Notes under the pieces: model-generated
Database searches by the model: none
Seen by the model: only the letters and a program-made list of their open reading frames with translations
Told to the model about the DNA's origin: nothing
DNA from: Paracyclopina nana
Taxonomy: Eukaryota > Arthropoda > Copepoda > Cyclopoida > Cyclopettidae
Assembly (NCBI GenBank): GCA_019096065.1
Contig: JAGUCH010000001.1
Span: forward strand, 12,214,001 to 12,278,000
Direction: 5' to 3'
Length of the DNA stretch: 64,000 nucleotides
Part shown: piece by piece, positions 1 through 64,000 of the stretch
Position numbering within the stretch: the first letter of the stretch is position 1
Layout: each line of letters begins with the position of its first letter
Position numbers and translations under genes: made by a program

Positions 1-3000
1 TTCATACGCTGCCATTTGAGAAGGAGGAGGAAGTGGCTGAAAGTTTCAATTTGATTTTTCTTTCAAAAGCCAGCTAGCTGTGGTTATAATGACACGGCAG
101 CAGCTTTAGACGCTGCAGCATGGCTATAATTATTTGAAGACTTTTTGCACACAGCTCTCATGTCATGATGGCAATCAGGTAGCCGAAATTGAAAGAGCTC
201 CTTTCAATTCCAGGAGTACTGCAGCAGTTGTGGGGCTCGTTGATAACATGATGGGCAGCTAGCTACTTTTCAGTGTAGCTTGTGGCACATTTTAAAAACC
301 ACAAATTGAACGGAAACGAGGTCAGTCCTCTGGATTTCTCCTTTTACGACTCATCATTATTATAAATGTCGTGGGATTGACCCCCAATCCGACGCAGGCC
401 CACTGATGATTAATCTACATTGCATATTGGCGTGTGCTACTTCCCGATAGCCTGTGGTAGCTGTGATTGTGGTTTTTCCCAGAAGATCGAGTACGAGATG
501 ATCTATAGCACGTTTCCATCCAAGAAATTCGTTCTGAGCTATGTATATATCAGCGGCAGCTAGGCAGCAGCTTCTTGGGGGAAGCCATTAGACTCTCTCC
601 TCATTTCGACACGCTAACATTTTTCCTAGCGTGATAAATTAAGACCAGCCATCCTTTATGACTGCTCATGAAAACCAAGAAGATGCGCGACTACTCTTGA
701 CCTGATGGTGGCGATGATGATGATGGGCTAATTACGACTGTCATTTGAGCATGGAAACATGGCTCAGGTATTGGTTATGGCTCGCAGTTCCCGCGCGCTC
801 TGATAATAATAACAGTAACGGCCACCCAGTATAAAGTGCTGTTGGAAACATTATATCTGTATGGCATTGAAAAGGGCCATTTTGGGGGCAGTAATGACCC
901 CACACATTGCCCTGGTAGCAGCAGCAAATTGCATCGAGTCTTCTTGGACTTGTGTGATTACAGTCTCTGCTTCCTACTCGGTGTGCTAAGCAGCAACTAC
1001 GGTATACACTTTACATGCAGCAAGCCCCATCATCATTACGCTCATATGAATGACGGAGCTCGTTTTTTGCAAACAACAAGTAAGTGGTTAACGAGGCTCT
1101 GAAATCTAGCCACCATTCAGGAAGACGAGATGGTGCCTGCGAGGCAAGAGGAAAATATTCATCACCACCAGTACTTTGGCTGAAGCTTGGTACTCAATTT
1201 AAAGAAGCTCGAGGAAATGGACAATTTTTATCATCCGATCACTGAGCTGATAAATCCATCCTCCAGGATCATTGTCTATACCGGCAAGTCCAATGCTTTT
1301 AAAGCTCATTTCCTGTGTGGACGTCATCCAATCATTATCATAGTACATGCCAGCGCACGTCCAAGAGATAATTGTCAAGATAAAGAGAGAAGAGAGCTAT
1401 ATTGTAGCTCACTCAAAGCTATGGCGGCATTTTTTTTCGCAGACTAATCTAATGCTAGTACATGGGATTTAGATTACACTAATAATGATAGGGCACCCTG
1501 TCAATTTCTACACTGCAACTGTACTCGTCGACCATTCATCCTCTGCAGCTTGGCTCGGCATGAAATTAAAGCATCCGCTCGCGTCAAAAAGTGACAAAAG
1601 TATAGGTTGGTCACTCTACCACCATTTACCACATATTTTAACAATGACTTGGACAATTTTCGACAGGTCACACCGCAAAGCTACTTGCTATGCCCGTGAG
1701 GTGGCGCAGAGATAGGCTTAGCATTTTCATCTTTATCGACTGCTTTCTCTTTATGCTAGGATTTTTTTAATAGCGTGAGAAAAATCCTGTGTGTCACGTA
1801 TAGTTCTCATGAAAAGAAAAAGATATTAAAGATTCGCGTTTGATGACGATGAGGCCCGCTCCATCAAATGATCGAGAGAGTGCATTGCAATTAGCCAAAA
1901 GCTAGCTGGTGGTGCTGCAGCTGAAGATTACTTCCTTTGCAGTCAGTCTTTTGTCATGATTTATCATTGTGATGTCAGTCCACAAAACCACCACTGTCGT
2001 TCAATATGAAATTGGGCTTTCTTTCTGCGGCTGAAGCAGCGGTACTTTTGCCCATTGAAATTCTTGTCACGTTCATCAGACGTGTGGGTTGGTGGGAGAT
2101 CTAATATCTGTTTTGTTGGCACACTCTCAACCTGCATCAGCAGTAACAGCAGCAATGCGCTACTGAAATGTCAATTCTACGTATTTTTTCAATCTGGAGT
2201 AATTAAGCAAAAGCTTTGCGGCCATCAATTATTCAGCCCGAATGAGACAAAGGGAAAAAGGGTGGCTGCAAACTGTGTTTCTAGAAGTGACACATCACAG
2301 CTCGGCTTATAAATATGCATTGAGCTCGGGAATGAAATTTTGCCCAAAGAATTCTAAATGAGGCAGAAAGATTCTTCTCAGTGCTGATCTTACATGCTTG
2401 ATGGAATTATAGTTATTACGGTGTTTTTTCACCCCAGGTGGTCCCTTTACTTTACTGCTTCCATACTATTTTGTTTCTTCTCTTTTCATCTATTCGTCTT
2501 CACATAAATAACGATCTGAGATCACTAATGATATCTTAATTTCACGGTGGCAAAGTCAGCAGTATTTAAAATGGACACTTCATTTTCTACTGAAGCTTTA
2601 TCCATTTGAAAGAATCCATTTTTCATCGTCGTCAATTTCCACACTTCTTTTATATTACTAGAGGAGAAAAAGTTAGTCACGATAGCAGTGCCGGGTTTCT
2701 TGTCACCCTTGATTAATCTGAGGGCATTTATCGTAGAAGTAACATTCTCTCTTAAAAGTCTCAAACGAGCGCGCATTTTATAGGGTGTTCATCTACGCCT
2801 CGTTTCCTTAAAATCTTACGACAGCCTTAAACGAAATGCTTAAGTTTTTGTACTTCTGATTAATCAAAACACTTCTAGCTCATATGCCCGAAAGGGGTGG
2901 GAAAAGTGGTTTACTTAAAGCCATCAAAAGTGAATAATAATGATCAGTACTAAAATAGGAGGCTTAAGAAAAACGCAATTTAACGGAAGGAAAAAATTTC

Positions 3001-6000
3001 CTTTATAGATGAACACAGCATTAGACACACACATCTAAGTAAATTGATGGAAAAAGAAGGAGAAAAAACAAAAATTCCCGTCACAAAAAGAGACACAATA
3101 AATCGTTGTGTGCCACAAAAAACCTTCAAGCCATCGTTTTTGGCGAAAAAAAAAAGCAACGTTACAGTATAATTTGAGCGCAGATATTTCATAGCCACCC
3201 TAATTTGGGTTGATGGCTTTTTTCTTCAGTGAAAATTGCTTGTAGCTCACCAAGTTTAAAGAGCATTTTAGTTAACAATTGGCAGCAATTGAGCAAAGTG
3301 CTATTTTCACAAGCGACGTTACCACGTAGAACCTTAGCGCCATCTATGAGCGAATGCAGCAGCAAATCTAAAGAGAGAGAGAGAATGGCGTCGTCATAGT
3401 ATAATGTAATCCTCTTTGCGAAAATTCAAAAGTCTCTTCTTGGCTACTCCACTTTTTGCAAGGCTGGGCTTAATTTTGGTTGGCCAATTCATGGCAGCCA
3501 GCTCTTGAATGCTGCTGGCAACTTTTTATTCAGCAGCATTGTGGGAGCCAAATTGCATTTTTTGCCTGTTGTATGAGGACGACGGCCATCTCAGGCAGCC
3601 ATCCTTTTTCGAACTATTGTGATAGCAGCAAAAGTGATCAGTACACGTCAACCATTCTCGGCCAGACCTCAAAGGGTTGATAGGAAATTCTCATCGTGCA
3701 TTCCTGACAAATGAGCATTAATAGGGGGGTTCCAAGCTCATGAAACTAATTCTATGATGGCCAAGGTGAAATCACCGTGATCTCTGACAATTTCCAGCTA
3801 ACCCTTTCTTCACACACACATGCGGTACTACTAGTGCCACAGGAGCAGAAGAGAAATCGCCGATGCCATAAAAAAGGTGTAATCCCGGAACTTGGAAACC
3901 GCGGCCAAGCAAAACCTCTCAACCGGATAATCGGTGTCGGAACTCGGCCAGGACAAAACGTGCGGACAGCCTGGAAGGGCTCAATTAGCCTTTATTGAAT
4001 CATTTGGGCTGCAGCGCGGAGCTAAATTAGTTGAAGAGCCATGGCTTTTTGATCACGCAACTTCGCGCACCACAACAGCTCTGATAATTGATGTTCACTT
4101 GCCAATTACTACGCAAGCAAAACTCGAAAAACACGTCGTATCAGCCAACCGAGGAGGAGGAGGAGAGAAGATTGATTTGCTCCATTATTTCAGTATTGCC
4201 ATCCATGCTGATGTGAAATTGGAATAGTAAGAGAAAATTCTTGTCATGGGAGATTTGCTTAATTGGTAATTACTCTAGCTATTTGCTGGGTACAGACCTT
4301 TTCGCTACTGCTGCGCTGCCACAACTACTATTCCACTGACGACTTCCTTTACAAAATCCAGCCAGAATGGATTATGATTGCTGTTATCGGTCTCCTCGAT
4401 CTTTTACTCTATGCGAGCATGTAAGGATGAGAAGTCCGCCGCATTTGTGTCGTGAGAAATTGCGGCCTGAGTTTTCACGCGCCATAATTATTTGCGAATT
4501 CGCGTCATCGCCGTTTTTCGGCTGGTAATCCTTCAATTTATCGGGACTCCCCCCTTGGCTCTTACTGAGCCCATGATTATGATGAGCAGACCCTGGACAT
4601 GTTTTATGGGTGCTGCTGCGGTAACGGGTTGAGAGCCTCAAATTAATGGCCTCGGTTGACAGCTGCAGAATTGATATCACCAGACTCTCGAATTACCGAC
4701 TCAGCAGCGGTCAATCGACGGTGGAAAACAACACCATCATCTCGTGGAATTGGCATCCTCCTTTTATTGCCCCCGAATATTTTATGATGACGTTTCGGGA
4801 AAAAAGCCTCGACAATTAATCTGTAAGTGTAGCGGAACATCACGCAATGAGGTTTGCGTGGTCGGAGCTTTTCAATGCGAAAGGTTGCGTGAGCGGTGAG
4901 CGCGCGTAGCCATTTCCCGCGACGAATTGGCGCAATTTTCCAAATGGGCCCGGCTCTATATCTGTCTGGAAAAACACCATCTCTCGATTTCTCAGCATCA
5001 TCATCATCATCACGCATCGATTGCACCGATATGATGATTCGGGAGTCGAAATGAGAGTGATTTACCCAGATGAGGTCAGGTCTAGCTGCTCACAATTAAT
5101 GAGTGGGTTCCGCCAGATTTCACCCTTTAAATCATTCGGAGGGCCAGATTGACCTCACACAGCTGCTGCTGCTGCAGCCAGATATTCTGACTGAATTTTT
5201 AGTACATAAATCCAAAAGAAAGTATAGAAAACACGGTGTCCCCCATTAATTTGGCCCTCGCGTCCCGACGCTCCCGCTGGGCCATGGTCTAGGAATTCGC
5301 CTTCATAAAAAAGTATCTCGATACCGCATGTACAGGAGAAAATTAGAAAAAACCCGAGTCATGTTGACCCCAGTTATCAGAAGCTGTAAAAGCAGCAGAC
5401 CTAGGCCCACTTGATTGCATCATCCGTCTAATAATCTCTCATAATACTCAGTGCAGTGCATTGAAGGAGGTGTACTGCGAACTTATTAGTTTTCTCTGAA
5501 TGGGCAATTTGAGACACGGAATAATACGAAAAGCTGCTCGTATGCCCCATGCTGCGTGCGGCTCCATTTATCAAGGACGACGTCGCCACAATTGAGAAAA
5601 GTGGAGAAACTGAAGTCATTTCGAGACAATTGGACTGAAAACTCATTGTGCCCCAACATTAATCCATGGACATTGATTTACTGCCATCATCGCATGAAAG
5701 GCTAGGCGTGAGCTCCCCTGGGTTCAGCCAGAGTAGAAAAATGTCCAGACATGGCGTGTAAATGGCCCACTAATGACATCATCAGCTTTCGATGCGATGA
5801 TAATTGAAGCCCAACCCAGGGCCATCTCTATCGAGCAATCCTGACGGAAGAATTCTACTTCTGTATCACGAAACTATTGTAGTTATTTTGTCCTCCACTA
5901 GGGAGCGCTTCAGTTGTGCTAGTACATAAAAAGAGCGCGAAATTCAAATTCAAGAACTGGATAAACCAGCGTGAGAGTGAGCGCTCACTCTCGCTCGCTT

Positions 6001-9000
6001 CACATGCCTGAAAGTGTTACCAGCCATTTTCCAAATTTAGCTCGCCACATAACAAATTATGGCTGTTTTTATGTGATCTTGGGGATAATGTTGAAACCAT
6101 GCACTTTAACTCAAAGAAAATTCCACAGATTTATATAGAAATTTTGTCTTGCACCCTACCATAGTACAGTCCGATGATGTGCTATAGTAAAGCTGCGCAT
6201 AGAGCTCACCTTATACTATAGATCATCTTGGCCCAACCAAAAGATGTCGTGCATCAATTCAGAATTTCACCTGCTGCTGACCTAATGGCGGATCAGAAAT
6301 TTCCAAAGGAATGTACTATTTTCGGGGTTCTCACATACTTAGAAAAGCCAGGTCATCAGGATTTCAGATATGATTTTGATGGATGGACTCCCAGCTCTGA
6401 TGAGAGACTCCATGCACAACTGCCCAGACGTTTAGCGACGAAAAATTGCTATCGCAGTTGAGTGGCAAAAGAGAACAAATCCAATCTATTGTATATTCTA
6501 TGCTGGCTGGGGGAAATTGTGAACAGCGTGCAATATTTAACGCCTACGTGCAATTTGAGGAAACCCCATTTTCGCCTAACCTTTTTACACTCGATTGAGC
6601 AGTCTCGGGAGTGTATTTGCTAAACGTCTGCATCGTCGCACGGCAAAGATCTCTCGCGATGTCAACATTCAATTTCAATTTGGGGAGGAATACTTTGGGA
6701 ATGACGTGAAGGGAAATCGTATAAGGAGAATATTTGTGTCAACTGTCAACTCAAAACGTCGTCGTCATTTTGACGGGTTCGAAGCCACCGAATTACTTTC
6801 CAATCTCGTAGTACGAGGTGAAAAGAAGTGATTTCTTTGATGTGACACTTCTTCGCTCGGCTTTTTTGGGCTCACTGTCACTCACTCAATTAAGGAGATT
6901 CAACCGCGTTGCTCCGAATGGAGAAAATCTCAATTCGCTTTTTGTTGCAAGCCAGGCATGCATATGTAACACGACAAGTATCATTGGACATGGAGCCAAA
7001 TAGTTTCTGTCACATCGACCTTTGTCGTAGTCTCCGCGCACATGTCATGAAATATTCGGGCGAAAAGAGGAGTAACAAACAAAAAACGCGAGAGCAAAAA
7101 AGTCTTGAAATTTCTGAGCTCGGCTCTCCCTCCCGCAAAGACATTTCCCAAAAGTTGACGACCTTTTCCAATTGGACTTTGATCTCGAGGCAAAAAATTG
7201 TCAGGCAATCAATTTCACCTCATGAAATTACGTGCGTTTTTTGCCTCCCAGAAATAAATGCTCTGTCACACCCCATAAAAACAAACGACCTTTAAAAAGC
7301 GGCAGCAGAATTTTCTTTGAGATTGTCGTCATCTTAATAGTTTTCTCCAACGACAGAAGATGAAGCCGAAAAGTTGCGACGCGGTAGCGCGTCATCCAAC
7401 ATAATTGCCCCGATCCAACAGATGATGCTACTTTCAAAACTATTCAAAAATTGCGGCTGTTGTGTTGTGGCGGATTTGAAATTGCGCGCGCCCCTGACTC
7501 CGAGGAATTCCACCCTGCACTCTTGTTGTATGGAAAAAAGACGCCCTCTGACGCGAGCTTCTCATCTAGGCGTAACGACCCCCAACATTGCGACTTCGAT
7601 TTCCTCATTAGAGCTGACCCTGCCAACGCTCGGAATGATTTCACTGAAGTTGTCAATTTTTGCCCCCATTTCTTTGTTGAATGAAATGGGCCAATAATCC
7701 CGGATATGTTGACGTTTGCAGTCGAAAATTGACATGCGCATGTTTGGGACGACAAGCGTTTTTCTGCCCCTTTTTTCACCACTTTTGTGTCAAACATCTG
7801 ATGGGCTAATCGATGTGGCAGCAGTCCTAATGGTTTCTTTTTGTCGCAAAAAACTGGGCCCATCTTTCACGACAAGTGTCAAAACATTCGTCATAGTTCT
7901 GCTGCTGCTGCTGCTGCTGCTAATCGATAACAGAGTCAGATATAGATATTCGAAGATGAATTGATGTGCTGCAAGCTGATGGGGGAAATGGATGACGATG
8001 ATCTCATTTGAGTCGTTTTTGCCCCCCTCAATATTTGGCCATTTGGGATGCCAAATCTAGTACACAACTCGAGACCTGAGTAGCAATCGTCAATTTATCT
8101 TTTCTGCCGTTTCTGGCACGCTCTTTGTCATGTTTACATATGTGTCACGCACTAGGTATACGCCGTAGCAGTACAAAAAGGGCCAAACATCTCACTGCAA
8201 CAGCTATTAGTGAAATAGTCAGCATTGCAGGCATATTTCGTGCATATGTATGATGTTGCAGTCCGAGTGATAATTCGGATTATTGCCCATTAAGTATAAG
8301 CTGGTTTACAACTTGGCACTTCACGACCAAGTTGGCGGGGGGTCTGCATCAATTTTACACCCAATCTCAGTCAATACTCAATAATGATCCTCCGCCTCCT
8401 CTGCGTGGAATTTGCGAGGAAATTCTGACAGTTCATCATTAACACAAGCCAAATGAACTGGATTTTAATTTTTCCACGCTCGCACTGTTTCTTGTCAACT
8501 TCTTCCCCCAGAAATATTAATGCCATGCATGCAAGGCATTTGACGATGTCGCAAAAACGCCATTTTTCACGGAAACTCACCTAGGTCAAATATCTTTGGC
8601 TGAGCCAAGGCCAAATGTGGTAATAAGCCAAAAAGTCCATTATTGGCAGTGGTCGGATTAAAAAAAAGGCCACACTGCCGCTGTTTTTTGCTTTTGGCTG
8701 CCTTATCTTACGGTCAGATATTTGCTGACGACGGGGCCTTCCTTGGATTGAGGACAGCCTATGTAGACGAAAAAACGCTTAGAGCTTTTCTCCATGCATA
8801 GAAAACCTCCCGCTATAGAGTAGCTAGGTAGTATAGCATATAGCAAAAAACCGACGACGGTATATGCTATAGCGGTGGTAGTGGCCAATTTTACCGAGTA
8901 AGCTAGTGGCCGAGCAGTGTGCAAACAAGTCATAAACAGTTGAGAGCAAGATTAGTTCTGTGCTCCTCGATGGATTCCAATTTTTTTCCACGAGAAAGCC

Positions 9001-12000
9001 AGCAAGGCCATGTATACTACTACTACGAGTAGGAGGACATTATAAAAAGTCGCTCTAGGGCTTTTGGCCTTTTTTCGAAGAACACTTTTAGTGAAAGCCT
9101 CGTCGGCTTTCCTCCTCTATGCTACATGCAAGCAAGGTCTGTGCATTTTTTGCTCGCCATTTTTTGCTCGTAGCCGCGGCGACCTCGATTTTTTGCTGCC
9201 CCTGAGTCGCAGCACTCTCAAATAGGATTCTTTTTTGCCTCCAGCAGGCCTGACCTAATTCCACAATATTCTCTGTAAAAGTATGAATAATGGATCCAAC
9301 ATCCGCTGAATGAGCAATATTGACAAGAAGTCGGCGTGGCTTTCTAATTTTCCTCAAGGGCGTTGGCGTCTGGGCCTTTTTTGCCAATCTGATATTGCAT
9401 TATGACAATTCCTCAAGGACTACAGTAGTGGATATGATGAACGAGTTTTATTAGTTTTTGCATCTCGAGGACCCTTGGGCAATGATCGCATGTCCGTGCC
9501 CTACATTGAGTCGTTTTTTATACTCACCTATAAATATGTGACAGCAAGGCTGGAGTCGGGGGCAGGCAATGGCAGGCTAATAACCTGAATTGTTGTTGTT
9601 ATGTGTGTGACATGCTCTCCTGGGCATTGGAATACAATTTGTCATGCCTCCACTAACAAAAATTGGGGACAAGTTGTTCGAGCAAAAAATCACGAGGGCT
9701 GTCAAGGAAAACTTTTACCACGCTCTGTAAGCTTGGCGTATGAAAAAGACATATTATTGTGAGCCCTCTCTAATCAAGTGGCCGAGGGTTGGTTCTTTTT
9801 CCATCAATTCTGCTGCCGTCTTTGCAAATCATGAGGATAACGTGGTATTCTAATTCTGTGGAGGAGGGAGCACCTATGTTGCTGGTTTACTGTACTGCTC
9901 ACGAGAAGGAGCAGAGAGAGCTTTGTGAAATGATGAGCTCTGAGCCTCATCACGATCGCATAAGTCCCTTTCATTTCTCCAGGGACAATACCACCCATAG
10001 ACAGAGAAGATCCGACCACATCACTCAAGGCAAGTGTTGCATAAAATGAACCCAGCTCGCGGAGAAGTACTGATTCAACAAAATCAGCTCCTAGTTACTG
10101 CAAAAAATCAGGAAAAGATACGGCAGCTTGGATTACTTCGAGTCGACGGCAGCGGTGGAAAAACGATGGAAAGACTCGTGTTTCACGGACATCGCGTTAA
10201 AAATTGGACTCGATGTATCAGAGCTTGTTGTGGCGTAGCGCAGAATGTAATTTGAAAGTGCTCTCTCGTATGTAAGCTACAGTCAGATACTGGTGCATGA
10301 GAGCTTCTTAGCAACAACTACTCCGTCGCACAAAATTACCAGACATCAGGCCTCCTGCTGTGGAGAGAAGTGGCAGCTGTTGTTGCAATTGCAATTTTGA
10401 CATGTCTCTTACGCCACCCCGCGACTTGAAAAAAGTGCATCATCTGCAGCTGTAATTGGGCTAAACTCGCCCAATATAGAAGGACGTGGGGAAATACTTA
10501 CTTTTTGCGTGATTACCTCCCCTTTCGCAGCTGAAGATGATGATGACTCACGCATTTTTATGTAAAGGCCTCATTTTTCAGGGTTTTGCAATATCTCTTA
10601 TCTAGCCCTAGCAACGTACACACCATAGCTAGATGCATCATACAGTAAAAACGAGCCATAAAACAGCGCGCGTTGTCTACTAGTATAAACTATACTAGAG
10701 ATGCGGCAAGTGACAAACAATCAGTATATTTTTTATGGAAATGAGAAAGAGTTGCACTTTTCTTCGATGAACAAAGCATCAGTGTCTGTGTGAGCTGAAG
10801 TTTACAGAATGCATGTTGTGGAGCCAAAAAGATTTTCGATTGTGTGCGGCAAACATCTATATTGAAGCATACTGTACTACGAGAGTGTGTGCAAACTACA
10901 AAATTGAGGCACGAGTTACTAGGTGCAACTGTGCAAACACATCCAAGCTTGCCCTGCAGCTCGATGATGTTCGCTCATGTCCAATACTCGCTTTTTGATC
11001 CAAAATTAGGCCATTAGCATCGTGAGTGAGATGCACTCTCCATACCTACTTATAGCTCACGACACAAAAAATCGAGTGTTTACTCGTTTTCGTCCTGAGA
11101 AGGAGCATTTATCCCCGATTTGGACAGAATTCCAGGCTGCTGCTGCTGGAAAAAAACCTAGCTAGCCTAGATAACTTTTGGAGAAAGCTTGTCACTAGCC
11201 TACAGTATAAAGTAGTAAAGCCGTGGTGTCTTCGCTTGATGATGTTGTTTTGATCAGAGCCTGTCCGACTCGTATTGAGAGTGACAAAAAATAGGCCTCG
11301 GTATGGAGTCTGAATGCATATGGCGTCGCCTCTCGAGCCAGTTCTATGATCAGTTTTTGCTGCTCCTCGTTTTTTGCTCGCGATACCAAAAAGAGGGGTG
11401 ACATCGCATGCTACGCTCCTCCAATCGTGTCAATCAAATATCTGAATGAAAAATGCTCCTGGTGGGGGATGATTTCTCTTGGGTGCGATGGGCCACCCAT
11501 CATTAAAGGGTTATTGCATGTCCGTAATTTCTTCGTGGGACCTGATGGAGCTGGTTTTTTGCTCGTCCTCACTTGTCCCACTAATGTGATAGCTATAGCT
11601 AGAAAAGTCCAATAGATTAAGAAAATAATCTCATGGTGAAATGTGTTTGCCACGTCCCAATTGGCTGCAAAAAAGGGATCGAGAGAGGATTAATCCTACA
11701 ATATATAGCGCTCAACATTTCACCACGCAGATACTACACAGTGCTTGTACTAAATAGTAGCAGTAAAATGTAAAAGGAAAAAAATGGAGAGAGATAAGAG
11801 TTTTGTCAAACACTTGTTTGACTTTATATTCATCAGGCACTGATGTTCTAGTATATGTAGCTGTTGTACATTTGACCCGGTGCTGAAAAGGCAATGTGGT
11901 GCAAAAAGTAGCCCAGTCATTATGAGTGCAGTAAAATCCGGTGGCACATCGTGAAAGGATGAGCTTTTTAATTGGCATTAGCTGTCGAGATTTGATATAT

Positions 12001-13000
12001 TTGTCTGCTTACGCCGTGAATTTCAAGGCTTCTCCAAAGGTCACCTTGATAATTTCAATGATGTTCACCAGGAGGCATCTCCAGTTGCATCAACAACAAC
12101 TTATCTCGCGGAGAAATTATGGCAGCTTAAGTGCAATTGCCGCAAATGACAGATGAATTGCAGTTGCAATGGCCTTCAGCCATTAATTCGGCCTTGATTT
12201 CGATGTAACTGTATCCCCAATGTTGCCAACTTCTGTCATATCTCACAACAACTTTCACCTTTGTCAAGTTCACTGCTAAAAATGTAGCAGCCGCGTGATT
12301 AATGTGCAACTTGCATCTGCTTCAAGGCCGTATGATTATTGTGCCAAATTGATGTGGGAAACGTGTGCATGAAAAGTGCTTAACATGTACGCATAAGAAT
12401 TTGTAGCACCAATAATTCCTACATGTGATTGGCTCGATCCGCACTTAATCTGATGCTTCATCGCTTTTTTACCGTTTCAAGCCCATTATTTCGTGAGCAA
12501 AGGTGTGTCTTTTCATCCAAGTAGCAAAAGGGCTTGTCGCGTCTCTTCTCCCGTCATTTTTGGCTCATGTCAAAGGATTTGTGCAACAATAAATGTCCGT
12601 CAAGGGGGCTACTGCATAGTATGCGCGCAAGTGCATCATCGCGTAATAACGCAATATGGCTTCACAACGTGAGACCGGATGGCCCCGGGGCTCCCACGCG
12701 TTTTTTCGTGCTAAGCTTGCATTAATATTATTACGGCAGAAATCTGGTGTGTGCAGCATAGTATGCGTAGTAGTTGGTGCTCATCAAATCCAACTATTAA
12801 CGCATAACTTCTTTGTGGTCCAAGGTCAGCATTTGGCATATGATCCACATTCTGAGGCTTATCGCAGAGGCTGCAAGTGTGAGACGTCTGGTCTTCGTAG
12901 CACGAGATAGCGGCGCGTTGTTATTAAAAATTGGCCAGTCGAGCCGTCTGCGAAAACAAGGCTGATTCAAGGCCCAGCTAGTTATCAGAAGCAAGACGCA
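1..13000. other. gene-free upstream flank of SoxC
   Basis: I find no coding region, RNA gene or complete mobile element that I can support in this stretch. The open frames on both strands are short (139 codons at most), have no recognisable domain and show no splice-linked continuation. The sequence is rich in CAGC/GCTG and ATGATG words and has a short (CTG)n run at 7899-7921. It lies 5' of a developmental transcription factor gene, so distal enhancers are plausible, but nothing in the sequence alone identifies one. Confidence 0.6.
7899..7921. repeat. (CTG)n microsatellite
   Basis: A perfect CTG trinucleotide run of about 7.7 units in non-coding sequence upstream of SoxC. Similar short CAG/CTG runs occur at 21587-21604 and 43710-43739, so this triplet is common in the genome. 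Confidence 0.9.
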
Positions 13001-13538
13001 GCTGAGTGGAGAAAAGTCACTCTGCGCGCCATCTCCCGGCTTTTTCGCCGCTGATTGGCGATGCGCGCGCTATCTGCCCGTTTAAATGTCCGCGCGACCC
13101 CTCGAGGAAGCTCGTTGCGTCGGAATAATGACGCATTGGCGAGGAGCAGCGAGCGCGCGCGCGCGTCAAGTGGAGAGCGCAATTCCGGAGAGCCCCGAAA
13201 TTGTGTCCGAAACGGCGATGCCTCCGCGACTCCCCGTTCACCGTTGATCCTTACTAAAAATGCAACAGCAAGATGTACGTGAACCGACCACGGTGTCGGT
13301 CACTCACCAACTTGTGGAAATAGTCGGGACGCTTACACTTGAAGCTTCATTCGTGCACGTGGTGCCGACCTAGCGACACGCACGTTGTTCCATACATTTA
13401 CTTGAAAAAAGCAAACTTGTCGCAACATCTCCGACGACAGTAGCAGACTCTGTATAGTGTTGTCGAAAAAGCGCCGCTTTGTCTTTTTCCACATCACACA
13501 GGCTGACATTTGAACAGTCGTCGAACGAGTGACAAGCA
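13001..13538 (+). promoter_or_regulatory. GC-rich 5' region of SoxC (probable promoter/5' UTR)
   Basis: Directly upstream of the SoxC start codon, base composition shifts from AT-rich to GC-rich. Many CpG-containing words appear, including a (CG)n run near 13153-13165. This is the only such island near the gene. I infer that it holds the promoter and 5' leader. I cannot place the transcription start, and I see no convincing TATA box. A 5' UTR intron cannot be excluded. Confidence 0.4.
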
Positions 13539-16103
13539 ATGATGATGGTGTACGAAAACACCTTCGAGCGCTGCTTCGAAAGCCCCAACAAGAAGAACGT
13601 CCTGCTGCCCTCGATGACCATCAGCCATGACTCGAAAACGCCTTACACCGATGCCACACAGGTAGGCAGCCCAATTATTAGGCTTTCTTATCCGCCGCCG
13701 CGTAGACGTTGCGCATCGGCCGCGTAGAACCGCTTGATAAATATGTGAAAACCGACAATTGTCAACGTGACAATTAGCCCGTCAGTTCGCGCACACCATC
13801 CATCAAGCCGATCCTAATGAAAATCTCTCATTTCGTGTATGAATTATGGGACGCGTTTTCCGCTCGAGGAGGAAAATTAAGAATCATTATTATTGCGACA
13901 CGACAACTTGGTTTTCTTTTCACCGTTATCCTCGCGGTGGCGAAAAAAGAAACGCGACGAATCCCATGGGAGACCATTGTTGTTGCTGTTGCAAAAATGC
14001 AAACCAGCAGTGCATTTTGCTAATTTGAGGATGAATAATGCATTTTCGCGAGAAAATGTTCAGACAGGTTTTGGCCGATAAGGAAGTTCAATGCCTCCTT
14101 CCACGCAAAAAGTTATCCGACATCTCAACATCATCTTCAGCGTATATACATAGTGCTTTCTAATGCATAACAAGTGCACCGCAGAGCGGCAGCCTCTTCG
14201 GCCACTGACCTCAAAAACTGGCTCGTTTCGGAACAACATCATAAGAGTCATAGTACATGCGCGAGATGGTTCTTGGCGCGCTCAAATTGTCTTCGGGGCA
14301 AATCACGAGCAATTTCTTTTTTGCAAACGAGAAGACCCTAATTTAATTAGACGAGCTCATTTTGCTGCAAGAATTTTTTGCGCGAGCATTTTTTCCCAAT
14401 GCACATTCAAATTCGCAGGCTTCGTGACACGGTGGTTTCCAACCTACATCTCTATCAATTTTAGACTCCTCTCTCATTATCTTGCCTTAACTTTGCACAC
14501 GAGTGACTTGCAAAGATTGACATCTGAATTCGCGACGTCATCCCATCACCACCACTATATGCAGCCGCCAACGTTTTATTAGACAGTGTGGCAACTGACC
14601 TCGGACATTCAGACGAAAAAAGTAGCAGTAGGAAGTCGAAGAATGAAGCTCCGTCGATCGTCTTGAAAAACTTGAAATTGTATGGCAGAAGGGAAAAATC
14701 ACTCTTGCGCCTCATTACGAAAATGTGAGAAATCACGTTTAGCCCATTTGTCTGTCGTGTCGTATGGGACGATCGTGAAATTAAGCGTAGTGCAATACTC
14801 ATTAGGCTGGAAACATCACAGATAAATGTAGGACAAGTAGCTTAATGTTCACCTCACGTTTTCGCCTCTCGATGGCCGCAGCAGTTTGCTGCTACTATAT
14901 AAAGTAATGCGATAATTAATGGCCATTCTCTCAAGGAAGAAGATTGTAAAAATAGAAACCCATTCCCCAGCTGCTAAATCAGTTTGCATTTTGCACAAAA
15001 TTACAGGTCGATGACCCACATCTTCTCCACTTTTTTTGCAGACCAAAAAGCACACGCCCAACCACATCAAGAGGCCGATGAACGCCTTCATGGTCTGGTC
15101 GCAGCTCGAGCGCCGCAAGATCATCGAGGTCACGCCCGACAAGCACAACGCCGAGATCTCAAAGGAACTGGGCCGGAGATGGAAGCTCCTGCCCGAGGAC
15201 GCCCGCCAGCCCTACATCGACGAGGCCGAGAGGCTGCGCATCCTGCACCAGAAGGAGTATCCGGACTACAAGTACAAGCCGCGCAAGAAGCCCAAGTCGA
15301 GCTCGTCCTCCTCTTCCTCCGGCGGCTCACCTTCCTCACCTTCTTCCGGATCTCCCGGCTCACCCAGCCCCATCAAAGCGAGGTCGGATCTCAAGTCGCT
15401 CGACGACAAGTCTCGCACCCTGAGGAAGCACTTGACGGGCATTGACAGGAGGTCAAAGCTGAGGCTGCTCAAAACTGAGGCCGTTCCTCTCCCCGTGGCT
15501 CAAATGACTCCACCCTCGAAGGTCCCCAACTCGCCCATGTGCAGCAGCCCCGAGTCGATCGATGCCGGCTTCTACGACGTGGACGTCATCACCACGTTCA
15601 ACAACAACATCAACGCGGTCAACAACAGCGCGGCCGCCGCGGACGACCAGTATCAGTTCCCCAGTTTCCCGAGTCAGGTGGTGCAAATGCAGCAGCCTCA
15701 GCAGTACGAGGTCAAATTCAACTGCAGCCAGCTTGAGCTGGCCAACAACTACTACACCCACCAGATCACAGAGCAATTCACTGAGGCCGACCTCGACAAG
15801 TTGTCCGAGCTCTTGCCCTTCGACGACACCACACTCCTGGAGTTGAGCAGCCAACAACAGCAACAGCAGCAGCATGCCAACAACAACAGCCTCGCCTGTT
15901 TGGCCTCCCCGTCCTCAGTCAGCAGTAGCGGCAGCTTCCAATGGGACACCACAGCCGTAAGTCAGCCTCAATCATCTGAGAGCAACTTTTTCGAGTTGAC
16001 ATCGAACTACGAGGCCATTCGAGAGCAGCCGGCCGATCACTTGCCACTCCTGGAGTTTGAGATGTCCGATGTGGTCGAGAGCTCATTGACGAAATTCGTC
16101 TGA
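13539..16103 (+). CDS. SoxC: SoxC-family HMG-box transcription factor
   Basis: Predicted join is 13539-13661 and 15042-16103, giving 394 residues. The donor CAG|GTAGGC and the acceptor after a T-rich tract (TTTTTTTGCAG) both fall in phase 0. Exon 1 encodes 41 residues beginning MMMVYENTF. Exon 2 opens just before the HMG box (about residues 49-120), whose [12 protein letters not shown] and [13 protein letters not shown] match the Sox consensus. The box ends in [10 protein letters not shown], as in SoxC proteins (vertebrate Sox4/11/12, fly Sox14). A Ser/Gly/Pro-rich linker follows (about 127-152), then Asn-rich stretches, a short polyglutamine run (about 311-318) and a C-terminal acidic/hydrophobic segment, [17 protein letters not shown], that resembles the SoxC transactivation tail. 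Family knowledge: a minor-groove DNA-binding nuclear regulator of neural and other differentiation. The SoxC assignment rests on the box and tail; the choice among the three consecutive ATGs is arbitrary. Confidence 0.92.
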
Positions 16104-17205
16104 AAAACAACAGCAAAAATCCCTTTATTATTAATGTAAGGCATCATCCGAGAGAACGAGCGTACAAATTTGCCATAGTTACCTCAATAATTGCAAGAAA
16201 TGCTATTCGTTTTATATTTGGAGAAGAATTTTTCAGGAGAGAATTTTATTCTTGGAGAACTTTTTTGAGAGAGAGAGAGGCCACGCGTTGGAAATTGAGG
16301 CTACTACTTTTTTGAAAATCACCACACACTCACAAAAAATCGACATTAAATCGAGCTTCTAAAAAATTGTACATAGCACACACGAACTTGACAATTTTTG
16401 GGCTTTTTGTAGAAACATGCATAGCTGCTTTTCTAAATTTTACTACTACTACTATACTTCTCTTGGAGATGATATTGGTCCCCATTTTTTGTACAAACAA
16501 AACGACGACGATTACGGATGAGCTGCTCTAGTTTTTCACACCACCCTATCCACAAAACACACACACATATATACACACCTTATATAAAAAAGTTTTTTGT
16601 ATAAAATGAAGAAGGAGAGTTAAGGAATGCCTGCCCGATATGATATATATCACTTTTGTAGTCAATAATTTTTATACCTTATATTGATTAGTACATCCTC
16701 CTAGTGACCAATCTTGATCACATCCATTTTTTTGCCAGTCCCGGTTATAATTGAAATGCTAAAAGAAAGAACTCTTGTCATTTTTCAAAATAGTTGTTGC
16801 CACCTGGGTTTGATTGTTTGCAGTTGAAAACCACGAAATGTAGAGTTTGTAGTTATTGCGTAATGAGTTTATAAACGAAGAACTGCCGTGCTGAAAAAGC
16901 CTTCCTGGCAGAATAACGAAAGAGGCCCACCAACCAGCAAAATATAGTTTTTTCCCCTCCTCGAAAAATTGCCCTAGCTTGGCCCATTTTTTGATATACA
17001 TATAAAAAGCCCACCTGCTTACCCTACAAATATGCCGCCCAAAATGCTTTCCCATTTTCACAGTTCTACTTCATATATGCCCACCTTACCGCAGACGATT
17101 TTGAATGCACTGAATATTATTCTTCTACTACTTTCTCTGTTGCTGAATGTGATATATGTTTCATGTTTCTTCATTTTGCCAATAAAAGCTATACGAGTGG
17201 TTGAG
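16104..17205 (+). other. SoxC 3' UTR (inferred)
   Basis: AT-rich, non-coding sequence follows the SoxC stop codon. The first good polyadenylation signal I see on this strand, AATAAA at 17181-17186, would give a 3' UTR of about 1.1 kb. A CA/TA-rich microsatellite lies at about 16557-16581. Long AU-rich 3' UTRs are common in SoxC genes. The exact cleavage site is not determinable here. Confidence 0.5.
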
Positions 17206-20200
17206 TTTATATCTCTCGCACTTCTTCACTCTTAAACTTCGCACTGTTTGGGAAAGCGGATCGTTTTGCTTATTTATTCACCGCGCAAATGAAATTCGAG
17301 TGGGAGCCGTAGATCTCAAAAAGAGGTTAAATATCATATAGCCCACGTAAGTTAGCATTGAAGTCCCCCGTAAATGTCATCATGGCATGTTATTTTATTG
17401 AGATTGCTTTCTCTCATCATGCTGGTTTGCGCACACGTGTTACCAACCCAGCAATGACAGCATTAAAGTCAATTGATTGATGACTGATATCAAACAAGAT
17501 TACTCAATCCTGCATTCGGGTGAGGAGCGATCAAGCCGCTAAAAAATGGGGGGAAAAGCAGGTGGTCGCAATCACATTTGAATTTTCTTTTATCAGATAG
17601 GTTTGTGGCTGGACAGCTGGTGAATATAATTGCATGAAAGAAAGTTGCAATAGCTTTTTTGCCGAAGCAGCAAAAGAATGCGAGGCAATTTGATAATGCA
17701 GTGTAAAGAATACACGAATTGAGTCACTCGTGCCTTATCTCGAGTCAAGCAGAGAGGCCTAGTAGGTGAACTGATTGCTAACAAACGAATTTTTTATGTC
17801 ATCTAAAGTCATCAAGGCACTGGAAGCTTATCTGCATAAGCAAACACCGCACGTGTACCTTCAAGTTGCGTCTCAATTATTTAGCTAGCTCCCCGAGTAA
17901 TGAGGTTAGAAAACATGATCACAAGCTCCAGGATATCCTGGTTAACAAAAAATCCTGTTTGGGCCATAAAATTATCCCGAAGAAGGCGTGAAGAAGGGCA
18001 TGCTTTCTTGGCAATTTGTCAACGTGAACCCAAAGGCTGGATTCGTTCCAGATTTCTGGGAGGGCAGTTTCCCTTTAAAAATATTGAGGTCAGCTGGAAG
18101 GATTGCAGGTATGCGTGGTATGACCCCACTAATACACCACCACGGTTTGGTATATGTAATACGCGTCTACGGCAGTAAAAACCAATCAGCCAGGGGTCTG
18201 ACCGGACCGGATCTGGCATTTGTCTCTCAATAAACGTCATTTTGATGATTCGAATTGAAAGAAGAAACCAACAGGCGGTGGTTGCCACATGCCGAGATGG
18301 AGACAGGAAAAATAGTTTTGGGTTTTCGGAGATGTAGTACTGAAGGCAGCATTAGTGCCTTTTTTCAATAAAACCTACCCCACACGTGGAATGTAAGTGC
18401 GCTTGGCGGGGTGGTGGTTGATTTAAAAACCTTATGAAGGCCAACACACACACACATACGAAAAAAGCTTAATGCGACGGAATAAAGAAAATGGAATAGC
18501 TTAACTTACGTGAAAGCCCCAGAAGACACAAAAAGCTTGTTTACGAGCGTACAAAAAATGTAGCTAACTTGGCAAAGGTCACGCTGCGTGTTTTCGCTGT
18601 TTTGTTTACTTTTGAGGCGTGAGCGCATTGACCAGCCGCGAAACCGCGCTGACCGGCAGGCGAGCTGCGCGTCAGCCACTGAGACCTGGTAATCCTCACT
18701 TGTCAGCTGCTGCGTTCTTACCTCAGCCTATTTTTTGTTATTACAGATAATTAGCACCCGCAAATGTCAGATCAATATTGACTCTTCTTTGGAAATAAGG
18801 CCAGTGTTTGACGGATAGTTCGGCAATCGCGTGAATATACTTGACTTTGAAGATTGAGCACAGCTAGGGCTTTAAAAACGATTCGAAGCCTGGCAGCTGC
18901 GTCAAGTGACTGACAATTATTCGTATTGGAAAAAGAAACTCATTTGGAGTCGAACGAGGTTTTATGTTGGTGCTGCTCCTCATGCATGCAGCAGCAGTCA
19001 AAGAGTGTAATTGTTTCGTCGACGGATAAGCGTTATTGGACCACCGCCGTGGAAGTTGCTCGTTTTTTAAAAGCTACTAATTTTAGGCCATGACGACTGG
19101 GACGACAGCAGCATTTGTGGCCGGCAGCAGACCGACCTCCCGAAGAAATGGTATTTTCTCCAATTGACATAGTGCTGTGCAGTGGGTGTCTGTCGATAAC
19201 GAGGGGTCTTTTATCTGTGTTCAGGCGAGGAGGCAGCCCTGACTAATTTTTGAAGCGACCCGGGGGGGTCGCTCAAATAGTACAAATGACATGAGTGATT
19301 TAGGTCAAAGGGGTTAACCACTGGCTAGCTGCTGCAACTGATTTCCAATTTGGATTGATCTCTTTAAAAAGTCAATTTCACCTTTGCCTTCTTCTCCAAT
19401 ATGGCACGACCATAACTCAGGACCGAGTTAACTGAAATTCCATCATATAGTAATGTAAATGAGGGGGGACCTCCGGGGTGGGTGGCCCTTTAAAAAAGTA
19501 TAGAGCAATAAATTAGCTGATCTCGATTTTTTCCCGATCATCGTGGGCTCCTTTGTCAAAAATCTATGCTGCACAGGTCATTGGCATCATTTGTTATCAT
19601 TTTTGCTCTGATGGGCTCGCGCGAGCATCCGGTCCATCTCTCAAAAAACTTCGCCGCGCTGCTGCGGCCTCGCAATTAATTACTTTGACAATAACAACCG
19701 AGTAATTACTATACAATGTAGGCCGTAGTAGCCAAAAACATCCTGCCTCTCTGAAGGCCCCTATCGATCACATGAGTCTTATATATGGCAGCTTTGCCTC
19801 AAAAAGTAGTGCATTACAGCAAAATTACTTCATGATATGGCAGATATGGCAGATATGGCTATGGCCGTTGTCGGTAATTGCGGTTTTTTCTTTGCTACTA
19901 CTACTGAGTAGCCAAATTGAGGCCAGGCTAGGCAAAAAAGTTCTTGACAACAACCAGCTCGTTTAAATATGGTGGCCGTTGTGTGCTGCTATTTACTCAG
20001 CTACTTATCATGAGGCAAATGCACTTTGGTTTACAGTCATGATGTTTATGTTGTTTTGTCCATCATCATCGCACGACAACCTTTTCCAGTGTGCAATATG
20101 TCATTTATCTGCCACTCGATAGATCCCAAAACAGATATTGCTCCTGTTGTGGTTTTAAATGAATCTTTGCCCCACCCATGTGAGATGATGATCTGTTTAC

Positions 20201-23200
20201 ACTCGGATGAATTGTAGTAGATCCGGGCGAAACCAAGCAGAAATGGATGATGCAGAGCAGCTATGGTGGAGGACAAATCAGTATAGCATATACTGTATTT
20301 TGGATGAAAGGAGATTGCATACTAATGTGTCCTATATTATAGGATGGTAATGGAAAAAAAGTCTGTTGCTAAACATCATCAGATGTTGTTGCCATTCAAA
20401 AGGTACACTATTCAAAAGCTGACTAGCTGTTGCAAATTGAAAGCTGGATGATGGATCATTTCTATATGTCACGCATGCTTCCATTGGAAATTAGGGCCAC
20501 CGCATGATAATGATATGCGAGCTAGCTAGCTAACGTTTTGATACAGGTGTATCATCTCGTATGTACTACTAAAGTTAGCTACAACGACGACGCACTTTTT
20601 CCGATGAAGCCAGATTTTGGAAGCCTTACAGAGCAGCAGCAATCTTTTTACATAAGCCTCTACAAATACTGAGCCTAGAATGCGCGCTTAGCTCCCGGAA
20701 AAGAAATGGAAAAGTGGTAATGGGCTGAAATCCTCGTAGGTGAAAATAGGGGAGAATATCAAATGTTGCATAGCGGTATACACACAACATGAGGTTAAGG
20801 TGGTCAAATTTAGGAAATCATAATTTACCCTCCTGACAGGCCATAAAACCGGCGGGAAGAAAGTGTTTTCCCGACATTATTGAAACCCTTTTTTCAGCCA
20901 AACCCCACCCCGGCAGCTCTGCTATACGCCAGCTCCTCGGCGCAGTGTGAAAGTGAATTTGGGTGGTCATTTTGAGCTCGGCCATTAAATATACTATGTT
21001 GTTCCATATAGGAGTGAAAGCAAGATTCACCCCCTAGACGTCGGTCGGAATGCATAGACCTGCACTTTGGTGCATTTTTGGGGGTTTCAACACTCTTTTT
21101 TTACGGCTCGGGCTAATTCTATAGAAGAATCAACACCGAATTTCCACAGCTGAGGAGGAGGACGAGATCATAAATAAACTTTCTTTCCCCATTTTCCAAC
21201 CAGCACCCCTTCTGGCTCTGGCCTAATTACGCAACTGCCCAAAGAATTGACCAGGATAGGAAAGTGCAGTTGTTGGGAAATTGTCAGGTCAGCAGCGACG
21301 TTGGTATAATTTCAGCAACTTGGGTCACCAGACTTGAATGTCGTAACTTGTCTCACTTTTTTACGATGCACTTTCCCATCTACCTATGTGTACCACTGCT
21401 AGCAAGCAGGTCTTCAGCGAGCAGTAGCAGGACAAAATTGACACAATGGTTGACAACAATGCAACCGAAATAACAAGACTTCATAAACTAGTGTCGCCAG
21501 AGCCTGAACCAGACACCACTATTTTTTCCACAAGTCTGGAGAAACTAATGAAAACTTTTGGGTGCCAAGAGCCTTGAATTATACGGCTGCTGCTGCTGCT
21601 GCTAAAGGGTGCACAAAAGAATTTACATAATGCACTTTGTTGGGAAGTAAGTGTCAGAAATTAGTCCAAGCATGCCATATGCACAAAAGTCTTCTTTTTA
21701 TGCGATCTCAACTTTTGTACGTTGCGCTGTGTGATGATGGCCTACCAGTAACTGTGCAATACTTTGAGGGCAATAAAAATAAAACAAGCTTCAAAATTCC
21801 GTGCCCCTCCATTCCACTTAGTGCTTCATGAGTTCCAGAGAAGCCCTCAACCCAAAAAGAAGAAGGTAAAGATGATAAAAAAAGAAGCTGCATTTTCCGT
21901 ACTTTTCTTTCCCCCTAGGTTGGTACAATTAACTACTCCCTGAGATGCAACCATCAAAAATAGCTCAAAATGAGAAGAACGAGAGATATTTCATTTCCAC
22001 GGAAGAAATTGCTATGCTAAGAAGCCTTGCAAGTTGACTTGGACTTGGCTGACATTTGGTTAGCGATGGTTATCTATTTTACTTGCTGGCTCCTGATGAT
22101 GTTTTATGGGAGAAATCTGTGGTAAGAAATGGTAACTTTATGGGTCCATGCGGGAGATGATCTGTGGCAGACTATCCCCAAATCCAGGCGCATTAGAGCG
22201 CATTTATCATCATGGCTGCTGCGCGGGCCCCAAATTGGCTTTTTTACCATATACACAGAACGTATGCAAGGGTGCATGCAGCAGCAGGTTTTTTTCCAAA
22301 GTGAAATTGCTGTCATTTAGTACGAAGAAGGGGTTGTACAAATTTCCATTTTGGCTTGGGGATGCATTCCGACGGGCTTGTAAGCAATAAATGCCCGGGA
22401 AAATCCATGTGTCTGCTGACCCAGTTCAACTGGAGTTTTGTTTGGCCAAAGGATTGGGGACTTCTTGGGCTCTCTCTCATAATAACGAAGGGGAAAAATC
22501 ACAAATCACCGCGGCCATAATAGTCGCAGAGTGGTGAAGGGGGAAAATTCAATTGGTCCCATTTGTCATGCTGATCTTCTTGTTGACACTGGCCAAACAC
22601 GAATCGAGTATGTGCTCTGATACTCAGATGGAAGAGAGAAAAAATATGCAGCCAAATTTCTCCAATTTCAGGTGATGAGCTGCAGTTGCACACAGGTGCC
22701 ATTTTGGGTCTGACTTTTACGGCCGTCCGAGTCTAAAAAATGCAGTCACCGGGGTGACATATTACGAATGGGTCTAGACTGGCCTAAAGAAGGTTCGACT
22801 TTCGACACGGCTGCTGCGGTCTTGTCAGTTCCTGGCTGCTCATTTGTTCCATGGCATGGTCGGGGCCAATAAAAAATCCGAGGAGAAAACTACTCAATTC
22901 CACAATTACGACGACGACCAGCAGCAGCTACTACCGCTACTTCTTTCTGCCCATAAAGAAAAGTGAAAGGCAAATTATTGGACTCGTCATGCGAAGCCTT
23001 CAGCCGCGACCACATAATTCTATTTTGAATAAAATCGCTCTATTCCCACGGCCTCGTTTCATTTTTCACAAGAGTGGCCCCCATCATCTAATTACATGAG
23101 TAGTTGATGATACTGGTCCTTAATTGACGCCAGCTTTGAGCTCAGATTCTCCAGGGGAGGTAAAGAGTTTTTCCAGAGTTCCACTGCCTTAATATTTGGG

Positions 23201-23990
23201 GCAAAAAGCACCACCGTGCTGAATGTGATAAAGAAAACCATATCAACAGCTATGTAAATGAGACGACGTGAAATCTCCCCAAACTTCCCATGAGGTCAAG
23301 CCCAGGCACAAATTACCACAGGGAGGTCTTCTCCACCACCCTATCATAAAGAGAAACTTGTCTAGACCACATTGTAGTAGTGGTGGTGGTATAGCGTCTT
23401 TATCATTTATGTAAATATAGAATTGTTTAAATGGCCCCCTAATTAAACGTCGAGAGGGTTAATTATGATCAACATGTCTGTTGTCATGCTGCATCGGTCA
23501 CGCATCTTGGTTCTGTTGACCTAATTTCCGTCCCTGATCTTCTTCCACAGCTCATGCTTCCTCGCTTGGCAGTGGGGTGAAAATAGTAGTAGTACGAGTC
23601 GGTTTTTTCTCAAATTAAACCCGACCCTCAAAGACACAAAGTCTAGTCAAGCCGAACAGAACTGATGACGGCCGCAGCAGCAAGGCAGGTGGAGAATGAA
23701 TAGATACTCATCACCCATGGATTTTTATGGAAAGCGTCAGCCGTAGAGCGAAGAATTAAGAGAAGCAGACATATTAAAGAATTCTCCAAATGGAACAGAT
23801 AAAAGCCCACCAAAGGCATTTGAGCAAAGCATACAGCTTCAAATAAATGCCAAACGACGGCAAAAGGTCATAAAACCAGGGCAATATGAAAAAAATGCCA
23901 ACCTGATAATTTGGAGAAATGACATTTGATAATCGAATGTTGAGGGCTTTGCAGTCAAGGTTGCTCTTAAATCCGACCAAGCATACGTAG
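17206..23990. other. gene-poor region, nothing supported
   Basis: No frame in this interval has a recognisable domain or a splice-consistent partner. The composition is AT-rich, with scattered simple-sequence words such as short GATATGGCA repeats near 19836-19860 and a (CTG)n run near 21587-21604. I see no tRNA-type B box and no transposase signature. Confidence 0.55.
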
Positions 23991-23995
23991 ATCTC

Positions 23996-24582
23996 ATTTT
24001 ATATGATGGAAAGTAATTTTCGCATGTATAATTCAGTTTACCAATTTGTCTCAGTTCATATTACTACACATATATAAAGGCTCTGACGTTTAACTTTATC
24101 AAGTGACACACATTATAAAGTATTTTATAAGGTGTGTTGCTCCTCTGTTTGACCAGATATTGTCCAAGAAGTAAATCCCATTGCAGAAAAAAGGAGAAAA
24201 AATGCCTTGCATGGGGATCGAACCCTGATCATCTAGATTAGGAATCCGACGCTCTACTGACTGAGCTACCACTACAGATAGAAAAGATTGTTGTTAGAAT
24301 TCCTTTTTATTCTTCTTCTAAGCTGAGCAAAGCTTAGCAGAGGAGTAGAGTCTCTATCAGAGATACCAGACAAAACTTGATCTAACACATCTTTTAGCTT
24401 CAAAAAGTGCCAAATTCAAAATGCACACTTTTTAAGTGATTCATTAACACTTTCTGCTACTCTTGCACTACTGAGGGCCTCTCAACCCAAGCCCTCAAAG
24501 TAATGGATCAAATGCTAAGTCAAGATTGCCTGGTCTGGTAACTTCATTAACATTTGAAAATTACTTTCCATCATATAAAATC
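23996..24582. repeat. inverted-repeat-bounded unit containing a tRNA-like element
   Basis: A segment of about 46 bp at 23996-24043 containing ATATGATGGAAAGTAATTTT recurs in reverse complement at about 24536-24582. The two copies are nearly identical over the first 26 bp and similar to the end. They enclose about 490 bp that include a short hairpin (24107-24136) and a degenerate tRNA-like sequence. This looks like a non-autonomous element with inverted ends, or two independent copies of one repeat in opposite orientation. No open reading frame lies inside. Confidence 0.5.
24203..24275 (-). pseudogene. degenerate tRNA-Arg(CCU)-like element
   Basis: The minus strand shows an intact pol III A box (TAGCTCAGTCAG) and B box (GGGTTCGATCCC), an anticodon loop TTCCTAA (CCU, Arg) and a TTTTTT terminator immediately after the 3' end (24197-24202). 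The acceptor arms, GTAGTGG and GCAAGGC, pair poorly. The anticodon stem (TCGGA with TCTAG) and the outer T stem also carry mismatches. I read it as a tRNA pseudogene or the tRNA-derived head of a SINE with promoter elements retained. A functional tRNA is unlikely given the broken acceptor stem. Confidence 0.6.
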
Positions 24583-24770
24583 GTATATATATGTAAACAA
24601 ATTATAAAACAGGCTTACAAAATGTCTGAGCTCATTTTACAAAGTAAAAATCTCGTAGCATTACTTGGCTCTCGCAAGCTCGAGCCCGCAAAGTTGCCAC
24701 TCGATTTTTACTTTACAAAATTTGCTCAGCTATTTTATTAGCTTGTTTTATAAATTGTTTACATATATAA
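24583..24770. mobile_element. hairpin MITE with about 70-bp terminal inverted repeats
   Basis: The left arm, beginning TATATATATGTAAACAAAT, and the right arm in reverse complement, beginning TTTATATATGTAAACAATT, stay alignable for about 70 bp through the shared words TATAAAACA, CTGAGC and GTAAAGTAAAAATC. A short GC-richer centre of about 40 bp, TTGGCTCTCGCAAGCTCGAG, separates them. The element is too short to encode a transposase. It directly abuts the inverted-repeat unit on its left, which suggests nested insertions. Target-site duplications are not clear. Confidence 0.6.
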
Positions 24771-27700
24771 ATAGATATTATCTTTCAAAATAGGTACTTA
24801 ATCGATGGATTGTTTACAAACAGTAGTGACAGTACGAGTTGCCGACTAGACATCTCATTTGCAGAGCTGCCAGGTGGTTGGGATGCCAAAAAACGCCACT
24901 TAAGTTGACGAAATAGAGCTTTAAGGAAAAAGTTTATCTGGTGCTTTATGCGCTTGACAATGATAAATAGAGAATGAGCTTAACTCATTAGATTTCTTTT
25001 TTAAGCTTTTTTCCTCACGTTTTTTCCCCTAACCAAATAATTCGAGGCCATATCCATGTTTGGTGCGAGGAGCATGCAGTCAAAAATGTAGATAACTTTT
25101 TATTAACAAGTGTACGTACAATACTATAGCTAGCTGTTTTCCATATGGGCTTTTTTGGTAAGTGAGTAATGCATGCTGATGTCCCTGAGAGCCGTGCCCT
25201 TTATTGTCAAAACGAAAATTGAAATTGTCAGTGTAAGGGATCTCAGTCTCTTTTTTTAAAGAAGTACAGCAAGAAAATGATGAAGCCCCAGATCAGCAGG
25301 ACGTCTGAAGAAGAAGCCAAAGGTGGTGTTGGCCGCCGGAAATGACCAAATAAGAGAGTCCCGCTACGTTATAGCCCTTTATCATTATTAGTGGTTGGCT
25401 TTTTTCTCTGGCAGTAGTGCAGTGCCATGCACGGTGCAGGATAATGCAGAGGAAGCTAATTAGTGGAGGAGAAAAAGTAGACACTGGTATTATATGCCAC
25501 ACAGCCTATTCAGACGAGACTTTCACAGTGTTCTGGTTAGCTTACCCCCTTCTTTTGGCTTGGCTGCATAGGATGAATAAATCAGCCTGAAAAAAATGGA
25601 TTTAAACCAACCTGTGAAGTGGGACAAGTGCACTTTACCTATTAACCACTTCCTTTTGTTGGTATATAGACACTGCAGCTTTTGTCACATGGTTTATAGA
25701 CATATTTTTTTTCCTTATCCCAATGGAGAGGTGCACTCGATCTTTTTATTTCAGCCGGCTCCTCGGAAAAACGTCTTGCCATTTAATAACCTGTAAAATG
25801 CGACATGACTCCCTTCCTTTTTTTCTCCGTCCTACATTAATGGAAACCTCACGACTTCCATTATTCTGCTCCTATGGTAGTAGTTGAAGCTTCTCAAGGC
25901 TTAGAGGCGATTTTTACCTGAAAATAATTTGGGCAAATTACAAATTTGTACCTAGTGGCCCCTGCAGGACCTGATTTCACCATTCATCTTAAATATTATG
26001 TTTGGTGGCCAGCAGATGGAAGTGCAATTCATTCCCCAAGGAGATGCTTATCTGAAGCTTTGTACACCACAGTCAACAACATGCAACGGTATTAATTCAA
26101 AAAGCCCAACAGACAAGGCTCATGAATCACTGGCCTTCCCATTCTTTTGTTGGCATAGTATTCTCGTATCACCCAAATTATTAGCACAGCTCAAAAAGAG
26201 CATGACAGCCTGTTATAATTGAAATTGCTAACATTATCAACACGACATATAGGAGTGCAGTGCTACTAGGAACTAGCACAAAAACCCCGATTCTTCCAAG
26301 TGTTTTAAGTCTTTTTTGCTAGCTGCACTTTAAAATCCACCAATTATTGATGGATTCCATCAGGAGTGAAGCGGGCAAAAGATGCGCAATGCATAAAATT
26401 TGCCACTTGATTTGTGAGTGCCTCTCCAAATGCGAGTTTATCTGATACGAGTGTTGGCCTGATATACAAGCTGAGGAAAACAAATGCGAGATAATGGCGA
26501 AGAGATTTGTTTGGCTGTCAGCTATCCATTCCCGGGAAACCGGACGAAAAATTCCCGAGGGCCCAAAAAATCATAATGCTCTCATCTCGTAATTGGTCTC
26601 GTGGAACAAAAGGCCAGACGATGGGGTCAACCAAAAAGTGAACTGCATCCATTTTTTTTAGGCGTTGTGCAGTGTGTGTACCCACACTCCGTAATTATGG
26701 CTGACCCATGTGAGCAAATTATCGTCAGTTTATTTGTCGTCGTCCACGATAATCGGCAATTATGTGATCCGGGCTGAAATTCGTGACGGATAATTGTCCA
26801 TGTCCGATGGCTTTTGATCGAGAAGTTTCACATCATGAAAAAGCTATTGGACAGAATATGGTATCTAGTACCTAGAGTGTGCGTAGTACCCGATTCTGTA
26901 AACACAATCTCAATTACGAGGCAATTTCGTGCCAAAATCAAAGGCGCAAATTACAATTTTTCATGGAGATAAGTCTGATGACCTCTTTTCTCCTGTAATC
27001 TCATTTGTTGTTGACATTTCAACCAAGCTCGCGGATGTGTATTTAAAGCTTGTTCAACCAAATCGTTCATGCCTATTTTTGAATGCAATACTATGCCTAC
27101 ATCGAAACCATTTCATCTGCATGCCCACATTTGAATGTCAGATCTGCTGCTGCTACGTCAATAGCAAATGTGAGAGAAATCTGCGACGACGACAATCTCA
27201 TTGAATTGGGGTTGCCACAAGCCAAGCCTGTCATAACACGTGTTAAGATCATGTTTACTCGAAGGCATACAGGAGAAGATCCTTGGCCTGAATTGAAAAG
27301 TGGTTATGATAGCTCCAGTGAGAACGAGATGAAGATTGCAGTTGCAATAACATGATGATCCTACGGGGAGGTCGCTTCTAGCGGATGTCATCCATCAGTC
27401 AATGGGAGGGGACATGGGCTTCGATATCCTACAGCCCACTTTAGATTAAACCCAAAACGTGGACGGCCGCAAATTGACCCCGCGTCGTACGCACTTTAAA
27501 AGCCAGTTTACCGATATGCGGATGCCACCAAAGTACTGTTTTCAGATTCAAAGTGCGGCTCACGAAACGTACCACCCAGTTTGACCTATAGGGCAGCAAT
27601 TGGATTACATTTTTTACGACTGGCTTCATTGTATCGAAAGAGGCCAAATGTCATATAATTACAAACTCAATTTAAAAAATTCATTCTGGATTTGAGGGGC

Positions 27701-28153
27701 AAAGTGAAGCCTCTCAAAACAGCAAATATTTTGAAAACCAAAAACTTACATTGCAAAGCCAGGTAGAAATAATCATTATAAAAATAGCTGCATCTAAATG
27801 CTGACAATGCTGCATCGCGGCATCGTTAGCAGAAGACAGTTAAAAACCCAATAACTAATGGGGTTACCTTATTTTTCGAACACGAAAATGCAGCCATAAA
27901 AACTATCACTTTTGCAAATGCACTCACACACACACACGCTCGATTTAGTAAATGCTATCTATTCAGCCAAAATCTGGGCTTGGCTGTCCTCAGATTGACA
28001 ATGCAAAATCTATATTCTGACCAAATAGGATTAAGGCATATAAAAGGCCTTTTTCTCACAGAGGATGAGCCAATTTTTCGGGCCACAAAACTTATGGCCT
28101 ACTCCTGCGGGAGAGGCCTTGCACATCGTTATATTGCCAAGGCCGCGACTAAA
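24771..28153. other. gene-poor region, nothing supported
   Basis: AT-rich sequence between the hairpin MITE and the satellite block. Short frames are present on both strands, but none shows a domain, a signal peptide with continuation, or splice-linked exons. I see no RNA gene signature. Confidence 0.5.
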
Positions 28154-28273
28154 TACTGCACCAAACTGATCTGGACTGCATTAGACTGCAATGTACTGCA
28201 ATGGACTGCACCAAACTACACCGACGTTCACCAACCTGCACCACCCAGCACCAACCTGCATCAATCTGCAAGG
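28154..28273 (+). repeat. degenerate CTGCACCAA minisatellite, left flank of satellite block
   Basis: About 120 bp built from imperfect repeats of CTGCACCAA and ACTGCA spaced every 9-15 bp. A related stretch in the opposite orientation lies on the far side of the satellite block at 36491-36556. The two share the word CTAAATACTGCACCAA at their outer edges. Confidence 0.6.
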
Positions 28274-28329
28274 TGCTAATAATAGGCTAAACCAGAATGC
28301 ACCAGAAAAACACATACATACATAAATAA

Positions 28330-30356
28330 ACTAAAGCCGCCTCAACAGAAAAGGTAATTGATTTCAAATGCTTGAAAAATTCCTAGTAGCACAAGATTCA
28401 ATGGAAAAAAAGACGTAGGCCCTGTTCACCTGCATTATTATTAGCGAAATAACGGGCAATATTATGCTGATGTTTGCAAATATATGGTATTTGTAAAATC
28501 ATTTTTCAGATTTTGACTCTGAAATATGTCTATTGGTACCAAAAGCCAACCTACACCAATATAAAAATGCTCAGTTTGTCAGTATTTCTCTCCGATATTT
28601 TGCCAAAATATCCGCCATAATAAGCAGGTGAACAGGCCCTTAAAGTTTTGTCACAAACTTTATAGTCAGTGTGTGACTTGAAATGTTTCATGCCAGCTTT
28701 TAAACTGAATTTGCCACACTGCACCAGAAGTAACTTTTTTCAAAGTGGTTTGTGGAAAAGTTTCCTTTTACCACTAGCTTCCATGGAAAACTAGAGTTTC
28801 AGTTTTGTCGCAAACTTTTTGTTTCAGTGGGCAACTGAAAATCGCATCGCCACTAGCATTTCGCTACTACAGCCAGCTTTCAAACTGAATTTGCCACACT
28901 GCACCAGAAGTAACTTTTTTCAAAGTGGTTTGTGGAAAAGTTTCCTTTTACCACTAGCTTCCATGGAAAACTAGAGTTTCAGTTTTGTCGCAAAATTTTT
29001 GTTTCAGTGGGCAACTGAAAATCGCATCGCCACTAGCATTTCGCTACTACAGCCAGCTTTCAAACTGAATTTGCCACACTGCACCAGAAGTAACTTTTTT
29101 CAAAGTGGTTTGTGGAAAAGTTTCCTTTTGCCACTAGCTTCCATGGAAAACTAGAGTTTCAGTTTTGTCGCAAACTTTTTGTTTCAGTGGGCAACTGAAA
29201 ATCGCATCGCCACTAGCATTTCGCTACTACAGCCAGCTTTCAAACTGAATTTGCCACACTGCACCAGAAGTAACTTTTTTCAAAGTGGTTTGTGGAAAAG
29301 TTTCCTTTTGCCACTAGCTTCCATGGAAAACTAGAGTTTCAGTTTTGTCGCAAACTTTTTGTTTCAGTGGGCAACTGAAAATCGCATCGCCACTAGCATT
29401 TCGCTACTACAGCCAGCTTTCAAACTGAATTTGCCACACTGCACCAGAAGTAACTTTTTTCAAAGTGGTTTGTGGAAAAGTTACCTTGCAGCACTAGCTT
29501 CCATGAAAAATAGAGTTTCAGTTTTGTTGCAAAATTTTTGTTTCAGTGGGCAACTGAAAATCGCATCGCCACTAGCATTTCGCTACTACAGCCAGCTTTC
29601 AAACTGAATTTGCCACACTGCACCAGAAGTAACTTTTTTCAAAGTGGTTTGTGGAAAAGTTTCCTTTTGCCACTAGCTTCCATGGAAAACTAGAGTTTCA
29701 GTTTTGTCGCAAACTTTTTGTTTCAGTAGGCAACTGAAAATCGCATCGCCACTAGCATTTCGCTACTACAGCCAGCTTTCAAACTGAATTTGCCACACTG
29801 CACCAGAAGTAACTTTTTTCAAAGTGGTTTGTGGAAAAGTTTCCTTTTACCACTAGCTTCCATGGAAAACTAGAGTTTCAGTTTTGTCGCAAACTTTTTG
29901 TTTCAGTGGGCAACTGAAAATCGCATCGCCACTAGCATTTCGCTACTACAGCCAGCTTTCAAACTGAATTTGCCACACTGCACCAGAAGTAACTTTTTTC
30001 AAAGTGGTTTGTGGAAAAGTTTCCTTTTACCACTAGCTTCCATGGAAAACTAGAGTTTCAGTTTTGTCGCAAACTTTTTGTTTCAGTAGGCAACTGAAAA
30101 TTGCATCGCCACTAGCATTTCGCTACTACAGCCAGCTTTCAAACTGAATTTTCCACACTGCACCAGAACTAACTTTTTTCAAAGTGGTTTGTGGAAAAGT
30201 TTCCTTGTATCACTGGCTTCCATGGAAAACTAGAGTTTCAGTTTTGTCGCAAACTTTTTGTTTCAGTGGGCAACTGAAAATCACATCACCACTAGCATTT
30301 TGCTACAACAGCTAGCTTTCAAACTGAATTTGCCACACTGCACCAGAAGTAACTTT
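28330..30356 (+). repeat. 180-bp satellite, left arm (about 9 copies plus decayed edge)
   Basis: Tandem copies of a 180-bp monomer run head to tail. Clear copies begin at 28694 with the phase CAGCTTTYAAACTGAATTTG and recur at 28874, 29054, 29234 and so on, until similarity stops abruptly at about 30356. Most copies differ at only a few sites. A more diverged monomer continues outwards to about 28330 and is interrupted by a MITE. Each monomer contains a dyad centred on CCATGG. There is no protein-coding function; open frames within it simply follow the repeat. Confidence 0.95.
28418..28639. mobile_element. small MITE inserted in the edge of the satellite array
   Basis: About 222 bp bounded by inverted ends: GGCCCTGTTCACCTGC on the left and, in reverse complement, GGGCCTGTTCACCTGCTTAT on the right. 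The TIR similarity continues loosely for about 30 bp (TTATTA, then GCG and ATATT words). The sequences on either side resemble successive parts of the satellite monomer, so the element interrupts a decayed monomer. TA is present at both junctions, which fits a TA-duplicating (Tc1/mariner-like) origin, but the superfamily is not established. Confidence 0.6.
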
Positions 30357-30719
30357 CATGGGGTCGAGTCCACCATAGGTAAACTATCTTTCTAGCTTTT
30401 CTAACTTTCTTTCACTTAAGATATGTCTTAGTCTTAAGAAAGAGAAAGCTTTATTAATTAATCAAACTATGATGCACTCACAGTAAAACTACCCTAAAAA
30501 TGGTCCAACAATGATGGTATGATGATAGAAATGATGACAGAAATAAAAAATGCTCATCACATATCATATTTATCATAAAATTTCAATTTTATCTCATTTT
30601 TTGCATGTTCATTTGATGAAATCAAAAAACATTGACTTATTAACTCAATATGTTCAAAAAAATGAAAAGTGTACCCCAAAATGCTGACAAAATAAAATAT
30701 GACATTAATAAATATAGTT
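30357..30719. other. AT-rich loop between the inverted satellite arms
   Basis: About 363 bp of unique, very AT-rich sequence separate the two oppositely oriented satellite arms. It has no open frame of note, no pol III boxes and no recognisable transposon ends. The flanking arms stop at different phases of the monomer, so the loop is not just an expanded monomer. Confidence 0.7.
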
Positions 30720-33700
30720 CAGTTGTCCACTGAAACAAAAAGTTTGCGACAAAACTGAAACTCTAGTTTTCCATGGAAGCTAGTGGTAAAAGGAAACTTT
30801 TCCACAAACCACTTTGAAAAAAGTTACTTCTGGTGCAGTGTGGCAAATTCAGTTTGAAAGCTGGCTGTAGTAGCAAAATGCTAGTGGCGATGCGATTTTC
30901 AGTTGCCTACTGAAACAAAAAGTTTGCGACAAAACTGAAACTCTAGTTTTCCATGGAAGCTAGTGGTAAAAGGAAACTTTTCCACAAACCACTTTGAAAA
31001 AAGTTACTTCTGGTGCAGTGTGGAAAATTCAGTTTGAAAGCTGGCTGTAGTAGGGAAATGCTAGTGGCGATGCGATTTTCAGTTGCCCAATGAAACAAAA
31101 ATTTTGCGACAAAACTGAAACTCTAGTTTTCCATGGAAGCTAGTGCTGCAAGGTAACTTTTCCACAAACCACTTTGAAAAAAGTTACTTCTGGTGCAGTG
31201 TGGCAAATTCAGTTTGAAAGCTGGCTGTAGTAGCGAAATGCTAGTGGCGATGCGATTTTCAGTTGCCCACTGAAACAAAAAGTTTGCAACAAAACTGAAA
31301 CTCTAGTTTTCCATGGAAGCTAGTGGTAAAAGGAAACTTTTCCACAAACCACTTTGAAAAAAGTTACTTCTGGTGCAGTGTGGCAAATTCAGTTTGAAAG
31401 CTGGCTGTAGTAGCGAAATGCTAGTGGCGATGCGATTTTCAGTTGCCTACTGAAACAAAAAGTTTGCGACAAAACTGAAACTCTAGTTTTCCATGGAAGC
31501 TAGTGGTAAAAGGAAACTTTTCCACAAACCACTTTGAAAAAAGTTACTTCTGGTGCAGTGTGGCAAATTCAGTTTGAAAGCTGGCTGTAGTAGCGAAATG
31601 CTAGTGGCGATGCGATTTTCAGTTGCCTACTGAAACAAATAAGTTTGCGACAAAACTGAAACTCTAGTTTTCCATGGAAGCTAGTGTTAAAGGAAACTTT
31701 TCCACAAACCACTTTGAAAAAGCTACTTCTGGTGCAGTGTGGCAAATTCAGTTTGAAAGCTGGCTGTAGTAGCGAAATGCTAGTGGCGATGCGATTTTCA
31801 GTTGCCTACTGAAACAAAAAGTTTGCGACAAAACTGAAACTCTAGTTTTCCATGGAAGCTAGTGGTAAAAGGAAACTTTTCCACAAACCACTTTGAAAAA
31901 AGTTACTTCTGGTGCAGTGTGGCAAATTCAGTTTGAAAGCTGGCTGTAGTAGCGAAATGCTAGTGGCGATGCGATTTTCAGTTGCCTACTGAAACAAAAA
32001 GTTTGCGACAAAACTGAAACTCTAGTTTTCCATGGAAGCTAGTGCTGCAAGGAAACTTTTCCACAAACCACTTTGAAAAAAGTTACTTCTGGTGCAGTGT
32101 GGCAAATTCAGTTTGAAAGCTGGCTGTAGTAGCGAAATGCTAGTGGCGATGCGATTTTCAGTTGCCTACTGAAACAAATAAGTTTGCGACAAAACTGAAA
32201 CTCTAGTTTTCCATGGAAGCTAGTGGTAAAAGGAAACTTTTCCACAAACCACTTTGAAAAAAGTTACTTCTGGTGCAGTGTGGCAAATTCAGTTTGAAAG
32301 CTGGCTGTAGTAGCGAAATGCTAGTGGCGATGCGATTTTCTGTTGCCCACTGAAACAAAAAGTTTGTGACAAAACTGAAACTCTAGTTTTCCATGGAAGC
32401 TAGTGCTGCAAGGAAACTTTTCCACAAACCACTTTGAAAAAAGTTACTTCTGGTGCAGTGTGGCAAATTCAGTTTGAAAGCTGGCTGTAGTAGCGAAATG
32501 CTAGTGGCGATGCGATTTTCAGTTGCCTACTGAAACAAAAAGTTTGCGACAAAACTGAAACTCTAGTTTTCCATGGAAGCTAGTGGTAAAAGGAAACTTT
32601 TCCACAAACCACTTTGAAAAAAGTTACTTCTGGTGCAGTGTGGCAAATTCAGTTTGAAAGCTGGCTGTAGTAGCGAAATGCTAGTGGCGATGCGATTTTC
32701 AGTTGCCTACTGAAACAAAAAGTTTGCGACAAAACTGAAACTCTAGTTTTCCATGGAAGCTAGTGGTAAAAGGAAACTTTTCCACAAACCACTTTGAAAA
32801 AAGTTACTTCTGGTGCAGTGTGGCAAATTCAGTTTGAAAGCTGGCTGTAGTAGCGAAATGCTAGTGGCGATGCGATTTTCAGTTGCCTACTGAAACAAAA
32901 AGTTTGCGACAAAACTGAAACTCTAGTTTTCCATGGAAGCTAGTGCTGCAAGGAAACTTTTCCACAAACCACTTTGAAAAAAGTTACTTCTGGTGCAGTG
33001 TGGCAAATTCAGTTTGAAAGCTGGCTGTAGTAGCAAAATGCTAGTGGCGATGCGATTTTCAGTTGCCTACTGAAACAAAAAGTTTGCGACAAAACTGAAA
33101 CTCTAGTTTTCCATGGAAGCTAGTGGTAAAAGGAAACTTTTCCACAAACCACTTTGAAAAAAGTTACTTCTGGTGCAGTGTGGCAAATTCAGTTTGAAAG
33201 CTGGCTGTAGTAGCGAAATGCTAGTGGCGATGCGATTTTCAGTTGCCTACTGAAACAAAAAGTTTGCGACAAAACTGAAACTCGAGTTTTCCATGGAAGC
33301 TAGTGCTGCAAGGAAACTTTTCCACAAACCACTTTGAAAAAAGTTTCTTCTGGTGCAGTGTGGCAAATTCAGTTTGAAAGCTGGCTGTAGTAGCGAAATG
33401 CTAGTGGCGATGCGATTTTCAGTTGCCTACTGAAACAAAAAGTTTGCGACAAAACTGAAACTCTAGTTTTCCATGGAAGCTAGTGGTAAAAGGAAACTTT
33501 TCCACAAACCACTTTGAAAAAGTTACTTCTGGTGCAGTGTGGCAAATTCAGTTTGAAAGCTGGCTGTAGTAGCGAAATGCTAGTGGCGATGCGATTTTCA
33601 GTTGCCTACTGAAACAAAAAGTTTGCGACAAAACTGAAACTCTAGTTTTCCATGGAAGCTAGTGGTAAAAGGAAACTTTTCCACAAACCACTTTGAAAAA

Positions 33701-36323
33701 AGTTACTTCTGGTGCAGTGTGGCAAATTCAGTTTGAAAGCTGGCTGTAGTAGCGAAATGCTAGTGGCGATGCGATTTTCAGTTGCCTACTGAAACAAAAA
33801 GTTTGCGACAAAACTGAAACTCTAGTTTTCCATGGAAGCTAGTGCTGCAAGGAAACTTTTCCACAAACCACTTTGAAAAAAGTTACTTCTGGTGCAGTGT
33901 GGCAAATTCAGTTTGAAAGCTGGCTGTAGTAGCGAAATGCTAGTGGCGATGCGATTTTCAGTTGCCCACTGAAACAAAAAGTTTGCGACAAAACTGAAAC
34001 TCTAGTTTTCCATGGAAGCTAGTGGTAAAAGGAAACTTTTCCACAAACCACTTTGAAAAAAGTTACTTCTGGTGCAGTGTGGCAAATTCAGTTTGAAAGC
34101 TGGCTGTAGTAGCGAAATGCTAGTGGCGATGCGATTTTCAGTTGCCCACTGAAACAAAAATTTTGCGACAAAACTGAAACTCTAGTTTTCCATGGAAGCT
34201 AGTGCTACAAGGAAACTTTTCCACAAACCACTTTGAAAAAAGTTACTTCTGGTGCAGTGTGGCAAATTCAGTTTGAAAGCTGGCTGTAGTAGCGAAATGC
34301 TAGTGGCGATGCGATTTTCAGTTGCCCACTGAAACAAAAATTTTGCAACAAAACTGAAACTCTATTTTTCATGGAAGCTAGTGGTACAAGGAAACTTTTC
34401 CACAAACCACTTTGAAAAAAGTTACTTCTGGTGCAGTGTGGCAAATTCAGTTTGAAAGCTGGCTGTAGTAGCGAAATGCTAGTGGCGATGCGATTTTCAG
34501 TTGCCTACTGAAACAAAAAGTTTGTGACAAAACTGAAACTCTAGTTTTCCATGGAAGCTAGTGCTGCAAGGAAACTTTTCCACAAACCACTTTGAAAAAA
34601 GTTACTTCTGGTGCAGTGTGGCAAATTCAGTTTGAAAGCTGGCTGTAGTAGCGAAATGCTAGTGGCGATGCGATTTTCAGTTGCCTACTGAAACAAAAAG
34701 TTTGCGACAAAACTGAAACTCTAGTTTTCCATGGAAGCTAGTGGTAAAAGGAAACTTTTCCACAAACCACTTTGAAAAAGTTTCTTCTGGTGCAGTGTGG
34801 CAAATTCAGTTTGAAAGCTGGCTGTAGTAGCGAAATGCTAGTGGCGATGCGATTTTCAGTTGCCTACTGAAACAAAAGTTTGCGACAAAACTGAAACTCT
34901 AGTTTTCCATGGAAGCTAGTGGTAAAGGAAACTTTTCCACAAACCACTTTGAAAAAGTTACTTCTGGTGCAGTGTGGCAAATTCAGTTTGAAAGCTGGCT
35001 GTAGTAGCGAAATGCTAGTGGCGATGCGATTTTCAGTTGCCTACTGAAACAAAAAGTTTGCGACAAAACTGAAACTCTAGTTTTCCATGGAAGCTAGTGC
35101 TGCAAGGAAACTTTTCCACAAACCACTTTGAAAAAAGTTACTTCTGGTGCAGTGTGGCAAATTCAGTTTGAAAGCTGGCTGTAGTAGCAAAATGCTAGTG
35201 GCGATGCGATTTTCAGTTGCCTACTGAAACAAAAAAGTTTGCGACAAAACTGAAACTCTAGTTTTCCATGGAAGCTAGTGGTAAAAGGAAACTTTTCCAC
35301 AAACCACTTTGAAAAAAGTTACTTCTGGTGCAGTGTGGCAAATTCAGTTTGAAAGCTGGCTGTAGTAGCGAAATGCTAGTGGCGATGCGATTTTCAGTTG
35401 CCTACTGAAACAAAAAGTTTGCGACAAAACTGAAACTCGAGTTTTCCATGGAAGCTAGTGCTGCAAGGAAACTTTTCCACAAACCACTTTGAAAAAAGTT
35501 TCTTCTGGTGCAGTGTGGCAAATTCAGTTTGAAAGCTGGCTGTAGTAGCGAAATGCTAGTGGCGATGCGATTTTCAGTTGCCTACTGAAACAAAAAGTTT
35601 GCGACAAAACTGAAACTCTAGTTTTCCATGGAAGCTAGTGGTAAAAGGAAACTTTTCCACAAACCACTTTGAAAAAAGTTACTTCTGGTGCAGTGTGGCA
35701 AATTCAGTTTGAAAGCTGGCTGTAGTAGCGAAATGCTAGTGGCGATGCGATTTTCAGTTGCCTACTGAAACAAAAAGTTTGCGACAAAACTGAAACTCTA
35801 GTTTTCCATGGAAGCTAGTGGTAAAAGGAAACTTTTCCACAAACCACTTTGAAAAAAGTTACTTCTGGTGCAGTGTGGCAAATTCAGTTTGAAAGCTGGC
35901 TGTAGTAGCGAAATGCTAGTGGCGATGCGATTTTCAGTTGCCTACTGAAACAAAAAGTTTGCGACAAAACTGAAACTCTAGTTTTCCATGGAAGCTAGTG
36001 CTGCAAGGAAACTTTTCCACAAACCACTTTGAAAAAAGTTACTTCTGGTGCAGTGTGGCAAATTCAGTTTGAAAGCTGGCTGTAGTAGCGAAATGCTAGT
36101 GGCGATGCGATTTTCAGTTGCCCACTGAAACAAAAAGTTTGCGACAAAACTGAAACTCTAGTTTTCCATGGAAGCTAGTGGTAAAAGGAAACTTTTCCAC
36201 AAACCACTTTGAAAAAAGTTACTTCTGGTGCAGTGTGGCAAATTCAGTTTGAAAGCTGGCTGTAGTAGCGAAATGCTAGTGGCGATGCAATTTTCAGTTG
36301 CCTACTGAAACAAAAAGCTTGCG
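30720..36323 (-). repeat. 180-bp satellite, right arm (about 31 copies, inverted)
   Basis: The same 180-bp monomer as the left arm runs here in reverse complement for about 5.6 kb. Monomers fall into subtypes at one site: GGTAAAAGG (majority) and GCTGCAAGG. Rare variants recur at a spacing of about 2155 bp, showing a 12-monomer higher-order duplication. The array ends sharply at about 36323 in the phase GTTTGCG, close to the phase at which the left arm becomes recognisable. Confidence 0.95.
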
Positions 36324-36490
36324 CCCGAATTCACGTCTTTTGGCATTGTTTTTATGTCATCAATCGCTTCCTCTTTATGCATTGGAATTATGTGTTGTTT
36401 TATTTTGGGAAATTCAGCTCACTCTTCGGCGCGCATTGAGGCATGCAGCTGATGCAACTGTCTGAACTGACGTTTTTAGCTTTTTCAAGC

Positions 36491-36556
36491 CTGTTGCAGT
36501 GTGGTACAGTCCAGTGCTGGTTGATGCAGTCCATTGCAGCTTGGTGCAGTATTTAG
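36491..36556 (-). repeat. degenerate CTGCACCAA minisatellite, right flank
   Basis: Read on the minus strand, this shows the words ACTGCACCAA, CTGCAATGGACTGCATCAA and CTGTACCACACTGCAACA, matching the left-flank minisatellite at 28154-28273 in inverted orientation. It lies about 170 bp beyond the end of the right satellite arm. Confidence 0.5.
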
Positions 36557-39500
36557 ACACACCGTATTGCCAATCTGGTGGTGGAAAGAAAAAAGTTTTT
36601 GGCCATAAATTGCCCCAAGAAGTTCGCCCGTCGCCGTGGCAATTGACAAAATGGGAGAAGATATCTATGAGCATCAGCAGCACACCTTTTATCGGCATCC
36701 TTCTCTTGCATTCAAGTGGAGGAAATCCAATGAAAAAGCGTGAATTGCATGTTTTGAGGAGGAAAACTCGGGAAAATTAATTAGTGCTGTTAATCTCACT
36801 GTAGTCTAGGACGTGTAGCGCTAAGACTTTTGTAGTATGAGCCGCGACGGAAAAAGTGTGGCAGTAAAACTTTTGTGCAATAAGTGTCTCGATCCGGAGT
36901 TGGAAACTTGGTAGAGGAACAAATATTCTTAATGGCAGCAAAACCGAAATAAATTATGCTGATAGCCCACTCGAGCAAATCTCACTTACCTCTACTGATA
37001 GGAATCTGCACTAAAACCATTGGATGAACAGCAAGCATTGGTAAGATTTTTCACTAATATGAGTGAACCCGGATTTACGATGGTTGGCCTCACTTCCTCA
37101 CAAAAGTTCATCTAAAACCTCACATGTTGACATTGCTTCGATCAGCCTGCCTAATTGCAAACAGAATTTGATCAGCGGACTCAATTTAAAGATGAAGCAA
37201 TAACAAAACGGATCGAAAAAAGCTCCATCCCTCGAATCCTTTGCTGTACGCCTCCGTTACTCCAACCGTAAGAACAAATGGCACAACTCAGAATAGGCGA
37301 AGAATAAAATTCAACAAAATTCGATAACAAAGTGACATTTGGCTTCTAAATTGAAGAACGGCTATTCGATTGTGTACCCAAAAGAATGAAGTTCGGTAGT
37401 GCGGCGTCAGAAACTAAGACAATTCCTGAAGTAATGCCAATCTCGTATGCAATAAAGTCTTTATTTTTAATTCACCTCGTTTGATAAGAAGTGTGCGATG
37501 AAAACCTGTTTTCCAGGTCGACAAAATGCAAAAGTTACGATGAAAATAACTGATTCAGCTATCCTGATAATTCATTATTAAAGCCTTAAAGAAAGCGTCT
37601 CAGTGCGAATTTGTGGCAACGTAAACAAAGGCTGCCAAGATTTGCAGGATTCAAAGCAGAAAACGGAAAAAATGCATAATTAATCCAAAACTTGAGGCTG
37701 CATTTAAAAAAACATGATGAAATCGTGAGAATCGTCGCTTTGTGTCAATCTCTACGTATTCAGAACAAGGTAAGCCTATTTGCTGCAATCTTTGCAAAAG
37801 CTTCAAGGACAAGGAGCAGCAGAATTGTGCTATTTGCCTTGTCAACCCAAATCTGACCTCAATTTAAGTTAACCGCGTTCACAGATAGCAAAATTCATCT
37901 TGGCGCGCAGGTGCCTTTTTGACCTTGGCTCCTCCTCAGGGCCCCAATTAACATGTCGGTGTTATTACCCAGAATTTTTGTGCTTTGAGTGGCAGCCGTC
38001 TTCATTTTTAGCATCACAATTCATTATGAGCAGGTGCACACGGATGATGACCCTGTGGGGGTCTCTGCCTTCAGGCTTCTTACTTCTTTATCAGGTCACT
38101 TTGGAGTCCCGATGATGAACCATGAAGACATTGGCGTAAATCAAGCCTCATAAAACTGTATTTAGCTGCTGCCTTTGTTATCAATTACCAGTAGCTACCT
38201 TTTTTATCAGCCGGGGCCAATCCGAAGGCGAGAAGATTCGATTATGGAGCACGCGTTAATCACGATCAAATGATTCAAACCGTTTTTTACGCACTTTATA
38301 ATGCTGTCACTCGTGATTGTCTCCCATCCAGATGATGATGAAGCACGCGTCGGGCTCGAAAATAATTGCTGGTTTTTTGACAACTTTGATGAGAGCTGCC
38401 ATATGAATCAAGATTTACCTCAATTTGTCTCGTGGCCTCCTTCCCTTGGAGCAAATAAAAGTTTTTGCCTAATTCGCCTTTTTTCTCCTCAGCATAATAA
38501 TGAATGCTTTGTGGAGTTTAATTATCTCCTGGCCACTTTCCCCGAACTGCATTGGAATAGAATTGACTTCATCATCTTCCAGATCTTGTAATGCAGCTGT
38601 AGCAGTTTTTTGTCATCCCAAAAAGTGGCAGCAACAAAGACTGACCCCAGTAGCAATTATCTGGCACGCAATCCTTGACATTGAATCCGAGTCGACAATA
38701 AATCTTTGCACAAAGAAACACGTGTCTTTTAGCATCACCTGCTCAAAGTAGGTATGCTACTTGTACAATTGCCCGAGACCCCGGGGCTTTTGTTGCAGAC
38801 CTGTCATCAAATTGGGAGAAAAAAACCAAGATGGATTCGTTAATCAACGCGATACGTGCAGCTGCTGCATTTTGTGTCAATAAAGGCCCACCCACTGTCA
38901 AGAGATAGCATACTTTATTTCACCGCCGCAAATGACCAACTCTGCTGCCATCAGAATAACAAGGAGCCTTATCATCATCTCCCTCCTCGCTACAATTGCT
39001 CATTAATTCTTTGCACAGCAGCACCAGAGTGGCAGTTTTCTGTCCCAAAGGGTCTTTGTACTCCCCTGAAAAATACGCGTGCCATTTGAAATGGATTCGT
39101 TTTTGAGAGGCTTGAAATTATGCTGCTATCGGAATGCAATTTACAATTCATTTGCATAAAGATTGCAAGATCAATTTGTAAACGCATTTTTTTGTTGCCT
39201 TGAAATGCTGTTGCAATTTTAAAACCACCGCTCAGCGTGCTCGCGATCAATAATGTCCAATAATCTAAAGGGGACCATTAGGCTTTTTGCTTCATTACTG
39301 TGACGAGCATGATGATAATGGTCAGGATTGTTGTCACAAGACGAAACCGATCATTATTGGCTCAGATAAACACTTTGGGCAGCATATTGCTAATGGAGTT
39401 TTTGCATTTATAGCCCTTGCGTGATCACGTCAATGTTGCTGCAACTTTTTGTCACAATATAGCTCGCGCCCACTTTATGTAGTTCAATTCCGCGGAAATG

Positions 39501-42500
39501 CATCAAGAAAATCATTGTGACATAAAAAGACGAAGAAGAAAGTCAGCAAGGAACCAGACCGCAATTAAGAAAATCATTTCGTAGATCAGCCGGCTTCGCG
39601 AGGCAACAAAATAGCGCGTACTCCCCGCGAAAATAGCCAGGTTTTATGACATTCCCCAACTTTTTGTGCAGTCCAGCGCTACATACTAAAGAGTATATAT
39701 GCAGCGCTGAAACACAATAACTCGTTGGGTGGTGGAATGTGTCATTGTTTCGCAGTTCTACCTCATTTTACGGCCTCTTTTACCACCACAACCACCACTG
39801 AATTTATATCCTTATTTCTAGTGGTGCTCCTCTCAAGTTTGATAGAGCATGTGAAAAGGGAGACTTGACAAAGCATTAATTTCTTCAAGTTCTCATGATA
39901 CGTATACCAGGATACCAAATTGAGGAAGGGGGGAGCAAGGCGTGCATAGTACGAATATTGTTATTATTGTGCATGAAATTGCCTATGTACCAGCTTCATT
40001 TCACGAGTTGACTGAATCTCCATTAAAATCGGATGCCTCATCAAGTGGTATTTGCCGTGAATCACAAAGAAACGCGCGCGTCAACTTTAGCTTAACCTTT
40101 TGACAGGCAAATCAAGGCTAATTACTGGATGTTTTTGCCGTCGCTCGCTCGCGTCGTCTCTCACGTTTTTCTCAGCATTCGTCTCTTTGCGTGATGATGA
40201 CCTTTTGTTATTGTTGAGCTCTTGGTCGATTATTGTCGTAGTCATCGCTGCAGCATCATTCAAAATTGGATTTGAAATCATTTGAGCCTAATTATTACAT
40301 TGACAACATCCTGGATTGTCGTGCCACCACTTCCCGACGACCTACTATGGCTCAATGCTGCCGGCTAATAGCTGTCATGTCATGTCAGTGTTATCTGAAA
40401 ATCGGAATTATGGAAATTCTGCCAGCCCTTGGACTCGTGCCTAGGCTCCATTATGATTATCTGGTTTCCCGATCATCATCAGTTTTCAAAGTAGAGTCAC
40501 CCCTCAATGACCGAGAACAAGTCTCATTGTTGTTGCTGTTGAAATGGTTTTTGTTTGCACGCGACCTTGTTGTCCATATCAATTAAAGTTTGGCTTTTAA
40601 AATATATACGCGTTGTTGATGGCGAAAAAACGAGACGATCGGTCAACCGTGCCTTAGTAGCCCACTAGGGCTGCAAAAAAGGTGTTGTGGCCTCTACTGT
40701 GAAAAGTTTTTATTCCCAATTACAAAATAAAAGCAGCCTGGGTGGCGGATAAAAAATCCACCTTATTTGCCTCGAAGCCTTTTTGACGTCTTATCGCGTG
40801 TATATTGGTGAGGATGCCCCGTATAAAGAATGGGCATCAAAGGAGCAATTTTCCGAGCTTTTATGTAGATTTTCGAGCTTCATTCCATGATGTTGTACAT
40901 TTTCTAGTGTACTATGTTTAGAGGAGCCCTAGTGGTCGCGCGTCGGTCACCCTCCATCAACAACTGGGTAAATATAGTATGATATACTTATTTTTGACAA
41001 AGACCTGGGTGTTGCGACCAGGGCAGTGATTTGGGAAATGACACATCATCATCCCAGCTATTCGACCTTGAAGTGTTGCCACAATCTGGTCCTTTTAAAT
41101 TGACTTTCTACACGGCTCACTTGCTTTGATGGAGAGCCTCGAAAGTGGATACAGCAAGCTCCACCCTGAAATATGAATTATGGAATGCTGTGCCCAGTCC
41201 ATAAATTTAACGCAGTGCTCACACAAAAATGCACAAAGTAGCAGCAGTATAACAACGACGATCTGGCAGAATTCTTTTTTACTGCCTCGAAGTTGATGAA
41301 GCACACGACGAGCTAGAGTTTTCTGCTCAAATGAGGCAAGCAGACATAGCTAAAGCCTGAACATTTTATGCGTACACATAATATAGTACTCCAAGTGGCA
41401 TGCAATGACATTTGAACCTCACTAATATTGGAAAGAATCTGCACACTTTTGCTCCAATTTTTCTTGCATGCATACTATATAGGTATGGCATAGATAGAAG
41501 TAAAACCACCGCACTCACATCCATTCCTAGCTCGTTTTTAAAGGCAGCTGGCCCAAATGGTTGATAGCCACGCGGCCTCGTTTAACCGTCATAAACTTCA
41601 CCCCATTCCTGAAAAATGTTATAGTTCCACGGCCGAAATGCATCGCTTTGATTGTTTTCAGCGTGGCTGGCCACGTTTTTATGAATACGCCCTTCATCAC
41701 TCATCTCCCAATTAGGTGTCTTAAATGCAATGTGACCCCATCTCCTGGGGTTGCTTGGTTTGTACCATATTACACCTTTCTCAGTCGTAAAACTTTTCAA
41801 ATTGATGGAAAAAATGCACGCTACGATGCGAGACCGAACCATTTTTCAGGCAACTGAAAATGCTCTTTTTCAAGAAAAATGATCCACTTTCCTGCATGAG
41901 AATCAATCAAGCGATTGTATGACAAAACCTGTCGTTATAATTAAGTGCATGTGCATAAGTAGGTTCATTTCCTCGCTCAATCAGGCTTTGTTTCCACACC
42001 AGGATATTCCTTTGACGGATTATGACGAAGCAAACAATTTTCACCCATCCTGCTTTCTTCTGAGCCCAACGCACGCGTTGTTTTATTAATGATAATTCGC
42101 TGCTCTCTTTGTAACCACACATGTACGGCAATCAAAATTGCTTCTATTCTGGTCCTGCAAGAAATGATTTTACTTCGAAGGGCAATTTCTTTTTTTTTGC
42201 TTGACATTACAAGTCTTCTTTTTTGAAGCACAAAATATAGAATTGAAATATATAGTACTATTCTTCGTTACCCAGGCGGCCGCTCTTGTCAGATACACGA
42301 AATAAATCAGGGAGAGATATCCAGCATTTGAATTTCAGCGTTATGTATGGGATAATGGAGCATGGAGCTGGTCATGAAATCAGTTTCTTGAGCCCTTCGG
42401 TCGGACAGAATGAATTCGTCACTGTCCAACAACCGCGTTATGAACTAGTACATTACTATCCAATTTTCAAACTCGACCACCAAACTCTCGTGTTTGAGCT

Positions 42501-45500
42501 CATTTGGAATTAAAGCCTGGCAATAATCGAGCCGGACAAGATTTCTAAGAGGTGAAAAGGTCCCCCGACATCCTGTGATTGGAAAAAGTGAGGCCATTTA
42601 AAATAAAGGGTGAGCCTGAAATTAGTTGTCGCAGCCAAATGAGAAATTACCCCACTTTCTCAAAAATATTAGGAATGCCGATACAGAGACTCACCTAATG
42701 GCGGCCACACACGGAGATCAAATCAGGAGCGAGCTCGCCACATAGCTAAAATGTCCATAGACTTCATTTTTAATGAGTCATTACTTTGACATTTTTACGT
42801 GTAAATACATAGTGTATTCGTACTCCATTCAGTAAGTTGTATCACAATTAATGCAAAATCATTGACAAAAATGATGGCACTTATTTATAGCCATCCATGC
42901 GCGATGCATTTACGCAATTAGTAGTGCTTGAAATGCATAAATTATGCTTTTTTATGTGCCATTTAATGAAAAGAGCTCCTCGTGATGGATTTGTATAGCA
43001 AGTGGTTGGCTTTGTAATTTTCCACCGCGCTGCTGAGGAATTTTTTTTGGATAATTGTCAAAGCAAGTTGGTCAAATGATGGGAAACAAGGTGTGGTGCA
43101 TTCTCATCAAAAGGCAGCTGAATGCACATTGCGACCATTAAGGAAAAAGTGACAACTCGAGTAATTAATGACGTGAGAATTATTTTTCGACAATTACCTT
43201 GCTTCTTAATGAATCATCAAGAATTAAGCCAAGGCTTTTTTGCGATGTGCAAAAAAGCTAAATAAAGTATGATCGATGGTGACTTGTCGTGTCCACACGG
43301 GCTGTTGCTTCGTAGCAGAGTAGCTCTCGGCTTATTATCTCCATTTCATCCGTCATTTCCCTTGTATTTTGGTCGTTTGTCTTTTGCTCTGCTCGTTTTT
43401 GCACAACTTTGTTAACTCACTGTCCTCCCCTATCTCCACCTCTTTTTCACTTCCCATCTAAGACAAATTAGAGTATAGGTACACACACTTTTTTTCATGC
43501 TGCTTGATCCTCAAGCGAGGTCCCAAAATAGTGTGGAAATTGCCATTATTTGGCAAAATGAGTCTGGTGGCTTTGTGATAATTGTTGGTCAAGTTGAGTT
43601 CGTGCTGCAGCACAATTAAGAGGGCTCCTTAAGCTTTTTGTCCCCCTTTGTAGCAGGAGTAAAACGTTGACAGCTCGCTGCTAATTTCTTGCTACAAAGC
43701 TGAGAAGATCAGCAGCAGCAGCAGCAGCAACAGCAGCAGGGCAAACAAAGTTTAATTGTTCTTCTCAGAGCTCGAGCAATGATTTTTTACCCTAAACACC
43801 ATAATCAGTTGGTCTGCAGTCAACCGTGGAGAATAAAAACGAGGTGTATCACTCGAGTGCACAACATGGCCAGCATCAACCTGAGGTCACAAAAAATTGT
43901 CACTTTTCGACTCCGCAATTATGGTCGCGACTCCTCAGTTTGGCCATTTAAAAAAGGTGGAAACCAATCATCTTCATGGAAGGCTAATTACACCTGGTCG
44001 AGAAAAAAAGCATCCCTGCTGTTTTCTTTGTTGTGTCCAAAATTCACTGCCTTTTGCTTTGATTGGAGCCATAGGCCACACGCTAATTTGCTCGATAAAA
44101 AAGCGAGCTTGGTGAAATGAGGTTCTCAAGCTTTTTTTGCCACTTATTCGCTACACTTTTGATGATGAAAATTTTTGTGTTCCTCTTTGTTTGCCAATGA
44201 TGTGGTCTCGCATTAGTCATCATTACTATGGAAGGAAAAACAAGCATGCAAATACTACTGGTGCTGCTACTGCTACATCCCCGTTGACCGTTTTTGCCGC
44301 CTATAGCATATCTCGTGAGTTCGTTGAAGGCCTTTTTGCGACAATAAACTCGTGGATCCCGTTGGACTGATGTGGCAAACAAAGCAAAGTAAGGGTCGCT
44401 GCTAAATGACGATATTAATAATAGCAATAATTGGCACCTGCATTTTCAATCACGTTGCACCGATCTGTTTCTGTGCAAATCTTATATTTATGGATTGACA
44501 GGGCCTGGCACGACTCATGCAAGTTCGAAAAGGGGCTATCAAATAGAATATAATTCTTCAGAGAAAAAATTCTCCGCAAAAAACATAGAATTCCTAAAGG
44601 TTACTCATGTTAGTCAAAGTAGTATTTCTTTTTCATCGTTTGGTTTTTCAAAATATGTTGCAACTGAAATGAATCAGCATTTATTATTCAATCAAAATGG
44701 CTCTTAATTACTGCAATTCAAATTAAAATAAAGCTTGGAAGCAGATGAGAGCCAGTTCTTTTTTTAAAGCTGGATGAGACAAATGAGTCCCGCTGAATGA
44801 TGTGCTCGTTATGATCGACAAAGAGCGAGTGCTGTTAACTTGGCGGGATTCTAAAAGCACAAGTGTGTTTTAGGATGCAATTCGTGGTCGGCGGGGTAAA
44901 AAATGCAACAACTCCAAGGTCAATTGTGTTGTTACGCACCAACGAGCATTCTGGAGTAGTAGTCAACGTCATTATTGCACTCATATTTTGCAAAACAATC
45001 TTGTTGCATCAAAACCACAATAAGCTCGTGCCAAAATTGCATGCTTTTTTATACGCGCTTTTCCCACCGGAGATGCTGCGAGCAGGCCAAGCCTTTGTCA
45101 ATTGTCATGCAAGGAAATAGTGTCCTAAAATGAAATGAAAACCATTTTTGGTCTTTCTGTCAGATTAATCATCCCTAATCCAAAATTTCATTATCATCCG
45201 TATTCGGTGTAGATATCATGCGGCTTTCACGCTTTCTACATCCGTCACAAAAAATGAGAGCATCATTTGTAATCATCGTGATTTTAACTCTGTTGTTGGG
45301 GGGTAAAGAAAAAAGCTCGTAACCTTTAGCCATTTAAAAAGCTGCTCATCGTCTCTCTCTCTCTGGCTGCAGTGAGTGCAAAAAAGCTTTTCATTGCAGA
45401 AAAAAGCACCTGTGCCTTGCGTTTTGCGTACTCACATCATGATGGTGGTAGTTCATGTTGTTGCTGACCTTGACCAACGTTGCACATGCATCAAGTGTGA

Positions 45501-47900
45501 CCTTGAAAGCAGGCCTTTTTTGTGTGCGCGAGATGCAACAAAGCCACATCAGACATTGACTGCAGACAGCTTTAGCAGTCGTTAACGGCTTGAAAGGATT
45601 GCCATTAGCAGCCGGCTGAAAATGGAGGCTTTCACATTCGTCCCATCGAAGCATACCGTTACTGATGATTACAGTTATAAATATAGCAGAGTTAGTTCGA
45701 GTGGGTGAACGAGTTTTCAAGAATAAATTAGTCATGACTTGCTCGCTCAAGAAAAAAAAAATAGGTGGTGATGCAGTTTTTGCCACTGAATGGTAAGACG
45801 AAGGGTTTTCAAGGCCATTGGGTGCCATTGTCCAGTCACTTCTGCTTGCTTTGCTTGCGTGAGGTGCAAATGCAAGATGCAACTAAAGCGTGTGAGTGAG
45901 GAGCAAAGATAAGGCCTACAATTAATGCTTGAATCGTCTGAATGTAGGAGTTAAAGCTGAAAAAATGAATGCTGCTGCTTCGCCGCGTGACATTTATGTG
46001 GAATAAAAATATACTATTGATGACGTTCGTATCTTTTCTGCTCATGAAGGATCTTTCGATAGTTGCGTCGTAGCTTGCGAAAAAAGAGACGCGAGCTACT
46101 TCGTTGCTAACTGACGCATCCTACCTATTAATGAGTGTCAATGCGAAAAAGCTTTATGCCTCTTTGTTGCGCAAAGTAAAAAAAAGTGAGCCAAAAAATG
46201 GCTTCGCTCCACAATATCCCATCTTTTTTATGGTTAACCAGAAATCTTTGAAAATGCAACAATTTGTGTTCTTGGCAATGTGCGAACATAAAAAGTGCCA
46301 CCTATAGGGTGATGCCTCCAAAGTGGCCGTTTTTTTCAAGACTGGTTGTTATCATCCGCGAGATGTTGCATTTCAGATATCACACACAGCACGGGGCATC
46401 TAAAATGCAAATGCCAGGGGTCATCTTGGCAGAATTTTTCCAATTTGGAAATTGCAATAATTCCATGGTATCAAGCCAGTTTTTATTCACCCACTGCTTC
46501 ACAGAAGAAGAACATCCAAATTCAAATGTCAATGTTAGGGGGCATTTGAATTTGATGGCGCGATATCAAAGCAGCCAATCTAGATTTCTCACGTACTTGC
46601 ATCTATTTGATGATGATGATCTCTGAGCCTCCCTTTAATCCCATAGGGATGGGTTTGACACAATCTCAGAGCCAGTGGAAATGGAGTGCCACGTAAAATA
46701 TGGCACATGCACTACTACCAAGTTAAATGCAAAGCATTCGGCCATCTTTTCTGTTGTCTTTGCAGCTGATATGCTTAAACCTCAACATAGGCATGGGGTT
46801 TTTTCAGAGCCAACTTTATAACCGGATTACGACGACTCCAGTTGCAGAGGAAACGAGTTGAATTTTAATCGAATCGTAGCACTCCCTTGAGAGTTAGTAT
46901 GAGAAAGTCTCACGGTGATTAGATGTCTCATGCAGACTGGCTATATAGCACCTTCTCCAGCTATACAGCAGCTGTTCGTGCTCATCACGATGATGCTACT
47001 ATCTGTATTCGAGAAATGAACAGCGCGTACTTCATTAACTTGATGTTTGTTTCTTCTTCCCCCAATTTTCTCCTTTGAATTCTGGATGTTGCCTATTACG
47101 AGCTAATCCCTGTCATCATCAGGCTTGGTAGGAAACAAAGAAAATCAAGCCTTTCTTCTCTGCTTCTACTTCAGGGGGTAAAACAAGACATGCTTGAAAA
47201 AATGCAAGGTATGGCTCTCGAGTCTCTTGTAACACTTGTGATATGCTGCGGGAAAAAAGAAGCAGTAGGGTCAATTATAGGCTTTGCAGGTCGTAAATTG
47301 CCGAGTTGTAGCAGGTAAGTTTTTCATGGCAGAAAATAAATGTCACATGTGCGTGCATGATGAACATGTTAAACGCATGTCTATGGCATTCAGGTGTCAC
47401 ATACTTGTTGGGCACTATTTTTCAAACACTCCAAAGTTTGCTGGGGTGGAATCACACAAAATGTGCTGCCTTTAAAAATAGCTCCTGCGCCGCTCTTGAC
47501 GATAGTCAAATTGCCTTACTTGATTTCAAAAAGTCGTATGGGAGGCAACAACTTTTTCACTAAAATTGAACCCATTGCAATGCATTGCAATGCATTGTTT
47601 AGCGGGCAATATTTGAAATTTAAAATTGAGTGTAGCTCCCTCTATAACGTTTCTTCTGAACTAACGACAGGAAAGCCGAAAGGCAGCCATTGTTGGCAAA
47701 TGGCCAGCGACTGCCGAACCAGCCGAATGATTTGGCGAAATTATTGACCCTAGTTTAAGCTAACTATTTTCAGGCAAATAAACGGGCATTCACACATGCA
47801 TTGACGATATTGATGATCGACTATTTCCTCAAAATTAACCAAATTCAATTTGTTCGTTTATTACAACAAAGGAAAAACACAAGTAATCAGGCATTCATAT
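36557..47900. other. gene-poor region, nothing supported
   Basis: About 11 kb of AT-rich sequence with simple-sequence words, including (CAG)n at 43710-43739 and a small inverted repeat built on CAGCGCT/AGCGCTG at 39674-39709. The longest frames (163 codons at 45391-45882 minus, 120 at 46264-46626 plus) have no recognisable domains, unlikely composition and no splice partners, so I do not call genes. Confidence 0.5.
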
Positions 47901-47929
47901 GGAAATCTGTTGAAACAGCGTCATTGAAA

Positions 47930-48183
47930 GACGGATCGAGGCTAATATTCGGTCCGGCAAAAAGCGCTCGGACGCCACCGGCATTCAAAGCATTGAAAAT
48001 TGTTTACATCTTGTAAGTTGCTGAACCATTTCTTGCCGAGTTTATGCTCCATCCCAAGTGTGCAAAAGTGCAAAAGCCCATCGTCCGTGGGCTCGTACAC
48101 CTTGTGCATCGCTCGAAAGCTGAATTTGAACTAAATCTTCGCTTGTTGCAGAATCAGGTCTTCCCAGCATCCAATTGCACGCT
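47930..48183 (+). promoter_or_regulatory. probable 5' UTR and leader intron of the squid-like gene
   Basis: A good splice acceptor (GCTTGTTGCAG, exon resuming at 48152) lies 32 nt before the start codon. A strong donor, CTT|GTAAGT, begins at 48013, which would define a leader intron of about 139 nt and a non-coding first exon ending at 48012. An alternative donor, GCAG|GTAAGT, lies at 47314. The transcription start is not resolved. Confidence 0.35.
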
Positions 48184-49073
48184 ATGGCCGACGACAGCAC
48201 AAACGGAAACATGGACACCTCGATGGGTGGCGGCGGCATGAACGAGGACGACCGCAAGCTGTTCGCCGGTGGCCTCGCTCAGGAGGCCACTGAAAAGGAC
48301 ATTACTGACTACTTTTCCACGTTCGGTGAAGTGAGCTCCGTCAACCTGAAGATGGACCAAATGACAGGCCGGTCTCGTGGCTTTGCCTTTGTTGTATTTA
48401 AAGAAGTGGACACCTTGACCGCTGTGCTGACAAAAGACCACGTGATCAAGGGCAAGAAAGTGGCCGTAAAGAAGGCCGCGTCCAAGCAGGGCAAGATCTA
48501 CGTGGGCAAGTTCAAGGACTCGGCCATCTCCGAGGACCAAATTCGCGAGCACTTCTCGCAGTACGGCAACGTCGTCGAAATCCAGAGGCCAGTGGACAGG
48601 AGCAAGAACAGTGAGCCCAAAAACTTCTGCTTCGTCACCTTTGACAAGGAGGAAACGGCGAACTCGTTGCTCAAGAAGGGAACACTCACCATCAACGGCC
48701 AGGAGGTCGAGATCAAAAAGGTCACCGTCAAGCCTGACGCTGGCATGATGATGCGCGGAGGCATGCGCGGCGGCATGCGTGGAGGCCGCGGAGCCGGAGG
48801 CTGGATGGGCGGCTATGACGGCGGCTGGGGCTACGGCGGCTGGGGAGGATACGACGGGTAATTTCGACGAAACCTTTTAAAATTCTTCAATTAAAACTCT
48901 TACATAGGCCCCCTGGACCCTGGGGAGGCTACGGCGGCGGATACGGAGCTGGCTGGGGCAGTGGCGGTGGATGGGGTGGAGATGCTTACGGAGGCGGCGG
49001 TAAGATGGCTGGTGGTGGCGGTGGTAGCTTCCGAGGCCGTGGTGGCCGAGGAGGCCGCTCTGCCCCTTATTAG
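48184..49073 (+). CDS. sqd: squid-like hnRNP A/B-type RNA-binding protein
   Basis: Predicted join is 48184-48857 and 48908-49073, giving 279 residues; the 50-nt intron splits a Gly codon. Two RRMs are plain. RRM1 (about 23-95) has RNP2 KLFAGGL and RNP1 GRSRGFAFVVF. RRM2 (about 103-178) has RNP2 KIYVGKF and RNP1 KNFCFVTF. The tail is Gly/Trp/Tyr/Arg-rich with RGG-type repeats and ends SAPY. Two RRMs plus a Gly-rich tail is the architecture of hnRNP A/B/D proteins, and the order and linker resemble Drosophila Squid (Hrp40). Family knowledge: a nuclear-cytoplasmic pre-mRNA/mRNA binding protein acting in splicing, export and mRNA localisation. The second residue of RRM1's RNP2 triplet is AGG where VGG is usual. 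Retention of the intron puts TAA directly after a Gly codon and removes most of the RGG tail. Orthology to sqd rather than another hnRNP A/B member is likely but unproven. Confidence 0.88.
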
Positions 49074-49688
49074 AATAGATGCCAGTTGTACTATTGCTAC
49101 CAAGAAACCCGATGTTTTATACAAAACGATCGTTGCGGCTCCCCATGGTATTACACTACTATTATACAACAATTGCTACTTCGACTACTATAATAGCCCT
49201 TGCATTGACATTCTCGTCGTCATCGTCGTCAACGTCTGTCTGTCTCGACCAAAAGATGAACGTTTTGCTTGAATTTGACTTACCCAAAAGTTTGCAAGGA
49301 TGATTTTTCTTCATTACAGCAGCAGCATACTCATGATTATTGTAATAATTTATGTTGTCAGTAACAGTTACTACTACTACTGAAGCAGCTGGATTTACTA
49401 CCACGCACACAGCAGTTTAGATTGAAAAGAAGAAGTAGTGGTAAAATTTGCAGCAACAACAACTACAATCTCACTTTGTTCTTGCTTTGTTTTCTCTTTC
49501 TGCTACTACCACGTACATGCAACAAAATGTTCAATAAATTCAATGCTTTGTAGTAAACCTTCTCTTGTTGGCAATTTAACTTTATTTATTCTGAATAACA
49601 ACTTTTTCACTTGGTACCTGAGAGACACACAAAATCACAAACGAGAGATCGAGATCGGACGGACTAAACTGAATAAACAGTCAACTCA
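49074..49688. other. convergent 3' UTRs of the squid-like and BTB-ZF genes
   Basis: Between the two stop codons lie plus-strand AATAAA signals at 49533-49538 and 49672-49677, and minus-strand signals at 49581-49590. If the distal plus-strand signal is used, the two transcripts overlap in their 3' ends. No other feature is seen. Confidence 0.5.
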
Positions 49689-51709
49689 TTACAAGATTAT
49701 GTCGCTTATTGCGTTGTAAGAGCCGACAATATGAGAGCCTGGCGTCGATGTACTCGTAGAGTCCTGCAACACTACGAATTGTTCATCGGTGCCACTGCGG
49801 CGCAGCCCGCCATGAGAAGTCATGTGATGCTGCTCCAAGGCCCTTTTCCTGGTGAAGCCTTTGTTGCATACGAGACACTTGTGAGGCAAATCTCCGGTAT
49901 GCAAGGACGCCTCATGAATTCTTAAATTGGCATTGGTGGAGAATTTTTTGGAGCAGAATTTGCACTCGAAATCTTTGGATCCCTCATGCACGGTACGGAT
50001 GTGGCTTTGCAGCTTCGTCTTGTCCGATAGCAAACGACCGCAATGACCACAAGGAAATAGCTTTTTGGGCACGTGCTCTCCAGCTTTGTTTACTTGGTGC
50101 ACTCGTGCTCGATGCCCGTACAAAGACATAGAGGTGGCGTAGCGGGCTGGGCAGTATTCGCAAACGTACGGCCTGTCATTGCTATGCTTGGATTTAATGT
50201 GGTTTTGCAGTGTTGTGCCATTAACAAATCCGTCCTGCAACAACAAACAGATTAACTGAAGCACTTAACGGTGCGGCACTCAAATCGGCATACCTGGCCA
50301 CAAATTTCGCATTTGAAGACCACAGAAGATGTACAAGCGGACCTATGGTACTGCTGATAGTACCAAGTTTTGTAGGTCTTGCCGCAAGCATCACAAGTCA
50401 CCTCGGCTTTGGACAGTTCCCCTCGATGGCTTCGTTTCGCTCCCTCGTGTTTCTCCTTGATATGAGTGGCAAGGGTTTGCGAGTACTTAGCGTCAAAGTT
50501 GCAGTTTTCGTAATTACAATGGAACCTTTGGCCCTTCCCCTCGCCATGCTCCACGTAATTGTGATGATCAAGAAACTTTTGCTGAGAGTAACCCTTATGG
50601 CACACCTCACATGCGAACTTTTTCTCGATGTGATTCTGCGTATGCTCTGAAAATTTTTTTGCACTCATCTTGGATGCACTGCATCTGCAACACTTGTACC
50701 GGTTGGCTTTGTCAGGGCTTTCTTGCTTCAATCTCTCATTCCTGTGCGACAACCTGGATTTCAGGCACAGCGGACACATCTTTGGAACTTTGGTGCTCTG
50801 GAAAGTTAGAATATTTGTAGCGAAATTCCTATGATATTTTGGATACGGCTTTACCATTTCATGCCTCAATGCATGTGCGTTGAAAGCCCTGGCGTGCTTT
50901 AAATGACGAATTGTCTGTAGAGGGCACCCGGGAACGCAGCAGCGGTAAACATACGAGATATTTTCGTTGGCAGGCACCAAAGGAATTCCGAGCCTTCGTT
51001 TGTCAGCCTCGCATCGAATTTCCACTCGGTGTTGAAGAGTCTCTTTGCCGCAGTTGTTGCACAATTGGTCCTGCTCTGCTTTGGTTTCATTGACATCCTC
51101 AGACTCTTGCAACGATGTTTCCACCACGATGTTGCTGTCGTTCTCATGGTGAATAAAAAGGACTTCCCGATCATCGATCTTGACCACGTTAACTTTGGCA
51201 ACAACAGCGTCTTCATTGCTAATCGAAGAGGAAGCAGCATCTTCACTCGACACTGACTGATAGTCGGCATTATTGCTTTCCGTTACTTCCAGGTCATTCG
51301 AAAGGAAGCTTCTTTCTTGATGGACTTCATCTTCTAAAAAAAGTCCGAACATGCTCGTCAAGGCTCTACAGCTATCATGAGCTGTTTCATCGGTGGGCAA
51401 GCAGCCTTTGTACAACGATTCTATGAATAGGCTCAATTGGTCTCTTGAAAATTCAGGTACTGAAATGTGAATCTTGTTATCCTCATTTATGTCGGCGTTT
51501 TCAACCGTGAGTCGGAAGTAATGGCTCGCCAAGCATAGCATCATTTTGTGACACTCGACCGTTTCGTTGTTTTGGCAATGGAAAACGACATCAGTCAAAA
51601 ACTGGCTTCTGAAAAATTGCCGGAACGTTGCAGAAAGTCTTTTGTACCATGGTGGAAAGTCTGCTGGCTTAAACCACTTGGGTCTTTTTAAAGGACTTTC
51701 AGGTTGCAT
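49689..51709 (-). CDS. BTB-domain C2H2 zinc-finger protein
   Basis: Predicted join on the minus strand is 51709-50294 and 50234-49689, giving 653 residues. The donor CAG|GTATGC and acceptor TTGTTGCAG leave a 59-nt phase-0 intron that splits a zinc finger (CEICGQ|DGFVNG, with HIKSKH completing it). An N-terminal BTB/POZ fold is visible at about residues 15-110 (LTDVVFHC, then CHKMMLCLASHYFR). An acidic linker follows, then about nine C2H2-type fingers in the C-terminal half, including FACEVCHKGYSQQKF, YVCEYCPARYATSMSL, FECKFCSKKFSTNANL and HKCLVCNKGFTRKRAL. One finger ends in Cys instead of the last His. BTB-ZF proteins are usually nuclear DNA-binding regulators that dimerise through BTB; the target is unknown. 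I chose the first in-frame ATG; its first 11 nt overlap the end of the upstream TRM10 coding region in another frame. I do not recognise a specific ortholog. Confidence 0.88.
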
Positions 51710-52514
51710 TGTTTTTTGCCACAAATCCAATTTTTTGAGGAAGGCTTTTTTCAAATGCTTCAGGCCAAGACAAACCGCTGAATTTGCTCTGAAGGATTTC
51801 GAAAACTTGATTTATAGTTAGGATTTGCTTGTAGCTTCCGTTGAGCGTTCGCTGACAGTTATCAGCAATAGGAAATTTGGCTGTTTTGATTGATTTTGAT
51901 TGAGCAAACGTCAATGTCGAAAGCTTCTTGACGCTGTCATCAACAAGGCCCCCAATCACGTAGACTTTTGAGATTTCCACCTCGTCAAGAACGTTGTCAG
52001 AATCTGGCGTCAAGTAGACAATTGAATCCAGAGGGAATAGCTCATCCACAGGCTTCTCCGATTGCACGACTAAATAGTTTTTGAAGCCGTCACATTTATC
52101 TGAACAAATGTTGTTGGTTTTGGAGTCAATCTTCAGCGAGGAAAAAGTGAGCTGGCATGGTTTTGTGGCTTTTTTGTTAGCTCCGTAGGTTCTGCTTAAC
52201 TGGCTAGCGAGGTGAGTGAGCTCTTTGTCATTCATCAAGGGCTCAAATTGGAGGTCAACACACACTCGCAAATGAGAGCTGTCGACATTGTCCAGAGCTT
52301 CTTTGAGTTTTTGACGGGCAATGCTGATCAACTCTTTCTTACTGACTCGATTTTGCTCAGATGAGGCGTCAGCGGGTCGGTTTTCCCTCTTTTTCCTCTT
52401 CGCCAACTCCTTTTTGGCTTTTCGTTGGGCTTTGCGACTTTCAAGCACTCGTTTCAGCCTTTCAGCTTTACGCTTTGCATTCTTCGAGAGGGTCTCGGAG
52501 CTCGCGCTTTCCAT
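51699..52514 (-). CDS. TRM10-family tRNA (guanine-N1-)-methyltransferase
   Basis: A single-exon frame of 271 residues starting at the ATG at 52514. The first 60 residues are a Lys/Arg-rich helix, as in TRM10 proteins. The SPOUT catalytic core follows: CVDLQFEPLMNDKEL (86-99), SIVYLTPDSDNVL (164-176), KVYVIGGLVD (183-192) and ILTINQVFEIL (231-241), ending PEAFEKSLP. These are the family's characteristic blocks, with Asp192 at the conserved GGLVD position. Known role: S-adenosylmethionine-dependent N1 methylation of purine 9 in tRNA; animal paralogs are nuclear/cytosolic (TRMT10A/B) or mitochondrial (TRMT10C). No mitochondrial presequence is obvious, so A/B-type is more likely. At 271 residues it is short compared with human TRMT10A (339 residues from memory), mainly because the C-terminal tail is missing. 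The stop codon lies inside the start of the BTB-ZF coding region, so the two may share a transcript. Confidence 0.88.
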   Translation of the reverse strand: MESASSETLSKNAKRKAERLKRVLESRKAQRKAKKELAKRKKRENRPADASSEQNRVSKKELISIARQKLKEALDNVDSSHLRVCVDLQFEPLMNDKELTHLASQLSRTYGANKKATKPCQLTFSSLKIDSKTNNICSDKCDGFKNYLVVQSEKPVDELFPLDSIVYLTPDSDNVLDEVEISKVYVIGGLVDDSVKKLSTLTFAQSKSIKTAKFPIADNCQRTLNGSYKQILTINQVFEILQSKFSGLSWPEAFEKSLPQKIGFVAKNNAT

Positions 52515-53175
52515 TACACGGAAAATTAAAAGTATGTTTACATTTGTTTGTTGTCGACTTGCGTGGACGCAACTTTTCGCACTTTTTGTTTACCACGCAA
52601 CCCAGCACACTTTGTAGTTTTTGCGTTCTTCTCCTTTTTGCTGCACTACTACAATCTTAAACATGGAGTAAGGCTTCTTTGAATTTCAATGTGCTGATGT
52701 AATAGTTTACCACATGTGAAGCCTTATACTCCACAAAGTAATTCAGTGAAAGTAGCATGGGCCTTGGAGCTGCATCTTTCGACAATGTATTTGGTTTCGA
52801 GGTTGTCAATCGACGGATTTGGCTACAGCAATTTGGGTTACGTTCCTGATTGCAACTTTCCGGCCAAAAATTGTCCTCGGAGATTGAGAAAACTGAGCTG
52901 CGACTGCCTTGTTGATGAACACAATGACTCTCGTGTGAGTTTGAGCAATGGCAGTATTTACCAATAAATGAAAGTCCCTTTCTTCCTAGCAGGACAACGA
53001 CGACAATAAAGGTAGGCGAGCTGAGGGTGCCGAGAGGAGCAATAAAAAACACTGTTTAAAACGAGTGGCCTCCGAGGCCTACATGTCAATGAGTTCACAG
53101 TTTCGACGATCCTATTATGGCCTGCCAGGAAAAAGCATCACTGCTTCCTTGAAATGGAAGAACCCAGATGGTGGC
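52515..53175. other. intergenic region upstream of TRM10; uncertain coding-like segment
   Basis: This should contain the TRM10 promoter, which would lie just upstream of 52514. A plus-strand open stretch at 52716-52967 ends with a Cys-rich segment (VPDCNFPAKNCPRRL, then LSCDCLVDEH). It has a possible donor, CGT|GTGAGT, and an acceptor, TTCCTAG, downstream. I cannot tie it to a family or find a start exon, so no gene is called. Confidence 0.35.
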
Positions 53176-53361
53176 TCATCCAGCTCTGAGATGCACAAAA
53201 AGCGGCGAGATAACAAAAGCTCCAAGGGGACCGCCGAGAAGCAGCCAAAGAATAACGTTGTCGTCTATGCTCACGTACTTCAGTCCTACGACCTTGGTTT
53301 CCCCCACAATAAGGGCAGCAGCAATGTTGGCAGCGGCTCCATAATTGAAAAGCAGCATCAT
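53176..53361 (-). CDS. possible small membrane protein (61 aa)
   Basis: An ATG-initiated minus-strand frame of 61 residues with two hydrophobic segments: about residues 2-19 (LLFNYGAAANIAAALIVG) and 36-57 (VILWLLLGGPLGAFVISPLF), joined by a short polar loop, KYVSIDDN. Codon choice looks like ordinary coding sequence. The opposite strand over the same interval reads as a Lys/Ser/Asn-rich string, which is what the complement of a hydrophobic gene gives. I do not recognise the family. It is short enough to be chance. A 61-residue two-pass protein is typical of smORF products in animals. The choice between the two adjacent ATGs is arbitrary. Confidence 0.3.
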   Translation of the reverse strand: MMLLFNYGAAANIAAALIVGETKVVGLKYVSIDDNVILWLLLGGPLGAFVISPLFVHLRAG

Positions 53362-54014
53362 GTGAGGCCTCGATAATGCTGTGTAACAGTGTAATACGCA
53401 TATGTATAGTAATAGGGCATTGCTCTTGCGTCTTTTTCCATGTTTATTCGCTCTATGAGCTTTACTTTGCAGTTTCCTAACAATGATATCTATCGCATCT
53501 ATATGCATCTTTAATAATTATGTGGTCATGCCAAAATCCCATCGTGGAATAATCAACAATTGTTTCAATAACTGGGGTCTTTTTGTTATAACGTATGGGA
53601 GGGCGTGGCGATGGTACAATTGTTCATATGGTTGTATTGCTCACCTGGTCAGTAGCCGTAGAGAATACACACTGCACTACTAGACGTGAGCTAGCCAAAT
53701 AAATTACACAATAAATGCAATTTTAACCAACATTTTCGTATGTACAGAGCGCGGGAGGGTCGGGTAGGTAGGTGGGAAGTTTTGCTAGTGGCCCTTTATA
53801 TGGGTATATTATATGGTGTACGTGAATTAGCAATAGTCGAACCTACATTTTCTGAAAAGCACACAGTTATGAATATTGTAACAGTTTAAGTGTGATCAAT
53901 GAAACATCACGTTTGGTAAGTATAGAAAGCAGTAGTTCAGCAGCAAGAAGAGCGGTACAGTATTTATATGGAAATCAGCAGCAGAATTAGAAAAACGAAC
54001 TGTCATTGTTAGAT
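53362..54014. other. 3' flank of the phosphoesterase gene
   Basis: AT-rich sequence with no supported gene. It should include the minus-strand 3' UTR of the phosphoesterase gene. A minus-strand polyadenylation-type signal (TTTATT on the plus strand) lies near 53443. Plus-strand AATAAA words near 53699 and 53711 have no assigned gene. Confidence 0.4.
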
Positions 54015-57000
54015 TTAACGCAAGTCCTCATCATCTTCGTTCTCCTCCTCGGCGATGGCTAAATCAGCCAAGTCTTTTTCCTTTTTATTTTGCAACTCAA
54101 CGAGAACCTGAGCAGAAATTCAATTAGGCTACATTTTACGAGCACGCATACGCGGAGCTTACAATTTGAAAAGGATTTTGAACTCAAACAAAACGAGCTA
54201 TCAAACTAAGTCCTAAAAAAGGAGAAATGAAAAAAAAAAAAAAAATGAATGCTTACGCATACTATGCCACTCTTACCTTTTCATTGAGCACTCGAATGCG
54301 GCCCTCAACTACGGGGTTGAGATGCAGTGATTCAAGGTCACCAATGGTCGTCTGTTTGGTCAACTTGGCTCCTTCTCTTGGTTGGAACTTTTCTGGAACG
54401 TGAGCGGGAAGATGCTGTGTCCCATCCTCAGTCAATTGGCGGACAATGCTAGTCCTGCAAACAATGATTGAGCCTCGTCAATGAGAAGTGAAAGCCAGGA
54501 GCAAAATGCTTTTATGATAACCAAATCAGGTTGATATATGCAGCACTTACTTTCTGGAAAGTGTGACTAGGGACTGGTGATGGACTGATGACCTTCGAGT
54601 CCTTCCTTCACGCATGGCCAATGCAGCAAAGTGATTCTGCACTGCATAGGCCAACGTAGGTCCATTCTCATCATCAATTAGCTGAATAAAAAAAAGGCAT
54701 AGAAAGGACATTTTTCTCTACATAAATCTACGTGCGCAGGCTTACTTGCTTGCACTGGGCCAACACGTCGTAGCCATCTTTTCCTTTGGCCAAGTAGGCC
54801 TTGGTGCAGAGCCTGTACTTTTTCCTGCTCTTCGGGTCGACATCGAGGTATTCATCGCCCACCTTGACGAAAGCCGGATCGACCCTTTTGCCTGCGGGCT
54901 TCTCGGGGTCGAAAGCAAAGCTGATGCCGCTTACTTGCGGGAAACGCCCTTCCAGCTTTGGATACATTGACACTCCGTTCTCCAGGCACTCGAGGAGCTG
55001 TTGGCCAGTCACCTCAAGCAGAACAAGGGGGTCGATCATGGGTAAGATTCTGAGCAAGTCCTTGAGGAAAAATGGTCCGGCAGTGTGCACTGTGTCTGAT
55101 CTGTAGCAAAGATCATCAATACATATATAATACCATATACTTACATAAATGCTCAGGTAAATTATGTACCTGAATGTTCCAGAGTTGATAATTGCGAGGT
55201 CCGCGTTGGTGGCGGCAACCATGATATCACAGACAAAGTTGCCGAGATTAGTCTCTTTGGTGCGGATGACGCTGAAGCGCCCCTCGAGGTCGCATTCGAA
55301 TTCACCCAGTTCCTTGATAAGCTCCATATCCATTTTGTCGGTGTACTTCTCCAAGGCCGAGGCGAGCTCATTGTCGGGCTCAAAATCTTTGGTCACATCC
55401 ACCGAGTCGATCTCGACCACTGGCCTCGTCTCAAGGGTGCCAAAATCCACGGTGAGCACGGAGAATTGGCGGAAGTCAGATCCGCTCTTCAGAACATATG
55501 TTCCATTCACCTATGATACATACGTAGATAAATGGTAAAATCTCAATTTAGACTCGTGATGCGGATTCGATCTGTACCATTTTCTTTTCGTAAACGTGGT
55601 CATGCCCTCCAAGAATGAGGTCTATCTCGGAAGCATTGGCCGCAAGTCTGAGGTCGTTAGGCGTCCTCATATGCGTTAGGGCTATGATGAAATGGCATCC
55701 TTTTGTCCGCAACTCCTTTGCAATGGCTTGACCAGACTCCACATAGTCTGTGTAGGTCACCTCAGAAGGGTTAATGGTGGATAGCGTGTCAAGCCATTCT
55801 TTCTCCACCAAGCCAACCTGAAAAATTCAAAGTTATTGAGCAAAAGTTCACATTCTTTTTGTGCTGCTCGCGTGCGCACTTCAATCAAAGCAGTTTCTCT
55901 CAAATAGGGGCTTTTGCTTCTCCATTCCTTTATACACTTTATGCATCTCTCCGATATAACATCGGCAATTACGTAAAGAACGGAGAAAAAGTGCGGTTTG
56001 ACTTACGAATCCGATTTTCCTTCCAAACCACTCGACAATGTGGGAAACTTTTCCGTCCGCCAAAGGCCGACCAGTCTCGTTGTCTATGACGTTTGACATA
56101 AGCCAAGGAAAGTTGGTTTTTTCCACACGTTCGACAAGTGTGTCGATGCCGAAATCTGAAATCCGGATACAGAACGTACGCTCGGTGCTGCATCTCTACA
56201 ATAAGGGATCAACTCACCAAAATCGTGATTGCCGAATACAGCACAACGTACGTCCAATTTGTTCAAGACGGGAACCATCTGCTCGCCTTTGGTGAAAGTG
56301 CTCACTGAAAAGGCAACAATACATGAATATACTTCAAAGGATTTATATCTTCAGTAGTCATACTTGTTGAAGGTGCAAAACAATCTCCGGAAAAGACAAC
56401 CATGGGTGTAAGGTGGCCATGACTTTTGACTGCGGTCAAAAATCTTGCAGCTCCACCCACAGGCTCCTAAAACAAACGTAATTTTATTACAAGCATTTTA
56501 GCAAAATAAGCTGCAAATATGCTTACCTCCTCTCCAGATTCCACGTTGTAGACATCGTTGAAATGAATCAAGTAGATTTTATCCGCTGCGGGACCCATCT
56601 TATGCTTCGTTTCCAGAGCGGCCTAACAGATAATCAAAATTGGGATATTGTATAAGGGGAAAATCAGCCGCTAGCTTTTGCTATATAGAACTGTTGCTTT
56701 GCTTCTTTTGATTGTAACTAACTTCAAAGAAGTTGGATTCCTATGTGTAATCGGGCTGTAGGATCGATTTTCATGCACACTGCGCGTACACTGAGGGGAG
56801 TGGGCAAGATAAAAATGTGCGTCTGTTGCTGAAGTGATTTAGGTAGCACGTGTGGGTCATTTCTTGGCAAAGTCGCCACACCGTGGCCTAATTTGGAGTG
56901 CGCGGTCGGAATTCTCGAATATTTTGCCATGCGCGTACATCATATACACGCCTTATACTGCATGCCCTTCCGGACAATATAAATACGAGTTTGTGAAAAA

Positions 57001-58270
57001 TGTTGCGTAATTATTATATGATATGTGTACTTCGCTTTAGGTAAGCTTTTTTCTAAGAGATAAATGCACTCGCCTTTGCATTTGTTTGCCTTTTCGCGAG
57101 CTTTTTTACTCTCCCACTACAATATTTGACATATTGCTCGTTTCCTACAGTCAATCCGATTGCGACATTTCCCTGATCTGCATAAGCTCCCCAATAAGCT
57201 TTCCTCAAAGTATGGTCCTCCATAATTAGTACGAGCGTTTTCCATGGCAACTGGTAATCCAATTGCTTGTGCTTTATGGAGGGTCACTTCAGTTCTGTCT
57301 CTGCTTATTTTGTACATAGGTACCGAAGACGAGTTGCAAATTCGGAAATGACGGCGAGTTTGGCCCTTTAAAAATGCTGTACCTTTTTGGCCAATTCGAC
57401 GACGGATGCAAAGCTGCTCGTGACTGCCGAGGATGCATTGGTCGTTGTATTCTTGACTGCAGAGGCTGTATTCAAAGTTGATTCCTTGACTGCGCTGGCT
57501 GCATTTGAGGTGGTGTTCTTTACTGCGCTCGTTGTCTTCAGCGTGGTATCCTTGACCGCCGAGGCTGCGCTCGTCGTGGAGGACTTGACTGCAGAAGTGG
57601 TCTTCTGAGTCGTCTCCTTCACCGTTTTCGTTGAGGTCGACCAAATGGAGGATGATGAATCCACCACCTTCCTCCACCGAAAGGCTACCTTGGCCTTGAT
57701 TCCCTCTGCCTCTTCAGCCGCAGCGGCCTCTTTGGCCGCGGCCTCTTCCTCGTTGTCAACCTCCTCGATGGGGTCCTCGGGCTGAACGCACTTAATGTTG
57801 GGGTCACTCGCGTCCACGGGAGCTGTTGCATCGCTGATCGTCCTCTGCGGCGGTGGAGGCTTTGGTGGCTTGGGCTTCTTGGGCTTGTCCTCCTGGTCGT
57901 GATCCTTGGACTTTTTCTTGTCCTTGCTCCGGCTTTTGGACCTCGATTTATCAGTGCTGGGGCTCTCGGCGCGCTCGCGATGCTTCTTCTTCGGCTTCTC
58001 TGGATCGGCCTCGCCCGACTTGTGCTTCTTATGCTTCTTGTGCGCTTTGTCCTTCGGGACATCCTCAGCGCTTTCGCCCTCCTTTTTCGAAGCCTTTTTC
58101 TTGGCCTTTTCCTCCACAAGCTTGCTGGCCTCGTCCATCATGATCGGTGGTCCAGCATCCTCATCGTCCGACACAGGGATCGAGTTGACCGACTCAGTCG
58201 AGGAGCTCGAGTTGGAATGCATCGTGGCCTTCTTGGCCTTTTTCTTAGCCTCAACAACGGCAGTGGCCAT
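54015..58270 (-). CDS. 5'-nucleotidase-family phosphoesterase with N-terminal 11-mer repeats
   Basis: Eleven coding exons on the minus strand: 58270-57383, 56622-56527, 56466-56364, 56304-56218, 56155-56007, 55817-55578, 55510-55170, 55100-54746, 54681-54551, 54454-54277 and 54107-54015. They total 886 residues; every junction has GT/AG and keeps phase. Residues 1-296 form a disordered Lys/Glu/Ser-rich region ending in six 11-residue repeats (221-286). The metallophosphoesterase domain follows: HFNDVYN (D319), SGDCFAPS (D356), FGNHDFDFGI (387-395), LTHMRTPNDLRLA, LGGHDHVYE. Then comes the 5'-nucleotidase C-terminal domain with SGSDFRQF, NSGTFRSD and AKGKDGYDV, and an acidic end. The family hydrolyses nucleotide or sugar phosphates using two metal ions. 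There is no signal peptide or GPI signal, so it is probably intracellular and not an ecto-CD73. The first metal motif is DxY instead of DxH. A good acceptor 2 nt before the ATG implies a non-coding exon upstream. An internal ATG in exon 2 could give a short form. Confidence 0.87.
57413..57610 (-). repeat. six in-frame 33-bp repeats encoding 11-mers
   Basis: Within exon 1 of the phosphoesterase gene, residues 221-286 read as six consecutive 11-residue units of consensus T-x-x-(T/A)-(T/A)-S-A-V-K-x-(T/S), such as TTSAASAVKDT, TLKTTSAVKNT and TLNTASAVKNT. The period is exact, with no gaps. Eleven-residue Ala/Val/Thr/Lys repeats of this kind form extended amphipathic 11/3 helices in perilipins, synucleins and LEA proteins. 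Confidence 0.85.
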
Positions 58271-59573
58271 TGCTGCGATATGTGTATATTCGAAGATTAT
58301 TAGTGGAGCACGTGAGTGGTGGGTCCTGACATGTTCAGCGATTCCTCAGAGTGGAATAGGGCGCGGAAATGCGAGGCAGGCGAATGCTCGTGACCCACTG
58401 AGGCTTTCCCAGGACTTTGCTACTGCTGAGGACGCTCGAGGCCAACGCGCGCGCATGTTTCCTCAAGAAGAACAACCAGAGAAGAAAATGCCTACGGTGC
58501 GAGGCCCTACAACGCATTTGGTCAATTAAGGGCAGCTATATATCTGCGTTTCACATACTGCACACTCTGATGCGCAAAGGCTGTACGCAATACGAGCTGC
58601 TGATAATGCCCTCTTTGTGATCGTAGTGGAATTATTGATCAACTTTGGTGTGAACTGCGGATGCCGCGAGGATATGCCGAGGTGCAGTAGTGGTGGTAGT
58701 AGGAGAGTGAGAGAGAGAGAGAGGCAAGGGCTTTCTTTAGAAAGCTACTGCAGCCACAGAAGCCTCTACTCGCAGCTGAGCAGCTATATCATGCTTTGTA
58801 GTATAATCTTACACGATAAGTGTGTATATTCTACCCAGTATATTATATGCTAGGTGTGCATATCGCGCTCGACAGCTATAATGTCAGTTGTCATGCAAAA
58901 TTCAATGTTGCCTTTGGTCATCAGCCTCGGAGTGACACTTATATTAGAAGGCTGCCCACCTTACGAATAGCAACAATCAATGAAACAAGAAAGTAGCCCA
59001 CGTGACTTGCGCCGGTTTTCTGACAAACTTGCGCAGCCACTTTTTCCTTCTTTTTTGCTGCACTGCACAGCATTTATACTGGGATTCGTGCACGATCAGA
59101 TACATATGCATATAAAGGATACCAACTTTCTTCCATACTTAATGGCTGCATACCTTTTGTGCCAAGGTTTCGCTGATGGTAATCGTAACTTTTCAAGCGT
59201 TTCTTTCCTTCCTGCGATGGCCCCATTATAAGTGATCTGCAGTATGCAAGCTTATAAAATATGAAACATCAGTTGGCTGGTGCCTTCATTATACATTGAT
59301 ATAAACTTTCACAAAGGCAAACTTGACAAAATAAATAATGCTATTAAAAATGGGGTATTTTTATCCAGCCACGTACGTCATTGTTTTGCTCCGCAGTGCA
59401 CTCGTTTTCTCTGCCCAAAGAACGTGGCAGTGTCGAAATCATCGCGTGTGCGGGACAGACAGGTTGAGAAGAACTTTTAAGAGAAAGTGGGTATATTCTC
59501 ATCTACCATGATGGGGTACATGTAGTATGTGTAGGTACGCGAGCTTAAATATAAATTAAATGGCTATATCACT
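58271..59573. other. upstream region of the phosphoesterase gene
   Basis: No coding region is supported. The sequence just upstream of 58270 on the minus strand ends in a splice acceptor (CATATCGCAG), so a 5' UTR intron and a non-coding exon probably lie in this interval. A short (GA)n run is present near 58706-58722. The frame at 57906-58529 on the plus strand is the complement of the phosphoesterase N-terminus and is not a gene. Confidence 0.4.
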
Positions 59574-60149
59574 TTAACGAGTAGGCGCTGCTACCGCCGA
59601 ATCAAGGCTATGGCAGCCGGCGGGATGGTCGCCCACTAATTCACTGAGGAGGCTGGATATTTTACGAGTCGTCTCCTCCTTCGTGGGTAGGATTTGCTCC
59701 GGCCTCTCATCGGGCACTGTGGGCTCTGGAGGTCGTTCCATGAGGTCGTCGCAGTCGCCATCCTCCTCTTCGTCGTCGAGATTGATGTCCTCGACGATGT
59801 CCTCTTCGGTGTCCTCGTCGAGGCCTCTGGTCTCTTCGAATTGGTCGGGACGGCTGTATTCGAAGTCGGTAGCCGAATCTTCGAGGCCCGAATCTCCGCC
59901 GGAGCTTAAAGCTGGTGGACCTCCACCCGACGGGTCTGAGGACAGACTGTCTGAATACTGATCGTTGGCCAAGCCGGTGGGGCTCAAAGGCCTCGGGGTT
60001 GAAGTAGCCTTGGGCGGTGGGACGACCACGTGGGGTTGACTAGTGATGGCAGTAGCATCGTTGTTGTTCTTGTCAAGCTCCAGAGGCTGCACCGCGGCCT
60101 CGTTCGGGGCCCCTCTTGAACAAAGAGGAATGGACTGAAGGACACCCAT
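59574..60149 (-). CDS. acidic protein with N-myristoylation-type N-terminus, unknown family
   Basis: A single-exon frame of 191 residues starting at the ATG at 60149. It begins MGVLQSIPLC: Gly2 with a small or polar residue at position 6 fits an N-myristoylation signal, and Cys10 could be palmitoylated. The middle is Pro/Ser-rich. Residues about 110-136 are strongly acidic (EDTEEDIVEDINLDDEEEDG). The C-terminal 30 residues contain a short amphipathic helix, TRKISSLLSELVGDH. No enzymatic domain is visible and I do not recognise the family. The long uninterrupted frame, the clean ATG and a composition bias unlike its flanks support a real gene. From these features I infer a membrane-tethered adaptor or scaffold. 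It lies on the same strand as its neighbours, but nothing links their functions. Confidence 0.6.
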   Translation of the reverse strand: MGVLQSIPLCSRGAPNEAAVQPLELDKNNNDATAITSQPHVVVPPPKATSTPRPLSPTGLANDQYSDSLSSDPSGGGPPALSSGGDSGLEDSATDFEYSRPDQFEETRGLDEDTEEDIVEDINLDDEEEDGDCDDLMERPPEPTVPDERPEQILPTKEETTRKISSLLSELVGDHPAGCHSLDSAVAAPTR

Positions 60150-61306
60150 GATGATGATCGTGCTGTGGTTGGTCCTTCAAGACTGGCTGAGATTCTCGAA
60201 GTGAAAACCGCTATGGTTGATGCTGCCATGCATCAGTTGCACGCGCGCGCGCGCGTCCATAGCTTTAGCAAGTTGCTATGCGCGTCTACCGTGCGGCCTA
60301 CTTTGCAACGCAATGTGCGATGACAGGAGCGAGGAAAATTAGTAGACCTTCGATGAAAAAAGCGATCTTGACCTTGCCGAGCCAGTTAAGGTGTCTTGTG
60401 ATAGGCCCGAAAGTGCCACGACGACACTACAGTATTTCACGCTCATATTGTGTTCGTTGCTCAAATGGAAAATAAAGTAATATCGCCTTTCTTTACATAA
60501 TAGCCTAGCATGGATAAAAGCTCTTCTGGAGAGTGTGGCGTGTTGATTGAATATCGGTAAATGTGCTCTTATGGAGACCTACTTTTCAATTGATTCTTCA
60601 GTGTACATACTACTTCAGCCACCCTTTTCAATTGATTCTTTAGCATTTTCAGACTGTCATGGTTGGAGAGATTTTTAGGTCTAGACAAGATGGGTCTAGA
60701 ATAATGTCAAACGCACCGTTCTCTGCTCCTGATATCCATGTTAGCTTTATAGTGCAGCTCGGTTTTAAAAGCCTGATAATTCATTAGAACGCTCGAGCAT
60801 TACGGTCAAAGGGATTTTTTAAAAAGGGCTATGTGACAAGTGATATGGAAAATATTCCCCTTACCTCTCAAGTGTCAAGGTTTCCTTTGTAGTAATTTGA
60901 TATAACCATGCTAGCAAAACTCGAGTCAGATGCACTTACGAATATTATAAATGTATATGAAGTGACAGTATAGAGCAACAGTGCAACTTTGGCAAAAGGC
61001 CAAGCTACAATGCTAGGGCTTTCACCCACTAAAATATAAAAGCGAGTGGGAAAAGCAACAATTCATTGTATGCGTGATTTTTTTAAAGGAAAAAATCATT
61101 GAGCCTTAGCCCAAGCCAATTAGCTGGCTATTCATTTATCGACATATTTAACACACATTTAAGAGCCCTTTGGTAAGCCTATTATACATGCTATTCACAA
61201 CGAGCGGTTAGATATGACAAGACTGTTACCTTTAATAACCAAAAAGTAAGTATAACAATGGCAAGTTTTTGTTTATTTATTCTAAAATTCAATATTTCTT
61301 TCAACT
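60150..61306. other. intergenic, nothing supported
   Basis: The 5' flank of the acidic-protein gene includes a (CG)n run at 60241-60256. The rest is AT-rich up to the tRNA gene, with two copies of TTTTCAATTGATTCTT about 45 bp apart near 60584 and 60627. No coding or RNA gene signal is seen. Confidence 0.45.
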
Positions 61307-61380
61307 GGCCCGTTAGCTCAGTTGGTTAGAGCGTCGTGCTAATAACGCGAAGGTCGCGGGTTCGATCCCCCCACGGGCCA
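61307..61380 (+). tRNA. tRNA-Ile(AAU)
   Basis: A 74-nt cloverleaf ending at the discriminator A. The acceptor stem GGCCCGT/ACGGGCC pairs fully. The D arm is GCTCAGTTGGTTAGAGC. The anticodon stem TCGTG/CGCGA closes the loop CTAATAA, giving anticodon AAU (isoleucine, normally edited to IAU). The T loop is TTCGATC. No intron is present. A T7 terminator follows at 61386-61392. The A box (TTAGCTCAGTTGG) and B box are intact. The T stem has one C-C mismatch (GCGGG against CCCCC). It sits on the opposite strand, about 1.15 kb beyond the casein kinase stop codon. Confidence 0.95.
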
Positions 61381-62525
61381 CAATCTTTTTTTCTTTTCTG
61401 TTTGAAACAGTTTTTGTTTTTTAGTTTTAGTTTTGAACAGAAATTACAATTTTTTTGCCTTCGTGGTCACCAAGCTCTTCGCCTTACTTTTAGTGGCTCT
61501 CAATTTTAGACCAAACGTCAAGTCTCCACACAGCAAATGTTACCTTGGTTATGGTACATTTGCTTTGATTAGCTGGAAGATTGTTAGCAAGTGATATCTT
61601 GGCATTCAATTTTAGTAACTTAATCTTGATTTCCCATGGTTTTATATTTTTCTCCTAAACTATTTTGGCTATATTCAACAAAGCTCGTTGCTTGAAACCT
61701 AAGCTCTCGATTGAAATATAGCAAAATCCACTATATTACCAGAAACATAGCCTCTTGAAGTAGAGGAAGAGTCCATTTATCAGACCTTCCTTCGTAGGAA
61801 AGTGATTCTCATGGCTTCAGAATGCGAACTAGTAGCTATGAGGTTAAGAGGTTGGAAAAGTAAATGAACACCTTTTAAAGACGGCGAGTGTGATACTGGA
61901 ATAAAACCTCGAACTGAAAAGGATGAAACCCCGTTCCAAGTTTCAAGTAGTATTTATTACTTCTCCGGTCACAAAATTGGAATTTTCAAGAGTGGTAGTC
62001 TGTAGTTTATCTATTTGTATATACAACACAATTTCGTTAACTATGTTGAACAAAGAATGAAGTCGTGGACATATTCGCATAGAAAAGGTGGTTTTCCTCG
62101 CGAGCTTCTTCTGTTGTGTTTGGTAGTTGGCTAATCAAGGAAGGATTTTTTTTATGTTTTCTAGCATTAGTTGTAATTTATTCATCCTTCAATTTATCAT
62201 CATCGCATTAGCTTTTTTCTGTGAATCTTTTTTTGTGTTCAAATCCAACTTGTTTTGTTTCGCAGCAGAGTAGTAGTTGTAGTATTTTTATAGTAATTGT
62301 GGTAGATTTTAGAATTAAATTGGCGCTGAACTTTTTTTTCTGCTACAAAAAAGTGGGTTTCTTCCAATATATCGATGACTTTAGCGAAAAGAAATGCAAA
62401 AAGTGATGAACTAGCACATAACAAAAAGAGAGAAAATAACCTGATGTCGGATGTGTATGCAGCAGGGCGGGGACGAAACTAATGGTGTGGCTTAAAAAGA
62501 ACAAAAAACGGGGGTGGATAACCTT
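61381..62525. other. tRNA terminator and casein kinase I alpha 3' flank
   Basis: The T-run after the tRNA is its pol III terminator. The rest is non-coding and AT-rich and should include the minus-strand 3' UTR of casein kinase I alpha. A minus-strand AATAAA signal (TTTATT on the plus strand) lies at about 62177-62182, about 345 nt past the stop. Confidence 0.45.
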
Positions 62526-63612
62526 TTAACGTCCAGCAGGGGTGGCGGGTGCTTGCGTGGGGACTGATCCTTCAGCAGCGGCAGAGAGTGCGGCCTTCTG
62601 CTTCAGCATAGTCCAGTCGAAAGTGTAGTCGTACTGGTGGTTAAGGGTGCGGAAGAGAATGCGGAATAGCTGTCGCAAGTACATGTAATCTGGGCCTTCT
62701 TCGAATCGGAGTCCGCGGCAATAGTTGAGATACATGGAGAACTCTGCGGGGTATCCCTTGCACAGCACCTCCACGGGCGTCGACATCTTCTTTTCGGATA
62801 TCTTCTCGTACTTCTGCTTTTTGGTGGCAGCCTTGAGGCCCTGCCAGGGTAGCGATCCACGGTTGAAATACATGAGAACATATCCAAGGGACTCCATATC
62901 GTCTCGCCTGGACTGCTCGATACCCAAGTGAGCATTGATGCTGGCATAGCGCGCGGTTCCAGTCAGATTTTTGTCCTCTCTGCAGATTGAAAGTCCGTAT
63001 TAGTGGCATCATGAATGCATGACGTAGATCAACTACGCATCGAGAAATTGTCAGATAGGGAAGCATTACGCGAAAACATTACCGATAGGTTATATGCTGT
63101 CGAGTGCGGTTGTCGCGGAACTTCTTGGCCAATCCATAGTCGATGAGGAACAACTTGTTACAGTGTCGTCCGATCCCCATGAGGAAGTTGTCAGGCTTAA
63201 TATCCCGATGGATGAAGTTCTTGTTGTGGACAAATTCAATGCGGCCAATCATTTGGTCGGCTAACATGAGCACCGTTTTCATGGTGAATCTTCTGGAGCA
63301 AAAGTTGAAGAGGTCTTCGAGCGAGGGACCGAGCAAGTCCATCACGAGGACGTTGTAATCACGCTCGGGTCCGAACCAGCGGATGTGGGGGATGCCAATG
63401 CCACCCTGGAGGATCTTGTACAGCTTGGACTCGTACAGGAGCTGCGGGTGCCGAGCCTTGATCGACTCCAGCTTGACAGCCACCTCCTCGCCATTGGTAA
63501 TGTTGATGCCAAGGTAAATGTCACCGAACGAGCCGGACCCGATCTTGCGCACAAGCCTGTACTTGGCGCCCACGATGAATTCGGACCTACAGGCCACCGT
63601 AGCGTTCGCCAT
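62526..63612 (-). CDS. CkIalpha: casein kinase I alpha
   Basis: Predicted join on the minus strand is 63612-63083 and 62979-62526, giving 327 residues; the 103-nt intron splits an Arg codon. The kinase domain is complete: P-loop GSGSFGDIY (25-33), VAVK with Lys47, HRDIKPDN (135-142), metal motif DYG (158-160), and the CK1 signature [16 protein letters not shown]. The end, [19 protein letters not shown], is that of animal CK1 alpha, followed by a short Ala/Pro-rich tail without the longer extension of CK1 delta/epsilon. Known role: a constitutively active Ser/Thr kinase that primes beta-catenin and Ci/Gli for degradation in Wnt and Hedgehog signalling and also acts in circadian and DNA-damage pathways. 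Oddities: DYG where I expect DFG, KKF where KKY is usual, and HITYRED where vertebrates have HIPYRED. The start ATG is the first in the exon. Confidence 0.95.
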
Positions 63613-64000
63613 TTTTCAAAAAGAGGTCGACGAGTCGATCAAGGTCTTGCAGAGAGTGATCGTCGGCTAAATCTGGCACTGCGCGTAGCTCTGGATTGAA
63701 AAGAGCTGCTTCGACCTCGGCGGAGGCTGCTAGGTTGTAGCAATGGGGGCCAGAGGGGCGTAGGACTCGATTTCAGACACGATTTCTCAACTTTTTCGCG
63801 ACCTCTCTAGTTGGCAGCCATTTTACACACTCAGCCAGGCAAGTGCCTTGTTTGCGGTGCTACGAGCCTCAAACATTTTTTTTCTCGCCAAACGCTTCAC
63901 GTTTTCCGCCAAACTGCCGCTACAGGAACGTGAGTCACGCAGAGAAAAGTCGCCAAATTGATAACGACGCGTTGCTTTCGCGGAAAGTGGCAATGAGGCA
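63613..64000 (-). promoter_or_regulatory. 5' UTR and promoter region of casein kinase I alpha
   Basis: The interval between the start codon and the window edge is GC-richer than its surroundings and free of long frames, consistent with a housekeeping promoter and 5' leader. No TATA box is evident. The transcription start may lie inside or beyond this interval. Confidence 0.35.

What the first reader, a model, noticed from the sequence alone, without database searches (positions are those of the whole stretch)
57383..58270. Metallophosphoesterase fused to perilipin/synuclein-like 11-mer repeats
Exon 1 (296 codons, phase 0) joins in frame to the phosphoesterase exons. Its last part is six gapless 11-residue repeats with AVK cores. 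In perilipins, synucleins and LEA proteins such repeats fold on lipid surfaces as 11/3 amphipathic helices. A 5'-nucleotidase-type enzyme with such an N-terminus could be recruited to lipid droplets or membranes, with the Lys/Glu-rich stretch as spacer. I know of no described enzyme with this arrangement, but I cannot search for one.
Basis: partly seen in the sequence, partly recalled or inferred. Interest (0 to 1): 0.75.

Follow-up and report, generated by a model that had tools for sequence, protein, structure and literature searches.

The report
Nucleotidase with a perilipin-like repeat tail
An animal gene appears to attach a repeat stretch resembling the fat-droplet-binding part of perilipins to a cytosolic nucleotide-cutting enzyme, which could park the enzyme on lipid surfaces; neither the join nor the lipid binding has been shown experimentally.

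Summary
The sequence feature is real. A 296-codon open exon (58270-57383, minus strand) ends in gapless 11-residue repeats (residues 226-291, a diverged seventh copy at 215) and joins in phase 0 to ten more exons with GT-AG introns. The 886-residue product has two Pfam domains over cut-off, Metallophos and 5_nucleotid_C. The periodicity beats all 10,000 shuffles. Codon choice between repeats is near random while residues are kept, so the repeat looks selected as protein.

Composition and hydrophobic moment (0.24; 36% hydrophobic, 12% charged) lie close to published values for perilipin-4. However, the moment does not exceed a column-permutation control (3164 of 20000), no family model recognises the repeat above controls, and no ortholog, RNA or structure-prediction evidence could be had. 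Methionine 305 in exon 2 could start a repeat-free enzyme.

Best reading: a cytosolic UshA/YfkN-type nucleotidase reversibly recruited to lipid surfaces (confidence 0.4). Corrections: AVK is in five of six repeats; the DxH metal-site histidine is tyrosine.

The parts
57383..58270 (-). Exon 1, residues 1-296, phase 0, donor AAG|GTACAG
57836..58132 (-). Lys-rich basic stretch, residues 47-145 (35 K+R and 19 D+E of 99), with KKxK/KKHR clusters that could serve nuclear targeting
   Evidence: nuclear role inferred
57695..57835 (-). Acidic Ala/Glu-rich stretch, residues 146-192 (15 D+E, 3 K+R of 47)
57596..57694 (-). Basic, aromatic-bearing segment before the repeats, residues 193-225 (moment 0.347 at 11/3); its last 11 residues are the diverged repeat unit at 215
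57398..57595 (-). Six gapless 11-residue repeats, residues 226-291, with a 22-residue superperiod
56623..57382 (-). Intron 1, 760 nt; no AATAAA, ATTAAA or TATAAA between 57370 and 56623, weaker variants CATAAA, AGTAAA, AAGAAA once each; one TATATA at 56687
56527..56622 (-). Exon 2; Met305 at 56598 in good start context (AAGATGG) could start a repeat-free enzyme; holds the NDVY motif (Asp319, Tyr321)
55578..56466 (-). Exons 3-6 (56466-56364, 56304-56218, 56155-56007, 55817-55578), most of the metallophosphoesterase domain (domain match residues 315-517)
54746..55510 (-). Exons 7-8 (55510-55170, 55100-54746), with the 5'-nucleotidase C-terminal domain (match residues 603-749)
54015..54681 (-). 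Exons 9-11 (54681-54551, 54454-54277, 54107-54015), end of the enzyme and a C-terminal tail rich in charged residues, stop at 54015

Best explanation
One polypeptide. Exon 1 gives an N-terminal tail: a basic Lys-rich stretch, an acidic stretch, then about 90-110 residues of weakly hydrophobic 11-mer repeats and their flanks. Exons 2-11 give a two-domain nucleotidase of the UshA/YfkN type without a secretion signal in front of it. The tail is unfolded in solution and folds into a long 11/3 amphipathic helix only on a lipid surface (lipid droplet, nuclear envelope or ER), which holds the enzyme there reversibly. There the enzyme would remove nucleoside monophosphates, such as AMP from acyl-CoA synthetases or CMP from phospholipid synthesis. 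Shown: the sequence, the periodicity, the domains, the open joined frame. Inferred: the splice, the folding on lipid, the location, the substrate.
For: Joined frame with ordinary splice sites. Periodicity 0 of 10,000 shuffles. Residues 226-291: mean hydrophobicity 0.177, moment 0.240, 36% hydrophobic, 1.5% aromatic, 12% charged, net +4, against Plin4 0.257, 35%, 0.2%, 15% (PMC5889406 Table 1). The 11/3 harmonic is the largest of five (0.24 against 0.08-0.19), and the moment exceeds residue shuffles (0, 3 and 0 of 5000 for residues 212-296, 221-286 and 204-296). Val at position 3 in 7 of 7 units, Lys at position 4 in 6 of 7. Residues kept while codon choice is near random (47 of 86 equal residues share a codon, 41.7 +/- 3.8 expected, 220 of 2000 reach it); TRF finds no 33-base repeat. 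A synuclein helix of 85 residues reaches droplets slightly better than the Plin4 4mer. CCT-alpha is a precedent for an enzyme.
Against: Column-permuted repeats reach the same moment in 3164 of 20000, so the amphipathic order is not evidence beyond the period. Leu at position 8 lies on the polar side. Plin4 needed more than 66 residues, in practice about four 33-mers, to reach droplets in HeLa cells; this repeat is 66-88 residues, so borderline. The register does not continue significantly into exon 2. Codon usage does not single out the exon 1 frame: three of its five other frames score higher. No ortholog could be examined, no transcript data, structure prediction never ran.
Confidence: 0.4

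Rival explanations
1. Two products: exon 1 belongs to a separate short gene or an alternative transcript, and the enzyme is made mainly from Met305 in exon 2 by a promoter in intron 1, without the repeats.
For: Exon 1's frame ends in its own stop four codons after the donor. Met305 lies in good start context and one TATATA lies at 56687 in intron 1. The catalytic core begins just after Met305 (Pfam match from residue 315).
Against: Exon 1 ends in a usable donor in the matching phase. No AATAAA, ATTAAA or TATAAA occurs in intron 1, while all three occur within 700 nt after the enzyme's stop; weaker variants do occur in intron 1.
Confidence: 0.25
2. The N-terminal tail is joined but is an ordinary disordered, basic, Ser/Thr/Lys-rich segment for nuclear targeting or protein contacts, and it never binds lipid; the 11-mer period is a relic of repeat growth.
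For: KKxK/KKHR clusters in the Lys-rich stretch. Column permutation gives equal moments in 3164 of 20000. No family model above controls.
Against: Val and Lys columns are nearly invariant and the DNA repeat has decayed while the residues stay, which argues for selection on this spacing.
Confidence: 0.2
3. The repeats form a right-handed hendecad coiled coil that makes the enzyme an oligomer.
For: 11-residue period with small apolar residues on one side; hendecad coiled coils are recalled, not tested.
Against: The face is mostly Ala and Thr with one Val per turn of repeat and few Leu or Ile, poor for a coiled-coil core.
Confidence: 0.1
4. The repeats are a stress-protection (LEA-like) or ice-binding type of 11-mer helix that shields the enzyme during drying or cold.
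For: LEA group 3 and type I antifreeze proteins have 11-residue periods (recalled); LEA_4 weak match of 8.7 bits, E 2.1.
Against: LEA_4 cut-off is 51.1 bits; the repeat is not Ala-dominated (16 of 88 residues).
Confidence: 0.05

Closest known systems
Perilipin-4 11/33-mer amphipathic helix (also perilipins 1-3 and synuclein)
   Same: 11-residue period without gaps, Thr/Val/Lys-rich, very few aromatics, low hydrophobicity and moment, Lys beside the apolar face
   Different: 66-88 residues instead of 968; superperiod 22 rather than 33; Ala and Ser prominent and no Gly, where Plin4 is enriched in Gly; no perilipin family match; joined to an enzyme
[quoted passage not shown]
   Same: An enzyme with an 11-mer amphipathic helix that reaches nuclear envelope/ER and lipid droplets
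   Different: Unrelated catalytic fold (recalled); its helix is at residues 236-294 of 368, 49% charged and with moment 0.48, where this one is N-terminal, weakly charged and near 0.24
UshA / YfkN / CD73 type 5'-nucleotidases
   Same: Metallophos + 5_nucleotid_C architecture; Asp319, Asp356, Asn388, His389, His490, His513, His515 and Arg635 kept
   Different: No secretion signal in front of the catalytic part (by eye); first motif NDVY instead of NDxH; a 300-residue N-terminal tail that matches nothing else found in this genome
Exchangeable apolipoproteins (22-mers made of two 11-mers)
   Same: 22-residue superperiod; sub-threshold PF01442 match, E 0.0015, on the repeat
   Different: 18.7 bits against cut-off 90; a column-permuted control reaches E 0.0012; no proline between units; no sign of secretion

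Membership tests
5'-nucleotidase (UshA/YfkN) family | Metallophos domain followed by 5_nucleotid_C domain above curated cut-offs | tested here: met
   PF00149 31.6 bits (cut-off 21.5) and PF02872 122.5 bits (cut-off 23.6)
5'-nucleotidase (UshA/YfkN) family | Complete set of metal ligands DxH, D, NH, H, HxH (recalled from UshA/CD73) | tested here: inconclusive
   All kept except the DxH histidine, which is Tyr321; in 80 aligned prokaryotic relatives that column is E in 56, H in 20, Y in 1 (L032), G 1, K 1, gap 1
5'-nucleotidase (UshA/YfkN) family | Hydrolysis of nucleoside 5'-monophosphates | not testable with these tools
   Needs an enzyme assay
Perilipin (PF03036) | Match to the perilipin family model | tested here: not met
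   No PF03036 match in the 886-residue protein at E <= 1 nor in residues 197-304 alone at E <= 10
Perilipin-type 11-mer helix (works like) | Gapless 11-residue repeats with hydrophobicity and moment near Plin4 | tested here: met
   against published Table 1; approximate, as scale values are from memory and the averaging differs
Perilipin-type 11-mer helix (works like) | Segregation of apolar and polar residues beyond what the period itself gives | tested here: not met
   3164 of 20000 column permutations reach the observed moment, though residue shuffles hardly do
Perilipin-type 11-mer helix (works like) | Lipid-induced helix and lipid-droplet localisation | not testable with these tools
   Needs bench work
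Apolipoprotein A1/A4/E (PF01442) | Family match above cut-off and above controls | tested here: not met
   18.7 bits, cut-off 90; 1 of 5 column-permuted controls gives the same family at E 0.0012
LEA group 3 (PF02987) | Family match above cut-off | tested here: not met
   8.7 bits, cut-off 51.1
Synuclein | Match to a synuclein family model | tested here: not met
   No synuclein family among matches at E <= 1 or E <= 10; HMMER's filters drop most weak matches

The most novel reading that the evidence does not exclude
A cytosolic nucleotidase of the UshA/YfkN family has acquired a perilipin-4-like 11-mer helix and acts on lipid droplets or the nuclear envelope, clearing AMP or CMP made by lipid synthesis there: a second, independently evolved enzyme of the CCT design, in an animal in which an exon-wise search found no perilipin gene above threshold.
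Probability: 0.25. Interest if true: 0.65.

Novelty: new variant of a known kind. Interest (0 to 1): 0.42.

Why it matters
If true, it would link nucleotide hydrolysis directly to lipid surfaces and give a compact natural test of how short and how weakly hydrophobic an 11-mer helix can be and still target a lipid droplet. It would also show that the 11-mer lipid-sensing tail has been fitted to unrelated enzymes more than once (CCT-alpha, this one).

Tried and rejected
Perilipin family search of the whole genome: the only hit (E 0.0105, 19.9 bits, cut-off 33, L011) lies in a frame that looks by eye like spectrin/nesprin repeats; rejected. The search is exon by exon and can miss a real perilipin, so absence is not shown.

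A second copy of the repeat in the genome: at E <= 10 only one other match, 26% identical, E 0.34, in a low-complexity frame (L013). Exon 1 whole: only itself at E <= 0.001.

Exon 1 against solved structures: two matches at E 1.1 and 3.7, taken as chance.

Apolipoprotein match of the repeat (E 0.0015): rejected because controls reach the same level (1 of 5 column-permuted sequences at E 0.0012 for the same family; 1 of 5 residue shuffles at E 0.0055 for another family).

Continuation of the 11-mer register across the splice junction as evidence for the join: not significant; 11.7% of 48,690 translated 6-mers of the window and 9.4% of 6-mers from residue 307 onward score as well.

Codon usage as evidence that exon 1 is translated: not discriminating; three of the five other frames of the exon (one sense, two antisense) score higher than the true frame.

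Relatives: viral contigs, 5 stretches matched a pattern and none was a relative. Genome contigs, 92 relatives of the catalytic part, 80 kept, best segments 22-34% identical. These are prokaryotes and the query held the catalytic part only, so they say nothing about the tail.

Structure prediction of residues 181-296 was asked 12 times and the machine was busy each time. The species was not identified: rRNA searches unanswered, COX1 family not found in the assembly. PADLOC scan of exon 1: nothing. SrfC-family match of exon 1 in NCBIfam (E 0.2, 11 bits against 500) taken as chance.

Literature: searches for a nucleotidase or phosphoesterase with such repeats returned 0 papers (at least 3 of 4 terms) found 2 and listed 1, an unrelated review. 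Searches under two automatic annotation names for animal members, the names recalled from memory, gave 0, 0, 3 and 5 papers, seen as listings only. Searches are listings of 7 and 8 papers; of these I saw passages of PMC5889406 and PMC8064757, and no whole text.

Full report
What is there. On the minus strand an open frame runs from ATG 58270 to a stop at 57370-57368 (300 codons). Cut at the GT after codon 296 it joins in phase 0 to exon 2 at 56622, and ten GT-AG introns give an 886-residue protein ending at 54015. Introns 2-10 are 59-189 nt, intron 1 is 760 nt. The window lies in a 91.95-Mb, 10-contig assembly. I take it for an animal from its spliced genes and a Sox-like HMG-box frame (PF00505; 'Sox' by recall); the species was not found.

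The enzyme. Pfam gives two domains over cut-off, Metallophos (residues 315-517) and 5_nucleotid_C (603-749), and Metallophos_2 under its cut-off. Of 39 solved sequences matched, the best is a 5'-nucleotidase (2z1a, E 2.6e-45), then snake-venom 5'-nucleotidase (3.2e-30); CD73 follows (1.8e-27). NCBIfam's best models are the YfkN-like multifunctional nucleotidases and UshA, all far under their cut-offs. Nine matches to PF02872 fall at five places in the genome, one of them this gene. The other four resemble this protein at 25-30% apart from one 16-residue piece at 75%. One of them, L002, begins with a signal-like stretch and NDIH, by eye. No secretion signal precedes the catalytic part of the window's gene, by eye.

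Active site. I aligned one open frame from each of the 80 prokaryotic loci kept. Asp319 is kept in 77, Asp356, Asn388 and His389 in 79 each, His490 in 79, His513 in 74, His515 in 70 and Arg635 in 78. The DxH histidine column, Tyr321 here, is Glu in 56, His in 20, Tyr in 1 (L032, Nitrospinota), Gly in 1, Lys in 1 and a gap in 1 (some row labels printed are off by one and one search has the right ones). That these are metal ligands is recalled from UshA and CD73. The enzyme is probably active, with an altered first metal site.

The repeats. Units in register are KTVKETTQKTT (215), SAVKSSTTSAA (226), SAVKDTTLKTT (237), SAVKNTTSNAA (248), SAVKESTLNTA (259), SAVKNTTTNAS (270) and SAVTSSFASVV (281). 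In residues 212-296 identity is 0.42 at lag 11 and 0.56 at lag 22. Two unit types alternate: those at 215, 237 and 259 have an acidic residue at position 5 and Gln or Leu at position 8, those at 226, 248 and 270 have Ser or Asn and Ser or Thr there, and the last unit is diverged. None of 10,000 shuffles reached 0.556 at any lag from 2 to 33. AVK is in 5 of 6 units. Among pairs of the six units, equal residues share a codon in 47 of 86 cases against 41.7 +/- 3.8 when synonymous codons are dealt out anew (220 of 2000 reach 47), and TRF sees no 33-base repeat. So the repeat looks old, with its residues kept by selection, which also argues that this frame is translated. The test has little power and is an inference.

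Likeness to lipid-binding helices. On an 11/3 wheel positions 2, 6, 10, 3, 7, 11 (98 to 262 degrees) are mostly Ala, Thr/Ser, Thr/Ala, Val, Thr and Ala/Thr. Lys at position 4 (294 degrees) sits beside that face. Positions 1, 5 and 9 are polar, and Leu at position 8 is misplaced. For residues 226-291 I get hydrophobicity 0.177, moment 0.240, hydrophobic 0.36, aromatic 0.015, charged 0.12, net +4. PMC5889406 Table 1 lists moment, hydrophobic, aromatic and charged fractions for Plin4 as 0.257, 0.35, 0.002, 0.15; synuclein 0.30, 0.47, 0.02, 0.24; Plin3 0.35, 0.37, 0.01, 0.23; CCT-alpha 0.48, 0.32, 0.10, 0.49 (passages). My scale values are from memory and the paper averages over consecutive helices, so the comparison is approximate. 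In the passages read, the Plin4 helix is unfolded in solution, needs more than 66 residues to reach droplets, is lost from droplets by T-to-S changes and made promiscuous by T-to-V changes, and an 85-residue synuclein helix binds slightly better than the Plin4 4mer. Its Lys residues lie on one side next to the apolar face (PMC8064757 passages). The window's repeat is thus of the Plin4 kind, near the lower limit of length, with an aromatic-bearing basic segment in front (residues 193-225, moment 0.347).

Results against. The moment exceeds residue shuffles (0, 3 and 0 of 5000 for three choices of stretch), but permuting the 11 columns alike in all six units gives as large a moment in 3164 of 20000 trials. 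The period is significant; its amphipathic order beyond the period is not. No perilipin or synuclein match; LEA_4 8.7 bits against 51.1; the apolipoprotein match is equalled by a control. Exon 2's first residues do not significantly extend the register, and codon usage does not favour the exon 1 frame over its other frames.

Is it one protein? For: matching phase; splice sites typical of this gene (donor in the top 2.9% of GT sites, acceptor in the top 9.8% of AG sites; GTACAG also at intron 6); no AATAAA, ATTAAA or TATAAA between the exon 1 stop and exon 2, while all three occur within 700 nt after the true stop, although weaker variants occur in intron 1. Against: Met305 in exon 2 has a good start context, the catalytic domain begins at about residue 315, and one TATATA lies in intron 1. 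I put the join at about 0.75. Even if it is made, a shorter form may coexist.

How it would work. Shown: sequence, periodicity, domains, open joined frame. Inferred: the tail folds on a lipid surface and holds the enzyme there; the basic stretch (35 K+R of 99) adds electrostatic or nuclear targeting, as recalled for CCT-alpha; the enzyme removes AMP or CMP made by lipid synthesis. The last step is a guess from pathway knowledge.

Known or new. A nucleotidase or metallophosphoesterase with such a tail was not found in the searches and 70 of an open-access library. That is weak evidence of absence, and orthologs could not be looked at.

Noticed in passing
56554-56562 (-), residues 317-321 region of exon 2: The usual DxH metal-site histidine of 5'-nucleotidases is Tyr (Tyr321) in this enzyme; among 80 prokaryotic relatives the column is mostly Glu (56) or His (20), Tyr only in a Nitrospinota frame.
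   Followed up: partly
15015-16100 (+): Long frame with an HMG box (PF00505, E 7.2e-24), Sox-like by recall.
   Followed up: no
49692-51811 (-): BTB-domain frame (50255-51811) followed directly by a C2H2 zinc-finger frame (49692-50264); perhaps one BTB-zinc-finger gene with an intron.
   Followed up: no
51702-52514 (-): Frame with a tRNA (guanine-1)-methyltransferase domain (PF01746, E 5.8e-27), TRMT10-like by recall.
   Followed up: no
48130-48858 (+): Frame with RNA recognition motifs (PF00076, two stretches), hnRNP-like by recall.
   Followed up: no
62529-63615 (-): Protein kinase domain at 63082-63615 (PF00069, E 3.6e-21); the frame at 62529-62999 has no Pfam match at 0.01 but reads by eye like its continuation, casein-kinase-like.
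   Followed up: no
61307-61381 (+): tRNA-Ile, anticodon aat.
   Followed up: no
59574-60149 (-): 191-codon frame rich in acidic, Pro and Ser residues beginning MGVLQS (possible N-myristoylation signal, by recall), no Pfam family at 0.01.
   Followed up: no
L006, L008 (genome contig C4 about 7,549,300-7,549,700): One of the four other 5'-nucleotidase-family places shows in-frame TAA in its matched stretches, from intron read-through or a decayed copy; not resolved.
   Followed up: no
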